Made by a program: the position numbers and the translations under genes. Under the pieces are notes generated by a model. That model had not been told where the DNA came from, did no database searches, and was given only the letters and a program-made list of their open reading frames with translations. Of a stretch of DNA of 64,000 bases, positions 1-64,000 are shown one piece after another; the stretch's first letter is position 1, and each line of letters opens with the position of its first letter. Origin of the DNA: a virus; the IMG/VR virus record IMGVR_UViG_3300028840_004763, positions 1-64,000 of that record; one strand, 5' to 3'.

Positions 1-285
1 CTCTCGAAGCGTGCCTATCCCCTCGACGGTGGTGGCACGCGACGAGCTTTCGAGTGGTGCAACGGTACGATCTTCGCGGAGGAATCCGCCGTGGATGATC
101 CTGCCGACAAGGATGCCATCGTCCAGGAGGGTCTCTTGCAAGCGGTTGCGAGCGGTGCGCGCGTGTTGACGGCTTCCGAAGTCCGTCAGATCACGGCGTT
201 CGTCGCGAAGCATCCGCGCGACATTCCGGAGCCCCTCGCTGCCTTGATCACATCGGCCCTCCAGAGGGCGTCAGGAGTGAACTGA
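1..285 (+). CDS. C-terminal end of a head-region protein (partial)
   Basis: The frame is open from the first base of the window to a TGA at 283-285, so this is the last 94 residues of a gene that begins outside the window. An internal GTG at 91 could be read as a start, but the frame upstream of it is open and protein-like. The visible part is mixed charged/hydrophobic and ends in a helical segment. Its stop overlaps the ATG of the next gene by one base, so the two are translationally coupled. From its place before a scaffold-like gene and the major capsid gene it may be the end of a portal or prohead protease, but no diagnostic motif is visible. Confidence 0.6.
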   Translation, partial: LSKRAYPLDGGGTRRAFEWCNGTIFAEESAVDDPADKDAIVQEGLLQAVASGARVLTASEVRQITAFVAKHPRDIPEPLAALITSALQRASGVN

Positions 286-2108
286 TGACGCAACATCGAC
301 TCCAGCTTCTCAACACCGTCAAGGAGCTTCACGAGGCCGGGACGGTCAAGCTTTCCGATGCCGACAAGGCCAGGATCGAGGCGGAGACCGCCGATCTGAT
401 CCAACGTTCGCTCTTGAACTCGAAGCTGGCGATGAAGGCTCCTCCGGGTTTTGACGCGCTGCTCGAAGAGCTGAAGAAGGCCGAGGACGCCGATGCCGCC
501 TTCGAGACCGTGGTGAAGTTCTTGGATTCTCTCGAAGGCATGGAAGTTGAGTCCGAGGAAGAGGAAGAAGAGGAGGAATCCGAAGAGGAGGAATCCGAGG
601 CGAAGAATGGGGGGCCGGAGATGGGCGAGAAGAAGCCCGAACCTCCGAAGCCGAAAGAAGAAAAACCCTTCCCTCCGAAGCCGAAAGACGAGAAGAAGCC
701 CGGCCCACCCGAGGGCGGTCCGCCCAAATCCGGTCTCCCGAAGCCCGGTGAACCCAAGGAAGACGAGATGAAGGAAGCGCGGCAACAGCTCCTGCGCCGA
801 GCCCAGGAGCAGGAGACCCCCGAAGGCGGCATCAGCGATCTCCAGGAGAAGAAGCGCGAGAAGGCCGAAGCGCCGTCCGCTGACGAAATGGGCGTCGGGG
901 ACATGACGCCCGTCGCCAGAGCCGCGAAGATCAAGGTCGCGCTGACCAAGGATCGTAACCTCGTAGCCTCTCATCAGGATTTCGGTCCCGTGTTCTATGC
1001 GATGCCGGCCCCGGAAGTGAAGCGTGACGAGAACGCGCTGCGCCGGTTGGCCAACAAGGTCTTCGGGATCGCCCTCTACCAGGGCTTCAAGGAGGCCGCG
1101 CGCCTGTGCAAGGCGAAGCTGCTCATTGAAGCCGGGGTCGATGACGACGTCGTCACCGACTCCCAAGTGGAGGTGCCCCCGGCCACGCAGGGCATCACTG
1201 CCGATGAGGAGACCGATACGCGAGAGAAGCCAGAAGAAGGTGATTCCTCGGCGCTGCCGGGCATGGAGGTCGACACGCGCGAGAAGCCGCCGACCGTTTC
1301 CGACACCAAGACCAAGATGATCACGAGCAAGCGCAAACGCATCGCGTTGGCGAGTGCTCGTCATCGCGGCAAGGATATTCTCGACGAGGCCGAGGGCGTC
1401 ACCCAGACGCACAAGCCCTCGAAGCCGTCCGGCGATACCACCGATGACGCCGAGTTCAACAGCCAGGAAACGCCTCCTGCGCCTGCCGGTGACGTGCTCG
1501 CCGACGCGGACAACGATATTCGGACCACTCAGGCGAACATGAGCGAGCTGTACAAGCACCGGCTGGAGAAACGCCTCGCCGCCGAGAAGGAGCAGTTCGT
1601 CCGGAAGTTCACGCGGGCGCTCAGGATCGCGGGTACCCGAATGCTGCTCAACCACGAAGAGCATCCGCTCAAGGTGGCAGCGGTCGATGTGCTCACCGGG
1701 GAGGACATCGAATTCAGCGACGGCGAGCGCTATACCGGCATGGATGTCGGGACGGCGGTCGAGTTGACCGAGCTGATCGCTTCCGAAGGTCATGAGAGCT
1801 TCATGACCCGGCTGCTCTCCCGAGCTGCCGATCTGCTCGAAAAGGACGATCAGTATCTCGCCGATGCGGAGACCGATCTTCAGGATCAGGCTCCTGTCCC
1901 GGTGGGAGACGGTGGTCAAGCGACAGCGAGAAAGCGTTCCTCGCGGAATCGGCGTTCGGCGCGCGTGCGCCGGGAAGCCGCCGAGGGGAACTTCGGTAAG
2001 GAAAACGGAGCACCTGTTTCCAGCTCCAAACAAGCTTCTGGCGGTATTCGTGACGCCCTCAGTGGAGGCACCCTGCTCGGTCGTAGGATCGGCAGGCTTC
2101 AGGGCTGA
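285..2108 (+). CDS. Acidic internal head protein, probable scaffold/core protein
   Basis: A 607-residue protein of very low complexity. Residues about 85-107 are almost all Glu and Ser, residues about 108-165 are a Pro/Lys/Glu-rich linker, and the C-terminus is basic and Ser/Arg-rich. A short motif (DTREKP) occurs twice near residues 310-330. Two helical segments, about 225-285 and 415-525, look folded. It lies two genes before the major capsid gene, the usual place for a scaffold or prohead core protein. The strongly acidic stretch would complement the Arg-rich N-terminus of the capsid protein. Scaffolds diverge too fast for family recognition, so the role is inferred from composition and position. 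Confidence 0.5.
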   Translation: MTQHRLQLLNTVKELHEAGTVKLSDADKARIEAETADLIQRSLLNSKLAMKAPPGFDALLEELKKAEDADAAFETVVKFLDSLEGMEVESEEEEEEEESEEEESEAKNGGPEMGEKKPEPPKPKEEKPFPPKPKDEKKPGPPEGGPPKSGLPKPGEPKEDEMKEARQQLLRRAQEQETPEGGISDLQEKKREKAEAPSADEMGVGDMTPVARAAKIKVALTKDRNLVASHQDFGPVFYAMPAPEVKRDENALRRLANKVFGIALYQGFKEAARLCKAKLLIEAGVDDDVVTDSQVEVPPATQGITADEETDTREKPEEGDSSALPGMEVDTREKPPTVSDTKTKMITSKRKRIALASARHRGKDILDEAEGVTQTHKPSKPSGDTTDDAEFNSQETPPAPAGDVLADADNDIRTTQANMSELYKHRLEKRLAAEKEQFVRKFTRALRIAGTRMLLNHEEHPLKVAAVDVLTGEDIEFSDGERYTGMDVGTAVELTELIASEGHESFMTRLLSRAADLLEKDDQYLADAETDLQDQAPVPVGDGGQATARKRSSRNRRSARVRREAAEGNFGKENGAPVSSSKQASGGIRDALSGGTLLGRRIGRLQG

Positions 2109-2144
2109 ACGACACGGGATCGCCCCAACTGACGGAGGATAGAG

Positions 2145-2915
2145 ATGGCCTTCTCGCCGCGTATGGAAGCCTTCAGGGTTTCGAGCCGAGCAATCGGCAT
2201 CGACCTGATGCGCTCCCAGTACACGCGGAACCTGGGCACCTACGTCGCCAACGCCGCGACCACCTTCCGCGCGGGGATGCTCGTGTCCCTCAACGCGAGT
2301 CAGGAGATCGTGGTGTGCGACGGCACGACGCCTTTCGGTTTCGCGAAGTACACCAAGGCGCAGACGCTGTACGCAGCTGTGACTGCCGAGCAGATCCAGC
2401 TGAACGGCGTCATCGCCACCAACCTCGCCCACGGCAACCTCTGGACGCCGGGCGCAACCGGCGGCGTGCGCGTGACCGACATCACGGGTACGACCGTCTA
2501 CACCGAGGGTGCCGGTAACGACTACACGGTCAACTATGTCAACGGACAGGTGACCCGCGTGGCGACCGGTACCATCGGCGACGGTGACTATGTACTGGTG
2601 GATTACCAGTATCAGGTCACCGAGCAAGAGCTGAAGTTCGAGGGGCGCAACTTCTGGAACTTCATCGACGACGTCACCATTCAGGGCGACAAGATCACCG
2701 TGATCAACGACTGGTCGTTCATCTGGACGACCCAGTACGATCCGGCCCAGACCTACGCCGTGAACGACGTCCTGAACGCCGGTATGTCGGGTGCCTCCAA
2801 GGCCGGTCTCGTGACCAAGGGCGGTGGTGGTGCCTACATCGGCAGGGTCTTCCAGGTCCCGACAGCGGACGATCCCTTCCTGGGCATCCGTTACGTCGGC
2901 GGCATGGTCAGCTAG
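2145..2915 (+). CDS. Probable capsid decoration/head structural protein
   Basis: A 256-residue protein with a good Shine-Dalgarno (GGAGG at 2134-2138). The sequence is rich in Gly, Thr, Val and Asn and predicts mostly beta structure; residues about 105-160 have the alternating pattern of a small immunoglobulin-like or beta-sandwich module. It lies 15 bases before the major capsid gene, where many large phages place a head decoration or head-stabilising protein. It has no signal peptide or membrane segment. The function is inferred from gene order; a minor capsid or capsid fibre protein is equally possible. Confidence 0.5.
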   Translation: MAFSPRMEAFRVSSRAIGIDLMRSQYTRNLGTYVANAATTFRAGMLVSLNASQEIVVCDGTTPFGFAKYTKAQTLYAAVTAEQIQLNGVIATNLAHGNLWTPGATGGVRVTDITGTTVYTEGAGNDYTVNYVNGQVTRVATGTIGDGDYVLVDYQYQVTEQELKFEGRNFWNFIDDVTIQGDKITVINDWSFIWTTQYDPAQTYAVNDVLNAGMSGASKAGLVTKGGGGAYIGRVFQVPTADDPFLGIRYVGGMVS

Positions 2916-2930
2916 GAAAGGAGGAGGACG

Positions 2931-4241
2931 ATGAAGAATCCGTACAAGCGAATCGCCAAGAATCGTCGCCCCGTTTCCTCGCGGACCGCCCGCAGGACCT
3001 CGGAGCGTCAGCGTCCGGAACGTCCGGAGCGCAAGCCTGCCGCGCAGCCGCGTGACCGTCGCCAGTCGGAGCGCCGCCCCGAGGGGAGCGACGACAAGCG
3101 TCAGCGCTTGGCCGCTCGTCCGCGTGAGCGGTTCGGGTCGCGGAGGGACGAGGGTCTCTTCGAGGGAGGCGGCTCCTTCAACCCGCAGCGGTACGACCAT
3201 CCGTCGAGCCGTCGGGCGACCGCGAGCCAGACCGACCGGCGCATGTTCGACAAGCGCGGCGAGGTCAACGCCTACGACAAGCGGGACGCGATGGTGCAGG
3301 TCAACGAGCTGCTGAACGAGATCACCAAGAAGAACGCCAAGGCGCTCTCGTTCTATCGCCCGGACACCGAGTCGAGCATCTCCAAGGAGGCCCGGCGCGA
3401 CATCCTCGGCGCAGCGCTCACCGACCCGACCGGCCAGGGCTTCCACATCGTGGGCCAGGAGCTGGCTCTGCCGATCAAGGCGATCCTCGACTACGAGGGC
3501 TTCAGCCGGAAGATCTACCGGGTGCGGAAGCTGGCTCAGGCCGAGCTGTTCCGTCTCCCGGTCGACATCCGGTCGACCGCCTGGGTCGTGGGTCAGGACG
3601 GCCAGTCGCCCGAGTCGCGGATCAAAACCAAGTGGATCACGCCACCCGAGTGGAAGGTCACTTCGTTCCCGAGCATCGACATCCAGGACATCTACCAGAT
3701 GAACTTCGATGTGCTCGACCGCGCTCAGGACACGGCCCGCCAGGAGATCGAGCTGCAAGAGGACAAGGCCGGCATCAGCCTGATCGACGAGGCTGCGCAG
3801 ACCGAGAACGCCGTGACGACCTTCGCCACGCTGGGCATCGCCGCGTTCGAGGACGTGCGGTTCCAGGTCGAGCGGCACCGCCTCATGGTCGAGAACTTCC
3901 TGATCTCCCGCGCCGAGCTGTCCGACATCGTGAAGACGATGTCCGCAGCCGTGGATCCGGTCACCGAGCGTGAGCTGATCCTGGCCGGGTACATCGGGAA
4001 CATCCTGAACGCCCAGATCCTGACCGCCGCCGGTACCGGCGTCGAGGAAGTCATCCCTCCGGGGACCTTCTACGCGACGACCGGCGCGGACTACATGGGC
4101 GAGATGGGTGTGCGGATCGAGCTGTTCAGCGAGCCCTACAACAAGTACTCCCACCAGGAGACGGTGAAGGGCTGGGCGTTCATCGAGATGATCGGTTTCG
4201 CCATCGCCAACAGCCGGTCGTGCGCGAAGGGCCAGAAGTAG
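2931..4241 (+). CDS. Major capsid protein, HK97-like fold
   Basis: A 436-residue protein preceded by a strong AAAGGAGGA. Residues about 130-430 have the organisation of HK97-fold major capsid proteins: a long N-arm, a spine-helix region, an ITPPEWK-type E-loop area and a C-terminal part ending in MIGFAIANSRSCAKGQ. The first 90 residues are unusual, being packed with Arg, Pro, Glu and Lys and lacking hydrophobic residues. They may be a delta domain removed by a prohead protease, or an interior nucleic-acid-binding tail. Position after scaffold and decoration genes supports the call. A structured RNA begins 16 bases after the stop codon. Confidence 0.85.
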   Translation: MKNPYKRIAKNRRPVSSRTARRTSERQRPERPERKPAAQPRDRRQSERRPEGSDDKRQRLAARPRERFGSRRDEGLFEGGGSFNPQRYDHPSSRRATASQTDRRMFDKRGEVNAYDKRDAMVQVNELLNEITKKNAKALSFYRPDTESSISKEARRDILGAALTDPTGQGFHIVGQELALPIKAILDYEGFSRKIYRVRKLAQAELFRLPVDIRSTAWVVGQDGQSPESRIKTKWITPPEWKVTSFPSIDIQDIYQMNFDVLDRAQDTARQEIELQEDKAGISLIDEAAQTENAVTTFATLGIAAFEDVRFQVERHRLMVENFLISRAELSDIVKTMSAAVDPVTERELILAGYIGNILNAQILTAAGTGVEEVIPPGTFYATTGADYMGEMGVRIELFSEPYNKYSHQETVKGWAFIEMIGFAIANSRSCAKGQK

Positions 4242-4256
4242 CGAGAGCTGCTTGAT

Positions 4257-4346
4257 GGGTGCGCCGGGAGGCGCTGAAGGTCTCCCGGCCCATCCTGGGC
4301 CATAACCCCGCGAGAGCGGGAGGTGGGGTAACACCCTGGCACACCA
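4257..4346 (+). ncRNA. Multibranched structured RNA resembling HEARO/omega RNA
   Basis: Seen in sequence: an outer helix pairs 4258-4265 with 4338-4345 (seven of eight pairs, one C-A mismatch). It encloses four hairpins: 4266-4270 with 4282-4286; 4287-4292 with 4296-4301 (triloop TCC); 4307-4311 with 4316-4320 (GAGA, a GNRA tetraloop); and 4326-4329 with 4333-4336 (loop AAC). A reading frame matching the IscB N-terminal domain begins 15 bases later. Known: HEARO RNAs, now called omega RNAs, lie directly upstream of iscB-type genes and carry a 5' guide. The family assignment is inferred from architecture and context and needs a covariance-model search. It lies in the probable late operon and would be transcribed with the capsid message. 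Confidence 0.55.
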
Positions 4347-4360
4347 CGAGGAATCTGGAT

Positions 4361-4516
4361 GTGGGTAATCGAGTTCCCGTCCTGGGGCCGGACGATACCG
4401 TTCTGTCCTATACCCACCCTGCCAGGGCAAGGAAACTGGTCAAGAACGGAAAGGCGGTCGTCGCCAACGGACGACCTTTCATCATTCGGTTAAACCGAGA
4501 TCCCAGGGAGGACAAA
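4361..4516 (+). CDS. RRXRR/PLMP-domain reading frame (IscB N-terminus-like), in frame with the next gene
   Basis: From GTG 4361 the frame encodes 52 residues before the ATG of the next gene, without a stop. The core VPVL, THPARARKLVKNGKA and RPFIIRL matches the consensus of the RRXRR (PLMP) domain that opens IscB and related OMEGA proteins. The four-residue PLMP signature itself is changed to VLSY. A GAGGA at 4348-4352 could serve as Shine-Dalgarno. No bridge helix, RuvC or HNH region follows. It could be made as an N-terminal extension of the downstream protein, or be a remnant of an iscB-like gene cut by an in-frame deletion. Preservation of the hydrophobic core and basic residues argues against neutral decay. 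Whether it is translated is unknown. Confidence 0.5.
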
Positions 4517-5185
4517 ATGCCGAAGCCCGTACCAATCATTACGAATTTCACCGAGTACTTCAGGGTCGAGCGGGACGTGTACGTCCAGAATATGAGCAAC
4601 ACCCAGGTGTCGCTCCAGTTCGAGACGTTTCCCGGTCGGATCGAGAGCGTGCTGCTCCCGAAGACCAAGAACCCGCTCAACTTGACGCAGCTCATACCTT
4701 TCAGCGCGATCAAGCAGTCGGTCGATCTGCGGAAGATGGTCAATCGTCGTCCGCCGGTTCTGCGGCTGCTGGAGGAGAACGAGTACATCGAGTTCTACCA
4801 GAACCTTGCCAAGCGCCGGGGCGTTTCGCCCGAAGAGGTGATGGATGAGGCGCACCAGTCGCAGTCCGATCTCCAGAACAAGCGTGCTTTCACCAATCCG
4901 ACCAGGAAGGCCAGGAAGACCATCGAGGAGGAGGCTGAGGAGCGCAAGAACGAGCCGATGGATCCGGACGAAAAGGTCACGGCTCGGGTCGTGGGTCTCT
5001 GTGCCAGCGTCGGGGACGACCTCGACGAGAAAGATCGCATGGGTGCTCGCGAAATGCTCGATGAGCTGCGCGAGATGGATCTGACCACGGCGGACCTGGA
5101 GTACCTGCTCGGCCACGGCTACTACAAGTCGGTCAAGAAGTACGCGCAGAAGGAGCTGGAGGAACGCGTCAACGAGCCTGCATAA
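4517..5185 (+). CDS. Structural-operon protein of unknown function
   Basis: A 222-residue protein. ATG 4517 is chosen because AGGGAGGA lies at 4505-4512; the frame stays open upstream through the RRXRR-like segment, so a longer form starting at GTG 4361 is possible. The N-terminal 110 residues look like a compact domain. Residues about 110-160 are a charged, Lys/Glu-rich helical linker, and the C-terminus is helical. No family is recognised. Its place between the major capsid gene and a run of small virion genes suggests a head or virion protein. Confidence 0.6.
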   Translation: MPKPVPIITNFTEYFRVERDVYVQNMSNTQVSLQFETFPGRIESVLLPKTKNPLNLTQLIPFSAIKQSVDLRKMVNRRPPVLRLLEENEYIEFYQNLAKRRGVSPEEVMDEAHQSQSDLQNKRAFTNPTRKARKTIEEEAEERKNEPMDPDEKVTARVVGLCASVGDDLDEKDRMGAREMLDELREMDLTTADLEYLLGHGYYKSVKKYAQKELEERVNEPA

Positions 5186-5197
5186 TCGCCTTCCATC

Positions 5198-5229
5198 TTT
5201 AATTCTCCGACATCAACCCGTGATATTGT
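5198..5229 (+). promoter_or_regulatory. Candidate late promoter
   Basis: The 76-base gap between two structural genes carries TATTGT (5224-5229) as a possible -10. Upstream is CTTTAATTCTCCGAC (5197-5211), which is nearly repeated as CTTTAGATTCCCGAC before the tail sheath gene with almost the same distance to a TATAAT. There is no good TTGACA box, so an activator or a phage-specific sigma factor may be involved. Confidence 0.35.
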
Positions 5230-5261
5230 ATCTTGAGGTACCACTACGTCTGAGGTGACTC

Positions 5262-5723
5262 ATGGGGCAGGCCAGAGAGACGATTCGAGATATCATTGTT
5301 CCCGCCGGGGGCAAGATTCGTGTCTGGGATGCTCCGATCAGTATGCCTCTCAAGGATCTCTACATCTGGGCCAGTACGAGAGGATCGAAGTTGTCGCTTG
5401 CGCTCGATTGGGAGGTCTTTTACGGTGGCGGCTGGACGGGAAGTCCCTTCGGTGAGAACGACCGCGAAGGTGTCGCGCCGAGTGCGCACAAAGGGGGTGT
5501 CAGTCAAGGCACCGGTTCGTTCGCGGCAGCGGCTGAGCTTGCCACGATGTTCTATTCCGATCTGGATCATCTGCCGGGGAATCGGATAGCACCTACGCCA
5601 CCACAACCGGTTCATCGAGCCCCGGGTTTTCCTATTGTCGTCGAACTGGATAATACCCTTGGGGGTACTCCTGTAAAGATCACGATTATCTTCCTGACTC
5701 AAGTGGTCACGGATCGCTACTAG
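5262..5723 (+). CDS. Small virion protein, first of a tandem pair
   Basis: A 153-residue beta-rich protein starting at ATG 5262 behind GAGGTGA. It is highly similar end to end to the next gene: both begin MGQARET, share ALDWEVFYGGGWTG in the middle and end IVVELDN...FLTQVVTDRY. The pair arose by tandem duplication and has diverged with small loop changes near residues 65-80 and 130-138. There is no membrane segment or enzyme motif. Location among structural genes suggests a decoration or vertex protein, but the family is not recognised. Confidence 0.6.
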   Translation: MGQARETIRDIIVPAGGKIRVWDAPISMPLKDLYIWASTRGSKLSLALDWEVFYGGGWTGSPFGENDREGVAPSAHKGGVSQGTGSFAAAAELATMFYSDLDHLPGNRIAPTPPQPVHRAPGFPIVVELDNTLGGTPVKITIIFLTQVVTDRY

Positions 5724-5731
5724 GAGGAAGT

Positions 5732-6178
5732 ATGGGACAGGCCAGGGAGACGGTTCGAGAGGTTGTTGTTCCAGCCGGGACTACGATCCGTATCTGGGAT
5801 GCCCCGATCAGTATGCAGATCAAGGATCTCTACATCTGGGCGACCACGCGTGGCGTTCAGCTGGCGGGTGCCCTCGACTGGGAAGTCTTCTACGGAGGGG
5901 GTTGGACCGGGCAGCCCTTCGACGAGAACGATTCCGGCAGCACACATCAAGGCGGCGTCAGTCAAGGCAGCGGCACGTTCGCTGGCGGTGCGGAACTCGT
6001 CAGCATGTTCCATTCTGACACGGATCATATGCCTGCGAATCGAGTGGAACCAACACCGCCTCGACCGGCAGTACGCGCAGCAGGTTTTCCCATTGTTGTC
6101 GAGCTGGACAATGGCGGTCTCGTGGATATTTCTATCGTGATCACCTTTTTGACTCAGGTGGTCACTGACCGTTACTAG
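5732..6178 (+). CDS. Small virion protein, second of a tandem pair
   Basis: A 148-residue paralog of the preceding gene, separated by 8 bases and preceded by TAGGAGGAAG. Conserved blocks cover the whole length (IWDAPISM, GGVSQG, GFPIVVELD). The main differences are a shorter loop near residue 70 and loss of a few residues near the C-terminus. Retention of both copies suggests either dosage need or two related positions in the particle. Function unknown. Confidence 0.6.
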   Translation: MGQARETVREVVVPAGTTIRIWDAPISMQIKDLYIWATTRGVQLAGALDWEVFYGGGWTGQPFDENDSGSTHQGGVSQGSGTFAGGAELVSMFHSDTDHMPANRVEPTPPRPAVRAAGFPIVVELDNGGLVDISIVITFLTQVVTDRY

Positions 6179-6187
6179 GGAGGAGTC

Positions 6188-6508
6188 ATGGAAAATTTCA
6201 TAGAGATTCTCAAGGAATACGGTCCCTACGTAGGTCTCGCGGTCGTTGTTGCGGGCATCGTTCAGGCGCTCAAGCTGAGCTTCAAGAAATTCTTCCAGAA
6301 GAACCAGATCGGGATGCGGATTCTGCCATTCATTCCCATCGTGCTCGGCCTGATCGGGGGTCTGCTGCTGCCGCTCGAAACCGTCAAGGAGCAGCTGCTG
6401 ACCGGTGGAGCGCTCGGGACCGTCTCGTCTCTCATCTACAAGATGGTGACTCGGACATTCGCCTCGAAGGCCAAGCTGGAAGAGAAGGCCAACGGACGGG
6501 AGGAGTAG
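6188..6508 (+). CDS. Small membrane protein, holin-like
   Basis: A 106-residue protein behind GGGAGGAG. It has a hydrophobic segment at residues about 11-28, a short basic stretch (KLSFKKFFQK), a second hydrophobic region at about 43-62 with Gly and Pro, a weaker third one at about 72-84, and a charged, Lys/Glu-rich C-terminus. Size, two to three transmembrane segments and a charged tail fit a phage holin. Neighbouring genes with spanin-like topology support a lysis role. No specific holin family is recognised, and a virion membrane-interacting protein is possible. Confidence 0.5.
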   Translation: MENFIEILKEYGPYVGLAVVVAGIVQALKLSFKKFFQKNQIGMRILPFIPIVLGLIGGLLLPLETVKEQLLTGGALGTVSSLIYKMVTRTFASKAKLEEKANGREE

Positions 6509-6778
6509 GTGCGGCGCGGTATTCCCGATGAAGGTCTGAAGCGGATTGCTTCGCAGCTGGATAAAGCTGCGCAAGCTCCAGATTTTCTGACCGACATGGG
6601 ACGTACTGTGCAGAGTCTTGGAGGCTTCGAGCAGGGCTACGACGAATGGATCGAGGCGGTAACCTCTCAGCTCCAAGCTGCGGGCCTCCAGGTCGGTGAT
6701 TACGGCTCCGAGCTGGCCTACATGAGGGAGAGCAACTACACGCCGGAGGAAGCTGTACAGGAGCTTCTGGGAGGTTGA
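6509..6778 (+). CDS. Small helical protein with an RGIxxxGLKRIAS N-terminus
   Basis: An 89-residue protein starting with GTG directly after the stop of the holin-like gene. The previous gene's GGGAGGAG near its 3' end serves as Shine-Dalgarno. It opens RRGIPDEGLKRIASQ, a motif nearly repeated at the start of the next protein, while the rest differs. The remainder is helical and ends in an acidic amphipathic segment. It has no membrane segment. Function unknown. Confidence 0.5.
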   Translation: MRRGIPDEGLKRIASQLDKAAQAPDFLTDMGRTVQSLGGFEQGYDEWIEAVTSQLQAAGLQVGDYGSELAYMRESNYTPEEAVQELLGG

Positions 6779-6779
6779 G

Positions 6780-7064
6780 ATGAAGCGTGGGATTTCGGAA
6801 GATGGGTTGAAGAGGATCGCCTCGAAAATGGAACGTCAAGGAGTGTACGCAACTCCCGAGGTGGAAGCGGAACAGCTCTACGACAAAGTGCTTCAGTTCG
6901 TCTCAGAAGAATTGTCGCACAGCTACACCGATCCGGGGATGATCGCGGATGAGCTGACTAAGCTGATGGCCAATTTCGGAAGGGACATAGAACCTTTGGC
7001 CGGGGCGGCGGGAGAAATGGATCCCGAGGAAGCCCGAAAGTACTGGGAGGAGAAGGGTTATTGA
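6780..7064 (+). CDS. Small helical protein sharing the N-terminal motif of its neighbour
   Basis: A 94-residue soluble helical protein, ATG 6780, one base after the previous stop and coupled to a GGGAGG. It begins KRGISEDGLKRIASK, matching the preceding protein over about 15 residues; the rest is dissimilar and acidic. A short conserved N-terminal helix on two otherwise different small proteins suggests a shared docking or packaging signal. Function unknown. Confidence 0.5.
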   Translation: MKRGISEDGLKRIASKMERQGVYATPEVEAEQLYDKVLQFVSEELSHSYTDPGMIADELTKLMANFGRDIEPLAGAAGEMDPEEARKYWEEKGY

Positions 7065-7071
7065 TCCCAAG

Positions 7072-7434
7072 ATGTCCTGGTTGAAACGAGCCTGGGGATG
7101 GATGAAGCGGCACTGGAAAGCGGTCGCTGCTACGGTGGGGATTATCCTCGCCGCCATCGCCGGAATCGTCATTGCCAGCAATGTTCGAAAACGGAAGAAG
7201 CAAGAGCACAAGATCAAGGTGCTCAAGGCCGAGAAGGAAGTCGCCAAGCTCGAAGGCAAGCGTGAAGTCATTCGGCGGCAAGAAAATGCCGTCGAGAAGG
7301 ACATCGAGGAGATCGACAAGAAGATCGAGGCCAAGAACGAAGAGATCAAGGTCGCTCGCAAGGAGATTGATCGGCTCTCTTCGAAGGAAAAGCTTAAAGA
7401 GTTCAAGAATTTGGGATATGGAGGCGACGAGTGA
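7072..7434 (+). CDS. Membrane-anchored coiled-coil protein, inner-spanin-like
   Basis: A 120-residue protein. A basic, Trp-rich N-terminus is followed by a transmembrane helix at residues about 17-35, then about 75 residues of Lys/Glu-rich heptad-like sequence typical of a coiled coil. This is the topology of an inner-membrane spanin (N-in, periplasmic coiled coil). It overlaps the next gene by 4 bases (GTGA) and lies three genes after a holin-like protein. Spanins have little sequence conservation, so the call rests on topology and context. Confidence 0.45.
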   Translation: MSWLKRAWGWMKRHWKAVAATVGIILAAIAGIVIASNVRKRKKQEHKIKVLKAEKEVAKLEGKREVIRRQENAVEKDIEEIDKKIEAKNEEIKVARKEIDRLSSKEKLKEFKNLGYGGDE

Positions 7435-7862
7435 GGTTCGTGGCTTCCATCCTGGTCGTTTTGATGGTTATGCTGCCGCGCGTGGCGCTCAGCGAGGTGC
7501 CGGAAACCATCGAGCTGGAGCATGACGGCCATCCAGGCTACTGGTTCGCGGAGGAGACCGCGACCAAGATGCTCAAGGACCTCAAGGAGCTGAAGCTGCT
7601 GCGCGAGAAGCTGGAGCTGATCGACACGAAACTCGAACTGCGAGACCACCACTTGGAGCTGATCCGGGAGGATCTGCGCATCACCGAGAACATCGGGGAG
7701 AAGTGGCGGCTCGCATTCGAAGAGCAGGCTCAGCTCACTCAGATGTGCGAGGAGGAGAAAGACGCCTGGTACCGGCACCCGGCCCTCTGGGGCGCGGTGG
7801 GCTTCGTGGTGGGCGTTGGAGTTACGGTAGGAATCGGCTACGCCCTGGCGGGCGCGAGATAA
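7431..7862 (+). CDS. Secreted coiled-coil protein with C-terminal membrane segment
   Basis: A 143-residue protein from GTG 7431. Residues 1-21 form a signal peptide with a plausible cleavage after ALS. Residues about 35-105 are a Leu/Glu/Lys coiled coil, and residues about 117-140 are a Gly-rich transmembrane helix. The order resembles a unimolecular or outer spanin, but there is no lipobox cysteine. With the preceding inner-spanin-like gene it could bridge the envelope during lysis. A virion-associated membrane protein is an alternative. Confidence 0.45.
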   Translation: MRFVASILVVLMVMLPRVALSEVPETIELEHDGHPGYWFAEETATKMLKDLKELKLLREKLELIDTKLELRDHHLELIREDLRITENIGEKWRLAFEEQAQLTQMCEEEKDAWYRHPALWGAVGFVVGVGVTVGIGYALAGAR

Positions 7863-7872
7863 GGAGAGCCCG

Positions 7873-8280
7873 ATGTCAGAGGAAGCAACGGTCACTGCCA
7901 AGATCACCTATCCCTCGGTTCCCGGTGGGCCGAATGTCGCGCCGGTCTTCGGGTCTCCGATCATCAATCCGGCTTCGGCGACGGGACCGGTGTTGGAGTT
8001 CAACGAGAAAGTCGAGGGCAACTACATCATCCCGCCTTCCGGGACCGTGGACGTCGACTTCCAGACGCTGTCCAAGGCGAGCTTCGTCTACATCGGTACC
8101 GACCAGCCGATTCGCGTTTTCTTCAACGGTGGCGCGGAGTACATCGACCTGGAGGGTAGCCCGGCAACGGACGAGTCGGGAGGCTGGATCGCGATGTTCA
8201 AGACAGACATCACCGCCGTTCAGATCATCTCGACAGCTCCCATCAACGCAAAGGTCGTTGTCATCCTGCTGGGAGATTGA
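7873..8280 (+). CDS. Small beta-rich virion protein
   Basis: A 135-residue protein, ATG 7873, behind AAGGAGAG. The sequence is beta-rich with no Cys and many Gly/Pro/Ile/Val, suggesting a small jelly-roll or sandwich domain. Its composition and length resemble the tandem pair at 5262-6178, but the similarity is too weak to call homology. It probably forms part of the particle. Family not recognised. Confidence 0.5.
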   Translation: MSEEATVTAKITYPSVPGGPNVAPVFGSPIINPASATGPVLEFNEKVEGNYIIPPSGTVDVDFQTLSKASFVYIGTDQPIRVFFNGGAEYIDLEGSPATDESGGWIAMFKTDITAVQIISTAPINAKVVVILLGD

Positions 8281-8281
8281 G

Positions 8282-8650
8282 ATGCGGCTCGAAGGCATCA
8301 GGACGATCAACTTCTACCGGCTGGCCCAGCAGTGGGCCGTCGACTTCGACCGTCGCCAGCGCATCATGGACAGCATCATGTGGCATCTCGGCGACTACAT
8401 CCAGGCCGATCGTCCCGGGAGGGCCGTCTGGAACAACCTGATGGAGAACAGCCAAGGTCCGGATGTCTATGTCTTCGACGGCAGGGAGTTGCTCGACGAG
8501 AACTTCGACGAGAGCGACGAGCTGATCGAGGGGCTCTGGGAAGTCAAGGAGGACCTCGAACGTCAGCTCGGCTTCGACACACGCCTGCTCGATGACTGGG
8601 CGGTCGAGTTCCGCAACCCGAATCCGGAGGAACGTGAGCTAGCAGCATGA
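8282..8650 (+). CDS. Small acidic structural-operon protein
   Basis: A 122-residue protein; ATG 8282 follows the previous stop by one base, with GGGAG at 8271-8275. The frame is open far upstream, but that part overlaps two confident genes in other frames and is not protein-like. The protein is helical, acidic in its C-terminal half, and overlaps the next start by 4 bases (ATGA). Position before likely neck genes suggests a head-completion role. Function unknown. Confidence 0.55.
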   Translation: MRLEGIRTINFYRLAQQWAVDFDRRQRIMDSIMWHLGDYIQADRPGRAVWNNLMENSQGPDVYVFDGRELLDENFDESDELIEGLWEVKEDLERQLGFDTRLLDDWAVEFRNPNPEERELAA

Positions 8651-9570
8651 TCATCCAGCCTGGCATGGAGGAACCGTCTGTTGCGGCCATGATCGAGCTG
8701 GCTCGGACGAACTCGAAGCGCCGGGTCGACATCGAGCTGCGCAATGCCGCCGGAGAACTCGTCGACATCAATGCCAGCACACCGGCCAGTGGCGATCCCG
8801 AGGGTGAACTTGACCTCGAAGTGACCGACCTGGGGGGCAATTCACTCTTCATCGAGGCTTATTATCCCCCGAGTGACGCGCCGAGTGCGACGGACCGTAT
8901 CAAGCGGCCTTCTGCCGGGAAGTACTACATCACCTGGGGTGAAGAAGACGACGAGACCGAGACGGCTCAGCGGTTGCTGTTCAACTGGCACAGCCGGGAG
9001 GACGCCAGCTCCGAGGATGTCTACCGGACTCAGGTCCTGGACATTGTTTCGCCGCGCGTGCTCTCGCTGCTGCCGTCTCTTCGGGTGATGATCGACAAGG
9101 TCATCAAGCCGAATCTGCCGGAGCAGTACTGTTTCCTGGGCTACACAGACGGGATGCTGCTCCTGTTCTTGCGTCTCGGGTTGAATATGATCAACGAGGC
9201 CCAGCCGTACCCGACCTGGGTATCGCTGGAGTATTTCCCCATCGAGATGTTCTCGAACATCTTGATCAAAGCCGCGATCTACCAGGGCATCACGAGCCAG
9301 TTGCTCTTCAGCATCGATACGGACGTGCCCCAGTACAGCGATTCGGGACATTCCTTCGTACTTCAGCACGCCACTCCGTTTGCCGGCTATCTGAGCCACT
9401 TGAAGTCGGAGTTGGACATGGCGATTCCGAACTTCAAGCGCCACTTCGTGAACAGCGGCACGATGAGCGCCGAGGTGAGAATGGACATGGCCTTTTCCAT
9501 GCTCCTTGCTTCTGCGCCTTACGGCAGCTTGTTCCGCAACCTCTGGCCTGGCGGCGTCTCGGGGGTCTAA
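8647..9570 (+). CDS. Structural protein, possible neck/head-tail connection
   Basis: A 307-residue protein with an N-terminal beta-rich domain (residues about 25-120) and a helical C-terminal domain. It contains hydrophobic stretches such as MLLLFLRLGLNMINEA, but these are not long enough for a sure transmembrane helix. It is coupled to its neighbours by overlap. The order of virion genes (head, this block, then tail terminator candidates and sheath) suggests a connector or neck function. No family is recognised. Confidence 0.5.
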   Translation: MIIQPGMEEPSVAAMIELARTNSKRRVDIELRNAAGELVDINASTPASGDPEGELDLEVTDLGGNSLFIEAYYPPSDAPSATDRIKRPSAGKYYITWGEEDDETETAQRLLFNWHSREDASSEDVYRTQVLDIVSPRVLSLLPSLRVMIDKVIKPNLPEQYCFLGYTDGMLLLFLRLGLNMINEAQPYPTWVSLEYFPIEMFSNILIKAAIYQGITSQLLFSIDTDVPQYSDSGHSFVLQHATPFAGYLSHLKSELDMAIPNFKRHFVNSGTMSAEVRMDMAFSMLLASAPYGSLFRNLWPGGVSGV

Positions 9571-9744
9571 ATGCCGGTCAAGGAAATCAAGATCGACCTC
9601 TTCGACGGTAGTCGGGAGGGGAACAAGAAGTTCGCCAACTTGCTGGATCCGGGGAAGTGGCAGCAACTGGTGTCCGAGTACGATGAGGGACGCGGTGAGC
9701 AGTCTTTGGATGATCTTCTTGCGGAGCTGATTGAGAGTCGATGA
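9571..9744 (+). CDS. Very small conserved-looking protein
   Basis: A 57-residue frame from ATG 9571, directly after the preceding TAA, ending in a TGA that overlaps the next ATG. It fills what would otherwise be a 170-base gap in a tightly packed operon. The product is charged and helical (for example QQLVSEYDEGRGEQSLDDLL). No motif or membrane segment is seen. Function unknown. Confidence 0.5.
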   Translation: MPVKEIKIDLFDGSREGNKKFANLLDPGKWQQLVSEYDEGRGEQSLDDLLAELIESR

Positions 9745-10841
9745 ACAACGGTGGGTGTGAAGAAGCCGGCAACGGCAACGGGACTGGAAATGGCAACGAC
9801 GGGGATGCCGTCTGCGGCCAGGACACGGCGACCAAGGGTTGCAAGGTTCCCGGTGCCCACATGGCGGTGGGCTACTGGGGGCGCGATATTCATGCTCAAA
9901 TCTTTGCCAACCAGGAACACGCCCGCCAACGCGCGCTCCTGACGGAGCAGATCCTGGCAGGTTCGATTCGCGCGGCTCTCTGGAGGGGTGTCACCGAAGG
10001 ACCGCAGTGCGCTTGTTACAAGGAGAGCAACCAGCAGGCCGACAGGAAGTGCGGGGCCTGTCACGGCGTCGGCATCGTGCCTGGCTACGTGAAGTTCGGT
10101 TACGAGACTTTCTGGCTCTCCGGAAGCGACCCAGACGCCACGCTGACGGACGTACACCTCACCCAAGGGTGGAAGTCGTCCAAGGTCATTCTCGCGGACG
10201 GAGCGGTCACTGGTGTCATCGAGAGCGTCGACATGTCGTTCAATCGGGACGCTTTCGGATCGGCCTGGTCGGCGCAGGCGCTCTACTTCTTGCCGGAGGA
10301 GTCCGAGTCCTCGGTGGTGGTCGAATACTCGTTGGACGGCGGAGACACCTGGGCATCCCTGGATACCTTGTGCTCGGTGAACCCGACCAGCGGCACCATT
10401 CGGTTTCGGGCGACTTTGAACCGGGATTCAGTGGACGTGATCTCTCCACAGTTCGAGATCATCAGGGCTCGCTTCGCGCGGCTGCCGCTCTCGCATCCGT
10501 CTGCGGGTCAGTACCGGATGGGTCCTTGGATCCTGATCATGCGCGAACCACCCAAAACACGGGCTCGCAAGTACGAATACGGTGATATCCCGGTCGAGGA
10601 TGGCCTCTCGTTCTGGACCGCCGGACTCGCTTTCTTCGATCCGACAATCGAGATGGGTAGCCAGGATGAGTTGCTCAAAGGTCCGTTGGCCTTCATCGAA
10701 GTCTTGGATGGCGCTCGGATAGGTTCGCGCTATGTGACGACATCTTGGCAGAACTCTGATCCGTTCGGATACATCCTGGTTTCGCAGACCTTCGAGATTC
10801 GCATCGCGGATCCGGCAGGCCCATTTCATTTGGTGTGGTGA
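9741..10841 (+). CDS. Structural protein with a four-Cys zinc-binding-like motif
   Basis: A 366-residue protein. The N-terminus is a Gly/Asn/Thr-rich flexible stretch (residues 1-25). Residues about 90-113 hold CACYKES...KCGACHG, a CxC plus CxxC arrangement that resembles a DnaJ-type or rubredoxin-like zinc knuckle. The rest is beta-rich, with a probable fibronectin/Ig-like domain around 190-240. It lies in the neck/tail-completion block and overlaps the next gene. Function unknown. Confidence 0.5.
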   Translation: MNNGGCEEAGNGNGTGNGNDGDAVCGQDTATKGCKVPGAHMAVGYWGRDIHAQIFANQEHARQRALLTEQILAGSIRAALWRGVTEGPQCACYKESNQQADRKCGACHGVGIVPGYVKFGYETFWLSGSDPDATLTDVHLTQGWKSSKVILADGAVTGVIESVDMSFNRDAFGSAWSAQALYFLPEESESSVVVEYSLDGGDTWASLDTLCSVNPTSGTIRFRATLNRDSVDVISPQFEIIRARFARLPLSHPSAGQYRMGPWILIMREPPKTRARKYEYGDIPVEDGLSFWTAGLAFFDPTIEMGSQDELLKGPLAFIEVLDGARIGSRYVTTSWQNSDPFGYILVSQTFEIRIADPAGPFHLVW

Positions 10842-12016
10842 TGGCGAACGATTTCTCAGAGCCGCGTGAATATCGACCGGCGGATCCCTACGATCCGAAG
10901 GATCCTCCTCGTTTCGGACAACTCATCGAGACGACCAAGGACGCGGTTGCCTCCGAACTTCGGAGATTCTTTGATTATCGGTCCCAGACTATGCGGGCCA
11001 AGATCTCAGAAATACCTACTATCGAGAAGTTCGCGCACATGGGGAGTGGGTCGACCGAGCGCAGCATGGAGACGGTGATGAACCTCATCATGTCCCAGGC
11101 TGACACTCCGGATCGATTTCCAATGATTGCCATCACTTCTGCCTCGATGCGGGAGAAGCGTTTGAGCATCGGGGGCAACTTCGCCTCGGACGGCCAGTAT
11201 CCTTCCAGCGTGCAGGGCACGACGCAGGGAAATGTCGATCTCAATCCCGGTTGGACGCTCCAGCTGAAGACCTATCCCTATGCCAACAGCCGAGATCCTG
11301 AACTTCGAGAGATTGCCGAAATCTCTACCATCTTGTTCGAGGAAGTCATCTTCGGAGACATCCACAACGCTTCTCCCGAAGACGTGGCGGCGGCGATCAA
11401 CATGCAGGCGCTCTTCTACCACGCGGTCACGACTCCGGATGGATTCATGCGGATCGTAGCCGGCGGTCCTGCGGCGTCGGGGGTTCCTAACTCCATCGAG
11501 ATCATCGGGGGTGATCCGGAATGCCTGGCGGCGCTCGGGTTCACGGTAGGGCAGTACGATACCTATGAAAATCTGGAGAATCCTCCGAAGCAGCGTTTCG
11601 TGGTGGCGGCAGAGATGACCATCAACATCGACGTGGTCACGGATTCTCTGAATACCCGGACCGAGCTGGCGGATCTTGTCTACGATTATTTCGCGTTCTA
11701 CATGGAGCGTCAGTACTTCCAGATCATCGGGAGATCCTACTACAATCCTGACCTCGAACCTCCCGAGTGGTACCAGCTTATCCTCAAGGGCGAGTTCAAC
11801 TGGGCCGGCGAGTATGCCACTCCGAGGGCTGGTGGCGACCAGCGCGAGCAGATATACTCCATCCGGGGTTCGGTACCTTTGATCGCTGTCGACTTCGTCA
11901 ATCGGGACGTCAATCGTGGTACCGCTACCTGGATAAAGCCCGAGAATGTTGTGTATAATCCGGAACTTCCCTCCGGAGACTACTACAATGTCCACCGGAT
12001 CGACCTCGAAGAGTAG
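10841..12016 (+). CDS. Structural protein before the sheath, possible tail terminator/completion
   Basis: A 391-residue protein. ATG 10841 overlaps the preceding TGA; two in-frame GTG codons six and three bases upstream are less likely. The protein is alpha/beta with no membrane segment and has strongly conserved-looking central strands (RFVVAAEMTINIDVVT). It is the last gene before the sheath, where myoviruses usually encode tail terminator or completion proteins. The next gap holds a promoter candidate, so this gene may end an operon. Family not recognised. Confidence 0.5.
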   Translation: MANDFSEPREYRPADPYDPKDPPRFGQLIETTKDAVASELRRFFDYRSQTMRAKISEIPTIEKFAHMGSGSTERSMETVMNLIMSQADTPDRFPMIAITSASMREKRLSIGGNFASDGQYPSSVQGTTQGNVDLNPGWTLQLKTYPYANSRDPELREIAEISTILFEEVIFGDIHNASPEDVAAAINMQALFYHAVTTPDGFMRIVAGGPAASGVPNSIEIIGGDPECLAALGFTVGQYDTYENLENPPKQRFVVAAEMTINIDVVTDSLNTRTELADLVYDYFAFYMERQYFQIIGRSYYNPDLEPPEWYQLILKGEFNWAGEYATPRAGGDQREQIYSIRGSVPLIAVDFVNRDVNRGTATWIKPENVVYNPELPSGDYYNVHRIDLEE

Positions 12017-12030
12017 TCTTCTTCCCCGTC

Positions 12031-12061
12031 TTTAGATTCCCGACGACTGTCGAGATATAAT
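12031..12061 (+). promoter_or_regulatory. Candidate promoter before tail sheath
   Basis: TATAAT at 12056-12061 is a perfect -10. The -35 is weak (TTAGAT at 12032-12037, 18-base spacer). CTTTAGATTCCCGAC (12030-12044) is shared with the promoter candidate before 5262. A small inverted repeat CGAC-GACT-GTCG occupies 12041-12052. It would drive the sheath/tail operon. Confidence 0.45.
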
Positions 12062-12090
12062 AATCCGAGATTCAAGGGAGGTTCATCCAA

Positions 12091-14586
12091 ATGGCCATCT
12101 CGATTTCGAAATACGTCGATCCGGGCGTGTATATCCAAGAAGTGATCGCTCCTGGAGCGGTTTCTGTTTCTTCAGAACGCGTCATGTGCATCGTCGGGAT
12201 CGCGCCTCGGACTCGTCGCGAAGTCGATGAACCCATCACTCGCGGGAAGGTATACGAGGAGACGCTCACCGTTGCCGCCTCGACTCCTCACACGGCCCAG
12301 CTGGTGAACGTGTCGAATCGGGACCGCAACGAGGCCAAGCTGTACCTGAACGGCAATGAGCTGGGTCTGGGAGACTGGTGGTTCCTGTCGGCCTATCTCG
12401 TAGGGAACGAGTGGGCGGGCGCGACCATCGATGTTTCCAGTGGTACCGGAACGGCGCAGTACTTCACCATCTCCCTCGACGGCAAGCGCGTGGTCACCCT
12501 CGACATGAACGCAGCGGTGACGGCGGTCGGTGGCGCTCCGGCTGCGGCCACGGCCACCGATATCTGCGACGCCATCAACTACGAGCTGGGCAACGCCGCC
12601 GGTACGTACTATTCGGATTACGGTGCGGATTATGCCGGCGTGGCGACCCATGCGACGGGGGCCGTGAACGAGATCATCACGATCGCGTCGCCGAGCACGA
12701 CTCCGGCCTCGGATGTCAAGGTGTTCCTGTCCTTGGCGACCACCAACGACGGCGCGTCGGAGATTTCAAACGCCGCGTGGGTTCCGACCGCGACGGCAGG
12801 CATCCAGGCCTCGACCTGGATCCAGATCAAGGACGAGAGCTATATCTCGACCGCGACCTACACCCTCGACTACATTGCCATCGACATCCTGACCGATGTT
12901 CTGGCCAGCGCCACGGCGACCACGCCGCTCGACAAGATCGTCAACGTCGGGACCTACCCCGGCGGCACCTCGTTCACGAAGAACACCGACTACCAGGAGA
13001 CGGGTAACACCCTCGACTGGACCAGCACCGTCTGGGCCAATTCGACGATCACCGGTCTCACCGGTCCCTACAACATCACCGCAGCGACGAACGACAAGCT
13101 CTACCTTTCCATCAACAGCGGCACTCCGATCACCATCACGCTGACCGCAGGCGTCGGGCGCACCGCGACCCAGATCGCCGCTGACATCAACACGGCTCTG
13201 AACGCATCGACCTACTACGGTCCGGCCTACGCGCACGTCGCTTCCGATGACGGCTTCGGAGCGATCAAGCTCGACGTTCCCGATCCTTTCGAGAACTTCC
13301 CGCAGCCGAAGGGAGCGTCCTCGTCCATCGAGTTCTTGGATACGTCCGACAACTCCTTCGCCACCCTCTTCGGCACGATCACGCTGCCCTACGAGGTCTA
13401 CGGCGTCGGGCTGCGGCCCGAGTTCGGCGCGGAATATTTCGCGACCTACGACTACACGCGGCCCTCCACCGACTACGAGACGGCGCACCGCGTGTTCGAT
13501 CCGGACCAGCTCTACGAGTACACGTCTCCGTTGACCCTCGACAACTACCTGCGCAACAAGCTGTGCATTGCGGGCGAGGTCGCCTTCGAGAACGAGGCGA
13601 ACAGCGTCTGGCTCGTCCAGATCAACGACTCGACCACGCCGGGCATCCCGACCCAGAACCAGATCAACGCCGCCATCGACGTCTGCGAGGAGAAGAAGGG
13701 CATCACCGAGATCGTGGTGCTCGACACCGCTCGGGCGACGGCGGTCTACACGATGCAGCACGTTTCCGAGCAGTCGTCCATGCTGGAGAAGCATTATCGG
13801 CGCGGCTGGTACGGGATGGCCCGTGATACCGATCCTGGCGATCCGGACACACCGGACACGTTCATCTACCGGTCGACGCAGGTTCTCCAGCCGGGGAACA
13901 CGTCGCCGGGTCGTGGTCGTCACGTTCTCTGCGCGCCGGGCGATGTCGAGCGCACCATCACGCTGGATACCCAGCAGGAGATCACGCTCGAACTCGACGG
14001 TACCTACCTCGCGACCGCCGTCTGCGCTGCGTTCACGGCCCTCCCGAGCCCGTCCAGCGCTCTGATCGGCAAGTTCGTCAAGGGTTTCAACGAGGAGGGC
14101 TTCGGGACGTACCTGCGCGGCGAGCGGCATGCGATGGCCGACAAGGGCGTCACGGTTGTGACCTTGGACGCGGGTCGCTTCGTGCTGCTCGATCCGTTGA
14201 CCACCGAGGCCGGGGGCGGCAAGGTCGTCCAGTTCGAGGAGCCGTCCGCGAGCGCCCAGAAGGACGCCGTCACCGACACCATCGACAACTTGGTGTCGAC
14301 CAACCTCGTCGGCGTCGTACCGGATGATCTGGCGGACTTCATCTCGGACGTCAAGAAGTGGATCATGATCGGGCTGCTCGCCCAGATCAACGCCGGCACC
14401 ATCGCGCCGTACCGCGACGAGGCCGGCTTCCCGAGGGACATCGACGCTTCGAGCGACATCCAGGTGTACCAGTCGAGCACCGATCCTCGCACCTTCTATT
14501 TCAAGTACTGGTTCAACCTGAAGTACCCGGCGAAGCGGTTCTTCGGCGAGTACAGCGTGGATAACCCCTTCTTCGCCCCGGCGTAA
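12091..14586 (+). CDS. Tail sheath protein
   Basis: An 831-residue protein behind AAGGGAGG. The N-terminus YVDPGVYIQEV is the classic opening of contractile tail sheath proteins, and the C-terminal domain (residues about 640-831), ending in the FKYWFNLKYPAKRFFGEY region, is the conserved core that packs around the tube. Between them, residues about 60-500 are beta-rich insertions, including modules near 110-200 and 320-425 with an INTAL/INYEL-type signature also found in the large baseplate protein at 32735. The protein is longer than the 450-700 residues typical of sheaths. It polymerises around the tail tube and contracts during infection. Confidence 0.9.
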   Translation: MAISISKYVDPGVYIQEVIAPGAVSVSSERVMCIVGIAPRTRREVDEPITRGKVYEETLTVAASTPHTAQLVNVSNRDRNEAKLYLNGNELGLGDWWFLSAYLVGNEWAGATIDVSSGTGTAQYFTISLDGKRVVTLDMNAAVTAVGGAPAAATATDICDAINYELGNAAGTYYSDYGADYAGVATHATGAVNEIITIASPSTTPASDVKVFLSLATTNDGASEISNAAWVPTATAGIQASTWIQIKDESYISTATYTLDYIAIDILTDVLASATATTPLDKIVNVGTYPGGTSFTKNTDYQETGNTLDWTSTVWANSTITGLTGPYNITAATNDKLYLSINSGTPITITLTAGVGRTATQIAADINTALNASTYYGPAYAHVASDDGFGAIKLDVPDPFENFPQPKGASSSIEFLDTSDNSFATLFGTITLPYEVYGVGLRPEFGAEYFATYDYTRPSTDYETAHRVFDPDQLYEYTSPLTLDNYLRNKLCIAGEVAFENEANSVWLVQINDSTTPGIPTQNQINAAIDVCEEKKGITEIVVLDTARATAVYTMQHVSEQSSMLEKHYRRGWYGMARDTDPGDPDTPDTFIYRSTQVLQPGNTSPGRGRHVLCAPGDVERTITLDTQQEITLELDGTYLATAVCAAFTALPSPSSALIGKFVKGFNEEGFGTYLRGERHAMADKGVTVVTLDAGRFVLLDPLTTEAGGGKVVQFEEPSASAQKDAVTDTIDNLVSTNLVGVVPDDLADFISDVKKWIMIGLLAQINAGTIAPYRDEAGFPRDIDASSDIQVYQSSTDPRTFYFKYWFNLKYPAKRFFGEYSVDNPFFAPA

Positions 14587-14606
14587 GAAAGGGAGGAGGC
14601 TAAGAT

Positions 14607-15053
14607 ATGCCAGTTCCGAACACGACGATTCGTAGTAGCCACGCGGTATCTCTCCGCGCCGCCGGTACTACCATCGGCCAGATCCAGACCTGGGCACCGA
14701 ACCAGTCTCGGACCGTCACGCCAGCCTACGAGCTTCGGGCGGAGACCTCCGGGGAGGTCATCGAGAACGTGCCCGGCAACGTCACCGGCCTCACCATCCA
14801 GGTATCCCGCTATGACCTGTTCGCGTCGAAGATGGAGCAGGTCTGGGGTACCCCGAAAGCGCTCTGGATGCTCACCGACCAGAACAACAAGATCGAGGTC
14901 GAGGAGAAGTGGAGCAACCCGGACGGCACTAGCGAGAAGTTCATCTACTTCGACTGCTGGTTCAGCCAGCTGGGGCGCAACCTCCAGGCGCAGGGCGACC
15001 GGATCGTGATGGTCAACGCGACGTTGAACTACGCTCGTGTGCGGCCCGTTTAA
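14607..15053 (+). CDS. Tail tube protein 1
   Basis: A 148-residue protein directly after the sheath gene with a strong GGGAGGAGG. Size, beta-rich content and position match myovirus tail tube proteins. Its C-terminal half is nearly identical to that of the following gene (CWFSQLGRNLQAQGDRIVMV). It should form the inner tube through which DNA passes. It is the shorter of two paralogs and is probably the main tube subunit; the longer one could cap the tube or form its ends. Confidence 0.75.
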   Translation: MPVPNTTIRSSHAVSLRAAGTTIGQIQTWAPNQSRTVTPAYELRAETSGEVIENVPGNVTGLTIQVSRYDLFASKMEQVWGTPKALWMLTDQNNKIEVEEKWSNPDGTSEKFIYFDCWFSQLGRNLQAQGDRIVMVNATLNYARVRPV

Positions 15054-15066
15054 GCCGTGAGATGAG

Positions 15067-15675
15067 ATGCCCGTACCCGCCACGCAGATCCGTACCTCTC
15101 ATGCGATCTCGATCAAGGCCGGGAACCAGATAATCGGTCACATCCAATCGTGGGCTCCCAATCAGGCGCGGGCGGTGCAACCGTTCTACGAGATCAGCGC
15201 TGTCGGCACCGGGGAGCCTTTCGAAAACGTTCCCGGCATCGCGACGGGCCTGACGATTCAGATTGGCCGGTACGATCTTTTCACCAACAAGATGGAGGAG
15301 GTGTGGGGGACGCCGAAACCGTTTTGGATGTTGACGGACCAACACAATCCCATCGACATCGAGGAGAAGTGGATTCGCTTCAAGAGCGACAAGGATCCTT
15401 CCATCCCGTGGCTCGACAAGAAGGCGGGAGATCCTTTCTCGTTCGGCAAGAAGCTCAACAAGAAGGTCGAACAGGCCACGGGAGCCATCTTGAGCGCCGC
15501 TGGGGTCAAGGATGATCTGGAGGACGTTCAGGTGGGTGCCGAGTACTACGTCGAGAAGTTCTGGTATTCCGGGTGCTGGTTCAGCCAGCTGGGTCGGAAT
15601 CTCCAGGCGCAAGGTGATCGAATCGTGATGGTGCACGCCACGTTGAACTATACCAAAGTACGAATGATTTCGTAA
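15067..15675 (+). CDS. Tail tube paralog with internal insertion
   Basis: A 202-residue paralog of the tube protein. The first 98 residues and the last 40 align well with it. In between, about 50 residues are inserted (near residues 100-152, including SFGKKLNKKVEQATG). The Shine-Dalgarno is weak, which suggests lower expression and fits a minor tube subunit, tube initiator or terminal ring. Both genes appear functional. A hairpin pair follows the stop codon. Confidence 0.65.
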   Translation: MPVPATQIRTSHAISIKAGNQIIGHIQSWAPNQARAVQPFYEISAVGTGEPFENVPGIATGLTIQIGRYDLFTNKMEEVWGTPKPFWMLTDQHNPIDIEEKWIRFKSDKDPSIPWLDKKAGDPFSFGKKLNKKVEQATGAILSAAGVKDDLEDVQVGAEYYVEKFWYSGCWFSQLGRNLQAQGDRIVMVHATLNYTKVRMIS

Positions 15676-15677
15676 GC

Positions 15678-15710
15678 GGTGCCGTAGGCACCATACCCCG
15701 CTGATGCGGG
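15678..15710 (+). ncRNA. Hairpin pair resembling part of the RNA at 4257-4346
   Basis: Two perfect hairpins follow the tube paralog: 15678-15683 with 15687-15692 (triloop GTA), then 15697-15701 with 15706-15710 (loop TGAT). Stem lengths, triloop, ATA(A)C linker and the CCCGC/GCGGG stem are the same as hairpins 2 and 3 of the capsid-linked RNA. No outer helix and no T-run are seen. It may be a partial copy, or an mRNA stability/attenuation element before the chaperone gene. Confidence 0.45.
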
Positions 15711-15730
15711 AGAGAGGAGCGAAAGCCACC

Positions 15731-16264
15731 ATGTCCGAGGAAGAAGTCCAGAATCCAAAAATGATCCTCATGGATCTTGCCAGGGAACTAGACGGCGAGA
15801 CCCTGGAGCATACCTGCATGGTTCACAACCACAAGTGGACGATGCGGCTGCTCAATGAGGAGGAAAGCAACTGGCGCAACGGGTTCGTCAACATGGGGAC
15901 GCGGCTGTCGGCCATCACGTCGTGGAGGCTGCCGACACTGGCCATCGGCATCCGCGCCATCGACGGCGTCCCCATCTTCGAGTTCTTCAAGGAGCAGTGG
16001 TCGACTACCGAGGAGCTGCGCAAGGCGCTCGAAACGATGGAAGGACGCGGCAAGTTCTCGCAGAAGTACTTCGCCGCCGAGCACCTTATGGAGTTCTTGT
16101 CGAGCCGATTCCCGGAGGTCTTGGAACCGCTGTGGGAGGAATGGCAGAAGCTCGAAGAAAGGAGAGAAGGGGCGCAGGCCTCGATAAAAAAATCCTTCGG
16201 GGAGAATTCGGGAGAGGGCACGAAGCCCTCTGGGACCGAATCTTCCCCGTCTGGAGACGAATAA
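15731..16264 (+). CDS. Tail assembly chaperone, short form (gpG-like)
   Basis: A 177-residue protein. ATG 15731 is chosen with AGAGGAG ten bases upstream; an in-frame ATG at 15704 lies within the hairpin area and is less likely. It sits between tube and tape measure genes, the standard place for the chaperone pair. Its last 27 residues, after QASIKKS, are Gly/Ser-rich and look like a tail read only when the ribosome does not shift. A slippery A-AAA-AAA (16186-16192) near the 3' end gives access to a 276-residue extension in the -1 frame. The chaperone binds the tape measure during tail assembly. Confidence 0.75.
   Translation: MSEEEVQNPKMILMDLARELDGETLEHTCMVHNHKWTMRLLNEEESNWRNGFVNMGTRLSAITSWRLPTLAIGIRAIDGVPIFEFFKEQWSTTEELRKALETMEGRGKFSQKYFAAEHLMEFLSSRFPEVLEPLWEEWQKLEERREGAQASIKKSFGENSGEGTKPSGTESSPSGDE
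16186..16241 (+). promoter_or_regulatory. Programmed -1 ribosomal frameshift site
   Basis: The heptamer A-AAA-AAA (16186-16192) is in the correct phase: zero-frame codons are ATA AAA AAA TCC, so a -1 slip resumes at ATC 16192. Thirteen bases downstream a two-part stem starts: 16206-16211 pairs with 16236-16241, and inside it 16213-16219 pairs with 16225-16231 around loop ACGAA. Heptamer, spacing and stem fit known -1 frameshift signals, and the site lies in the gene where tailed phages commonly use one. Confidence 0.75.
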
Positions 16265-17022
16265 CATCGAGGCTGCAAATCAAGGCCAAGATCCTGGCCC
16301 GGAGGCGTATCCCGGTCGGCGATCCTCGTTTGAAAGGATCGAATGACACTCAATGGGTCTTCGAGCTGGAATCGATGAACCTGGAGGACGAAGAGAAATT
16401 CGAGCGGGCGAATGAAATCGCCAAGGTGGTCCGAACGGAGCTGCTCAACATGTTGGGGTTGAACCTGATGCCGGTCGAGGATGAAGAGACGGGTCTTCTG
16501 CGTGCGCCTGAAGTCGAGGAGTGTGTTCCGTTGGCCTTGGCCATCGGACGCGACGAGTTCGTTCAGATGGTTCTCGAAAAACGCGACGAATTCGCTACTC
16601 AGGAGCGCGAGCGCCGCAAGCTGGAGCTGGAGGAGGCCGGCATAGTCCCGACGTACCCGACCGAGGGAGACTTCGTGGAGATGACGCCCGAAGAGCTGGA
16701 CGAGTTCATGAAAAGCGACAGCGATGTCGAGTTCGAGAATACGCCCGAAGAAGTGCGCAAATTTCTCGACTGGGGTTCCAAGGAGACGCAGCTGTACCTG
16801 GAGAACCTCGTGCTCAACAAGGATGATATCGACGAGGGTTCCCTGGACCAACAGCCGGCGCGGACCCTCGGTCAAGCTCGGCGTGATCTCATTCAGGAGC
16901 TTCAGCGGGAGCGCCAGCAGGACGGCAAGTTGATTCCGGTCAGGATCGAATCGGATTCGATCCTGGGAGGCATTCCGGAGAAGCCGGAACGTAGCAGAAT
17001 CACGGTGGAAACCAGCGAATGA
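16192..17022 (+). CDS. Tail assembly chaperone frameshift extension (gpGT-like T domain)
   Basis: This 276-residue segment has no start codon of its own with a Shine-Dalgarno near its 5' end. It is expected only as a fusion to the short chaperone through the -1 slip at 16192, giving a product of about 430 residues. It is strongly charged and helical, with Glu-rich blocks (MTPEELDEFMKSDSD, NTPEEVRKFLDW). It ends in ATGA overlap with the first tape measure gene. In other phages the extended form is made at low level and recruits tube subunits to the tape measure. Confidence 0.65.
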   Translation: MLRGEFGRGHEALWDRIFPVWRRITSRLQIKAKILARRRIPVGDPRLKGSNDTQWVFELESMNLEDEEKFERANEIAKVVRTELLNMLGLNLMPVEDEETGLLRAPEVEECVPLALAIGRDEFVQMVLEKRDEFATQERERRKLELEEAGIVPTYPTEGDFVEMTPEELDEFMKSDSDVEFENTPEEVRKFLDWGSKETQLYLENLVLNKDDIDEGSLDQQPARTLGQARRDLIQELQRERQQDGKLIPVRIESDSILGGIPEKPERSRITVETSE

Positions 17023-19319
17023 CCGATCCCAAGGAATACCTGCTGAAGTTCGATTTCTCCGAGTTCGAAGGAGAGGCCGATCGCGTCAGCCGGGCCTACA
17101 CCGACTTCGGTTCCTCGGTAAGGGAGGTCGTCAACTCGGTTTCCAACGATCTGTCGGCCCTCCAACGGGAGGCGGGTGTCGTCTCGTCCTCGGTGGCCAC
17201 GTTGACTCCGCAGATCAACCGTTCCTTCCAGTCGGCCCGGATTCAGCTTGGCCATACTGTTCGGGGGATGGATGACATTGCTCGCCACGGGGACAAGATC
17301 GCCAACGACATGACCCGGCTCTCGGGGATGCGCCTGGGCGCTCTCGTCAACGAAGGTGGCGCTCCTCCTGGCCAATCGAAGGCGGCTGCGGAGGCGGAAG
17401 CAGCGGTCGCCACGGCTGACGTGGCCAAGGAGACTTCCGAAACTTCGGAGAAACAGTCGAAGGACGTTGAAAAGCGTATGAAGGAGGCGGATGAGGCGTC
17501 CAAGAAGCAGACCGACGCCATCACGGCCTACATCAAGGCCGAGATCAGTTCCGCCAAGGGCGCGATTCGAGGTCTTCTTTCTCACGTTCCGGGAGGCGTT
17601 CTGAGCGGTGGCGTCATCTCCGGTCTCATCGGGGCGATGATCCTCGGCTACACGGAACGAGATCGTCTCCGGGCCGAGGCCGGCGAAGTTCGAAACGTCT
17701 TCGAGGCGACAGGAGAAGCCCTCTTCGGTGGCGAAGCGCGGAGAGCTACCCGTTATTTCGCCAACTTCCAGGAGAGAGCCCAGTGGTACTTCGGGGTCGG
17801 CAGGAAGGAGACCCAGGGCGTTCTCAAAATGATGGTCGATGCCGGCTACAGGTCCAAGGAGATCATGACCGCTTTCGACAAGGACCTGGGCCGCGTGGGC
17901 GACAACGTCACCATCGCTTCCATCGCGGTCGACAAGCACTTCAATCAGGCCACCGGCACCTCGATGCAGGGCATCATTCAGATCACGACCGAGCTGGGTG
18001 ACTCGCTCGACGTCGCCACTGATAAGTACGTTCGGATCGCCTTTGCGGGGCAGCGCAGCGCGATGGGGATCGAAAAGTTCACGAACGCGGTCCTCTCGGG
18101 GGCGTCCGCGATGCAGCAATACGGTGTAGATGTTGAAGACGTGGCCGATGTGATGGGCAAGATCCAACGCCACTACCAGGACATGGGTCTGAGTCCGCAG
18201 TATGCCGGCGATCAGGCTGCGAGGGTGGTGGGAGGTCTCACACGCGGTCTGGCGAGCCTCAGCCCCGGCATGAAGGCCGTTCTCGCCCAGAGGATGTTCC
18301 CGGAGCTGAGCGCCCTCGACGCCCTTCAGAAGTGGGAGGACGGCTTCCTACGGGCAGGGAAGGGAGAGGACAACAACTTCATGCTCCGTGCGACCACGGA
18401 GCTTCAGCAGTGGGCTACCGAAGGGGGTCGGGGGCGCGCCGAGGCGATCAAGGTCATGGAGATGCAGGGCCTCGACAATCGAACCGCTGCGACCCTTCAC
18501 GATCTCGGCGGCAAGATCAAGGAGCAGAACAGTCTCCAGGCCCTCACCAACGATGAGATGAAGCGCCTGTCGGACGCTTTCAAGACGGAAGGCCAGCGTG
18601 TTTCGTCCTTGGAGAAGACGCAGAAACGCCTGCGCGAGGCCATCGGGCACATCGGACGCGGTCTGCTCAAGATCCTCGTGGGCATCCTGGGGGTGCTGGC
18701 GGTCGGTCTCAAGACTATCCCGCAGGTGATCCAGGCAGCTCTGGACAAGGATGTCAACAAGGCGGCTTCCGCCATCGCGGAGGCTGGAGCCCGGCAGTCG
18801 ATGCTGTTCGCCCACATGAGCGCCGGGGCCAAGGACGTCATGACCGGAGGGGGACTTCTCAAGGATGCGCTCGGTGGAGAGTTCAAATCGCTGATCGATC
18901 CCATCGAGGCCGCGTTGAGCGAGAAGTTCGAGACTCCGCAGGTCGACTGGGGTGTAGCCGTCGAGCGGAAGGCTCGGGAGCTGCTGGGACAGCAACAAGG
19001 GGGCACCAAGGCGGTTCGGCGCGGGATGGCAGCTCCGCGACCTAGCCCTGTCGGCCTTCAGCCGGGCCAGAGGGCCGTTCTGACCGGTGAGGCTCCCAGT
19101 GGTACCAAGAATGTCCTGCGCTCCGGTCAAGCACAGATGGGGAGCGTCAGCACGAGCGTGCAGGCGACTCCTCCCCCTCCGCCTTCGACTGGCAGGGGGA
19201 CCGGCATTGTCCCGACGACACAGCAGAAGATCACCCAGCAACAGCTGACGGAGACGAGGATTTACCAAGCCGAGCATGTGCTGACATCCAGCGGCAATAC
19301 GATGGGTGCGGATCCCTGA
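17019..19319 (+). CDS. Tape measure protein 1
   Basis: A 766-residue, mainly helical protein directly after the chaperone. Residues about 115-180 are Ala/Glu/Lys-rich coiled coil. Residues 190-211 are a Gly-rich hydrophobic segment (SGLIGAMILGY) followed by ERDRLRAEAGEVRNVF, and a second hydrophobic segment lies near 548-568. Residues after about 660 are Pro/Gln/Thr-rich and flexible. The two following genes share the same landmarks in the same order. A tape measure sets tail length and may enter the cell envelope with the DNA. Confidence 0.75.
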   Translation: MTDPKEYLLKFDFSEFEGEADRVSRAYTDFGSSVREVVNSVSNDLSALQREAGVVSSSVATLTPQINRSFQSARIQLGHTVRGMDDIARHGDKIANDMTRLSGMRLGALVNEGGAPPGQSKAAAEAEAAVATADVAKETSETSEKQSKDVEKRMKEADEASKKQTDAITAYIKAEISSAKGAIRGLLSHVPGGVLSGGVISGLIGAMILGYTERDRLRAEAGEVRNVFEATGEALFGGEARRATRYFANFQERAQWYFGVGRKETQGVLKMMVDAGYRSKEIMTAFDKDLGRVGDNVTIASIAVDKHFNQATGTSMQGIIQITTELGDSLDVATDKYVRIAFAGQRSAMGIEKFTNAVLSGASAMQQYGVDVEDVADVMGKIQRHYQDMGLSPQYAGDQAARVVGGLTRGLASLSPGMKAVLAQRMFPELSALDALQKWEDGFLRAGKGEDNNFMLRATTELQQWATEGGRGRAEAIKVMEMQGLDNRTAATLHDLGGKIKEQNSLQALTNDEMKRLSDAFKTEGQRVSSLEKTQKRLREAIGHIGRGLLKILVGILGVLAVGLKTIPQVIQAALDKDVNKAASAIAEAGARQSMLFAHMSAGAKDVMTGGGLLKDALGGEFKSLIDPIEAALSEKFETPQVDWGVAVERKARELLGQQQGGTKAVRRGMAAPRPSPVGLQPGQRAVLTGEAPSGTKNVLRSGQAQMGSVSTSVQATPPPPPSTGRGTGIVPTTQQKITQQQLTETRIYQAEHVLTSSGNTMGADP

Positions 19320-21730
19320 TGGATGGCGATCTGAAAATAGCGATTGACGTCGCGACTTTGGACCGGAGCACCGAGAACGCCTCTCGGGCATATACCAACT
19401 TCGGTGTCGCCGTTCGCTCGGTTGCCGCCGCCGTGGAGCGGGATATAACGCATCTACTCGACGAGGCGGCAGATGTCTCGTTGCCGTTGAAGCCGCTCAT
19501 GCAGACTGCCTCCACGTTGTATCCGGAGGCTGATTACATCTCGATGGAAAACTACCTGCGGCAGTGGGAACGTCAGGATCGCGCCATTTCAGACACCTTC
19601 GAGAAACTCGGGTCGATCAAGCTCGGCAGTGACATCAGGGTTCCGCGCTCCGAGTTCGAACCGCCTCCTGTCGATATTCCGGTCGTGGAGGTCACTTTCG
19701 CTGCGAACAAGGCCGATCAGGCTCTTCGGAAGGCGGAAGATTCGTTCGACGAGACAGAAGAGGCCGAAGACAAATCCATCAAGCGCATTTCCATGTGGCG
19801 ACGGTTTGTGGAACGCGAGGTCAGATCGGCCAAGGGGGCCATCAAGGATCTCATCTCCCAGATTCCTGGCGGCATTGTCGGTGGTTTCGTCTCCGGTCTC
19901 ATCGGCACCATCATCCTGGGTTACCAGGAGCGCAACCGTCGTCGGGCCGAGATGGGGGAGATGTCCAACGTGTTCGCGGCGGGTCTCGACTCGATCTTCT
20001 CGACGGAAACGCGCAAGGCGGTCCGTTGGATGGGCAACTGGGCCGAGCGCGCTCAATGGCACTACGGCATCGCTCGGCAAGAGGTACAGAAGACCGTTGC
20101 CGAGATGATCGATAACGGTTTCAAGAGTGCAGACTTGATCGAGACCTATGACCGGGGTCTCAAGTCGGCTGGCCGCAATGTCGTGGTCGCTTCCATTGCG
20201 CTGGATCGGCACTTCAACTTCGCCACCGGTACCAGCATGGAGGAGATCGTGAGCTTCGTGCGCGAGTACGGGATGGAGCTTCGCGGGGCGACTGACTTCT
20301 TCTTCAAGATGTCGATGGCCGGTCAACGCAGCGGAATGGGGACGATGAACTTCATCCGGGCGGTCAAGTCCAGTCAGGACAGCTTGAGCCGGTTCGGGAT
20401 CAACGCTGAGAACGTGGCCGTCCTGATGGAGGACGTCATCGGATTCTACGAGAGCATGGGGCTCAATCAGCGCTATGCCGGTCAGCAGGCTGTGGGCGTC
20501 GTCCAGGACCTCATGTCAGCCTTCTCCAACCTCGACAGCGGGATGAAGGTCGTCTTGGCCAGGAGGATGTACAACGACGAGGAGACGGACGCCTATTCGC
20601 TCCTGATCCAGTTCCAGGACGGTCTGCGGCGCATCGCCGGAGGTGAGGAGGACCAATACCTGGAGAACTTGATTCGCTCCTACATCGAGGTCATGCGCGA
20701 GACCGGTCTCGGGGGTCGCTCCCGGATGATCCGTACCATCCAGCAGAACCTGGGTGTCCGCAATCGGACTGCGGCGCTCTTGTACGACGCGGGCGATCTC
20801 ATCGCCAAAGGGGGGAAGCTCAAGGATCTTACCAAGGAGGAACGTTCCAACCTCAAACGTGCTTTCAAGGTCGAGGCCTCTCAGGTTTCGAGCCTGCATC
20901 GGACGCGCCGCGAGCTAGTACGGGGCATGGCCATGCTCGGGGAAGCTCTCACGGCCATTGTTGCTGACATTTTCGGCATTCTCGTGATCGGTGTTCGAAG
21001 CTTGCCGGCGCTCCATTGGGCTTGGCAGAATCGACAGCTCGACCGGGTGGTCGGTAACATCGTGGCCGAGCAACGGCAGCGCATTGCTGAAATCTCCGAC
21101 CACTGGAAGAAGGGCGAGGAGGGAATCAACCTCGTGTCCAAGGCACTTGGCTCCGAATTCGCCGAGACCATCCAGCCGTTGATCGATGCTATTTCCGGCC
21201 CTGTGAAGGTTCCGAAGAGAGCTGCTCCGTGGACGGCTGCGGTGACGGAGCTGGAGGAGGCCTGGGCGCGGCGTGAGGAATATCGGCAGCTCGGAGAACG
21301 CTTCAACAAGCTTTATCTCGACAAGGAGATCGAGGAGACCACCTTCGGCAGCATGCTGCACGACACCCCCTTGTGGGAAGCTCCGTTGGTCGGCGTGAAG
21401 TTGCCCTACCAGGACGAGTTCACGGGTGCGATGCTTCAGGCTACTTCCGATGCTGACATCGGTGGTCAGACCGAGTGGGCCAAGAAAAATCCGGGCAAAG
21501 TCGCGGAGATGCGCCGCAAAGTCAACCAAGGTTGGGAACTCGATCCGGTGACGGGCATCATGGAGAACCCCCAGACCGGAGAACGTTGGAGCCCGTCTGA
21601 AGGAACTCTTCGTCGAGCTGCGGATCGGGACTATGGGGCGCTCCCGATTGAAGTGGGAAAGCCCAAAATTCCGCGTAGTACTGACGCGGTGAACAAGGCC
21701 GACAAGGCGGCTGCGGAGAATATCTTCTAA
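19319..21730 (+). CDS. Tape measure protein 2
   Basis: An 803-residue paralog of its neighbours; its ATG overlaps the previous TGA. Shared landmarks include SRAYTNFG near the N-terminus, GGFVSGLIGTIILGYQERNRRRAE, ASIALDRHFNFATGTSM, QRYAGQQA, MKVVLARRM and a late hydrophobic segment before RSLPAL. The C-terminal 150 residues are unlike the others and are charged and soluble. It carries no enzyme motif. Its length is close to the first copy, so all three could run in parallel inside the tube. Confidence 0.7.
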   Translation: MDGDLKIAIDVATLDRSTENASRAYTNFGVAVRSVAAAVERDITHLLDEAADVSLPLKPLMQTASTLYPEADYISMENYLRQWERQDRAISDTFEKLGSIKLGSDIRVPRSEFEPPPVDIPVVEVTFAANKADQALRKAEDSFDETEEAEDKSIKRISMWRRFVEREVRSAKGAIKDLISQIPGGIVGGFVSGLIGTIILGYQERNRRRAEMGEMSNVFAAGLDSIFSTETRKAVRWMGNWAERAQWHYGIARQEVQKTVAEMIDNGFKSADLIETYDRGLKSAGRNVVVASIALDRHFNFATGTSMEEIVSFVREYGMELRGATDFFFKMSMAGQRSGMGTMNFIRAVKSSQDSLSRFGINAENVAVLMEDVIGFYESMGLNQRYAGQQAVGVVQDLMSAFSNLDSGMKVVLARRMYNDEETDAYSLLIQFQDGLRRIAGGEEDQYLENLIRSYIEVMRETGLGGRSRMIRTIQQNLGVRNRTAALLYDAGDLIAKGGKLKDLTKEERSNLKRAFKVEASQVSSLHRTRRELVRGMAMLGEALTAIVADIFGILVIGVRSLPALHWAWQNRQLDRVVGNIVAEQRQRIAEISDHWKKGEEGINLVSKALGSEFAETIQPLIDAISGPVKVPKRAAPWTAAVTELEEAWARREEYRQLGERFNKLYLDKEIEETTFGSMLHDTPLWEAPLVGVKLPYQDEFTGAMLQATSDADIGGQTEWAKKNPGKVAEMRRKVNQGWELDPVTGIMENPQTGERWSPSEGTLRRAADRDYGALPIEVGKPKIPRSTDAVNKADKAAAENIF

Positions 21731-24546
21731 TGGCGGATGTTGCCGATACTGCTCAGCTCGATAGTGTTCGGTACAAGTTCACCGAGCTGGGAGCCGCCGT
21801 CCGCGATCTGGCCCGGCAGAATGAAGACCTTTTCAAGAAGACCGAGGATCAGCTCAGGTTCGGGTTCAACACGGCACTGTCCGATCTGACCGAGAACCCT
21901 GAGTTCGAAGAGACGGCCAAGCTGCTCGGGATCAGCAAGCGTTACGCCCAGCAGGTTTCGTCCACTTATGATGCCATTTCCGGCAGCATGGAGAAGTCCT
22001 TCGAGACTTTCGACCAGACCGTTCAGAAGGCTGAGAAGAACTTCGAGAATCTCTCGAACGAAGCCGCCAATCTCGTTCGTGAGGGGGAGGACATCGCATC
22101 CAAGGTCGGCAAGGGGAAAGGCGAACGGGATGCCGACCAGCGCGCCGAGCGCAAGCGCGGAACGGTTCCGGGGGTTCCGGACCGCATCTCGAAGATCATC
22201 GTCTCCGAGATCAACACGCTCAAGTCTCGCGTTCGGGGGATGCTGTCCACCTTGAAGATCCCGACTCCCGGCAACATCTTGTCCGGTGCAATCGAGATCA
22301 TGGCCTACGGCTATCTCGAAAAGGACCGTATCCGGGCCGAGACCGGCGAAGTGAAGAACATCTTGATCGCGGCCTACGACGATGGCGTCCGAGGCGCGGT
22401 TCAGTCCGGCACGCGGCACATCGCCGGCATTCAGGAAACGTTTCAACGCTTCATGGGCATCAACCGTCAGGAGGTCCAGGCGGTCTCGCAGGCGTTCGTC
22501 GACGGCGGCTTGAGCGTGAGCCAGATGCTCGCCAAGGTCGATACCCAGATCAACAACGTCCAGAGCAGTGCGTTGACGGTCACCTTCGCTCTCGACAAGA
22601 TGTTCGAGATCCCTGCGGGGGATTCGGCGAAGCGGATGGTCGGCTTGATGGCCGACTATGGAAAAAATGCCGATGAGGCCCGTGAGTCCTTGATCCAGAT
22701 GTACATGGTCGGCAAGCAGTCCGGGACCGGCGCGCTCCAGTTCGTTCGCAATGTCGAGACCGCCGGGGAGGAGCTGCGTCAGTTCGGCTACGACATCGAC
22801 GACACCATCAACCTGCTGGCCCATGTCCAAGAGGACTTTGCCGGCATCGGCGTCCCCAAGCAGTTCGCGGGACGACAAGCTGCCCTCGGTATCCAGCAAA
22901 TCGCTTCGGGCATCACAAAGATGTCCGATAGCTGGAAGATCATCGTGGCCGAGCGTCTCGGCTACGGGAGGGGGCTCCAAGGGCGGCAGCGGATGATGGA
23001 CGCCTTTGCACGGGTCCTGGAGCGCAAGAATACCAACGAGATAGTGCGCACCGTGCAGGCTGTCTATGACATCGCGATGGAAGCGGTCGGCGGTGCAGAT
23101 GAAAACCGTGCGCGCTACTACATCGAGACCCAGATGGGCTTCGGGTTCGAAGGTGCTCGTGTCGTGGCCAAGATCGGCAAGGATGTCAAGGAAGGGAAGG
23201 TCGTCGAGGCCGCGAAGAGTGCCAAGGAGGACATGGAGATCCTTCGAAGATCGTTCGGTATAGAAGCTCAGAAGCAGAGCAAGTTCGAACGTTTCATGAA
23301 CCAATGGTTGAAAGGCTTGAGCAAAGTCGGCCAGGGGCTGCTGGGTCTCGTGGGCAATACTCTCGCCATGCTCATTGCTTATTTCAGGGCTCTCCCGGCG
23401 TATCTGGCGAATGCCGTCATGGGTCGTACCCAGGCGAACGAGCAGCTTGTCGCGAACCTGCACGCCTTCGATGTCCAGGCTGCGGCGCATACGGAAAAGA
23501 TGAGCCGGGGCTTCGATCAGATGATCGCCGCGATGGGGAAGATGGGCGGTGATGTCCTGGGTTCGTCCCTCAAGTCCCTCAGGGCTGCCTGGAACTTCGA
23601 TCCCACCGCTGCGATGCAGCCCGGTGCAGGAGGCGGCGCTCCGGGAGCTGTCGGCGAGATGTGGCAGCCCACGCAGGCGACCGTTCAGTTCGCGCCGATC
23701 TCGTTGTCGGCCCTCACCGAGGGCGGCGCGGGGATCAAGCACGTCGTCAATGTCAGCGTTCCGGTGAAATCGGTCCAACGCGGTCCGGGGAGCGGTCGTG
23801 GCGGCGAATGGGTCGGCGGCGGTGTTTCGGTAATCGCGACGGGGGTCGATACGCAAGGGAACATCAATCTCTCCATCATGGGGAACTGCCCGCGCTGCGG
23901 TTTCATCTTTGGATCCACCACGCCGACTTCCGAGACCGAGATCATGGGCGAAGGTGAGTATCGTGGTCTCGATGTCGAGGCCTTGGCGCGGGTTATCCAG
24001 CGGGAGATCGGGGGCTATACCGGTAGGAATCGGAAGCTCGCCGCTGCCCACGCGCATGCTGTCCTCAACCAGGCCAAGCAGCGCGGCACCAAGGATCTCT
24101 ACGAGGTCACTACGGGAGGCCTCGGGTGGGGACGACAGGGGGGCAAGCGGAGGTTCGCGACACCGACGCCTCCCACCGAGCAGACGGTGGAGTTCGCACG
24201 GAGCGTTCTACGTGGAGAGGTCGAGGATCCGACCGGTGGGCGTGCTACCACCTTCACGCATCAGGCGCTCGGGACTGAAATCCAAGGCGGCGCGTTCGCG
24301 CCGTTCGCGCGAGAATCGCAGATCGTGGCGGCGCTTCCGATGGGACGCGGCAAGACGGCCTTCTTCTTTACGGGCCGCAAGGACATCGAGAAGGAGGCTC
24401 CGCAATATCGTCAGACGCGCCGTCAGTACGAAAAGGCTCTCGCCGAACGCAAGTCAGCCGGCGTGGTGCCCTCGGCAACAGGTCAGACCGGTGTCATGCA
24501 GTACGGGGAGAAAGTGACGCGTAGACCCCAGGCACCGAAGGAGTGA
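21730..24546 (+). CDS. Tape measure protein 3 with C-terminal cell-wall-hydrolase-like domain
   Basis: A 938-residue third paralog; ATG overlaps the previous TAA. It keeps the central YGYLEKDRIRAETGEVKN block, the QFAGRQA block and a late hydrophobic segment before FRALPAYL, but is the most diverged. It alone has an extra C-terminal domain (residues about 735-860): LARVIQREIGGYTG, AHAVLNQAK and EDPTGGRATTF match the layout of SleB/Hydrolase_2 cell-wall hydrolases (LARVI.E..GE, VLNR, DPTGGA..F). A CPRC pair lies just before it. The domain probably opens peptidoglycan during DNA entry; Glu in QREIGG is the candidate catalytic acid. Confidence 0.7.
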   Translation: MADVADTAQLDSVRYKFTELGAAVRDLARQNEDLFKKTEDQLRFGFNTALSDLTENPEFEETAKLLGISKRYAQQVSSTYDAISGSMEKSFETFDQTVQKAEKNFENLSNEAANLVREGEDIASKVGKGKGERDADQRAERKRGTVPGVPDRISKIIVSEINTLKSRVRGMLSTLKIPTPGNILSGAIEIMAYGYLEKDRIRAETGEVKNILIAAYDDGVRGAVQSGTRHIAGIQETFQRFMGINRQEVQAVSQAFVDGGLSVSQMLAKVDTQINNVQSSALTVTFALDKMFEIPAGDSAKRMVGLMADYGKNADEARESLIQMYMVGKQSGTGALQFVRNVETAGEELRQFGYDIDDTINLLAHVQEDFAGIGVPKQFAGRQAALGIQQIASGITKMSDSWKIIVAERLGYGRGLQGRQRMMDAFARVLERKNTNEIVRTVQAVYDIAMEAVGGADENRARYYIETQMGFGFEGARVVAKIGKDVKEGKVVEAAKSAKEDMEILRRSFGIEAQKQSKFERFMNQWLKGLSKVGQGLLGLVGNTLAMLIAYFRALPAYLANAVMGRTQANEQLVANLHAFDVQAAAHTEKMSRGFDQMIAAMGKMGGDVLGSSLKSLRAAWNFDPTAAMQPGAGGGAPGAVGEMWQPTQATVQFAPISLSALTEGGAGIKHVVNVSVPVKSVQRGPGSGRGGEWVGGGVSVIATGVDTQGNINLSIMGNCPRCGFIFGSTTPTSETEIMGEGEYRGLDVEALARVIQREIGGYTGRNRKLAAAHAHAVLNQAKQRGTKDLYEVTTGGLGWGRQGGKRRFATPTPPTEQTVEFARSVLRGEVEDPTGGRATTFTHQALGTEIQGGAFAPFARESQIVAALPMGRGKTAFFFTGRKDIEKEAPQYRQTRRQYEKALAERKSAGVVPSATGQTGVMQYGEKVTRRPQAPKE

Positions 24547-24549
24547 TAG

Positions 24550-25299
24550 ATGGCTGATTTCGGAACATGGTTCGTGGACACTTTCGTCGACGAGACGCAG
24601 CCGAAACCGAGCACCGACAAGATTCTCGAACGGATCCTCAATCCCTACGAGGACATCGCGTATCGGGTGCCGTTCATGTTCACATCCGATCTCCGGACCG
24701 CCCAGAACATTCCGCCAGTCCGGATGAAGGTGAACCCGCAGTCGGTCACGTTCACGCAGCAGAAGCGCATCACACGGCGAGATACCCAGAGCGGTGCGGT
24801 CTTCTTCCACTGGACGAATGCGCGGGGTCGTAACAACGACATCATTCAGATCCAGTTTTCGGGTCAGACCGGAAACATCAATCTTCGCAGCGGCGCGAAG
24901 AAGGCGAACTGGCTTTCCGATTCGCTCAAGCAGTTCCAGGAGTGGACGAAATCGGTCACCAAGCAGAAGGGGCTCGATGTCGCCAACTATTCCGGGGCTG
25001 CGAAGTTGGTCAACTTCTGGAATCTGTACAGTCTCACTCGGGAACCGATGATCGATCCCGTCAGCGGGATGCCGAACCAGTTTCACGTCCTCTACAGCAG
25101 CCCGATCCTGGGCAATGCGATCATCGATTTCATCGGACACTTCGATCGCGTCATGGAGTTCACTGATGAGGCAACGGAGCCGTTCAACAAGAGCTATTCG
25201 TTCAGCTTCACGGCGCTCAGCTCAATGCCGTCGATGGATGATGTTTACAAGTACATCTCCCTGTCCATAGGCCGGGAGTTCTTCAACGACTTGGAGTAA
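24550..25299 (+). CDS. Baseplate/tail-tube initiator-like protein
   Basis: A 249-residue protein. Residues about 58-110 (VNPQSVTFTQQKRI, GAVFFHWT, IQIQFSGQTGNI) match the pattern of small baseplate proteins that join the tube to the hub (XkdP/LysM-associated or gp54-like group: NPQ, K.I..R.T..G, FSGQTG). It lies between the tape measures and the hub gene, where such proteins occur. No LysM motif is visible. Family assignment is by pattern and position. Confidence 0.55.
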   Translation: MADFGTWFVDTFVDETQPKPSTDKILERILNPYEDIAYRVPFMFTSDLRTAQNIPPVRMKVNPQSVTFTQQKRITRRDTQSGAVFFHWTNARGRNNDIIQIQFSGQTGNINLRSGAKKANWLSDSLKQFQEWTKSVTKQKGLDVANYSGAAKLVNFWNLYSLTREPMIDPVSGMPNQFHVLYSSPILGNAIIDFIGHFDRVMEFTDEATEPFNKSYSFSFTALSSMPSMDDVYKYISLSIGREFFNDLE

Positions 25300-25300
25300 G

Positions 25301-27739
25301 ATGGTCACGGAAATCGACCAGCAGTCGGTCATCGCCACGGATGGCATCTACCGCGCCGCGTTCCCGGCTTTCCGTGTATTCGTCTTCGGGCAGGAAGTAT
25401 CCGGGGACGTCGCGGAGATCCGAGTCAACCATGCGGGTGGCAGTCTCGACCGTTCGCCGGGAAACTGTGCCATCACGTTGGTCAATCCGCTCGACAAGTA
25501 CATTCTCGATCATGACGACATGCTCGCTTTGAGCAACTCACGGGAGACGCTGGTCTCGACCTTGGAAAAGAACGTCCAGGACTACAAAGGCACCGAACAG
25601 TACCTGCGTGGGACTGCCGGCGAAGATCCCACGGTGCTCAAGGAATTCCTGCGGCTCATCACGGCTCAACCGGGGAAGTACGCCGAGCTGACGGCAGAGG
25701 TCGAAGCCGCCTACGGCGCGCTGGAGACGGCGCAGCTCAACTACCAGCAGTACTGGGAGGAAGGGAAGGTCCCGGACGGCATCAAGTACGAGGTCATCAA
25801 GGAAAAGGCGTTCAAGCTCTCCCAGGCCGATGAAGAGGACATCAAGTGGCACATCGAGAAGTTCGGTGAGGATTTCGACTTCTCCAACTTCAACTTCAAG
25901 TATATCTATCCTTTCCAAGAGGGTGACAGTGTTTTCCATCCGAACGATCCGATCCGGGTGGCGTTTCGAGACCCCTTCAATCCGCGCATCTGGTACTGGA
26001 TGTTCACCGGCTTCCTCGACTCCGCCACGGAGGATGTGGGGGTCAATCAGGAATCGCTCGTGACGATCACGGGGACCGATGTCTCCAAGATGGCGAGGTA
26101 CAGCCTCATCCAGCTGGACACGGGCATCTTGGACCAGTCCATCCGGGATCTGTTCGCCAATGTTCCGGGTATTGCGGGGACGACTGCGGAGACCAAGTTC
26201 GTACCGATGCAGCAGCTGTTCGCCGGCTTTACCATTTTCGAGATCTTGGAACTCTTGTTCTTTGGTCTCAACACCTTCATCGGCTCGCTCGACGAGACGA
26301 CCGACCGGTTCATCGCGGGGCTGTCGGAAGAGGATATCAGGACCTACCTGATGGACAACCTCGGGAAGAGCCCCAGCGATGTGGATTCGATGTCGCCGAC
26401 CGAACGCATCGCGCTCCTCCGCGAGTTCCGTCTCGAACTCAAGGCGAGCCGGTTCACGGGTGCGAACATTCCTCCCATCTCCACGCCGCAAGGCATCACG
26501 TTCAAGCGCAGGAACAACAAGTACGGCACCCACGCCTACTTCGTGGGCGATGAGATCGATGATCTGGACGCCGCCATCGGCGGTGCAGACAGTCACATCA
26601 GTCACGGCAATCTGAAGAAGCTGAACGATGTGATTCACCACCGGGTGCGCCGTGAGGATCTGGTGAACATGTCCGCTGACGCTGCGCCCACCTCGTGGGA
26701 TGCGCGGCCCGAGGAGATCATCACCGAGATTGGGACGAATCCAGACAAGTATCCGGTCGGAGGGGGTCGCGTGATCTACGTCGCGCCCTCTACGCTCGGT
26801 TCCCAGCTGGAGAAGGGAGCGCTCGACGAGACCGTCGTCAATTCGGTGGCGATGCACTCCGAGTTCAAGGACCGTCTCACGTTCCTCTACGACCTTGCGG
26901 AGCGCATCGAGTTCTGTTGCTACGCCACACCGAAGGGCGACATGGTCTTCGAGATGCCCTTCTACGACTTCGATCCGTGGCTGTTCGATGACGAAGATTT
27001 CCACATTAGTAACGCCGAGATCCAGGCGGAGGTCAGCATCGACCAGAAACTGCTCAGCGAATGGGAGGCCTCCAGTGATTATACGGAAGACGAACTGAAG
27101 GAGATGCTCAGCTTGCGTACCAGGATTGAGCTGGAACGCGAAGGTTTTCTCCTGGACGACGAGGACGTGGAGGATTTCAGCTATATCAACCATTTCACCA
27201 TCGAGAAACACGAAACGTTGGGATACTCCAACTCGATGAACGACCAGGGGATGATCACGGCCTACCGCGCTCTGCCGAACATCATCCGTAACTACGAGCA
27301 GGGCAATGATCCCAACAGCCGTGTCTACGAATACGTCGTGGCACCCGGTCTCGCACCGATTCTGGGCTTCCGTCTCGCCGAAGGAAGTCCTTGGGGATTC
27401 ACGACGGGACAGACGACCGCGCGGCTATATGCGGCGCTGGAGCTGCGGCGCACGAATGCCGAGGCGCGGAACCTCGGTCTCCAGATCGTGCCCAAGTTTG
27501 GCCTGATGGTGAACCGTCCGCTTTATTGGCGGCAGCGGAACTACATCGCCAATATTGTGAGTAGCCAGCACAGCATAGTCTGGAACTCCAGCTGCGACAG
27601 CATGATCAACTTGAACCATGTCAAGGGTTGGACGGGAAGCCTCGATGGCGACAAGATGGAGAAGTTCATCTACTTCGGCGGAGACATGCCGTTCAACCTG
27701 TCACGCCTCGTCTTCAAGAAGCAGGGTGGGAGTAGCTGA
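25301..27739 (+). CDS. Baseplate hub protein (gp27/gpD-like)
   Basis: An 812-residue protein immediately before the spike gene. The N-terminal domain (FRVFVFGQEVSGDVAEIRVNHAGG, CAITLVNP) and later parts (VRVAF-type beta barrel near 205-260, LVTITGTDVSKMARY) fit phage hub proteins of the gp27 or late-control D group, which form a trimeric barrel at the tube end. It is about twice the usual 350-400 residues because of helical insertions around 80-190 and 300-440. Cys-poor, no membrane segment. Start ATG 25301 lies one base after the previous stop. Confidence 0.65.
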   Translation: MVTEIDQQSVIATDGIYRAAFPAFRVFVFGQEVSGDVAEIRVNHAGGSLDRSPGNCAITLVNPLDKYILDHDDMLALSNSRETLVSTLEKNVQDYKGTEQYLRGTAGEDPTVLKEFLRLITAQPGKYAELTAEVEAAYGALETAQLNYQQYWEEGKVPDGIKYEVIKEKAFKLSQADEEDIKWHIEKFGEDFDFSNFNFKYIYPFQEGDSVFHPNDPIRVAFRDPFNPRIWYWMFTGFLDSATEDVGVNQESLVTITGTDVSKMARYSLIQLDTGILDQSIRDLFANVPGIAGTTAETKFVPMQQLFAGFTIFEILELLFFGLNTFIGSLDETTDRFIAGLSEEDIRTYLMDNLGKSPSDVDSMSPTERIALLREFRLELKASRFTGANIPPISTPQGITFKRRNNKYGTHAYFVGDEIDDLDAAIGGADSHISHGNLKKLNDVIHHRVRREDLVNMSADAAPTSWDARPEEIITEIGTNPDKYPVGGGRVIYVAPSTLGSQLEKGALDETVVNSVAMHSEFKDRLTFLYDLAERIEFCCYATPKGDMVFEMPFYDFDPWLFDDEDFHISNAEIQAEVSIDQKLLSEWEASSDYTEDELKEMLSLRTRIELEREGFLLDDEDVEDFSYINHFTIEKHETLGYSNSMNDQGMITAYRALPNIIRNYEQGNDPNSRVYEYVVAPGLAPILGFRLAEGSPWGFTTGQTTARLYAALELRRTNAEARNLGLQIVPKFGLMVNRPLYWRQRNYIANIVSSQHSIVWNSSCDSMINLNHVKGWTGSLDGDKMEKFIYFGGDMPFNLSRLVFKKQGGSS

Positions 27740-29358
27740 TGGCCGGTCGTTCCAACGCGAATCCGAACTCGTCGCCCTCCCTGCGTGGGAGAGCGCGCCA
27801 CAATGCCTTCTACAGCTCTCTTCATCGAGTTCGGGTGACCGATCTGCACATCGAACGGGGAACCGTCGAGGTGACACCCCTCAGCGGCGGCACTCCGTAT
27901 GAGGTTCTGATGCCGTTGGTGGGGCTGTCGATTCCTCCGCCGCAGACTTCCGAAGACAACAACTTCGCCCGGTCCTCCTGGGGAGTCTACTACCCCCAGG
28001 TGGATGACATCCTCGTCGTGGGCTTCGACACGCTCGGTTTTCCGATGGCGCTTGGTTTCAGTGCCGTCGATTTCAATGTGATGAAACGCCGCGATGATGC
28101 TTTGGATGAGCGTGGGGGCATCGGTTGGGCCGATGCTTCCGGCAAGCGGTTGCAACCGGGTGATGTTTCGTTCCGGTCGGCGCGCAACTCCAGCATCTAC
28201 CTGGGAGATCGTGCCCGACTCGGGAGCGGCCCCCATTCGATCACGTTGGACAAACCCAACGGAGAGACCGTCATCCAGTCGGACATCGTCCATACTCGTT
28301 ACGGGGCTGCCGGCGAAAAACGCGAGGGATCTGCGCGTCGGATCCTGGTGCCCGGAGTCGATACTCAGGAGAGCTATATCTACGGTATCTTCGGGACGGT
28401 TGCGCAGGAGCATACCAACTACGTGCGTCGCGGCGCGATCACGGCTCCTGGCGGACAGTTGCTGATGGTGCAGGAGTCGCGCGGAGAAATCATCGACGAC
28501 CTGACCGGCCTCATCATGGTGCCAGCGACTTCGTATCCGGATCTCGCGGTCGCGCTCGCCGGCACCGGGGCTCGGAAGTTGACCACTGTGAAGGATGACG
28601 GCGCAGGCGTTGTCGACATGTATGTCGAGGTGGTAGATAACCTCGGCAATCGGGGGATTTCGGCCAAGACCGCTCTCGGCTTCCAGTGGTTCACTCCGGC
28701 AGCAACCTGGACCATCTTGAACAACCTCGTCAACTGGACGACGAGCAGTACGTACAGTCTCACTGCGGGAGCCAGCATGTCGCTCACCGCAGGCACGGCG
28801 CTCACTGCCAGCGCAGGAGCCGCCTTGAGCTTGACGGCTGGTGCAGCGCTTACCGCGACTGCCGGAGCGACGATGGGGTTGACGGCGACCGGCGCGATGA
28901 CGCTGACTGCCCCTTCAATCACGTTGGCATCCGGTGTCCTCAACCTGGGGGCGAGCCCGGTGGTCGCGACCGCGAAGGACGCGCTCACTTTCAACGCGAC
29001 CGACCTCACGATGGTGGCCACGGCGGCGATGGAGCTGGTGGCGACCGGCGAGATTGGTATCGACACGGCGGCGAAGCTCGTGCTGATCGCCGCCACCCAG
29101 ATCGACATCGGAGCCCCGATTGTCAATCTCGGAGGTGCTGCGGCTACGGAATTCTTGGTGAAGGGAACGACTTTCATCACGGAACTGACCACTTTCATGA
29201 CGGCGCTCAACACGTTCTTTGCCGCTTTCGCGGCTGATCCCGCGCTGAACGGTGTGCTTCCGGCCACGAAGAGTGCGCTTGGAGCGCTCATTCCGTTCGG
29301 CATCGATTTCCAGGCGAGTCTGGCGACCGCGTTGTCGACAGTCTCGAAGACGGTGTAG
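27739..29358 (+). CDS. Central baseplate spike (gpV/VgrG-tip-like)
   Basis: A 539-residue protein. Residues about 50-120 form an OB-like domain of the gpV/gp5 type (WGVYYPQVDDILVVGF). Residues about 338-395 are short repeats of the form LTAGA-SLTAG-ALTASAG, and further beta-strand repeats continue to about 470, consistent with a triple-stranded beta-helix needle. A helical C-terminus (residues about 475-535) follows. It should pierce the outer membrane as the sheath contracts. Adjacent hub and gp25-like genes support this. No metal-binding HxH tip motif is seen at the end. Confidence 0.7.
   Translation: MAGRSNANPNSSPSLRGRARHNAFYSSLHRVRVTDLHIERGTVEVTPLSGGTPYEVLMPLVGLSIPPPQTSEDNNFARSSWGVYYPQVDDILVVGFDTLGFPMALGFSAVDFNVMKRRDDALDERGGIGWADASGKRLQPGDVSFRSARNSSIYLGDRARLGSGPHSITLDKPNGETVIQSDIVHTRYGAAGEKREGSARRILVPGVDTQESYIYGIFGTVAQEHTNYVRRGAITAPGGQLLMVQESRGEIIDDLTGLIMVPATSYPDLAVALAGTGARKLTTVKDDGAGVVDMYVEVVDNLGNRGISAKTALGFQWFTPAATWTILNNLVNWTTSSTYSLTAGASMSLTAGTALTASAGAALSLTAGAALTATAGATMGLTATGAMTLTAPSITLASGVLNLGASPVVATAKDALTFNATDLTMVATAAMELVATGEIGIDTAAKLVLIAATQIDIGAPIVNLGGAAATEFLVKGTTFITELTTFMTALNTFFAAFAADPALNGVLPATKSALGALIPFGIDFQASLATALSTVSKTV
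28756..28920 (+). repeat. Short coding repeats for a beta-helix
   Basis: Inside the spike gene, about 165 bases encode successive 6-10-residue units built on SLTAGA/ALTATAGA. At the DNA level they read as diverged tandem copies of an AGTCTCACTGCGGGAGC-like unit. They are a protein-structure repeat, not a mobile or CRISPR repeat. Confidence 0.6.
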
Positions 29359-29360
29359 GA

Positions 29361-29861
29361 ATGCCCGATACGCCAACCCAGGCCCTCGCGACGTGCGTCT
29401 TGCGATGGATCTATTCACAGATTGCCGCCATCCTGGAGGCGCTCAAGGCAATCTTGTTGGCGCTCATCGCGTTCATCGACGCCTACATCTTGTGGCTCAA
29501 GGCGTGGCTCGCGCAGTTCGACATCCTGTCCCAGATAGAGGAGGCGGCGTGGGCCATCGTGCAAGCCTTGATTGAGGAGATCCGAAACCTGCTGACCAAT
29601 ATCCCGGACGGGCCGCTCAAGGAGCTGTGTCCGGAGTTCTACCAGCTCTTCACCGATCCGGCGCTCCAGTTGTTCGATACAGCCGTGTCGGGCCTGACGA
29701 TCTGGCGCGAGCGTTACAAGAACGTGGTTAGCTTCATGGATGAGATCGAAGCGCTCCTGCTGTACTGGGAGGCCATCAAGGCCGATCTGGTCGCAACCGT
29801 GGAGATTCTCGATGACGCCATCTACCTGGCGCTCATGGACGCCGCCGACGAGGTGCCGTGA
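29361..29861 (+). CDS. Hydrophobic helical baseplate-region protein
   Basis: A 166-residue protein. Residues about 17-55 are very hydrophobic (AILEALKAILLALIAFIDAY), and two more amphipathic helices follow; the C-terminus is acidic. This could be a membrane-active protein or a tightly packed helical bundle. It lies between the spike and the gp25-like gene and overlaps the latter, so a role in the baseplate or in membrane passage is plausible. It is not recognised. Confidence 0.45.
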   Translation: MPDTPTQALATCVLRWIYSQIAAILEALKAILLALIAFIDAYILWLKAWLAQFDILSQIEEAAWAIVQALIEEIRNLLTNIPDGPLKELCPEFYQLFTDPALQLFDTAVSGLTIWRERYKNVVSFMDEIEALLLYWEAIKADLVATVEILDDAIYLALMDAADEVP

Positions 29862-30295
29862 TGTCGTGGGAACTGAAAATAGTCGAGGGGGACATCGTTC
29901 GAAATAGTGTCAACACCGGCTACGAGCAGGTAACGGGGAAGGACAAGCTCAAGCAGAACGTCGTGATGACGCTCCAGACGGCGATTCGACCGGATACCGG
30001 CATTGGGACCGGCCTCGGGAAGGTTCTCGGAGATCGCAGTGACAAAGAGCCCGATCAGGTCTACAGCACGCCGGCCATGTTCAAGTTCCAGACGTTGGTG
30101 CGCAACGGGCTGAGCCGTCTGAAGTACAACCAACGCAACTACCTCTTCAGCCGGCGCACCCCGTCCGAGATGCTCGACGATTTCTCTCCCGTCCAGGTAT
30201 GGGCGACCGACGATCCTCGCAATTTTCGCTGGAGGGTCGATGTCTACACGATGGGAAACCTGCCCAACTTCGTGGTGGGCGGTACGATTACGTGA
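29861..30295 (+). CDS. Baseplate wedge protein, gp25-like
   Basis: A 144-residue protein. ATG 29861 overlaps the preceding TGA; an in-frame GTG one codon upstream is less likely. IVEGDIVRNSVNTGYEQVTGKDKLKQNV, with a basic C-terminal strand (NFRWRVDVYT), has the pattern of gp25/gpW-type wedge proteins, which connect sheath and baseplate. It is followed by the J-like gene, a standard pairing in contractile systems. Confidence 0.65.
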   Translation: MSWELKIVEGDIVRNSVNTGYEQVTGKDKLKQNVVMTLQTAIRPDTGIGTGLGKVLGDRSDKEPDQVYSTPAMFKFQTLVRNGLSRLKYNQRNYLFSRRTPSEMLDDFSPVQVWATDDPRNFRWRVDVYTMGNLPNFVVGGTIT

Positions 30296-30303
30296 GGTAA
30301 GCC

Positions 30304-31734
30304 ATGACCATTCGGAGAAGGACCGAGACGGAGTTCGCTGACCAGATTGCCGATGGGATCGCCCAGCGGGACGAGACCGTCGACACCAGGATCGGCTCGA
30401 TTCGGGACATCTTCATCACTCCGCCGTCCGTGGTGATGAAGGACATCAACGACAACATCGTCTACTTGTCGCAGCTCACGAGCTTGCAGAACGCGGAGCA
30501 GTTCGCTCCCGCCGATCTGGATGGCTTCGTCTTCAACGAGGGTCTCGTGCGGTGGGACGGTGCTCCGTCGCTCGCCATCGTCACCTTCGCGCGCATCCAG
30601 CCGCCGACTGCCAACATTCCCATCCCGTCGAACTTCCCGTTGTCGACGGTGCAGGATCCTTCGACGGGTCAGATCACGGAGTTCAAGACCATCGAATCGG
30701 CGGTCATGTACGGGCCTGCCACAGTGCCGGCCTCTGCGTACTACAATGCCGATACGGAGCGTTACGAGATCGATGTGGCTGTTGCCAGCGTGGTGAAAGG
30801 CGAATCGACTGCGGTGGGGGCCTACACGATCACGCAGTTCCGACGTCCCTTCCCGGATTTCGACTATGTGTACAACAAGGAGGCTACGACCAGCGGACGC
30901 GGCTTGGAGACGAATCTCGAACTCGCCCGGCGTTACCAGATGCAGGTAGAGGGCTCGCAGCTGGGGCCGGCTCGCGGTCTTCAGCGTTTCATTCTCGACA
31001 GTTTCAGCAGCTCCTTAGATGCCTACGTGGTTTACGGAGAGAACGAGAATCTGCTGCGGGAGATGTACGATGCCGGCGCGGTCGACTGCTGGATCCTCGG
31101 CGATTCGCCGGCAACCGTTTCCATGACGACCAACTATCCCGGTATCGAGACGTTGATCCCTTTGGAAAAGCAGCCGGTGGTGGAGGTCATCTCGGTTTCG
31201 GACTCGGGGACGACTTATATCGCGGGGACCGACTACGTAGTCGTGACCGGCGAGACCATCTACGCCTACAGCGACCGTGGCCAGGACGGCATCCGCTTCA
31301 TTGCCGGGGGATCGGCCCCCACCTTGAACGCGGCGATCACCATCGTCTACTCGTACAACAGCCTCATCACCACGATGACGGCCTACTACCGTCAATCCGA
31401 GTACTACGTGATGGGATCGGACGTCTTGTTCCGCTGGGCGCAGGCTCAGCAGCTGGAAATCGAGGCTAACTTGAAAGTATCTTCGGGCAATCCGGACTCG
31501 GTGCTCCAGCTGGTTCGCGAGCGTGTTTTGAACTACATCAACGGGCTCCTTCTGGGCAATAACGTCGAGGAGTTCGATATCGATGCGGAGGTTGCGCGCG
31601 TTTTCGGGGTCGATAACTGGACCTACACCACCCTCGCGGTCGAGGGTGGTACGGGAGTTGCGGACATCGAGATTCCACCGAACCAGTATGCGCGGCTGGA
31701 AGAGGCGAATCTCATCGTGAACTTGGTGTCGTAA
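30304..31734 (+). CDS. Baseplate wedge protein J-like (gp6-like)
   Basis: A 476-residue protein with GAGGTAA before ATG 30304. The N-terminus (ETVDTRIGSIRDIFITPPS) and the middle ARRYQMQVEGSQLGPARGLQRFI fit the baseplate J family, whose members share a 'GS..RD' start and a conserved region entering the core. The C-terminal region after about residue 390 ends in a beta segment (YTTLAVEGG). It follows the gp25-like gene, as in most contractile tails, and forms wedge dimers around the hub. Confidence 0.75.
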   Translation: MTIRRRTETEFADQIADGIAQRDETVDTRIGSIRDIFITPPSVVMKDINDNIVYLSQLTSLQNAEQFAPADLDGFVFNEGLVRWDGAPSLAIVTFARIQPPTANIPIPSNFPLSTVQDPSTGQITEFKTIESAVMYGPATVPASAYYNADTERYEIDVAVASVVKGESTAVGAYTITQFRRPFPDFDYVYNKEATTSGRGLETNLELARRYQMQVEGSQLGPARGLQRFILDSFSSSLDAYVVYGENENLLREMYDAGAVDCWILGDSPATVSMTTNYPGIETLIPLEKQPVVEVISVSDSGTTYIAGTDYVVVTGETIYAYSDRGQDGIRFIAGGSAPTLNAAITIVYSYNSLITTMTAYYRQSEYYVMGSDVLFRWAQAQQLEIEANLKVSSGNPDSVLQLVRERVLNYINGLLLGNNVEEFDIDAEVARVFGVDNWTYTTLAVEGGTGVADIEIPPNQYARLEEANLIVNLVS

Positions 31735-32735
31735 TGCGATACGCGCTGTTCAAGTACGGGACCGGAGTGCTCTACGGGCCGAGCACCATGCTCGACGTGG
31801 TGGATCCGGAGCGGGGACCATCGCCGGGAGGTAACCCCTTCATTCTTAAGGGGACCGGTTTCGATCCGCGTCAATGGGATGACTTTTTCACCGGAGGTGT
31901 CCTCGATCCGTCGAAGTGGGTCGACATCTCCTACGGCTCCGGATCCGTCAACACCGGACCGTTCCATCTGGAGATGGTGACGGGCTCGACCGCCAGCTCG
32001 GCTGCTGCAATCGAATCGGTTGCGTTGTGGGGTTCTACGCAAGGCGAGATCAGATTCAGTCTGCCCGTGATTCGAGAATACCCCGCTGACGTCGTCACGT
32101 TGATGGCGCTGTCACTCTGGGTGGGAGTCAACGATTACGCCGAGATGCGCATCGAAGTGGGGACGGAGCCGGGGACACTGGTGCTGCGTTGTGAGGTCTA
32201 CCGGGGCGGCATCCTCGCCGACGAGATGATCAAGCCTCTCTCGTGGACGACTGGCACCTCGATGTTCAAGATCCTGCGCTGGAACAGTGACGTCTACTTC
32301 TACGCCAACGGAGAGCGCGTTTTCAAGAGCGTTCGGTTCACGAGCACTGCTGCGAAGTTCCGAATCTATACAACGAACGGCACGACTACCTACAACCTCC
32401 AAGGGGTCCGGGTCGAGTGGTTCTACTATCGGCCCTTCGCGGTCTTCCAGAATCAGCCGGTCCACGATACCATCGTTGTCTCGGATTTTCGGATGCGCGG
32501 TCTAGTGACGCCCAGCATGGACGACAAGCGCCAGCCGGCTGCCTATAAAGGTCTCGTGGATGTCCATGTCGTCGGCAATGGGGTATACACCAAGAGCAAT
32601 GCCTACGAGTACTACTATCTGGACGCGCTCAAGGTGATCAACAGCGCTCAGGCCGATACGAGGTTCTCGATCATCGATGACGCGCAGCTCTTCACGCCGC
32701 AAGGTGAGCAGAAGGGTCTCGGAGGAGGTAAGTGA
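31734..32735 (+). CDS. Baseplate/tail protein with lectin-like domain
   Basis: A 333-residue protein. Residues about 42-230 (DDFFTGGVLDPSKW, GSGSV, FKILRWNSDVYFYANGERV) have the layout of a concanavalin A-like/LamG sandwich that often binds glycans. The first 30 residues resemble a short baseplate-attachment segment. Gene order suggests a wedge-associated or receptor-contact protein. No catalytic residues can be assigned. The stop overlaps the next ATG. Confidence 0.5.
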   Translation: MRYALFKYGTGVLYGPSTMLDVVDPERGPSPGGNPFILKGTGFDPRQWDDFFTGGVLDPSKWVDISYGSGSVNTGPFHLEMVTGSTASSAAAIESVALWGSTQGEIRFSLPVIREYPADVVTLMALSLWVGVNDYAEMRIEVGTEPGTLVLRCEVYRGGILADEMIKPLSWTTGTSMFKILRWNSDVYFYANGERVFKSVRFTSTAAKFRIYTTNGTTTYNLQGVRVEWFYYRPFAVFQNQPVHDTIVVSDFRMRGLVTPSMDDKRQPAAYKGLVDVHVVGNGVYTKSNAYEYYYLDALKVINSAQADTRFSIIDDAQLFTPQGEQKGLGGGK

Positions 32736-35700
32736 TGGCCCTCGAAGGTGTGAATCGCTATGCAGAGCTGATCAAGGCCATCCCGCCGGGGCCGTTCTAC
32801 GATTCGCGCGGCATTGTCGTTCCGTACCGGCACGGAAACCACGAAGTGCGCCTTGAAACCGACAATCCGAATACCACTTATATCCTTTATATTGCAGGAG
32901 TTTATTCTGGTTCTGTCGTGTCGGACATCAACGGGAATGTTGTCTTCAGTCGCCATCTGGATCGTGGCGAGAACGAGATCCGACTCGTCAATTCCGAGAC
33001 CAACAATACCCTCATCAGCTACGTGACTGTGCGGGAGTACGCCCTGTGGCTCATAGCTTATGCGGAGACCTTCGAGAGCATCGACGACGACTGGAAGGAA
33101 GCCTACGACGACATCTTCATCGAGACGGTCACCGTCAACGGCATCGAAGGTCGTTTTGGTCGCGACATCCAGACCTACAACAATATCGGGCAGTCCCTGG
33201 ACGACTATCGGTGGCTCCTTCACGAGCTGCGGTTGGCATACCGCAACTATGGGGGACGATTTCGGGGTTTCGAGACCGCTGTGGCCGAGTTTACCCAGAT
33301 TCCGCAGTTCGGCTACTCGCGCCGGCTCTGGGGTCCGAACTGGACCTTGGATCAGTCGATGCTCATCAACGCCCGTTGGAAAGAACGGTCTCACGTCGTC
33401 TCTTACAACGGAGCTGGAATTACCGGAGTCGCGCTTGACCGTGTCGAAGCAGATGTTCCTTCTGGAGTTGCGGCACGGGTCATCCAGTACGATGCCACGC
33501 TCGATTCCCTACGGTGGGGAACTTTCTTGACGCCCGGTCCTTACGTGCCGGCGAACGATGGATTGCTGTTCCTGCCAGGACCGCCCTCGACCGTACCGGC
33601 GTTCATTCTGGGACTCGCGGGTCCTTTCGCTCTGGCAGCTGCGGAGACGACTCTCTATATCGATGACGGCACCGGGACCATTATTGTGCCGTTGGTCACG
33701 GGATGGCCGACACCGACAGCGGCACAGGTGGTCGGCGACATCAACACGGCGATGGGGTACGCCTTGGCGTCGGTCTACAACGGCAAAGTGCTCCTGGTGA
33801 ATCCGGCCTCGCAGCCACTCCTGGAGATTGAACACGGCGCGAACAACGCCGCCGTCCGGATCTTCGGCGTCGAGCCGGGCAATCTGACATTCGCTCCGAA
33901 CGTCATGAACGGGGTCACCATTGTCAGTATTTCGGGATCGGTGGACGTCAACGCCAACTCCGAGATCGCCTACCGATATGATGGGTCCGTGACGCCGCCG
34001 ACCAGGGAGCTACGCTGGCGCTCGCCACTCGCGGCCTGGTCGCCGTGGGTCTCGATCAGCGGAGATGGCACCTACTCGCTCATCGATGGTTTCGGCTACA
34101 CCTTGAAGGTCCATTGCTACGAAGATGACATGGACGTTCTGAGCGGTCCGTGGCCCGCCACAACGTCCGTTCTCTTCTCCGTGGGGTACGGCAAGGAGGC
34201 GAGGCAGATCGAGCAGACAGGGGGACTCTGGGTGTACGTGGATCGCACCCAGCTGCCGGCCATCAACACTTTCGACTTTGTTGACGTCTTCGATGATGCT
34301 TCGACCCCGGGCGTGGCCGAGCTTCCTGATAACTGGTGGCTTGGGCTGCCGCTGCCAACGACTTCTACAGTCATTCTGGAATCCAGGGTCGTGACCGACA
34401 AGATCGATCTCTATGATCCTTCACCGGCTTTTCGGGTGCATCTCCAAGATTCTGGTGCGCGGGTTCACGAGCTGTTTTCGAGGGTTCTTCAGTACCCGAT
34501 GCCCCGACCGGGTCCGAGGGGTCAGAACTATCCGCAGCAGAGTCCGGGCCTCTTCTACGACTACGAGGGCTTCAAGGCGAAGTTCTCCGGCTGGGTGTCC
34601 AGCACCACGGTAGGGCCAACCACAGCCACGCTGAGCTTCTCTTTCGACAACGGGGCTACCTGGGTGTCCAGCGCGCCTTTCCCGGTCGTACAGGATACTG
34701 GGGGCTTCTGGTACGAAGATTTCACCTACATCGAGTTCGAGACCATCATCCCCGCCGGTCTCACTGACAACGGGGTCTTGGTGGCCGTCACCATCGATGA
34801 CCCCGTGGGCATCGATGTGATGTTGGATAGCTTCCGTGTGGACGTCGAATACATCACCTCTCGGGTTCTGACGAGCAACACCGTCGTCAGGACGCGTCAT
34901 CGGCAGTACTTCGGCGAGCTGGCGTGGACGTGGTCCGTAGATCCGCTCTCCCTCCTGGAGAAGGAGTATATCGGACTGCCCCACAAGCGCCCCGACAAGA
35001 CAGTGCCGATCTCCGGCGTCACGGTCACTGACATCTCGATGGACACCGATCCGGGGAATGGCACCGTCGACTACGAGTACAACAGTCTCGGGGACATCCA
35101 CCGGCTTCGTTGGAACGCTCCGAACGCTGCGTGGGGTCCGGGGCTCGGCTGGGTCTCGATCCTGAGTGCGGGAGCTTACGTGCTGCCGGCGAGCGACGGA
35201 TCCTCGATGACGACCTTGGTGGACTACGCGTTGCTGCCCGTGCTGGACGGCACTCCTCCGGGAGCCACGATTACCCGGAGCGTGACCATCACCGATACCA
35301 CCATCCGGCAGGGACACGTCCGGAGGATCTCTCCGGCTCATTCGTCCATCGATATCTTCGATGTTACCGAATATAATTCGGATAATGTGCCGATCAATCT
35401 CAAGGGAGCCGTTACAGAAGGTGATTTTTCCTCCTGTACCCTCACAAATCTCGATATCCATGCGTCGAGCCCCTTCCGGTACTCGTACCTCCTCCCGAAC
35501 CTGCTTCCCGTGGAGGACGAGCCGCTGACGTTCTCGGTGGCCGCTCCCTACGTGGCTCCCCTTCTCTATGATTCGGACCAGGATCAAGAATATGCCATGT
35601 TGTTCGAGGATGGGATTCTTGTTCCGAACGATCAGTGGTGGTTCAATTCCGCATCCGAAGTTCAGGTGGCTACTGCTTACTACAACTCTGGTGCCACTTA

Positions 35701-36325
35701 CACCATCAGCTACAATCCGATCTGCGTGATTGAGACGCCGTTGTTGGATCTCGGCGCTCTCACCTACCAGGACTACGTCTGGTTCGCTGACTACATGCTC
35801 TGGGATCGGATGGAGCACAACGTCATCGGACGCATCGTGACCGTGCCGCTCTTCTTCAATCCGGACATCGGTCGCACCACGCTGGAGTACCGCTCCTCAA
35901 TGGACATGGCGGTCTCCAAGCTCTACATCGAGGACGCAGACGGACGCAGGGAGATCTCGACGGCCAACTGGAGGTTCATCGACCCGACCACGGTCGAGAT
36001 GGACGCTTCCCAGTTCGTCGGAGGCGCGGTCTATTACCTGGAGCACGAGGAAATCCGGATGTATCGGCAGAGCGCCTTGACGATCACTTTCGAACACCGC
36101 TCCGGCGTAGATGCGCCGTCGTGCCTGGCAGCCGGCTGGAACACGATCCAGCGCAACGAGAACGTCGACGTGAACCAGAGTCCGGCAGGACACCTGATCC
36201 ATCAGCTGCGCCTGTCGGTGAGCAACATCCGCGATCTGAGCGACTTCAAGATTCGGTCCTTGGTGCTCAAGGGCCTTCACATGTTCGGGAGCAATCCGGA
36301 CATACCGGGGTTGACCAATGTATAG
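32735..36325 (+). CDS. Large multidomain baseplate/tail protein
   Basis: An 1196-residue protein; ATG 32735 is used with GGAGGAG at 32721-32727. It is built of many beta-rich domains. Residues about 288-382 share an INTA-type module with the tail sheath. Two roughly 75-residue domains (about 408-485 and 777-860; W...W-S-G-Y-L pattern) recur also in the fibre gene at 38071. A Tyr/Trp-rich helical segment lies near 95-200. Position after wedge genes and size suggest a gp7-like wedge or a tail fibre connector. No enzyme motif is seen. Confidence 0.5.
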   Translation: MALEGVNRYAELIKAIPPGPFYDSRGIVVPYRHGNHEVRLETDNPNTTYILYIAGVYSGSVVSDINGNVVFSRHLDRGENEIRLVNSETNNTLISYVTVREYALWLIAYAETFESIDDDWKEAYDDIFIETVTVNGIEGRFGRDIQTYNNIGQSLDDYRWLLHELRLAYRNYGGRFRGFETAVAEFTQIPQFGYSRRLWGPNWTLDQSMLINARWKERSHVVSYNGAGITGVALDRVEADVPSGVAARVIQYDATLDSLRWGTFLTPGPYVPANDGLLFLPGPPSTVPAFILGLAGPFALAAAETTLYIDDGTGTIIVPLVTGWPTPTAAQVVGDINTAMGYALASVYNGKVLLVNPASQPLLEIEHGANNAAVRIFGVEPGNLTFAPNVMNGVTIVSISGSVDVNANSEIAYRYDGSVTPPTRELRWRSPLAAWSPWVSISGDGTYSLIDGFGYTLKVHCYEDDMDVLSGPWPATTSVLFSVGYGKEARQIEQTGGLWVYVDRTQLPAINTFDFVDVFDDASTPGVAELPDNWWLGLPLPTTSTVILESRVVTDKIDLYDPSPAFRVHLQDSGARVHELFSRVLQYPMPRPGPRGQNYPQQSPGLFYDYEGFKAKFSGWVSSTTVGPTTATLSFSFDNGATWVSSAPFPVVQDTGGFWYEDFTYIEFETIIPAGLTDNGVLVAVTIDDPVGIDVMLDSFRVDVEYITSRVLTSNTVVRTRHRQYFGELAWTWSVDPLSLLEKEYIGLPHKRPDKTVPISGVTVTDISMDTDPGNGTVDYEYNSLGDIHRLRWNAPNAAWGPGLGWVSILSAGAYVLPASDGSSMTTLVDYALLPVLDGTPPGATITRSVTITDTTIRQGHVRRISPAHSSIDIFDVTEYNSDNVPINLKGAVTEGDFSSCTLTNLDIHASSPFRYSYLLPNLLPVEDEPLTFSVAAPYVAPLLYDSDQDQEYAMLFEDGILVPNDQWWFNSASEVQVATAYYNSGATYTISYNPICVIETPLLDLGALTYQDYVWFADYMLWDRMEHNVIGRIVTVPLFFNPDIGRTTLEYRSSMDMAVSKLYIEDADGRREISTANWRFIDPTTVEMDASQFVGGAVYYLEHEEIRMYRQSALTITFEHRSGVDAPSCLAAGWNTIQRNENVDVNQSPAGHLIHQLRLSVSNIRDLSDFKIRSLVLKGLHMFGSNPDIPGLTNV

Positions 36326-36593
36326 GATTACGATTGAGGTGATTTTGGTTATGTTAGCTTTCATCATCTTTTCGTCCGGCTGTCACGATGGATGTGAACC
36401 GGAAGAGATGAAGTGTGAAGGCTCCAGGGTCATGATCTGCAACGCCGAAACCGATTGGGAGGTCCACGACGACTGTGCCGACGTGGAGGACTTCGGCCAG
36501 GATCTGGAATGGGTGTGCTGCGAAGATCCGACTGACGGAATCCCGGCGTGCCTCCCGATCGAAGCCTGCGAAGAACTGGACGGAGGTGTGTGA
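36318..36593 (+). CDS. Small Cys-rich lipoprotein
   Basis: A 91-residue protein. Residues 1-21 are a hydrophobic signal peptide ending in a lipobox SSGC (Cys22). The mature part has nine further Cys in 65 residues, with a C-E-G...C...W...C pattern (MKCEGSRVMICNAETDW) like that of numerous secreted lipoproteins in Myxococcota and relatives. It overlaps the previous gene by 8 bases and the next by one. It probably sits on the outer membrane or the periplasm. Possible roles are superinfection exclusion or lysis (outer-spanin-like), neither proven. Confidence 0.55.
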   Translation: MYRITIEVILVMLAFIIFSSGCHDGCEPEEMKCEGSRVMICNAETDWEVHDDCADVEDFGQDLEWVCCEDPTDGIPACLPIEACEELDGGV

Positions 36594-37198
36594 TGCCGCA
36601 AGTATCTGGGGATCAGGTCCGGCTCTACTGGAAGTACATGCAGAAGCAGTACCGCTTCAAGGTGGTCGACAAAGACGACGCCGGGGAGATGCAGCTCATC
36701 GGATGGGCGCTCGACACGATGGGCATCCAGGACCAGGACTACTTTCTGCACAACTACACGACCACTGTCGGCAGCAAGATCTACATCCCCTTCGAGGTCG
36801 GCGTCGGCACCCAGAAGCAGCTCGTTGGGCAGATCATGACCTGCGCCCACGAATGCCAGCACATCGTGCAGTCGCGCCGTGATCCAATGTACGAGATCAA
36901 GTACCTCACCAGTGATGCTGCCCGGACGCTCTACGAGGTGGATGCCTACCAGGCGAACATGGAGATCCACTGGTGGTGGTATCAGAAGACTTTGAATCCG
37001 ACGATTCTGGTAAACACTTTGAAGGGTTACAGCATCGATGCGCCGAACCGGCGCGTTGCCAAGAAGCGCTTCATCAGCGCGAACAAGATGATCGAGTACG
37101 GTGGCGTCACTACTGGGACGGCCATCAAGACGATCCGGTGGTGCAACCGGAACCTGAAGCCGGCCCGGTCGCGGACGGTTCGCGTGATAAAAGTGTAG
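36593..37198 (+). CDS. Putative zinc metallopeptidase (HExxH)
   Basis: A 201-residue protein. ATG 36593 follows GGAGG and overlaps the previous stop. H86-E87-C88-Q89-H90 is a canonical HExxH motif within a helical context (TCAHECQHIVQS), and E115 in YEVDAYQANME is a good third ligand, the gluzincin arrangement. The remaining sequence is alpha/beta and ends in a basic tail. It lies next to a lipoprotein and an HNH gene, so a host-facing accessory role or virion maturation is possible. Substrate unknown. No signal peptide is seen. Confidence 0.6.
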   Translation: MPQVSGDQVRLYWKYMQKQYRFKVVDKDDAGEMQLIGWALDTMGIQDQDYFLHNYTTTVGSKIYIPFEVGVGTQKQLVGQIMTCAHECQHIVQSRRDPMYEIKYLTSDAARTLYEVDAYQANMEIHWWWYQKTLNPTILVNTLKGYSIDAPNRRVAKKRFISANKMIEYGGVTTGTAIKTIRWCNRNLKPARSRTVRVIKV

Positions 37199-37201
37199 GA
37201 A

Positions 37202-38074
37202 ATGATAATTAGAGATAAAGAACGAGAAGTTCGAACCTGCACTAAGTGTATGGAAGTAAAGTCTTTTTCTGAGTTTTCTTACTCAAGAACTGGTTTTGCT
37301 AATCGAAAGAGTATGTGTAAGAATTGCATGTATGAACATCGTCGCGAATACATGAAGAATTACAAGAAAAAGAAACTCAAGACTTTTGTTGAGGTTACAT
37401 CTGGAGTTAAAACATGTACGCATTGCAAAGTAGAGAAACCGGTAACTGAATTTAGAAAACTTGTTACAGTTAAGGACGGTCGTCAGAGTTGGTGTATCCG
37501 ATGTACTCAGAAGCAGAGTCATGAGCGGGATAAACGGTTGAACTTCCCCCCTCGCAAGGAAGGGGTAAAAAAGTGTTCTCGATGTGAACAAGTCAAGTCT
37601 GTACGAGAATTTAGTCCGCATAAATACCATAGGGATGGTTTAGCTTCTTGCTGTAAAAAATGTGATGGACAACGTAGTGTATGTCGCAACAGACGTGATC
37701 CGCAGTCGAGATTGGCTTCAACTTTACGGAGTCGTTTGTTGGTAGCGTTGCAGTATCGTGATGGGACGGGCTATAAAGGAGGATCTGCCGTAGCAGATTT
37801 AGGGTGTACAATTCCAGAATTGAAGAAATATTTGGAAGATCAGTTTTATCCGCATCCCCATACTGGGGAATTGATGAACTGGGATAATTGGTCTAACTCG
37901 GGATGGCAGATCGATCATATAAAGCCTCTTTCTTCTTTTGATTTATTGGATCGGGCACAATTTTTGGAGGCATCTCGGTATACAAATCTACGACCTTTAT
38001 GGTTGGTAGATCATATTAGGAAAACAAAGCGGGAGCAGAAAGCTCTGAAACTTTCTGAGGAGAAAAAATCATGA
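37202..38074 (+). CDS. HNH endonuclease with three Cys4 modules, recently acquired
   Basis: A 290-residue protein. Residues about 10-175 hold three repeats of a CxxC...CxxC module (CTKC/CKNC, CTHC/CIRC, CSRC/CKKC), and residues about 230-275 hold the HNH core (WQIDHIKPLSSF, then TNLRPLW). The gene is much richer in A and T than any neighbour and uses different codons, so it was probably acquired recently. It ends in ATGA overlap with the fibre gene, so it is neatly placed between two phage genes, as free-standing homing endonucleases are. It would cut at a site in related phages lacking it. Confidence 0.75.
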   Translation: MIIRDKEREVRTCTKCMEVKSFSEFSYSRTGFANRKSMCKNCMYEHRREYMKNYKKKKLKTFVEVTSGVKTCTHCKVEKPVTEFRKLVTVKDGRQSWCIRCTQKQSHERDKRLNFPPRKEGVKKCSRCEQVKSVREFSPHKYHRDGLASCCKKCDGQRSVCRNRRDPQSRLASTLRSRLLVALQYRDGTGYKGGSAVADLGCTIPELKKYLEDQFYPHPHTGELMNWDNWSNSGWQIDHIKPLSSFDLLDRAQFLEASRYTNLRPLWLVDHIRKTKREQKALKLSEEKKS

Positions 38075-41000
38075 GGGGCAGCATTTATCCGGATGGGGTC
38101 GTTGTTGACCACACGGCGCTCCGACGCACGGAAACCAGCAAGTCCGAGGAGATCCTTCGGAATCGCCTGGATTGGACATCTCGGGGGATGTACACGGGCG
38201 GCGAAGTCACGGTGAACACCAGCGGTGCTCCGCCCTATCTCCACATCGATGTCGCGCAGCTGTCCGGATTTGCCCCGAACGGTGAATTTTTGCAGACTGC
38301 CAGTGACTACTACGACATCGCGCTCGATGACGAGACGAGCGGTGTCGTGAACCTCGTCTGCGCGGTCTACACCGAGAACGAGATCCACAGGCAGCCGCAC
38401 GAGAGCGACGGAGAGACCTATCCGACCGAGGCCGAGATGGCGTGGCGCATCCGGGTCTACTCGGAGGCCAATTACGCGGCGCTCCCGGCGACCGACGACA
38501 ACCTGGCCAACGATGCCAAGAATCGGATGCTCGTCGTCAGCAAAGTCACGGCCAATGGTCCGTCGACCTCCTTGACGGCGAGCAGCATCCAGAGCCCGAC
38601 GTCCTACGACAGCATCCTCTACGCGGAGCCCCGCGAGTTCACGTCGATTCCTGGGATTGCGATTCTCGGCGTCTCGTCGGACACGCCGGTCGGTGACGGC
38701 ACTTTGGACTACACCTACAGTGTGGGTCCGACCTACGACTTCACCTGGACCACAACCAACGGTGTCGGCGTGACGTTGTCACCGACCGTGGACGGCATTT
38801 ACAACCTCACGGACGGTGCAGGAGCCTACCTGCGAGTTCAGATCGTCATCTCGATGCTGCCGACGAGCGGCACCTTCCCGATCTCCGAGACGGTCACGAT
38901 TCATAACCTCTACTACCAGGACATCCCGCGCCTGACTGCCGAGGACGAGCTGCACCGGCACTTCATCGGGACCGGTGTCGTGACTCCCACCAACCCGCAC
39001 GGGACATCGCTGAACGATATCCTGGAGCAGGAGTTCACTCTCCTCGAAGAGCACCAGGATATCGAACACTGCAACGGCATCTGGAAGGGTTCCAGTCCCA
39101 ACGTCTTCGCCACGGCGGTCAACAATGCCTCCCCAGCCGACCAGCTGCTCATCACAGCTCCGGTGGCAGGCGATCTCTACTACGTCAACGGCAAGAAGCT
39201 CAGCTCCGTCGACGTGACCACCGTCGTCTTCTCCACTCCGGCGAACCAGACGGCCTATATGTACGAGATCTATGTTTCCGACGAGGAGACGGTCCAATAC
39301 CTCCAGAAGATGTCCTATCCGGCGTCTCGGACGGTGACGGGGACTTGGATCATCGACGCGAGCCACGATTATCCGTTCGGCTCGGCCATTCTGGAGGTGC
39401 AGGTCACCAACACGCCGTCGCTGCGGTACATCTTCAGGTGGGACAACGGGGATCAGGTCACGCTGCTGAGCACGAATCCGTCCCAGGTCATCAGGCTCTA
39501 TGCCGAGGATGGAGAGCACTGGATCGATCTGTACGTGAACATGACGCCGGGCTCTGGCGACGAGTTCCTGCCCGGACTCGGTACTTTCACCGATTCAATC
39601 ACCATCGCGGCCTCTCTGGATTTCGACCAGCACATCCAGATCGCGTCGACTCCGTACTGGTACGATGGTGCCTCCGCGACCTGGGTCATGGGCTACCCTC
39701 CGACGACGTGGCCGGGCCGTGTGACTGTCGATAAGCGTCCGTGGGGCACCTTGTGCTTCGAGAATATGGCCGACACGGCCCTGGAGCAGATTGCCTGGGA
39801 TCCCAACAACGAGCTGGGGCGCTCCGGGGTTCTGCTGCGGCGTAACGGCTACAACAACGAGTTCCGGCTGGACTACGGAGGCAGCGGCCTCAACGCTGAC
39901 ATCAACGGAGGATCCTACTACTGCCGGGGACGCCGCATCAGCATCGATTCGGTATCGAGCCTCGCGTTCTCCACCAACTCCACGTCGCTCGTCTGGGCCG
40001 ACTACGAGGGGACGGTTCGAGTGCTGAACGTGAATGCTCTTTTCGCGGGGGATCTGACGGCGGCGATGCACTACATCCTCGGCTCGATGACCGATGTGCC
40101 GACCAAGAGCGCGATCTATCACGCCACCGACCTTCACGACGCTCCGGAGCGGGGCGTGATCCTCTGGTATGTCGAAACAGATGCCACCAACATCATCTAC
40201 AACTGCGACTTCTCCCAGAATGTCAATCAGGTGCTCCACCCGTGGTCGGTCAGCTCGCGGAACGTCGGTTTCTATCCGGCGCAGGCAGCCTACGATTCGT
40301 TGTTCACCGCCTTCGAGTACGCGAAGGTCTCCGGTCTCAAGGATCCGTACAGGGATGCGGCGGTCACCATCTACGTGACCGGGATGTGCGGCATCAACCG
40401 GGAGATCACGCAGCCGCCCAATGTGAACGTCTGCGGCACGCGAGGCGCAGCCCTGACCCTCGCCAGGGTGGAAGTGGTCCACGTCGACATTACAGGAGCT
40501 TGGAAGCTCTCTTCCGGTTGCCAGATCTCCGGCCTCACCATCGACATGTACGCGAACAACGGGACCGTCTTCGCGCTGCACAACAACACCATCGTCGAGA
40601 AGTGCAACTACACGGCGTTCGGTACGACCAATGACGCCATGTTCGCCCTCGACAACGGCGAGCGCACCATCGTGGGGGTCCGGATCCGTGACAACCTGAT
40701 CGCCACCTACAGCGGAATGTTCTTGAACGTCGCGCCCGTCCCGGACGGCTACATCGATTGGGAGATCATCGGCAACAATGTCGTGGTCGCCGCCAACTCG
40801 AACTATCCCGTGATCAACCTCGACAGCGCATCGGCGATCCACATCAAGCGCAACAACATCGCGATCTTGAACGCCGGTTCGAACCCTACTCCCGGAATCT
40901 ATGTCCAGACGAGCGGCACCTACCAGACGCGGGAGATCTTCATCGAGGACAACGTCATCAAAGCCGACTGCACGAGTCTCTCGAACACACCGACCTGCGT

Positions 41001-42756
41001 CTACTTCGAGAACGTGCAGTTGTCTACGATCAACGGCAACACCTTCGAGCCTCGGACGGTCCCCGGCACGACGCTCTTGACCGGGATCGCCACTCTCGGC
41101 GTCTCCAACATCGCCATCTGCGACAACAAGTTCAACGCCCTTGGCATCGGCGTCTACATCGCGGATTACTTCTATGATGTCGAGATCTTCAACAACAAGT
41201 TCTTGGCCTGTTACCACCGGGGCGTCAAGGTCGAGACCTTGAGCTATCCCGTCCTGAACAGCGTCTACGGCCTTCGGGTCGAAGAGAACGACATGAACAT
41301 CTTCATCAAAGGCGCGGTCGGCGGCAGCGGCTACGACGGCCAGTTGATGGGGGTCGAGATCGATCTGGGGACGCTGGATGTCGCGGATTCTGCGGTGACG
41401 GATATCTCCGTCTCGAACAACAACTTTTTCGGGTTCACCAACTCCACCGGTAACATCCGGGTCGTGCAGGCGCTGGTGAACTCCAACTCCAACACCATCC
41501 AGCGGAACTTCAAGATCAACGGCAACCTGATGTCGGGAATGAACGCCCCCAACGGCAGCTTCCGGGGCGTGTACGTCTTGGCTTCCACTGCGGGTCAAGC
41601 AGGCTACCCCATCGAGAACATTTCCGTCAGCCACAACCATATCTATGCGGAAGTCGATACAACTTCGTTCCGGATCGCGGGTCTTGACCTCGCGCACAAG
41701 ATGACGGCTTCGGTCATCCAAGGGAACCAGATCCGCCTCATCAGCTCGAACGTGAACAGCAACGGCACCGGTATCTACATCGGCCAGGGCACGAACTCCG
41801 CTTCTTCCAGCGGGGTCGTGGTCGAAGGGAACACGATCACGACCCTTCGCGCCGGCATCTACGCCAATGTCACTTCCTCCAGCGTGATCGGCAACCGGGT
41901 CTTCTGCTTCGGGGAGGGGATCTTCCTGGAGGGCATAGCTCCTCCCAACGAGTCCCATCTGCTCTGCGACGGCAACAATATCCGGGTGCTCGGGCACAAC
42001 AGCAACCCATTCACGAGCGTTGGGGGCGGAGGGGGCTCCCATTGCATCACCGTCAGGACGGAGATGCTGCGCTTCTCGATCACGAACAACATCTGTCATT
42101 TGGAAGGTGTCCTCAATGCTTATCTGCCGGGATCGAAGGGTCTCATCGATGGCAGCAGCTGCATCAAAGTTCGAGACGGCGCTCAGTACGTGATCGAGGG
42201 CAACCACACCCGGATCGAAGCCGGGGACGTCGAGGGAACGGACGGCAGCGGAGGCACGCGGGCTCACCACATCTACGTCCGGGCCGGAGCTGGCCTTTCC
42301 TATCCGTTCTACGGGGTCACCATCGAGGGCAACCACATCGACAACTGGAGAGCCCTGGGAGTTGCCTCGGTGTGCTACGGAATCTACGTTATTCCGGGCT
42401 CTGGGTGGTCGCACGCTGCCGGAGATGCCGGTCGTGCGGCCATCATCGGCAATCACATCGTCTCCTCCACCTGGGAAGCGGCGACCCCGTTCAACAACGA
42501 CGCGGTCAACGGCAATCCTCCGGGGACGACCATTCCACGCCCCTTCGAGATCTACATCCCCGATTTCGGAGGTGACAGCGGCATCTACTCCACCGATATC
42601 TTCCTGGGTGCCAACGCCATCATGTCGCCGGACGACCCGCTCCCAAGACCGCGTGTCTACATGTGGAATCTCCATCTGACCATCGGTACCTGTCAGTCCA
42701 ACTTGACCAACTGGGGCGAGCTGGTCGGCCCCCCCTTCGCGACTCACTTCTGGTAG
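38071..42756 (+). CDS. Tail fibre/tailspike with beta-helix
   Basis: A 1561-residue protein. The N-terminal 180 residues resemble virion-attachment regions. Residues about 203-285 and 425-515 carry the same beta domain as the large baseplate protein. From about residue 800 to 1500 there are about 20 turns of a right-handed beta-helix, seen as repeats such as IIGNNVV, FIEDNVI, INGNTF and IEGNHI. Such folds occur in polysaccharide-binding or -cleaving spikes. No certain active site is visible. It is the last gene before the promoter gap and would define host recognition. Confidence 0.75.
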   Translation: MRGSIYPDGVVVDHTALRRTETSKSEEILRNRLDWTSRGMYTGGEVTVNTSGAPPYLHIDVAQLSGFAPNGEFLQTASDYYDIALDDETSGVVNLVCAVYTENEIHRQPHESDGETYPTEAEMAWRIRVYSEANYAALPATDDNLANDAKNRMLVVSKVTANGPSTSLTASSIQSPTSYDSILYAEPREFTSIPGIAILGVSSDTPVGDGTLDYTYSVGPTYDFTWTTTNGVGVTLSPTVDGIYNLTDGAGAYLRVQIVISMLPTSGTFPISETVTIHNLYYQDIPRLTAEDELHRHFIGTGVVTPTNPHGTSLNDILEQEFTLLEEHQDIEHCNGIWKGSSPNVFATAVNNASPADQLLITAPVAGDLYYVNGKKLSSVDVTTVVFSTPANQTAYMYEIYVSDEETVQYLQKMSYPASRTVTGTWIIDASHDYPFGSAILEVQVTNTPSLRYIFRWDNGDQVTLLSTNPSQVIRLYAEDGEHWIDLYVNMTPGSGDEFLPGLGTFTDSITIAASLDFDQHIQIASTPYWYDGASATWVMGYPPTTWPGRVTVDKRPWGTLCFENMADTALEQIAWDPNNELGRSGVLLRRNGYNNEFRLDYGGSGLNADINGGSYYCRGRRISIDSVSSLAFSTNSTSLVWADYEGTVRVLNVNALFAGDLTAAMHYILGSMTDVPTKSAIYHATDLHDAPERGVILWYVETDATNIIYNCDFSQNVNQVLHPWSVSSRNVGFYPAQAAYDSLFTAFEYAKVSGLKDPYRDAAVTIYVTGMCGINREITQPPNVNVCGTRGAALTLARVEVVHVDITGAWKLSSGCQISGLTIDMYANNGTVFALHNNTIVEKCNYTAFGTTNDAMFALDNGERTIVGVRIRDNLIATYSGMFLNVAPVPDGYIDWEIIGNNVVVAANSNYPVINLDSASAIHIKRNNIAILNAGSNPTPGIYVQTSGTYQTREIFIEDNVIKADCTSLSNTPTCVYFENVQLSTINGNTFEPRTVPGTTLLTGIATLGVSNIAICDNKFNALGIGVYIADYFYDVEIFNNKFLACYHRGVKVETLSYPVLNSVYGLRVEENDMNIFIKGAVGGSGYDGQLMGVEIDLGTLDVADSAVTDISVSNNNFFGFTNSTGNIRVVQALVNSNSNTIQRNFKINGNLMSGMNAPNGSFRGVYVLASTAGQAGYPIENISVSHNHIYAEVDTTSFRIAGLDLAHKMTASVIQGNQIRLISSNVNSNGTGIYIGQGTNSASSSGVVVEGNTITTLRAGIYANVTSSSVIGNRVFCFGEGIFLEGIAPPNESHLLCDGNNIRVLGHNSNPFTSVGGGGGSHCITVRTEMLRFSITNNICHLEGVLNAYLPGSKGLIDGSSCIKVRDGAQYVIEGNHTRIEAGDVEGTDGSGGTRAHHIYVRAGAGLSYPFYGVTIEGNHIDNWRALGVASVCYGIYVIPGSGWSHAAGDAGRAAIIGNHIVSSTWEAATPFNNDAVNGNPPGTTIPRPFEIYIPDFGGDSGIYSTDIFLGANAIMSPDDPLPRPRVYMWNLHLTIGTCQSNLTNWGELVGPPFATHFW

Positions 42757-42766
42757 TCTTCCCATA

Positions 42767-42796
42767 TTGACAGCCTCTTAGACTCCGTGCTATATG
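42767..42796 (+). promoter_or_regulatory. Sigma70-like promoter before the regulator
   Basis: TTGACA (42767-42772), an 18-base spacer and TATATG (42791-42796). The block ATATTGACA-GCCTCT is repeated before the next gene at 43343. It lies in the 89-base gap separating structural from replication genes, so it is a likely early promoter. Confidence 0.6.
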
Positions 42797-42811
42797 GAGA
42801 GAGGTATTGAT

Positions 42812-42833
42812 CCCTCATTCTGTATATTGAGGG
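42812..42833 (+). promoter_or_regulatory. Hairpin partly covering a ribosome binding site
   Basis: CCCTCA (42812-42817) pairs with TGAGGG (42828-42833) around a 10-base AT-rich loop. The right arm overlaps the start of the GGGAGGAGG that serves the gene at 42846, so pairing would mask part of the Shine-Dalgarno sequence. Confidence 0.35.
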
Positions 42834-42845
42834 AGGAGGAAGTGG

Positions 42846-43313
42846 ATGGCTCCCCAGACGGATGAAGTTGATCTCATCGAGCTGCGCAGGTTGATGCTCG
42901 AAGCGCTGGAGAAGATGGAAGCCGAGCACCCACGCGTCACCGCCGAGGTGCTTCAGACGTACCTGGAGATGACGACCGGCAAGAAGTACAGTCTATCCCA
43001 GCTGGGCAACAACCTTCGAATCTTGAAGAAGAAACGAATCGTGGAGGATGTCCGGAGCAGAGGTCATCGGTACTGGGCTCTCACCGGCAAGAAGTACTCC
43101 GAGGATGAAGTAGTGCGCGTCCTGGTAGCTTTTCCGAAGAGGATGCACGACCAAATTGTGGAGTTCTCGAAGTTCGCGAGCTTGTCCAAGACCCAGTTCG
43201 TCGTCAACATGGTCGGAGTGGGGCTCCGGAGCTTGAGTCCTCTCAAGAGAGAGATGGATTTTCCGGCTGTACCGGAAGTTCCGGAATCGGCGCAAGTTCC
43301 GAACACTGAATGA
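42846..43313 (+). CDS. Putative transcription regulator (winged helix plus ribbon-helix-helix-like)
   Basis: A 155-residue protein. Residues about 12-80 fit a winged helix-turn-helix (helices, SLSQLGNNLRILKKKRIVEDV, then wing HRYWALT). Residues about 88-130 (VRVLVAFPKRMHDQIVEFSKFASLSKTQFV) resemble a ribbon-helix-helix. The last 20 residues are Pro-rich. It is the first gene of the replication half and is flanked on both sides by related promoter sequences, so it may control its own and the following operon. Confidence 0.5.
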   Translation: MAPQTDEVDLIELRRLMLEALEKMEAEHPRVTAEVLQTYLEMTTGKKYSLSQLGNNLRILKKKRIVEDVRSRGHRYWALTGKKYSEDEVVRVLVAFPKRMHDQIVEFSKFASLSKTQFVVNMVGVGLRSLSPLKREMDFPAVPEVPESAQVPNTE

Positions 43314-43345
43314 TCTTGGACCTTTACAGAGAGGAGCTTTTTATA

Positions 43346-43369
43346 TTGACAAGCCTCTAGCGATATAAT
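43346..43369 (+). promoter_or_regulatory. Promoter-like sequence before the zinc-finger gene
   Basis: A perfect TATAAT (43364-43369) lies downstream of TTGACA (43346-43351), but only 12 bases separate them. The -35 may not be used, or an activator may compensate. The ATATTGACA-A-GCCTCT block matches that at 42764. Confidence 0.45.
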
Positions 43370-43391
43370 AAGAACATCGCTGGAGGTCCGT

Positions 43392-44588
43392 ATGCAGCTG
43401 TATGGAAGTCTGGGAAGGATCGAAAATGTAGTTGTCCCGGTTCTGACTGGGATGCTCACACGAGTACGGGAGCACAAGGAGAAGGTCATGGCGGATGATC
43501 GTAGGTACAAATGTCCTCTCTGCGACTTCGGAGAGAAGGGCGACAAGACCAAGCGCGCAGTCAACATCCATCTGGGGACGGGCCACAAGGACGTCCCGAA
43601 GGAAGAACGTCCGGCACCTATCGAAGTTGGCGGCGAGTCTCCAGAGATGCCTACGGCTGCGGAACCTGGAACCGAACCTCAACCTCCGACGCAGGAACCC
43701 CCGGTTCCGGAACGGGAGTCCAAGCCCGTTTCTCCGGAAGACGCCCCACAGCCTCCGAGCGCGGCTCCTCCGTTTCCCCCTCCGGACGCCCCACAGCCGC
43801 ACCCGACGAGCATCACGCCGGGATCGGCCCTTCTGCTCAACGGTCCAGCATGGCAACAGAACCCCGCGACCAAGGCGTGGGAGGCTGGTATCGCCGACCA
43901 GTTGACCGTCCAGGTGCTCAAGAAGGAGTTGTCGACATCGGGGGATGTGGTCCTCATCTGCCGTGCGGAGAAATCCTCGGTTCTGTGGTCCGTCCAGGAG
44001 GAACTCGTTCTGAAGGGGATCGTGAAGCTTCTGTATCTCGCTCCGGGGAAACCTCACATCGAATCGGAGGCCGCGCGCCCGGAAGATGGTCCTCGTAACA
44101 TCTCGGATCCCGAGCACAACTACTTCGAGAAGCAGCGCAAGGCGCAGGAACTGCGGCAACAGCAGGAAGCGGAACGTGAAGATTACGGTACACGTCTCAG
44201 GCGCTATACCGATGCGAATCGCCGCAAGAAGAGCGCTGAGAAGGAGTTCGAAGCGATCCGCGAGGAGGACTACGAGAAGCTCAAGTCCTATGTCAAGAAG
44301 TACGGAGAGCCTTCGGGACCCGGCAAGGACGACTGGATGATTGTCGATTTCGACTACAAGGCTCACATCGTGCGCCGACCCGGCGACAGCGGAGTCAAGC
44401 TCGACACGGAAGTCATCGTCCAGTGGCTGCGTGATCACGACATGGAGGAGTGCTTGAACCACACCCTCAACATCACTGCCTGGGAGACGGCCAAGAAGGA
44501 GGGGAAGGTTCCTGCCGACTTTGTTCGTGAAGTCGAGGAGCCTTACAAGGATGCCGACGACTTCCAGTTCCGTATCGATCCTCTCTGA
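43392..44588 (+). CDS. Zinc-finger protein of unknown function
   Basis: A 398-residue protein. Start 43392 has GGAGG seven bases upstream and lies just after the promoter; an in-frame ATG at 43488 with AAGGAGAAGG is a strong alternative. Residues about 41-66 hold a C2H2-like finger (YKCPLCDFG...IHLGTGH). Then come about 100 Pro-rich residues, a domain at about 130-230, a charged coiled coil (about 235-300) and a compact C-terminal domain. It may bind nucleic acid early in infection. Family not recognised. Confidence 0.5.
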   Translation: MQLYGSLGRIENVVVPVLTGMLTRVREHKEKVMADDRRYKCPLCDFGEKGDKTKRAVNIHLGTGHKDVPKEERPAPIEVGGESPEMPTAAEPGTEPQPPTQEPPVPERESKPVSPEDAPQPPSAAPPFPPPDAPQPHPTSITPGSALLLNGPAWQQNPATKAWEAGIADQLTVQVLKKELSTSGDVVLICRAEKSSVLWSVQEELVLKGIVKLLYLAPGKPHIESEAARPEDGPRNISDPEHNYFEKQRKAQELRQQQEAEREDYGTRLRRYTDANRRKKSAEKEFEAIREEDYEKLKSYVKKYGEPSGPGKDDWMIVDFDYKAHIVRRPGDSGVKLDTEVIVQWLRDHDMEECLNHTLNITAWETAKKEGKVPADFVREVEEPYKDADDFQFRIDPL

Positions 44589-44624
44589 TCTTCCCGAACA
44601 TTCCAGTCCAGTAATTTAAGAGGT

Positions 44625-46196
44625 ATGAATGTCGTTCTCCTCATCGACGGGAACCCTCTGCTCTGGCGCGCGGCCTACGCCGGCTACGGAACCGGCGACA
44701 GCTCTCTGGCGAAAGGGGTCTTGAACTACTTCTACTCGATGATTCACAAGTTCCGACCGCAGGACCTCGTGGTGTGCTGGGACAAGGGAATGTCCTGGTG
44801 GCGCTCGCAGCTCTACCCCGATTACAAGGCTCACCGGATGGAGAAGAAACGGGAGAGCGACATCGATCTGGAGATGGTCCAGGAGCAAGCAGGCTACGCC
44901 AGGAGGTACTTCGAGGCCCTCGGGGTGCGTCAGGTCATCTTGCCTGGCGTCGAGGCTGACGACGTCCTCTCGTGGCTCTCAGAGCACTATCTGAAGCGCA
45001 TCGAGCACTTCCCGGATTGGAAGATCGTCATCGCTACCGGGGATCAAGACCTGTGGCAGCTCGTTCGGGAAGATGGGCGCATCCTCATCTGGGATCCTCA
45101 GAAGGAACTTCTAGTAGATCATTCAAAGGTAGTGGAGGTCCTTGGTGTATCTCCGGAACGCATCCCCGATCTGAAGTCGATGATGGGGGATGCTTCGGAC
45201 AATTTGCCGGGGGTGAAGGGGATCGGCCAAAAGATAGGCTCGAAGTTGCTCCGCGAGTACGAGACGTTGGGCAATATCATGAGCCTCGATGAGAACCTCA
45301 TCAAGGAACTGAAGAAGCGCAAGACGACGGCGCGGATCCTGGATGCCGATGACGTTCTTGGGGAGACGTACCGTCTTGTGAAGTTGCCCGCTATCCGCGA
45401 AGCCGCGCATTGCCTTTCTTCACAGGACCTGAAGCTTCTTCGAGAGCAGCTCGGGCAACCGCTCGACCGGGATTCCTTCCGACTCCAGGTGATGGCGGAG
45501 CGCATCGGGAAGTCGTGTGCGAACATCGAGCCGTTGGTTCCCACGTCGGCTTCGGATCTGACGGTCATGGTGGATGAAATGGAAGTATATCTATCGAATC
45601 AGACCTGGACCGATCTTCGAGAGGTCGACTGGGCGATCCTCGGATGCAACCAGTGCGCTCTCCGGGCCGACACGGGCGAGAAGGGGCCGACTCTTCCCCA
45701 AGGTCATCAAGGGGTCGACATCATGCTCGTGGGCCGTAACCCTGGCCAGCAGGAGCTGGAGAACGGTGTTCCGTTCTGGCCGGATGCGCCGGCAGGAGGT
45801 CGGCTCAATCGCTTCTTGGAGGTGGTTGGTCTGGAGCGACACGAGTGCTGGATCACCAACGCGTGCAAGTGCTACTCCCAGGCCAATCGTCCTCCGACAT
45901 GGCCCGAGGTTTTGGCGTGCTCGCGGTATCTCCGGGCCGAGATTGACCTCGTCAAGCCCAAGCTCATCATCTGTTTCGGTAACGAGGCGATGAGTCTCGT
46001 CACTCCATACCGGAGCCGGGTGACGAAGCACTGCGGCGAGATTCTGGACAAACCCCGCAGTGTGATCGGTGACATCGACGCGCTGGTGGCAATCAGCGTA
46101 CATCCGTCGGCGGCGTGTCGGGGTGGTCAGGGAGAATCGAACATGCAGTACGCCGAGACTAACGTCAAGGCCCTCCTGGACAAGGTGACCCAATGA
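44625..46196 (+). CDS. Fusion of 5'-3' exonuclease (FEN/PIN) and family 4-like uracil-DNA glycosylase
   Basis: A 523-residue two-domain protein. Residues 1-280 match the 5' nuclease of Pol I: Asp8, Asp53, E110-D112-D113, D140/D142, D189/D192, and a helix-hairpin-helix at about 194-212 (PGVKGIGQKIGSKLL). Residues about 335-523 match a family 4 uracil-DNA glycosylase: C341/C344 and C416/C432 as iron-sulphur ligands, VGRNPGQQE as the water-activating motif, and SVHPSA near the end. Together they could excise uracil and process the resulting flaps or RNA primers. The DNA polymerase of this phage lacks a 5' nuclease domain, so this protein probably supplies it. Confidence 0.8.
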   Translation: MNVVLLIDGNPLLWRAAYAGYGTGDSSLAKGVLNYFYSMIHKFRPQDLVVCWDKGMSWWRSQLYPDYKAHRMEKKRESDIDLEMVQEQAGYARRYFEALGVRQVILPGVEADDVLSWLSEHYLKRIEHFPDWKIVIATGDQDLWQLVREDGRILIWDPQKELLVDHSKVVEVLGVSPERIPDLKSMMGDASDNLPGVKGIGQKIGSKLLREYETLGNIMSLDENLIKELKKRKTTARILDADDVLGETYRLVKLPAIREAAHCLSSQDLKLLREQLGQPLDRDSFRLQVMAERIGKSCANIEPLVPTSASDLTVMVDEMEVYLSNQTWTDLREVDWAILGCNQCALRADTGEKGPTLPQGHQGVDIMLVGRNPGQQELENGVPFWPDAPAGGRLNRFLEVVGLERHECWITNACKCYSQANRPPTWPEVLACSRYLRAEIDLVKPKLIICFGNEAMSLVTPYRSRVTKHCGEILDKPRSVIGDIDALVAISVHPSAACRGGQGESNMQYAETNVKALLDKVTQ

Positions 46197-47140
46197 GCAA
46201 GCGTCTGGAAATCGACCGGAATTCCCCTGGCAACGAAAAGAAGCACTATGACGGCAAGTATCAACCCATCGATTTCATCGAGGACTGGAAGCTGGGCTTC
46301 ACCGAGGGCTGCGTGGTCAAGTACGTGTCGCGCCACAAGAAGAAGAACGGCAAGGAGGATGTCAAGAAGACCATCTGGTATCTGAGCGTTCTCAAGGCGC
46401 GGTTCCAGTCGGGGAAGTTCGAGAAGCGCGAGTATCAAGGAGAGATCACGTTCAAGGAGTTCAGCAAAGCGCAGCATCTTGGCATCCTGGAGGACAACAT
46501 CATCTACTGCATGCTCGATGCACTTCGGTATGGGCGCGAGAGCCGGGTTGACGACGCCATCAACTACGCGGTCGACTTGCTGAGATGTTACGAGACGACT
46601 GGCGATGTGGTCGACCGGGCCTTCGGAGGTGAGGAGCCGGAGAGCTTGAGGCCCAAGGGTTCCGTGACTCGGCAGCCCTTCAAGTTGATCGAGGATCGGA
46701 TCTTCGATGCGAACCCTTCTCCGCGTGGAGCACCCCATCCGAGGCGGTTTCATCTCGACGACGAGCGTGACAGCTATACAGTACGTTTTCAAATCAGCGG
46801 TCAGCACGGCTACTTCACGGTGGGCACCTACGCGGATGGTACTCCAGGTGAGGTGTTCATCCGTCTTGGCAAAGAGGGTGCAGAATCGCACGGTTTCGCG
46901 GACATGTGGGCCATCGCGGTGTCGATGCTGCTCCAGTACGGAGTCGATCCGAAGAAAATCTATGACAAGTTCAAGTTCCAGCAGTTCGAACCTTCCGGTT
47001 TGACCGGTGTGAAGAAGGTGACCTTCTGCAAGTCGATCCCCGACCTGATCATGAAGTGGATGGAACGCCGGTTGCCACCTACCGGAGGTCCGGAAGACGA
47101 TGATTATGGCGACGCCATCGAGGAGATGATCTCTCAATGA
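46193..47140 (+). CDS. DUF3310-TSCPD fusion protein
   Basis: A 315-residue protein; ATGA overlap with the previous gene. Residues about 18-75 (HYDGKYQPIDFIEDW, GCVVKYVSRHKKK, EDVKKTIWYL) match DUF3310, a phage domain linked to nucleotide metabolism. Residues about 205-300 (GTPGEVFIRLGKEG, AIAVSMLLQYG, SIPDLIMKWM) match the TSCPD domain of B12-dependent ribonucleotide reductases. The Cys pattern of TSCPD is largely absent. No reductase gene is in the window. It may regulate nucleotide supply during replication. Confidence 0.65.
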   Translation: MSKRLEIDRNSPGNEKKHYDGKYQPIDFIEDWKLGFTEGCVVKYVSRHKKKNGKEDVKKTIWYLSVLKARFQSGKFEKREYQGEITFKEFSKAQHLGILEDNIIYCMLDALRYGRESRVDDAINYAVDLLRCYETTGDVVDRAFGGEEPESLRPKGSVTRQPFKLIEDRIFDANPSPRGAPHPRRFHLDDERDSYTVRFQISGQHGYFTVGTYADGTPGEVFIRLGKEGAESHGFADMWAIAVSMLLQYGVDPKKIYDKFKFQQFEPSGLTGVKKVTFCKSIPDLIMKWMERRLPPTGGPEDDDYGDAIEEMISQ

Positions 47141-47562
47141 GAGTGATCGTCCAGATCGGCTTCCAGAAGGCTGCTGGGAGACGTCGGGAGGGGCAGCTCG
47201 TCCAGGCCTGGGTGAACGACGAGGAATGCTCCTGGAGCGACGGCTGCGGGAAGTACCTCACGTCTCGCGCGGAGTCCGCTCAGGGCGTTCTCTGGTATCT
47301 GTGGCAGGGAGATGTGGGCTCCGACGACACGATCCGCATCGCGGTGAAGACATCTTTGGCCAAGATCGGCACCGACGAGGCGCGAACCTTCGAGACACTC
47401 TACTACATGAACCCGGATGCCCCGGTGCGGCAGATCGAGGTGAAGGGAGTGGGTCGTCGAGGCTATCCTCTGCTCAAGGGACGGCTCATCGAGGCAGCAC
47501 ACGTCTCCGAGAAGGACAAGCGTGAGGCCGAGATCGAGGCCTTTCTGGAGGGGGACTTTTGA
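47137..47562 (+). CDS. Conserved-looking protein of unknown function
   Basis: A 141-residue protein, ATGA overlap before and TTGA overlap after. It begins with a beta strand (MRVIVQIGF) and includes GKYLTSRAESAQGVLWYLW and an acidic C-terminus. No signal peptide, membrane segment or metal motif is clear. It is tightly coupled to a DUF3310-TSCPD protein and an SNF2-type helicase, so a role in DNA metabolism is inferred only from position. Confidence 0.5.
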   Translation: MRVIVQIGFQKAAGRRREGQLVQAWVNDEECSWSDGCGKYLTSRAESAQGVLWYLWQGDVGSDDTIRIAVKTSLAKIGTDEARTFETLYYMNPDAPVRQIEVKGVGRRGYPLLKGRLIEAAHVSEKDKREAEIEAFLEGDF

Positions 47563-49367
47563 TCGATGTCTTCTTGAGACGCTGGCGCATCTGCGTCCGG
47601 CTCGATCCGACCCATCCCTACTACCAGCGGGCCTATCTGGTCGTGCGCTCGTTGCTGTCGGCCTACGAGATCGAAGAGAACCTCTGGACCATCAACTTCC
47701 ACGACATGAACCTCCTCCGAGCCCGTTTGGACCAGCTCGGCCTGGTGGAGGGGCGCACCATCACCGATGATGCCTGGGACAGGCTCGCTTATCTGGGTTC
47801 TCGGCAGGTGCGCAACATCGACATCAAGCGGGGGGTCAACAACGATCAGGTTCGGGGTGCCCTCAACGGGAAGCTCAAGTGCGTGCCCTACGAGGACCAG
47901 CTACCGGCCATCTCCTTCGCCGTGAACAATCGGAGAGCCGGGATCTTCGACGAGATGGGGGTGGGGAAGAGCCTTGAGGCGCTCGCGGCTATCGTCGTCC
48001 TCGACACGTTGGTACGGCGTTCTCTCGTCATCTGTCCTTACACGGCCCAAATTTCCTTCAGACGGGAGGTTGAGAAGCATACCTACCTCAAGGTGGTCCA
48101 GGTGCCTTCGGGGCGTAAGCGGGCGTTCAAGTTCATCCAAGAGCACCAGGAAACCGAGTGGGACCTGATGCTCATCCACCCCGAGAATCTTATCGGAGGG
48201 GGCGGGCGAGGAAACATCTACGGAGACACTACGAAGCTATTGCGTTCGATGCTGTGGGATTTGATCATCGTCGACGAATTCCACATGTATAAGAACCTGA
48301 CTGCCAAGCGCACGAAGTGCGTGTTATCCCTCCTGAATGAGTCGAAGGATCGGGCTGGGAAGCGCCCGAGGACCATCTTGCTGACCGGGACTCCCGTTTC
48401 GGAGAGCCCGTTGAACGCTTACGTGGCCCTGAAGGTGTTGACGCAGGGCTATCTGCCCCACATCAATAAGTTCGAGCATCATTTTGTCGTGAAACAGGCG
48501 ATCAGCTACGGATCGAAGGGCACTCATGCCAAGGTAGTGGGATATCGCAACCTGGACGAGCTGAAAACGATGATCGAAGCTGTCTCCATCCGGCGCACCA
48601 AGGCCGACATGCATGGATTTCCGGATCGCGTCTTCATGATCCGGGATGTGGAGCTGTCCGGGAAGCAGCTGGCCCTTTATCGCACGATCTGTGGCGAAAT
48701 CGTTGCCGGATTGCCGAAATCCACCGTCATCAACCTGATGCGCTTCTTGTCGAACAACACGACAGTGCTGCGCCTGCGCCAGGTCATGAATCATCCGAAT
48801 CTTCTCGATGAAGCTGGCGAATCGGCCAAATATGTCGAAATTGACAACATTCTTGAGGAGATTCTGGCCGATCCGGAGCAGAAGGTCATCCTGTGGACCG
48901 AATTTCGACGCGCAGTTGAGAATCTCTACGAGAGGTACGATCCCATCTACGGCGCGTACCAGATCTACGGCGGCGTCACCAACGAGCAGCTCGAACAGAT
49001 GGCCTTCGACTTCGAGAACCGGGACAAGCCTCGCGTGGTCGTCGCCATTCCGGCCAAGGCCGGGACGGGTCTCGATTTCCTGGCTAGGGCGCGCACCGCC
49101 ATCTACGTCGATCGTCCTTACAGCTTCACGCTTTACAAGCAGAGCATCGACCGCATCCACCGCCGGATCACGAGCGGCCAGATGTCGCGGCTGGATACCA
49201 TTCGGGCGAAGCCGGCGACGATGATCTTTCTGGATGTCATCAACTCCGTCGACGAGCTGATTCGTGACCGCCTGCACGGAAAGCAGGACCTCGCGGACGC
49301 ATTGACCACTTCGGACGAGAAGTTGGTCGAGCTGGGCCGTGAAGACCTGTTGAGGTACTTGAAATGA
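47559..49367 (+). CDS. SNF2-type superfamily 2 helicase
   Basis: A 602-residue protein. TTG 47559 is taken as start, overlapping the previous TGA with CTGGAGGGGG upstream; the next in-frame Met is residue 50. Motifs: Walker A MGVGKSLEA (133-141), motif Ia VICPYTA, DEFH box (239-242), LTGTPVSES (275-283) and the late QSIDRIHRR. The order and spacing fit SNF2-like helicases of phages, which remodel protein-DNA complexes or act in recombination and repair. The first 105 residues are an extra N-terminal domain of unknown fold. Confidence 0.75.
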   Translation: MIDVFLRRWRICVRLDPTHPYYQRAYLVVRSLLSAYEIEENLWTINFHDMNLLRARLDQLGLVEGRTITDDAWDRLAYLGSRQVRNIDIKRGVNNDQVRGALNGKLKCVPYEDQLPAISFAVNNRRAGIFDEMGVGKSLEALAAIVVLDTLVRRSLVICPYTAQISFRREVEKHTYLKVVQVPSGRKRAFKFIQEHQETEWDLMLIHPENLIGGGGRGNIYGDTTKLLRSMLWDLIIVDEFHMYKNLTAKRTKCVLSLLNESKDRAGKRPRTILLTGTPVSESPLNAYVALKVLTQGYLPHINKFEHHFVVKQAISYGSKGTHAKVVGYRNLDELKTMIEAVSIRRTKADMHGFPDRVFMIRDVELSGKQLALYRTICGEIVAGLPKSTVINLMRFLSNNTTVLRLRQVMNHPNLLDEAGESAKYVEIDNILEEILADPEQKVILWTEFRRAVENLYERYDPIYGAYQIYGGVTNEQLEQMAFDFENRDKPRVVVAIPAKAGTGLDFLARARTAIYVDRPYSFTLYKQSIDRIHRRITSGQMSRLDTIRAKPATMIFLDVINSVDELIRDRLHGKQDLADALTTSDEKLVELGREDLLRYLK

Positions 49368-50515
49368 GCGACTTCGTCACCGAGCAGGTCCACGCCGACC
49401 TCTACGAGTACTCTCTCGCTTTGTCTCAGAAGTATGGCGTGCGCCCGGTCTATTTTACGAACAAGAACCTCCTCGATCCTCGGGAGTGCTTTGACGATAT
49501 CATCTATCTTTCTCGATATTTTTGGACCTGTTTCGTCTTCACCGGCTTGCTGACGCCGTGGCACGATGATCCCGATCCCATTGGACTTCTTCGCAAGAGT
49601 GTCGACTACGTGCGCCGCTGGCTCTGGATCTGTGAGGACATGGATGTCGATTGGCGCAGTTACTGCGTGCTCTCCTTCTGCATGACTCCCTACGAGATGT
49701 ATGAACGTCCTACGATGCTTCTTGGGCAGCGCAAGCACTGGACCTGGATGCGCAAGTTCAGGAAGTACACCAAGAGTCGAAAGCTCGTGGATGAAGTGGC
49801 CTTCTTCATGCTGGAGTTCATTCGTCTTCAGATCGAGCACAGCGGACGCGCCTCCTTTTCGAAGCGTGTCTTCATCGGCCCCGACTTGAGCAGGGGAGTC
49901 GAGAAGGGAAAAGCTCCTCCGAAGACATTGGTGCTCTATCAGCAGGTTGCGAACCGTATCAATCAGATTCACAACGAAGGGGTCGACTATCTCGATTGGT
50001 TGGTGCTCAAGTGCCGCAATCTTTACAAGATGGCTCCCGAGCAGCCTCTCCAGATCCAGACGGTTGTGAACGTCAACCAGCTCGATCCCGATTTTGACCT
50101 GCTCCGTATCCGCGCTGCCGACGAATGGCGCGCGGTGCGGGAGTTCTTGGGGCTCTCTTTCGAATGTGAGTTCCCAGACGGGGCGATTCCGAAGGGATGG
50201 CAGCCGGCTTCCGACGACATGATCGACCGGAGCAAGATTCGGAGAATCACCGCTGACGGTTACTACTACTATGCGGACGGCACCCAACGACGCGGTAAGC
50301 GTCACTATGCCACCAACAAGTACCTGACGATCCGAGTGTCGCCCGAGAACTTCGAGGAGTTCCATAAAGAATGGGATGATCCGCGTCTGTTGACGGCTAT
50401 GCCGACGTGGGAAGAGTACTCGCGTTACGGAATGTATCCTGATCTGTGGGACGAGAATGGTACCAACATTTCGCCCTACCAGGCGATCCGGGACGTGCGC
50501 TGGAGGAGGGGATGA
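49364..50515 (+). CDS. Protein of unknown function in the replication module
   Basis: A 383-residue soluble protein, ATGA overlap with the helicase and TGATG-type overlap with the Nudix gene. It is rich in Trp, Tyr and Arg, has a helical N-terminal two-thirds and a basic C-terminal region (GYYYYADGTQRRGKRHYAT). No catalytic motif or metal site can be seen. Position and basic character suggest nucleic-acid binding, but this is only inference. Confidence 0.5.
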   Translation: MSDFVTEQVHADLYEYSLALSQKYGVRPVYFTNKNLLDPRECFDDIIYLSRYFWTCFVFTGLLTPWHDDPDPIGLLRKSVDYVRRWLWICEDMDVDWRSYCVLSFCMTPYEMYERPTMLLGQRKHWTWMRKFRKYTKSRKLVDEVAFFMLEFIRLQIEHSGRASFSKRVFIGPDLSRGVEKGKAPPKTLVLYQQVANRINQIHNEGVDYLDWLVLKCRNLYKMAPEQPLQIQTVVNVNQLDPDFDLLRIRAADEWRAVREFLGLSFECEFPDGAIPKGWQPASDDMIDRSKIRRITADGYYYYADGTQRRGKRHYATNKYLTIRVSPENFEEFHKEWDDPRLLTAMPTWEEYSRYGMYPDLWDENGTNISPYQAIRDVRWRRG

Positions 50516-51192
50516 GCAAGAAGAAACAGAATCCTGAGCTGGGACCAGAGGTGCATGAGCTGGTTCTCGTTGTAGATCGCGAGGTTCTGGAGGACTTCGA
50601 CGGCCTCGACGGATGTTCGATCACCACGCAGCCTGACGATCTGGACCAGATCTCAGCGAGTCTGCGGGGGGCCTTTTTCATGTCGCGTCGTGAGGCCGAG
50701 GAGAATCCGGTCTATAAGCAGATCATTCCTTACTTGATTGTCTCTTCAGGAGACCGCTACTTGACGTACCGGCGATCCGGGGCCGAGAAGCGCCTCACCG
50801 ATCTTTTCTCCATCGGCATCGGGGGGCATATCAATCCTGCCGATAGCGCCGAGCGTCGGATGGGGCTGATCCGGAACAACGTGCGGCGCGAGGTGGCCGA
50901 GGAGCTGAGCCTCGATGGAGCCGAGTCCATCTGGGACGAGCTGTCAGATGACTTTGCCGTAGTCGGCGTCCTCTATGATGATTCGAACGATGTGGGTCGG
51001 GTCCACTTGGGAATCGTCTTGCGCATCGACGTGCGTCCCGCGCTTGCCAAGCGCCTTCGGATGGGAGACGAGGGCAAGGAGATGTCCTGGAAGGTTCAGG
51101 AGGAACTGGAGGGTATCTACAACGTCCTGGAGGGGTGGAGCAAGGTTTGCGTGGACGCGCTCGCTGACTTCGTCGAGGTGCACGCTCAATGA
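50512..51192 (+). CDS. Nudix hydrolase-like protein
   Basis: A 226-residue protein; ATG 50512 has GGAGGAGGGG directly upstream. The Nudix box is visible at about residues 104-131 (GGHINPA...RREVAEEL, fitting G...REUxEE). It has an additional N-terminal region of about 75 residues. Nudix enzymes hydrolyse nucleoside diphosphates linked to X; in phages they may clean dNTP pools, process NAD-capped RNA or ADP-ribose compounds. The substrate cannot be deduced. Confidence 0.65.
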   Translation: MSKKKQNPELGPEVHELVLVVDREVLEDFDGLDGCSITTQPDDLDQISASLRGAFFMSRREAEENPVYKQIIPYLIVSSGDRYLTYRRSGAEKRLTDLFSIGIGGHINPADSAERRMGLIRNNVRREVAEELSLDGAESIWDELSDDFAVVGVLYDDSNDVGRVHLGIVLRIDVRPALAKRLRMGDEGKEMSWKVQEELEGIYNVLEGWSKVCVDALADFVEVHAQ

Positions 51193-51935
51193 CCGATCTG
51201 AAGCAGCTGAAGGAGCGCATCATGGGGGGCTGCCCCGCTTGTGGCGGAGACGGCTACATCGACTTCGATCTGTGCAACTGCGCGATCAAGTTCCGCGCCT
51301 TCAGCTGGCTCATCGATGGTGGATTTCATGAAGATACTCTCGATCTGGTGAGTTCTTCGAACTACGTGCTGCCGATGCTGGAATCTGGTGGAGAGTCGGT
51401 GGACTACTTCTTGCGCAATCCCTTCGACGTGATGGACAAAGGGTTGAGCCTTTACCTGTTTTCTAAGGAGAACGGGCGCGGCAAGACGACGCTGGCTCAC
51501 TACCTCGTGTACGCGTTGGCGTGGCCCTTCTGCAAGACCGAGAATTACAGTCGTCAACGCACCTACGGCTTTGCCGACATGCATTCCTTGCTGGAGGCGT
51601 TTCTGGAGCGCGAGGATGTTGGGGACGCCTGGAAGTCGACGGTGTTGGTGATCGATGACCTCGGCAGTGAGAGTAGGAGCGCCGCGTGGAAGACCGACAC
51701 TGTCATCTCGATGCTGCACCGTATCATGCACTACCGTCGCAACAACAAGTTGCCCACGATCATCACCTCGAACTTCGCTCCCGCAAGCCTTGTCGGCTTC
51801 TACCAAGGGGTTCTCGACTCGGTCCTGGAGATACGTCCGGACGGCATTGTCGGAGGTAAGATCTTCCGTCAGGTCGAGGTAGGGGGCGGCGAGGATTTCC
51901 GGCTCATGGACGGTAGGAGCGATTGGCCGACCTGA
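51189..51935 (+). CDS. DnaC/IstB-like helicase loader ATPase
   Basis: A 248-residue AAA+ protein. Walker A is SKENGRGKT (92-100), Walker B is VLVIDDLGSE at about 150-160, and sensor 1 is TIITSNF at about 191-197. The N-terminal 32 residues hold four Cys (CPACGGDGYIDFDLCNC), likely a small zinc site like that of many DnaC-type loaders. The gene overlaps the DnaB-like helicase gene, its expected partner. Confidence 0.75.
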   Translation: MTDLKQLKERIMGGCPACGGDGYIDFDLCNCAIKFRAFSWLIDGGFHEDTLDLVSSSNYVLPMLESGGESVDYFLRNPFDVMDKGLSLYLFSKENGRGKTTLAHYLVYALAWPFCKTENYSRQRTYGFADMHSLLEAFLEREDVGDAWKSTVLVIDDLGSESRSAAWKTDTVISMLHRIMHYRRNNKLPTIITSNFAPASLVGFYQGVLDSVLEIRPDGIVGGKIFRQVEVGGGEDFRLMDGRSDWPT

Positions 51936-53281
51936 TGCAGATTGACGTCAACATCGAGGCCGAATTTCTCGCCTCCATTTTGCAAAACGCTGGGTTCGTC
52001 GAGGTCGACGTCCTTCGTGTCGTAGAGCCTGAATATTTTCAGGTCGATTCCTACCAGTGGCTCGTCAGGATCTTGCAGAAGCGCAACTGGAAACCGCCTG
52101 TCTTCGAGTATCTAGATCAAGAGCTGCTCTCCGTCGAGAACGAGGAGACGCGGTTCAAGTACCGTAACCAGCTCTACGCGCTCTACATCCGTAAACTGTC
52201 GTTCATCGAGGACGCATCCAGTACGTTCCGTGCTTACGTTGCATTCTGTATCGCCAACACCAAGACGCGGAGTGCCTTCGAGGGTTTCGCGCGCACGAGT
52301 CGGGTCGATTTCCTGCTCGACGAGATCGAAGAAGGTTTCCACAGCGCGAAGGATGTCATTCGAACCAACCGGCTTCCGGTCGTCGACTACGCCACTACGT
52401 ACCAGGAACGCCAGGAGCAGCGACGGTACATCCGTGACAACCCGAGCATGAGCCCCCGGATCCTGACCGGCATCATGGGGCTCGATCAGCAGTTCGTTAT
52501 CAAGGCACCGATGCTGGCGGACATGCTTGCTCCGTTCAAACGCTACAAGAGCATCTTTTTGAATGCCTTCGGTTACGCCTTTCTGCTTCAAGGCTTCGAT
52601 GTGCTGCATGTCACCTACGAGAATTCGATGGACATGACGATGGATCGCTACGACGCCATGTTCTCCGAGCTGAACTACGACCGCGTCTCGAACCTGCTGC
52701 TCACCAAGAAGGAGAAGGAGGACCTCGACCGCACGTTCTCCTGGATGCAGACCTGGAAAAATCGGTTGAAGATTATCAAGGGCACTTCTTACGAGACCAA
52801 AGTCTCGGACGTGGAAGAGGAGATCGAACGTCTCAAAGACCGTGAGGGTTTTGTTGCAGATGTAGAGATATGGGATTATTTGAATATCATTGCACCTTCG
52901 AAATCGTTCAATCAGGAACGCCACGAGCAGCGTCAGATTGTCTGGGATTTGAAAATTCACGCAGAACGATACAATGTGGCAATCTTCGAGGCTTCCCAGT
53001 CGAATTTGGAGGGTGCACAGGCGGATCGTCTCGGACTTGGCCACCGAGGATTATCCACGGATATCTCTCGCGGAATCGACCTTTGTATCGGAATCGATCA
53101 AAATGAAAAGGAGGCCGAGGCCGGCATCATAGTGCTGTCTCCGCAGTTCTTCCGGGGTGGCCCTATTACTATACCTGAAATAGTTTTAGATTCTGATCTT
53201 CCAAGGATGGTAGTTAGTCGTGAATTGCATCGTTTATGGCAGCATGCTGCACGAATAAATCCTTACGTTCCGAATACTTAG
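51935..53281 (+). CDS. DnaB-like replicative helicase with degenerate P-loop
   Basis: A 448-residue protein; ATG 51935 overlaps the preceding TGA. The N-terminal domain (1-140) is helical and the C-terminal domain has a RecA-like fold: LAPFKRYKSIFLNAFGY (198-214) occupies the P-loop place, followed by VLHVTYENSMD, then WDYLNII (313-319) as Walker B. The usual Gly before the P-loop Lys is Tyr, so this is a divergent or weakened ATP site. Its pairing with a DnaC-like loader and a primase supports a replisome role. Sequence composition becomes AT-richer toward the 3' end. Confidence 0.65.
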   Translation: MQIDVNIEAEFLASILQNAGFVEVDVLRVVEPEYFQVDSYQWLVRILQKRNWKPPVFEYLDQELLSVENEETRFKYRNQLYALYIRKLSFIEDASSTFRAYVAFCIANTKTRSAFEGFARTSRVDFLLDEIEEGFHSAKDVIRTNRLPVVDYATTYQERQEQRRYIRDNPSMSPRILTGIMGLDQQFVIKAPMLADMLAPFKRYKSIFLNAFGYAFLLQGFDVLHVTYENSMDMTMDRYDAMFSELNYDRVSNLLLTKKEKEDLDRTFSWMQTWKNRLKIIKGTSYETKVSDVEEEIERLKDREGFVADVEIWDYLNIIAPSKSFNQERHEQRQIVWDLKIHAERYNVAIFEASQSNLEGAQADRLGLGHRGLSTDISRGIDLCIGIDQNEKEAEAGIIVLSPQFFRGGPITIPEIVLDSDLPRMVVSRELHRLWQHAARINPYVPNT

Positions 53282-53323
53282 AACTTTTCTCGGCACTGAA
53301 CATAAATTAAGTGGTGTTTTTTC

Positions 53324-53352
53324 TTGACATGGGTTTTCGTGGCTGCTAGTTA
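53324..53352 (+). promoter_or_regulatory. Promoter in an AT-rich gap before the primase
   Basis: TTGACA (53324-53329) with a 17-base spacer and TAGTTA (53347-53352); an overlapping TTATAC lies three bases later. The gap of 85-115 bases between helicase and primase is AT-rich and is the only sizeable one in the replication block. It may also hold replication-initiation signals, but no clear iterons are seen. Confidence 0.5.
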
Positions 53353-53396
53353 TACGGTCTGAGTATGTGACAGAGTACTGGTTTTTCGGGGAAGAT

Positions 53397-54329
53397 ATGG
53401 TCGATCCGCAGTCGTACATTCTGTCCAAGTTTCCCGATAAGGAACCCAACTCCTCCGGGGAGATACATGCTCGATGTCCATTCCATGATGACCATAATCC
53501 TTCATTCTCAATAAACATTGACCGGGGAGTCTTTGTGTGCGGCTCCGGACGGTGTGGAGTACGTGGGAATTTTGCTCTTTTTTACAAGCTCATGGAAAAT
53601 ATCACCTCTTGGCGCGAGGTCTACGAACGCCTGAAGGTGACTCGGCTCGCCGTGGATATCAAGGAGTTATTGGCCGAGAAGCCCAAGGGGATCAAGCAGT
53701 ATACTATCAGTGAGTTTCCGCAGGCTCCCAACGCTCTCGTTGAAAACATCGGTCGCGTCCCGTACCTGGAGGAGCGTGGTCTCGACCGGAATGTCATCGA
53801 TACTTTTGGGCTGCTCTACGGGCGTCTCGGCGTTTCAGCTGGCATCAGCGTGCAGGACTCGATCATTCTTCCCGTCTACGATCTCAACGGTGTCTATCTC
53901 ACCTTCCAGGTCCGCTACCTCAACCCAAAATCGCGGCTGCGTTGGCGCAGTCCTTCGTCTTCACCGATTCAACGACTGTTGTACGGGGGGTGGCTGCTTC
54001 CTTGGAACCGGTCGGGCCGTTTCTGGATCGTGGAGGGCGCGTCCGACGTATGGAACCTCTATCGTTTCGGCATTCAGAGCGTCGGCCTCTTCACAAAGGA
54101 GGCATCCGATGCGCAGCTCAACCGCATCGTGCAGATCTGCCGTGACCTCGGACTTACGCCCGAGGTGTGCCTCGACGGCGATGCGGCGACACCGAAGAAG
54201 AACTACGGGAAGGTGATCCAGAACGAGCTGCTCGCGTCCGGTGTCAACGCGGGTCTCATTCAACTGGAACGCCACGAGGACCCTGGCGGTTTGTCCGCAG
54301 AACGAATCGCGGAGTTGTGGAGGGCGTGA
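53397..54329 (+). CDS. DnaG-like DNA primase
   Basis: A 310-residue protein from ATG 53397 (GGGGAAG upstream); a GTG ten codons upstream is possible but would leave a leader of only a few bases. A CHC2 zinc finger lies near the N-terminus (CPFH...CGSGRC), and a Toprim-like region follows (FWIVEGASDVWNLYRFG, then VCLDGDAA). The protein is much shorter than bacterial DnaG and lacks a clear C-terminal helicase-binding domain. It should lay RNA primers for the phage polymerase. Confidence 0.75.
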   Translation: MVDPQSYILSKFPDKEPNSSGEIHARCPFHDDHNPSFSINIDRGVFVCGSGRCGVRGNFALFYKLMENITSWREVYERLKVTRLAVDIKELLAEKPKGIKQYTISEFPQAPNALVENIGRVPYLEERGLDRNVIDTFGLLYGRLGVSAGISVQDSIILPVYDLNGVYLTFQVRYLNPKSRLRWRSPSSSPIQRLLYGGWLLPWNRSGRFWIVEGASDVWNLYRFGIQSVGLFTKEASDAQLNRIVQICRDLGLTPEVCLDGDAATPKKNYGKVIQNELLASGVNAGLIQLERHEDPGGLSAERIAELWRA

Positions 54330-55222
54330 TGAAGCTGGACGTCATGGTGAGGATGACCATCGCCGGCCTGGAACGGGAGCATCCAGCGCTGGCGGCTGCG
54401 ATTAACAGATGGTCGAATTTCTTGTGCCATGCCGTCGAACGAGTTTCCAGGATAACCAACACCCCTCCGGAAGATGTGCTTGGAGACATCTTCGTCGGCC
54501 TCGTCAAGGTCAACGACATGTACCGCCAAAATCTGTGGCGCTACAACGGGAACCTGTACCGCATTGTCGCCTTCGATGGAATGGCGGTCCTGATTGAGAC
54601 GTTGCCGCACAACGTGCGTCTCCATAAACGCTTCTGGACCGACTGCAAGAACCTGGAGCTGGTCAAGCGCGGCAAGATCGAGTCGAGCGTCTACCGTGAG
54701 ATCCATCAGCAGTATGTGAATCTGCTCGCTTCTCACTTCACGGCTAAGAAAGGCTTCGTGATCGACAGTATCAGCGAACGTGCTGTCACCGTCCGGAGTG
54801 GTCCGAGGAAGACGTTTTCCGAGAAGCGCAAGGTCAAGAACATGCGCAAGTCCGTCCATCTGGTCGACATCGATATCCCCAGCTCACGCGAAGAATTCGA
54901 CCACACTCTCTATCCGTCTTCCGCCGAGATTTCCAGCTATCTATCTGACTACGGCTCCAACCCGGAGCAGCAAGTTATCTCCGACGAGACAATCATGGGA
55001 CTCGGTGACACACTGTCTCCCGAAGCGCTCGTCGTCCTGGGCTGCTTGCTCGACAATCCTGCGATGCCCACACGGTCGATCTCTCAATATACCGGACTGT
55101 CTCATCGTCAGGTCGGTTTGTCGCGTTTCGAGATCGAGCGCGATTACGAAGTATCCAGTGGCATTCCGCTCCACACCTTCGGCAAGACGCCGATCTACCT
55201 TCGAGCGAGTCAAGTATGCTGA
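54329..55222 (+). CDS. Sigma-factor-like protein (tentative)
   Basis: A 297-residue protein; ATG 54329 overlaps the previous TGA. Residues about 40-65 (NTPPEDVLGDIFVGLVKV) resemble region 2 of ECF sigma factors, and residues about 228-275 (LSPEALVVLGCLLDN...YTGLSHRQVGLSRFE) resemble a region 4 helix-turn-helix. Between them are about 150 residues without a family. It could redirect host RNA polymerase to phage promoters such as the motif at 5197 and 12030. A replication-linked DNA-binding protein is an alternative. Confidence 0.4.
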   Translation: MKLDVMVRMTIAGLEREHPALAAAINRWSNFLCHAVERVSRITNTPPEDVLGDIFVGLVKVNDMYRQNLWRYNGNLYRIVAFDGMAVLIETLPHNVRLHKRFWTDCKNLELVKRGKIESSVYREIHQQYVNLLASHFTAKKGFVIDSISERAVTVRSGPRKTFSEKRKVKNMRKSVHLVDIDIPSSREEFDHTLYPSSAEISSYLSDYGSNPEQQVISDETIMGLGDTLSPEALVVLGCLLDNPAMPTRSISQYTGLSHRQVGLSRFEIERDYEVSSGIPLHTFGKTPIYLRASQVC

Positions 55223-56328
55223 TTCAACCAGAAGGAGACAGCTTCATCATCGATCATGGACTGGGCGTCCAGTTCTGTACGGCCATCGAGCGCACCAACT
55301 CGAAGAACTCCTATATCTACCTGTCTTGCGACGGGAGCGTGTTCTCGATGTTCGCGCAGTCCCAGCTGGCCTTCGTCATGGTCCACATCGAGGTAGCCGG
55401 AGGAACTCCTTTTCAAGGGGGTGTCGAGTCGTCCAAGTTCATCGCGCTCTTCAAGAAGCTTTATCCCGGCAGTCGGATCAAGCTGACTCCGGTGGGGAAC
55501 AGCTTGCGAATCGAAGAGGACAACATCTCAGTTACGTTCCCCACGCTGGAGTTCTACCAACCGATGCGTATGCCGGTGTTCGAGACGCTCCAGGGTGACG
55601 AAGCCAAGTGGCTCATGAACGCGGTGTCGGCTGCCTATTCGTCCGTTGGGAAGACTAAGCGGTTTCAGGGAGTTCTGGTGGACAACACGGGAGCTGTGGC
55701 ACGCGTGTTCAAGTTCTCGCACGCGGCGTGGCGCAGTATCGCCTGCACTCCGTTGAGCTGCGCTACTCGGCGCTTTGTGGTCTCCGATGAGATGTCCCGG
55801 GCGATCTACTCCTTCAAGGATAATGTGGTCGGTGTCTTCGTGGGAGAGAACCATCTGGGGCTTCGGCTGGACAAGGACGTCTTTTTCTACATGCCGCTCT
55901 GGGCCGATGAGATAGGCGAGTACGTGGGCCAACTTGGGCTCGTGGACGGTCTCCCGCAGGTGGAGGTGGCCGGTGACCGGTATGCCTTTGACCGTAAGCA
56001 GCTCACGGACGTTCTCGACCTCATCTCGGCGGTCGTAGGAACTGACGAATCTCAGGTCCACTTTGAGCAAATAGGCCGCAATCAGAACTGTACGGTATGG
56101 AAGGTAAGTGCGGTCACGTTTTCTAAGTGCGAGGCGTCTGAAACTATTCAGTGCGTAGAGCCGGGACCGTACCGAAAAATCAAGTTTCGTGTTCATAAAA
56201 ACAAGCTGCTCAGTGGTCTCAAGTCTTATGGGGAGCGCATTGACTTGTACGATGCGGGGGCTCGACTGATCCTCGCTGACAACGAGAGCTTCAACGACGT
56301 GACTCTGTTTCCGAAGGCATCTGGTTAG
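55216..56328 (+). CDS. Sliding clamp (DnaN-like)
   Basis: A 370-residue protein, the usual length of a bacterial beta clamp with three similar domains. Visible hallmarks are weak: FSHAAWRSIA and RRFVVSDEMSRAIYSF in the second domain, and GARLILADNESFNDVTLF at the C-terminus, resembling the D..  F..V..P ending of clamps. It lies between primase-region and polymerase genes, and the same phage has a DnaX clamp loader. The clamp would hold the polymerase on DNA. Confidence 0.55.
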   Translation: MLIQPEGDSFIIDHGLGVQFCTAIERTNSKNSYIYLSCDGSVFSMFAQSQLAFVMVHIEVAGGTPFQGGVESSKFIALFKKLYPGSRIKLTPVGNSLRIEEDNISVTFPTLEFYQPMRMPVFETLQGDEAKWLMNAVSAAYSSVGKTKRFQGVLVDNTGAVARVFKFSHAAWRSIACTPLSCATRRFVVSDEMSRAIYSFKDNVVGVFVGENHLGLRLDKDVFFYMPLWADEIGEYVGQLGLVDGLPQVEVAGDRYAFDRKQLTDVLDLISAVVGTDESQVHFEQIGRNQNCTVWKVSAVTFSKCEASETIQCVEPGPYRKIKFRVHKNKLLSGLKSYGERIDLYDAGARLILADNESFNDVTLFPKASG

Positions 56329-56337
56329 GAGGGCACC

Positions 56338-56988
56338 GTGGCTCGGATAAAGCAGAAGGTTCACCTCGACGCAGAGGTGCTCAAGCAGATCAACGAGTTC
56401 TACTCTTCGCGACTTGGTGACGAGGTCATTGGGCTGGAGTGCTTCTCTGATCCCAAGTTGAAGGCGCATGTTTGCAACATCCAAGCTCCTTTGGAGAACG
56501 GGGAGCCGTGCGAATACTGCAACAATGTTCCAGGGCGACAGTGCAAGATCACCTGCCATATCCATTACTTCTGCTTGGCTGCTCTGGCGTACCGGCTCGG
56601 CATCGGGGAGGCCAAGAAGAAGCCGACCCTCAAGAAGGCCCTTACCCACAACCTCAAGAAGATGACCTACAAGCGGCTTTACGAACTTGTGATGGAGCGC
56701 CTGGCAGCCGAGAACCCGGAGGACGAACCTTCCGATGAAGCCCAGATGGGGCTTGGGATCGAGGAGGACGATTCGAAGAAGCATCTCAAGAAGAAGAAGG
56801 GGCCGGTTTTCGATGAAGACGGAAATGAACTCATCACCATCGCGAAGGCCGCTAAAGTGTACGGCTGCACCTATGTGAACATGTACAGTCACGTCCGGCG
56901 CAAGAACGTCGAGAAGGTCGTCGTGGACGGTATGACCTACGTGCGCGAGAAGGACGTGATCGAGTATCGCGACCGCAAGAAGAGCTGA
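56338..56988 (+). CDS. Cys-rich protein with C-terminal MerR/excisionase-type HTH
   Basis: A 216-residue protein from GTG 56338 behind TAGGAGG. Residues about 40-80 hold eight Cys and two His (for example CEYCNNV, CKITCHIHYFC), probably one or two metal sites. Residues about 165-212 (ITIAKAAKVYGCTYVNMYSHV...YVREKDVIEY) fit a MerR/excisionase-like winged helix. The region between is Lys/Glu-rich. It is probably a DNA-binding regulator. Confidence 0.55.
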   Translation: MARIKQKVHLDAEVLKQINEFYSSRLGDEVIGLECFSDPKLKAHVCNIQAPLENGEPCEYCNNVPGRQCKITCHIHYFCLAALAYRLGIGEAKKKPTLKKALTHNLKKMTYKRLYELVMERLAAENPEDEPSDEAQMGLGIEEDDSKKHLKKKKGPVFDEDGNELITIAKAAKVYGCTYVNMYSHVRRKNVEKVVVDGMTYVREKDVIEYRDRKKS

Positions 56989-57005
56989 TCTACCGAGGTT
57001 TACGG

Positions 57006-57599
57006 ATGGACGTCTCCTACGAAGATGTGAAAATCGCCGAAGCAGTCAACAACAGTGTTGTGCTCGAAATCTGGAAGAGGGGTACCCAGGAAAGGGTCTA
57101 CTTCGATGTCATCTGCAAGACGGAGACGAAGATCGGGGAAGATCGATTCTTCTCTTCTTTTTTGCGTGTTGTCGATGTGCCTTGCTTGGTGATCGCCGCT
57201 ACTCGGGCCATGGAGTACATTTCTGTCTGCCACAAAGAGATGCGACGTTTCGGGCGCAACACGAAAACGGTGGCCACGACCGATATCATCACGACATGGG
57301 CTCCCGTCGAGCACGAGGATCGGCAGGATGAACGTGTGATCCCCTACATCCGACCTGTTCGAGAGTTCAAGTGCGGGTCGGTCGTGGCGGAACTGTATAT
57401 TAACGAAGGAGGAACTTACTTAGCTCGTTTCCAGCATGAGTGGCACAGCGACAGCCAGTGGAACCGCAGCGAGTTCCTCCAGCAGCGAGAGCTGCGAGAT
57501 CTGATAATTGTCGCTACCGAGATGTGGAAGTACCTGGAAAAGTACCCTGACGGAGAGCCGGTAGAAGAAGTCGATGGGAATGTAGCCAGCAAGGAATGA
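57006..57599 (+). CDS. Protein of unknown function before the polymerase
   Basis: A 197-residue protein with GAGG upstream of ATG 57006. It is alpha/beta with a basic segment in the middle and an acidic C-terminus. No motif, signal or membrane segment is visible. It lies 3 bases before the DNA polymerase gene and is probably co-translated with it. Confidence 0.5.
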   Translation: MDVSYEDVKIAEAVNNSVVLEIWKRGTQERVYFDVICKTETKIGEDRFFSSFLRVVDVPCLVIAATRAMEYISVCHKEMRRFGRNTKTVATTDIITTWAPVEHEDRQDERVIPYIRPVREFKCGSVVAELYINEGGTYLARFQHEWHSDSQWNRSEFLQQRELRDLIIVATEMWKYLEKYPDGEPVEEVDGNVASKE

Positions 57600-57602
57600 C
57601 CG

Positions 57603-59915
57603 ATGTATTTTTCGGAAACCCAGGTCCCCAAGACGTACCATCTCATCGACAATCCGAAGAAGATCTCGTGGTTGTTTGGCGAGCTTTTGAAAGCTCCGGA
57701 GTTCTCCTTCGACATCGAGACCAACCATCCGACATGGAAGGGTAAGAAGAAGCTGCCTGATGCCTTCGAGGAATGCATCTGCGGCATCTCCTTCGCGTGG
57801 GGGCGCACGCAGGTCACAGAGCCTTGGATTCCAGGTATCGCGGCTTATCTACCGCTCACCGATGCCTATGATCGCCCTTACTGGCCTCACCAGGAGGCGG
57901 TCTTGAACGCGCTCAGAGAGGTCCTGGAGTCTCCGGTTCCCAAGGTTGCGCAGAACGGCAAGTTCGACATCTTCCAGCTGGCGATGCTCAATGATATTTT
58001 CGTCGAGAACTTCGCCTTCGACACGATGCTGGCGCACGCTCTCATCGATGAGGATCGCGTCGTGTGCTCTCATGCCCTCAAGTCCGACTTCGGGCTGAAG
58101 GGTCAGATCCTGAAGCTGGGCATGGCGGATGCCTACCTACGCGCCGAGGCGAGTCTGTTCAAGAGCGATCTCACGGAGGCCCTGGCTTTCTACGACCAGC
58201 ACCTGAAGCGATACTCGAAGGTGCCTCTCGACAAGTTGTATCCTTACGGGTGCGCCGACGCCGACCTGACGCTGTCGTTGAAGTTCGTGTTCGAGCCAAA
58301 GGTCGAAGAAGAAGGTATGCTCCCGCTCTTCCGCGAACTAATCATGCCTCTTTCGCACGTCTTGACGGTGATGGAGCTGCACGGAGTTCCGCTCGACATT
58401 CAGCGAGCGCAGCAGGTTCATCGTGAGCAGGCGGCGATCATGAAGCGCGCACAAGATCAAATTCGCAAGATGCTTGAAAAAAACGATCCTGCTGCTGTGC
58501 ATCAACAACCGATGGGGGCGTCCAGGACCAAAAGCAATATCAACGTCGGTTCTCCGCATCAGCTTGGAGAGGCTCTCTTCCGCCCCAAGGCGGAGGGGGG
58601 TCTCGGCCTTCCTGGCCGCAAGAGCAAGGACGGCAAGTGGGTCACCGATGCTGACACCATCAAAGCGCTCGAACATCCGATCAAGGACCACATCCTCGAA
58701 TATCGTCGTGCCGAGCAGATCCACGGCCACTACGCCGAAGCCGCTCTGGACAAGATTGTCGAGCGTACAAACGGTGGCACCATCGGCTGGGTTCATCCTC
58801 ACTACTGGATGGATAGCGTCACTGGCAGGTTGAAGCTCACCGAGCCTAATCTGACCACGCTGCCTCGGCCCGAGAACGGTGGCATCATCGTCAAGTCGAT
58901 GTGGTGCGCCGACGAGGACCATATCCTCGTCTTCTCCGACTTCTCCCAGATCGAGCTGCGCGTCATCGCCCACGTCTCGCAGGAACCTGTCTGGATCGAG
59001 GGCTTCCTCGCGGGACACGACATGCACTCCGCGATGGCGCACCGTATCTGGAATCTCGATTGCCCGATCGGGGAGGTCAAGAAGAAGTATCCGAAGCAAC
59101 GTTCCGACGCCAAGGCCGTCAACTTCGGAATCGCTTACGGCGAGTCGGAGTTCTCTCTGGCCGAGCGTCTCGGCATCTCCATCGAGGAGGCGCACAAGTT
59201 GATCCACGAGGACTACTTCGGGGCAGCTCCGGTTCTCAAACAGTGGATCGACGACACCCATCAGAACCTCCGGGAGTACGGCGTCTCACGGAACATCTTC
59301 GGGCGTGTGCGTCACCTTCCCGACGCGCAGCTCGTCATTCCGGAGAGCGCTACTTGGCCCAGCCGGGACTCCCGTCCTGTCTGTTATCGGAACGGTCCTC
59401 ATCCGAGTAGTGTAGGTCTCACGTTCGAGGAGGCTTTCGAGATAATCTACGGACCTTACGGAGCAGTTGCCCGTTGCAGCCTGAGCGAGTCCCATCTGAA
59501 GGATCTCGTGCAGACCCGACGCAGTTCTGATATCCGTCCGAGCTGTCCTGATTGCGAACATCTCTACTCTTGCTTCGTTAATCGCGAAGTCAAGTACATT
59601 AGCGGCAAAGTGGGGCGCGCCCTTCGACAGGGAGTGAACCAGCCGATTCAAGGATCCGCCGTCGACATGACGTCCTTGTCGCTGATTGGCATCTACAACG
59701 ATTTCAGGCGCTACGAGGTTGCCGCGTGCCCGATTCTTCACATCCATGACGAGTTAGTGGTGTACTCCCATAAGAGCGCGGTCGAGCAGGTCAAGAAGAT
59801 CATGTACGATAACATGGTCACCAAGATGAAGGCGCGCACCAACTTCTCGATACCGATCTTGATCGATACCGAAGTCGTGCAGCGCTGGTCGGACAAGTAC
59901 AAAGAGGAGGAGTAA
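57603..59915 (+). CDS. Family A DNA polymerase with 3'-5' exonuclease
   Basis: A 770-residue protein. Exonuclease motifs: FDIET (36-40), NGKFDIF (118-124) and YGCADAD (215-221). Polymerase motifs: A DFSQIELRV (446-454), B RSDAKAVNFGIAYG (500-513) and C HDE (715-717). No 5' nuclease domain is present. Between LPD (572-574) and NQPIQGSAVD (679-688) there are about 105 residues, far more than the usual 25-30; the insert has five Cys, including CPDC-x5-C at 648-657, and may bind zinc. It should be the replicative polymerase. Confidence 0.9.
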   Translation: MYFSETQVPKTYHLIDNPKKISWLFGELLKAPEFSFDIETNHPTWKGKKKLPDAFEECICGISFAWGRTQVTEPWIPGIAAYLPLTDAYDRPYWPHQEAVLNALREVLESPVPKVAQNGKFDIFQLAMLNDIFVENFAFDTMLAHALIDEDRVVCSHALKSDFGLKGQILKLGMADAYLRAEASLFKSDLTEALAFYDQHLKRYSKVPLDKLYPYGCADADLTLSLKFVFEPKVEEEGMLPLFRELIMPLSHVLTVMELHGVPLDIQRAQQVHREQAAIMKRAQDQIRKMLEKNDPAAVHQQPMGASRTKSNINVGSPHQLGEALFRPKAEGGLGLPGRKSKDGKWVTDADTIKALEHPIKDHILEYRRAEQIHGHYAEAALDKIVERTNGGTIGWVHPHYWMDSVTGRLKLTEPNLTTLPRPENGGIIVKSMWCADEDHILVFSDFSQIELRVIAHVSQEPVWIEGFLAGHDMHSAMAHRIWNLDCPIGEVKKKYPKQRSDAKAVNFGIAYGESEFSLAERLGISIEEAHKLIHEDYFGAAPVLKQWIDDTHQNLREYGVSRNIFGRVRHLPDAQLVIPESATWPSRDSRPVCYRNGPHPSSVGLTFEEAFEIIYGPYGAVARCSLSESHLKDLVQTRRSSDIRPSCPDCEHLYSCFVNREVKYISGKVGRALRQGVNQPIQGSAVDMTSLSLIGIYNDFRRYEVAACPILHIHDELVVYSHKSAVEQVKKIMYDNMVTKMKARTNFSIPILIDTEVVQRWSDKYKEEE

Positions 59916-59916
59916 G

Positions 59917-60711
59917 ATGCCGACAGAGGATACCCGAGACCAACTCATCGAGAAGTACGGAGAGGATGATATCCTGCGCCGTGGGGTTCTCGATCAGAAG
60001 TTCAAGGTCGTCCTGGATTCCTTGATCCAGGAAAACGACGAACTCGACCGTCTTACCAGGCAGCTGCGTCGCCAGCTCGATGACGCGACCTCCAGGAAGC
60101 GGGATGTGCTCGTCATCCTGGGAACACTGTACTGGCTCGAAGAGAACATCTTCGATACCTCCGTTCTCAAGGAGGCGGTGAGTGGCGTCCTCGACCAGGA
60201 CATGCGTTCGTATCGTGGGCTGATGGACCGTCTGGAAGTCCTGCTTTCGTTGACGCCTGCCGAGAAGCGCACCATCGCGCTGCGTGAGAATTTCGAGCCT
60301 CGCGAAGCCGGCAAGTTCTGCGGCGTCGAGGAGCAGAAGCCCGCGTTCTGGTGCCCCGAGTGCAACCTCGGCTTCAGGGACATCGATGACCTCAACCGGC
60401 ATGCCAAGTCGAAGTGCAAGTACAAAGGCGAAGAGGCGTTCTACCGGAAGCGGGCCGAGGAAGAGCGCGCCAAGATCGAAGCCGAGGCCTCGTACTGCGC
60501 CGTCTGCGATTATCAGGCGCAGAGTCCCAGCGGCTTGTCTGCCCACAAGCGTGGGAAGGCTCACAAGGAGGCCGAGACGCAGCACTACAAGAAGGCTGCC
60601 AAGATCAGGCGCAAGAACCAGGATTCGATGAGGAAAGCCGGGGTTCCTGTCAGTGAGCCCAGGAAGTCGAAGCCTCGGAAAAGGGCTTCGAAGAAGAAGG
60701 GGAAGAAGTGA
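59917..60711 (+). CDS. Protein with two C2H2-type zinc fingers
   Basis: A 264-residue protein. Residues 1-140 are helical, with a coiled coil at about 25-65. Finger 1 uses C146/C149 and H162/C167 (WCPECNLGF...NRHAKSKC). Finger 2 uses C194/C197 and H210/H216 (YCAVCDYQ...SAHKRGKAH). The last 45 residues are Lys/Arg-rich. Zinc spacing is close to that of eukaryotic fingers. A DNA- or RNA-binding role near the polymerase is likely. Its stop is followed by the next start within a GTGATG context. Confidence 0.55.
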   Translation: MPTEDTRDQLIEKYGEDDILRRGVLDQKFKVVLDSLIQENDELDRLTRQLRRQLDDATSRKRDVLVILGTLYWLEENIFDTSVLKEAVSGVLDQDMRSYRGLMDRLEVLLSLTPAEKRTIALRENFEPREAGKFCGVEEQKPAFWCPECNLGFRDIDDLNRHAKSKCKYKGEEAFYRKRAEEERAKIEAEASYCAVCDYQAQSPSGLSAHKRGKAHKEAETQHYKKAAKIRRKNQDSMRKAGVPVSEPRKSKPRKRASKKKGKK

Positions 60712-61592
60712 TGCAAGCCAAGTGGGTCAAGTACAAGAAGGGCGGTGGCCCTCGCGTCAAGGGTACCAATCTCTACAGCCCTCCGCAGCCGTTCGGTCCG
60801 TGGACGAAGATCATGGGCGTCGTCGCCCGCTGCGAAGGCGCGCACGACACCGTGGTGATGTACGACGAGACCGGCGTCACTTGGGGCTTCATGCAGTGGA
60901 CCTTCAAGAGCGGTCGGCTCCAGAAGCTGCTGGAGAGCTTCAAGTCCATCGACGTCTACGACTTCGAGAGCGACGGGGACTCGACCCTCTTCGAAGAGGT
61001 GTGTGGCTCGGAGGGGGGCGCGTTTCAGCAGTTCGGCTTCAACATCAGAGGCGGCAAGTTCGTGTTGGCGGGTGTCCACACTCTCAATCCGAACAAGAAG
61101 GCTGAGCGGAAGAAGATCGTCGATGCTTGCATGGGCCGTCTCAGATACGGAACTTTCTTGGATCAGAAGAAGCACGCGCTCCGGCTGGCGGAATTCTTCG
61201 GTGAGATGGGGAACGAGTTCGGGGTGGCTGAGGCCCAGACCCACTTCGCCAAGCAGGAGTTCAAGAAGCAGCTCGATTACAATCGTCCTCCGCTGGGCGG
61301 CAAAAGCATCAACTGGCTGTTGGACGGTGAGAACCCGGTGACCTGGGAGACGCCCCTTGCGGCCCTCTTCTTCAACCTTTGGCAGAACAACCCTGGCGCG
61401 GCCTATCGCTTGTTCCGGAATGCCCGGAGGGCCGATCCCGAAACATACTTCCAGGAAGCTTGGAAGTTGGCCAATCGGTCCAAGTTCGGCAACTGGGGGT
61501 GGGCCAAGCCGGCGAACAAGAGCCCCAGGGTCGTTCGGATCAAGCAGGCCATCAAGGAGTTCTACGGGATCGACTTGAAGTACTACAAGTAG
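60711..61592 (+). CDS. Endolysin-like lysozyme-fold protein (putative)
   Basis: A 293-residue protein; ATG 60711 overlaps the previous TGA. RCEGAHDTVVMYDETGVTWGFMQW (residues 40-63, split here by Glu42, Asp46 and the WGFMQW block) has the pattern of lysozyme-like muramidases: catalytic Glu, then a YD..G.T.G..QW strand-turn. Residues about 135-293 are helical and contain FGEMGNEFGVAEAQ. It lacks a signal peptide, so a holin would be needed for release. It lies among replication genes rather than with the holin-like gene, which is odd. Confidence 0.5.
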   Translation: MQAKWVKYKKGGGPRVKGTNLYSPPQPFGPWTKIMGVVARCEGAHDTVVMYDETGVTWGFMQWTFKSGRLQKLLESFKSIDVYDFESDGDSTLFEEVCGSEGGAFQQFGFNIRGGKFVLAGVHTLNPNKKAERKKIVDACMGRLRYGTFLDQKKHALRLAEFFGEMGNEFGVAEAQTHFAKQEFKKQLDYNRPPLGGKSINWLLDGENPVTWETPLAALFFNLWQNNPGAAYRLFRNARRADPETYFQEAWKLANRSKFGNWGWAKPANKSPRVVRIKQAIKEFYGIDLKYYK

Positions 61593-61598
61593 CGTTCA

Positions 61599-62669
61599 GT
61601 GCAGTCCTCGATCAAGTACCGTCCGCGTCGATTCGCCGAGGTCGTCGGCCAGGAAGTCTCGAAGCGGATCCTGGTGAACTCCATCAAGATGGGGCGAGTT
61701 CCCAAGGCGATGTTGTTCTCAGGCATCCGGGGTACCGGCAAGACGACCTTGGCTCGACTTTACGCCAAGGCTCTCAACTGTCCCAACTTTCTTCCAGCCG
61801 AAGAGCCATGTTGTGAATGCGATTCCTGTCGGGATGCGGACATGGTCGCCAATTTCTCGATTCTGGAACTGGACGCTGCCTCGAACTCTCGCGTCGAGGA
61901 TGTTCGCGAGCTGGATTCCATCCTGTCTCAGGTCATCATCCACAACTACCGGGTCGTCATCCTGGACGAAGCCCACATGCTCTCGAAGTCTGCCCAGGCG
62001 GCGCTTCTCAAGACCATCGAAGAGCCCCCGAAGAACACCATTTTCATCCTGGTCACGACAGATCCTCAGAAGCTCGAAGATACTATCAGGTCCCGCTGCT
62101 TGAGAATGCCTCTCCAGCCTCTTTCCGAGGCCGACATCTACTCGAACCTTCGGTACATCGTGGAACAAGAAGGCTTGGGCTATACCGAGGGCTTCTTGCG
62201 TGCTCTGGCACGATACGGCGGAGGTTCGCTCCGGGATGTTCAACAGATCCTCGACGCGATGATCATCGCCGCCGGAGGGGAGAACCTCGATATCGACGTG
62301 CTCCAGGGTTCGGTCGGGGTCATCTCTCGACAGGAATACGGAGACTTGGCCGATGTTCTCGACCAGCGTAACCTCCGGCTGTTCCTGGAGGAGATCCGTC
62401 GCTGGCATCGAGAAGGGCGCGATCTTCAGTATCTCTTCTCGGAAGGCATCCCTATCCTGCTTCGGGACTTCGGGGTGTACTTGGCCGGTGTCACCGGGGT
62501 CGAACTTCAAAGTGGGATTCCGCTCGAATCTCTTTCCTGTAATTTAACCTTGTCACTAGCGGATCTGAAGATGCTCAGCCGCGAGTGGGAGATCACGATG
62601 GAGTTCATGCAGCATACCTCGTACCCCCGGATCGTCTGGGACGTGTTCGCGGTCAAGGTATGCCGGTGA
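61599..62669 (+). CDS. DnaX-like clamp loader ATPase
   Basis: A 356-residue AAA+ protein from GTG 61599. Walker A is GIRGTGKT (42-49); a zinc module with C61, C71, C72, C74 and C77 follows; the DEAH Walker B is at 123-126; sensor regions include EEPPKNTIFILVTTD and RSRC. This order, with four Cys between Walker A and B, is that of the DnaX gamma/tau subunit. Its length corresponds to gamma without the tau tail. No Shine-Dalgarno is strong. It would load the DnaN-like clamp. Confidence 0.85.
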   Translation: MQSSIKYRPRRFAEVVGQEVSKRILVNSIKMGRVPKAMLFSGIRGTGKTTLARLYAKALNCPNFLPAEEPCCECDSCRDADMVANFSILELDAASNSRVEDVRELDSILSQVIIHNYRVVILDEAHMLSKSAQAALLKTIEEPPKNTIFILVTTDPQKLEDTIRSRCLRMPLQPLSEADIYSNLRYIVEQEGLGYTEGFLRALARYGGGSLRDVQQILDAMIIAAGGENLDIDVLQGSVGVISRQEYGDLADVLDQRNLRLFLEEIRRWHREGRDLQYLFSEGIPILLRDFGVYLAGVTGVELQSGIPLESLSCNLTLSLADLKMLSREWEITMEFMQHTSYPRIVWDVFAVKVCR

Positions 62670-62972
62670 ATGGCGGAGGGTACAAAGCTCGCATGGCACT
62701 CGGACTTGAAATGCCCCAAGTGCGGAAACTGGATGCGGAACCGGGGGTGCGCGCTGACGACCGAGTTCTATTACGCTCACGTCGTCTGCGGGCGCTGCGG
62801 TATCCACGAGGAGATCAAGATCCCCATCGAGCAGTACGTCGTCAGGTCCGAGGGTGAGCTAGTTCGGGAGGAAATCGAGGAGCCCAAGAAGCGGGAGAGC
62901 GTGGGAAAGAAGCTCTATGGCAGGAAAGGACAGGCCAGGTCGGCACGGCGCGTGAGCGAGGAGAAGAAGTGA
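62670..62972 (+). CDS. Zinc-ribbon protein
   Basis: A 100-residue protein whose ATG follows the DnaX stop directly. CPKC (about 15-18) and CGRC (about 40-43) form a zinc ribbon; Cys27 lies between. The C-terminal 40 residues are Lys/Arg/Glu-rich. It overlaps the next gene by 4 bases (GTGA). It may bind nucleic acid or a replication protein. Confidence 0.5.
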   Translation: MAEGTKLAWHSDLKCPKCGNWMRNRGCALTTEFYYAHVVCGRCGIHEEIKIPIEQYVVRSEGELVREEIEEPKKRESVGKKLYGRKGQARSARRVSEEKK

Positions 62973-63625
62973 AGTTCGGCATCGGTATCAACAGAGGACA
63001 GGTACAGATCGTCCTCGACGAGCATCTTCCGGAGACGGACGTCCTGGAGCTGCTGCGTTTTGACGAGAACGATGTCGAGACCATGCTGCGGACCCACTCC
63101 GCGAACCAATCATACTGGGAGGCCTTGGCGGTGCGTCTGAAGATGCGCTACGAACGGTTCAAGGACGAGTGGCAGCGGAAGTGGTGGGCGCACAACAAGT
63201 CCTACGCTAAGCTGGTGGTCTTCGCCTACGGCGAGCCGAAGCCGACCGACACCGCCGTCAAGGAGATGGTCATTCAGATCTACTCCAACGAGACCACGGA
63301 TAACGAGCGCCAGAAGTACGCGACCGCCGCGTTCTCCGCTGCCGATCAGCGGCGCGGCTTCGCCGGCACCGAGGTCGAGTTCAGCGCTGCCATGTACAAG
63401 TACCTGTACGTGGAGACGCCGTGGTACTTCGAGACGGTCGAAGCCACGATGAAACGTCTCCAGGAAGAATTCGAGACCGTGGAAAAGGTGGCCGAACGCC
63501 TCAACTCGCAGTCGTTCCATCTGGATCTGTACGCCAAGATGCAGATGGCCAAGCGATACAACATCGATGGCGTCTCCGTACCCGACGCCCGGGTGATGGA
63601 GAAGATCCGAGGAGGAAAGGTATGA
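62969..63625 (+). CDS. Protein of unknown function after clamp loader
   Basis: A 218-residue protein from GTG 62969. It is mainly helical and charged, with a Trp-rich segment (RFKDEWQRKWWAHNKS) in the middle. No metal site or membrane segment is seen. It is flanked by overlapping genes and placed before a possible single-stranded DNA-binding protein gene, so a DNA recombination or replication accessory role is conceivable but unproven. Confidence 0.5.
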   Translation: MKFGIGINRGQVQIVLDEHLPETDVLELLRFDENDVETMLRTHSANQSYWEALAVRLKMRYERFKDEWQRKWWAHNKSYAKLVVFAYGEPKPTDTAVKEMVIQIYSNETTDNERQKYATAAFSAADQRRGFAGTEVEFSAAMYKYLYVETPWYFETVEATMKRLQEEFETVEKVAERLNSQSFHLDLYAKMQMAKRYNIDGVSVPDARVMEKIRGGKV

Positions 63626-64000
63626 GCGAATTCACGATGCCCTATCAGCGTGAGAAGGAGCGGGACGAGAAGGGGTCCTCTCGGGACAAGCGGCTCTTCA
63701 GGCCGCTCCCCGACAAGGCTGGGCAAGTCGTCAACAACGACGTCATCATTCCGCTTTTCTCTCCCCACAACTGGAAGATGTTCAACCCGGATCCGGAGAC
63801 GGCTGCCAAGTACGGAATGGTGGGAAGCGGGCTCGTCTCGATGAATCCGAGCGCTCCTATCTCTACCTTCTACTTCCGGCTGCCGGTCCACAACGTTCAG
63901 AACTTCAACCATCCGGACGGGACCATGAAGTTCGGACAGATCCTGTGTCCTCTTGCACTGAACAAGTACCTCGTGGAGAGCCTCGGACGCGGGCCGCTGT
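63622..64000 (+). CDS. N-terminal part of a replication-region protein (partial)
   Basis: The frame opens at ATG 63622 (GGAGGAAAGG upstream, ATGA overlap) and continues past the window edge, giving 126 residues. The segments RLFRPLPDKAGQ and IIPLFSPHNWKMFNPDP, then YFRLPVHNVQN and ILCPLALNKY, are reminiscent of phage single-stranded DNA-binding proteins, in which an OB-like fold is followed by a CP-type zinc site. The evidence is thin and the C-terminus is missing. Confidence 0.45.
   Translation, partial: MSEFTMPYQREKERDEKGSSRDKRLFRPLPDKAGQVVNNDVIIPLFSPHNWKMFNPDPETAAKYGMVGSGLVSMNPSAPISTFYFRLPVHNVQNFNHPDGTMKFGQILCPLALNKYLVESLGRGPL

Follow-up and report, generated by a model that had tools for sequence, protein, structure and literature searches.

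A nuclease-free PLMP domain behind conserved tandem hairpins in the leader of a phage virion gene

The leader between the major head protein gene and the next gene of a phage virion operon contains two tandem hairpins (positions 4303-4336) that are conserved in about 20 related phages and are located just 5′ of a PLMP domain. We consider it fairly probable that the two form a nuclease-free PLMP-plus-hairpin module in which the protein would bind its own mRNA and thereby control its translation (autogenous regulation), matching the output of the second virion gene to need; this reading is drawn from sequence comparison and from analogy with known systems. No description of such a phage module was found in the open-access literature searched. 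The DNA analyzed, referred to below as the window, is a 64-kb part of an 83-kb virus record; coordinates are those of the window, and features are on the plus strand unless stated otherwise.

The gene upstream of the leader (2931-4241) codes for the major head protein (phrog_2522, E 4e-58), in agreement with the first-pass annotation, which had called it the major capsid gene. A minus-strand frame at 186-4430 was taken to be a composition artefact of GC-rich DNA and not a gene. Twenty-nine loci with related head proteins, together with others reached via the PLMP gene, provided about 20 different leaders for comparison. Farther along the virion operon, two adjacent genes (5262-5723 and 5732-6178) encode similar proteins, each starting with MGQARET..., and constitute a tandem duplication.

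The intergenic leader is ca. 120 bases long in the window and 85-138 bases long in most relatives. The segment 4257-4346 had been described as a structured RNA in which a helix (4258-4265/4338-4345) encloses four hairpins (4266-4286, 4287-4301, 4307-4320 and 4326-4336), one of them with a GNRA tetraloop. The structure is real, as the predicted fold (-53.1 kcal/mol, z -3.2) was not equalled by any of 200 shuffled sequences. All four hairpins can be drawn, and the GNRA loop is GAGA at 4312-4315. Comparison of relatives revealed compensatory changes in the tandem hairpins at 4303-4336, but not all of the described structure is shared. The hairpin at 4287-4301 is not conserved among the compared leaders, and the enclosing helix is predicted for no more than 3 of 15 folded leaders (those of the window, L005 and L010), so neither was retained as a conserved part. 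As judged from folds and leader sequences, the hairpin at 4266-4286 (HP1), just 3′ of the capsid stop codon, has a counterpart in every relative in the form of a strong hairpin, but its sequence is different in each; in the AT-rich relatives L020, L021 and L022 it is terminator-like, with a U run. The leader sequence 5′ of HP1 is not conserved.

The first conserved hairpin, HP2 (UAACC-CCGC-GAGA-GCGG-GA-GGU, 4303-4324), is followed by HP3 (GGGU-AAC-ACCC, 4326-4336), whose counterparts in relatives are GNRA-capped AGC/GCU or GAGC/GCUC stems. With the arms placed by eye, changes on both sides were observed in 8 of the 11 pairs of HP2 and HP3, including all four pairs of HP3, and the covariation score for these hand-placed arms was 0.648, compared to 0.225 after shuffling (0 of 500 shuffles as high) and at most 0.134 when the arms were slid. 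The outermost ACC/GGU pairs of HP2 showed no covariation and are thus unsupported as pairs. An unguided alignment recovered the same two hairpins. For HP3, folding of the window sequence by itself favours a GGUG/CACC register, whereas comparative data favour 4326-4336. A covariance model built from seven GC-rich phage leaders (the phage model) scored 57.5 bits at HP2; a weak second match to this model (14.5 bits, E 0.013) is located at 30608-30686 on the minus strand of the window.

An automated HP2 descriptor was satisfied by 20 of 22 leaders of relatives that carry the PLMP domain, by none of four relatives that lack it and by ca. 3% of control stretches. Among domain-carrying relatives, the standard hairpins are missing from L026 and only weakly matched in L031, and in L018 about 1.6-1.7 kb of small ORFs separate the leader hairpins, which stay beside the capsid gene, from the domain. 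Some of these inserted ORFs (L018, 7264-8957) contain CxxC motifs, and two are near-identical copies. On the head-protein tree, relatives without the domain are placed between two groups that have it. Hairpins and PLMP have thus come or gone together at least two times, unless the tree is unresolved at this point.

The first-pass annotation had also placed a frame with the N-terminal domain of IscB proteins directly 3′ of the RNA. The domain is indeed present: within frame 4259-5185, positions 1-48 of Pfam RRXRR, the PLMP domain of IscB/IsrB, are matched at 4373-4516 with 34.5 bits (cut-off 25, E 2e-8). It does not, however, form a separate frame: the domain and the downstream virion protein are encoded by a single uninterrupted gene. 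The best start of this gene is GTG 4361, behind a Shine-Dalgarno-like GAGGA (4348-4352), which gives a 274-aa protein (4361-5185) whose remainder is phage protein phrog_17686. A profile of the phage PLMP domain retrieved TbaIscB from PDB (E 3e-12). The AlphaFold model (mean pLDDT 82) contains a strand-strand-helix-strand-strand arrangement at residues 5-44, and the best nine Foldseek matches in PDB were all IscB/IsrB, followed by the IF3 N-domain. No RuvC-like nuclease or bridge helix follows the domain in the window or in any matching phage record, the Pfam match ending near position 46-62 of 174. The domain is kept in frame with the remainder of the gene in all relatives that carry it, across deep divergence, and its dN/dS of 0.175 (about 0.18), compared to 0.20 for the rest of the gene, means that it is under purifying selection as the rest is.

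At the end of the PLMP-coding part, an internal Shine-Dalgarno sequence, GGGAGGA, precedes an in-frame ATG (4517; both within 4506-4519). Of 22 relatives, 19 have such a sequence at the internal ATG, compared to 15% of codon positions. The gene, therefore, probably yields a long form and a short form, the latter without PLMP.

The first hint of a motif common to HP2 and IscB loci came from two IscB leaders, L087 and L082. We searched two sets of IscB leaders, 83 from 80 genome loci and five plasmid loci (set 1) and 65 from 72 viral-contig loci (set 2), for ACC followed by a stem of at least 4 pairs and GA. The motif was found in 13 of 83 leaders of set 1 (0.86 expected, 15-fold) and in 18 of 65 leaders of set 2 (0.64 expected, 28-fold); near copies inflate the counts, yet the 18 hits include 16 distinct sequences. 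Alternative prefixes and suffixes were enriched at most 6-fold in set 1, and in set 2 ACC...AA (17.6-fold) and UAC...GA (9-fold) were raised, which may in part reflect shifted readings of the same hairpins. A second covariance model, built from 17 IscB hairpins and no phage leaders, was then used to scan 240 kb of phage loci, and its top six matches were HP2 of six phages (E 0.005-0.09). The model is short: its match to HP2 of the window (11.9 bits) ranks third over the full 64 kb (E 0.99), and significance is reached only in a search confined to the leader (E 0.003) or across relatives. In the opposite direction, the phage model proved too narrow to serve as a finder of IscB leaders, since in 329 kb only the leader of L126 (E 0.86) was a meaningful match. 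The motif enrichment and the matches of the IscB-derived model indicate that HP2 is, at the level of sequence, the same type of hairpin as the 3′-terminal hairpin of IscB leaders. The link to OMEGA systems that the first-pass annotation had seen is therefore genuine. Common descent of HP2 together with the PLMP domain would be the simplest account; for the hairpin, convergence on the same partner is a possible alternative.

In IsrB, PLMP binds tandem hairpins SL7 and SL8 at the 3′ end of the omega RNA, SL7 carries the Shine-Dalgarno sequence of isrB itself, and the domain resembles IF3-N (PMC9581776). PLMP likewise holds the terminal hairpins of the IscB RNA, by contacts that are mostly independent of sequence (PMC9640706). 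If the hairpins at 4303-4336 belong to the same RNA type as these, their most likely ligand is the PLMP domain encoded just downstream on the same mRNA. Since the hairpin pair stands in front of a PLMP gene without scaffold or nuclease, it is most simply viewed as a cis-acting site for the product of that gene; as expected of an autogenous leader, a conserved structured RNA lies beside a gene whose product has an RNA-binding domain. Once bound, the protein would influence translation from the Shine-Dalgarno and start region right 3′ of the hairpins, probably as feedback repression or possibly as assisted initiation, and the output of the second virion gene would be adjusted to need. Use of the internal start would let the same gene also supply PLMP-free protein. 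In AT-rich relatives such as L022, the only Shine-Dalgarno sequence (GAGGAGGU) lies within HP2, and the stretch up to the AUG is taken up by HP3, so control would be direct. GC-rich phages, including that of the window, have a separate likely Shine-Dalgarno sequence 3′ of the hairpins; in the window this sequence is outside them, and its occlusion would be indirect.

Three other explanations were considered. The segment 4257-4346 had been proposed to be a HEARO/omega RNA, which could serve as a decoy for a host OMEGA system, as a guide for a host protein or as a regulatory mRNA structure. HEARO identity was ruled out by searches with Rfam (RF02033, covariance model of 211 positions, gathering score 83 bits): the whole window contained no Rfam match at gathering score, and HEARO was not found at E≤10 in 4100-4500 or in ten related phage records. 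The same library did find HEARO in four IscB plasmid loci fetched for comparison. The large pseudoknot scaffold and 5′ guide segment are absent, the leader holding only HP1 and the tandem hairpins. Since this scaffold is missing and the stretch is not conserved, a guide position at 4242-4257 has no support. The motif in common with the 3′ end of omega RNA speaks for an omega-like decoy or guide for a host nuclease, but only the terminal hairpin part is there, with neither guide position nor conserved sequence upstream of HP1, and we regard this explanation as very improbable. Of the three roles proposed, the evidence favours the last, a regulatory mRNA structure.

A regulatory structure need not involve PLMP. 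The hairpins alone might act in cis, by presenting the ribosome binding site or by protecting or processing the mRNA between differently expressed virion genes, with PLMP being merely structural. Every relative has a strong hairpin 3′ of the capsid stop, terminator-like in AT-rich phages, which would fit, as would L018, where the hairpins remain by the capsid gene with PLMP 1.6 kb away. However, it is the tandem hairpins, unlike HP1, that are missing in all four relatives without PLMP, and HP2 is common to IscB leaders, where PLMP contacts the terminal hairpins (PMC9581776). We thus hold a purely cis-acting role to be unlikely, though it deserves to be taken seriously. Insertion and decay of an IscB/HEARO element between two virion genes, leaving hairpins and PLMP as functionless relics, would account for their proximity, as PLMP and the terminal hairpin adjoin each other in IscB loci. 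This scenario is improbable given purifying selection on PLMP, covariation in the hairpins and the in-frame fusion kept in all domain-carrying relatives over deep divergence.

The proposed autogenous module can be compared with several known systems. With IsrB/IscB OMEGA loci it shares PLMP, by sequence and by fold (PMC9581776, PMC9640706), and an ACC-hairpin-GA first terminal hairpin with another hairpin directly 5′ of the PLMP start. In contrast to these loci, RuvC, bridge helix, HNH, TAM domain, omega scaffold and guide are lacking, and PLMP is fused to a virion-operon protein. HEARO RF02033 is similar in its position directly 5′ of a PLMP-coding frame, and its Rfam model ends with ...cauUAC, where the terminal hairpin of IscB loci begins, but it has no match in the phages even at E≤10. 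In bacteria, ribosomal proteins and IF3 have autogenous mRNA leaders. These resemble the phage locus in that a small structured leader stands by the gene of an RNA-binding protein, and PLMP has the IF3 N-domain fold; the RNA and the protein are different, and regulation in the phage is inferred. TldR, a nuclease-dead TnpB repressor of phages, acts as an RNA-guided transcription factor (PMC13418256). It is another case of phage reuse of an OMEGA part without nuclease, but the phage locus studied here keeps only PLMP and the terminal hairpin pair and implies no DNA target.

IscB-type nucleases are relatives of the ancestor of Cas9, which later lost PLMP. In IscB/IsrB, PLMP and the terminal hairpins are a machine part adjoining the gene's own ribosome binding site. 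That the pair is kept under selection in a virion operon, alone, with no guide or nuclease, suggests that the two make up a separable RNA-protein unit with a job of its own, and that part of an RNA-guided system has come to control the amount of a phage structural protein. With ca. 50 aa and ca. 40 nt, it makes a small system in which one can test whether OMEGA RNAs began as, or can revert to, cis-acting translational controls. It is a more speculative and rather doubtful proposition that nuclease-free PLMP domains belong to a general class of leader modules through which mobile elements adjust the translation of their morphogenesis genes; pairs of Shine-Dalgarno hairpins and PLMP could even be the ancestral partnership behind IscB omega RNA and hence Cas9 guides.

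Other nuclease-free PLMP frames were also observed. The phage of L063 has a second, stand-alone PLMP mini-ORF of ca. 42 aa (L184, G308; 943-1065) directly before a tail-sheath-like gene, with an ATG-TAA pair in front and GTG, or AUU as in infC, as candidate starts. In Methylomonas plasmids L086 (about 1970-2160), L088 and L089, a gene for a PLMP mini-protein (59% identity between plasmids) is located between traA and traC; its leader is structured, and its stop and the start of traC overlap (ATGCCTAA in L086). The IscB-derived model had no match in the leaders of the Methylomonas traC mini-genes or of the L184 mini-ORF. These mini-ORFs suggest a wider use of PLMP. A search of genomes of one phylum for phage-like nuclease-free PLMP retrieved IscB-length frames, one short frame, possibly of a decayed IscB, and an IshB-like protein of a bacterial genome (L170, G005; 1220-1918) in which PLMP is joined to HNH without RuvC.
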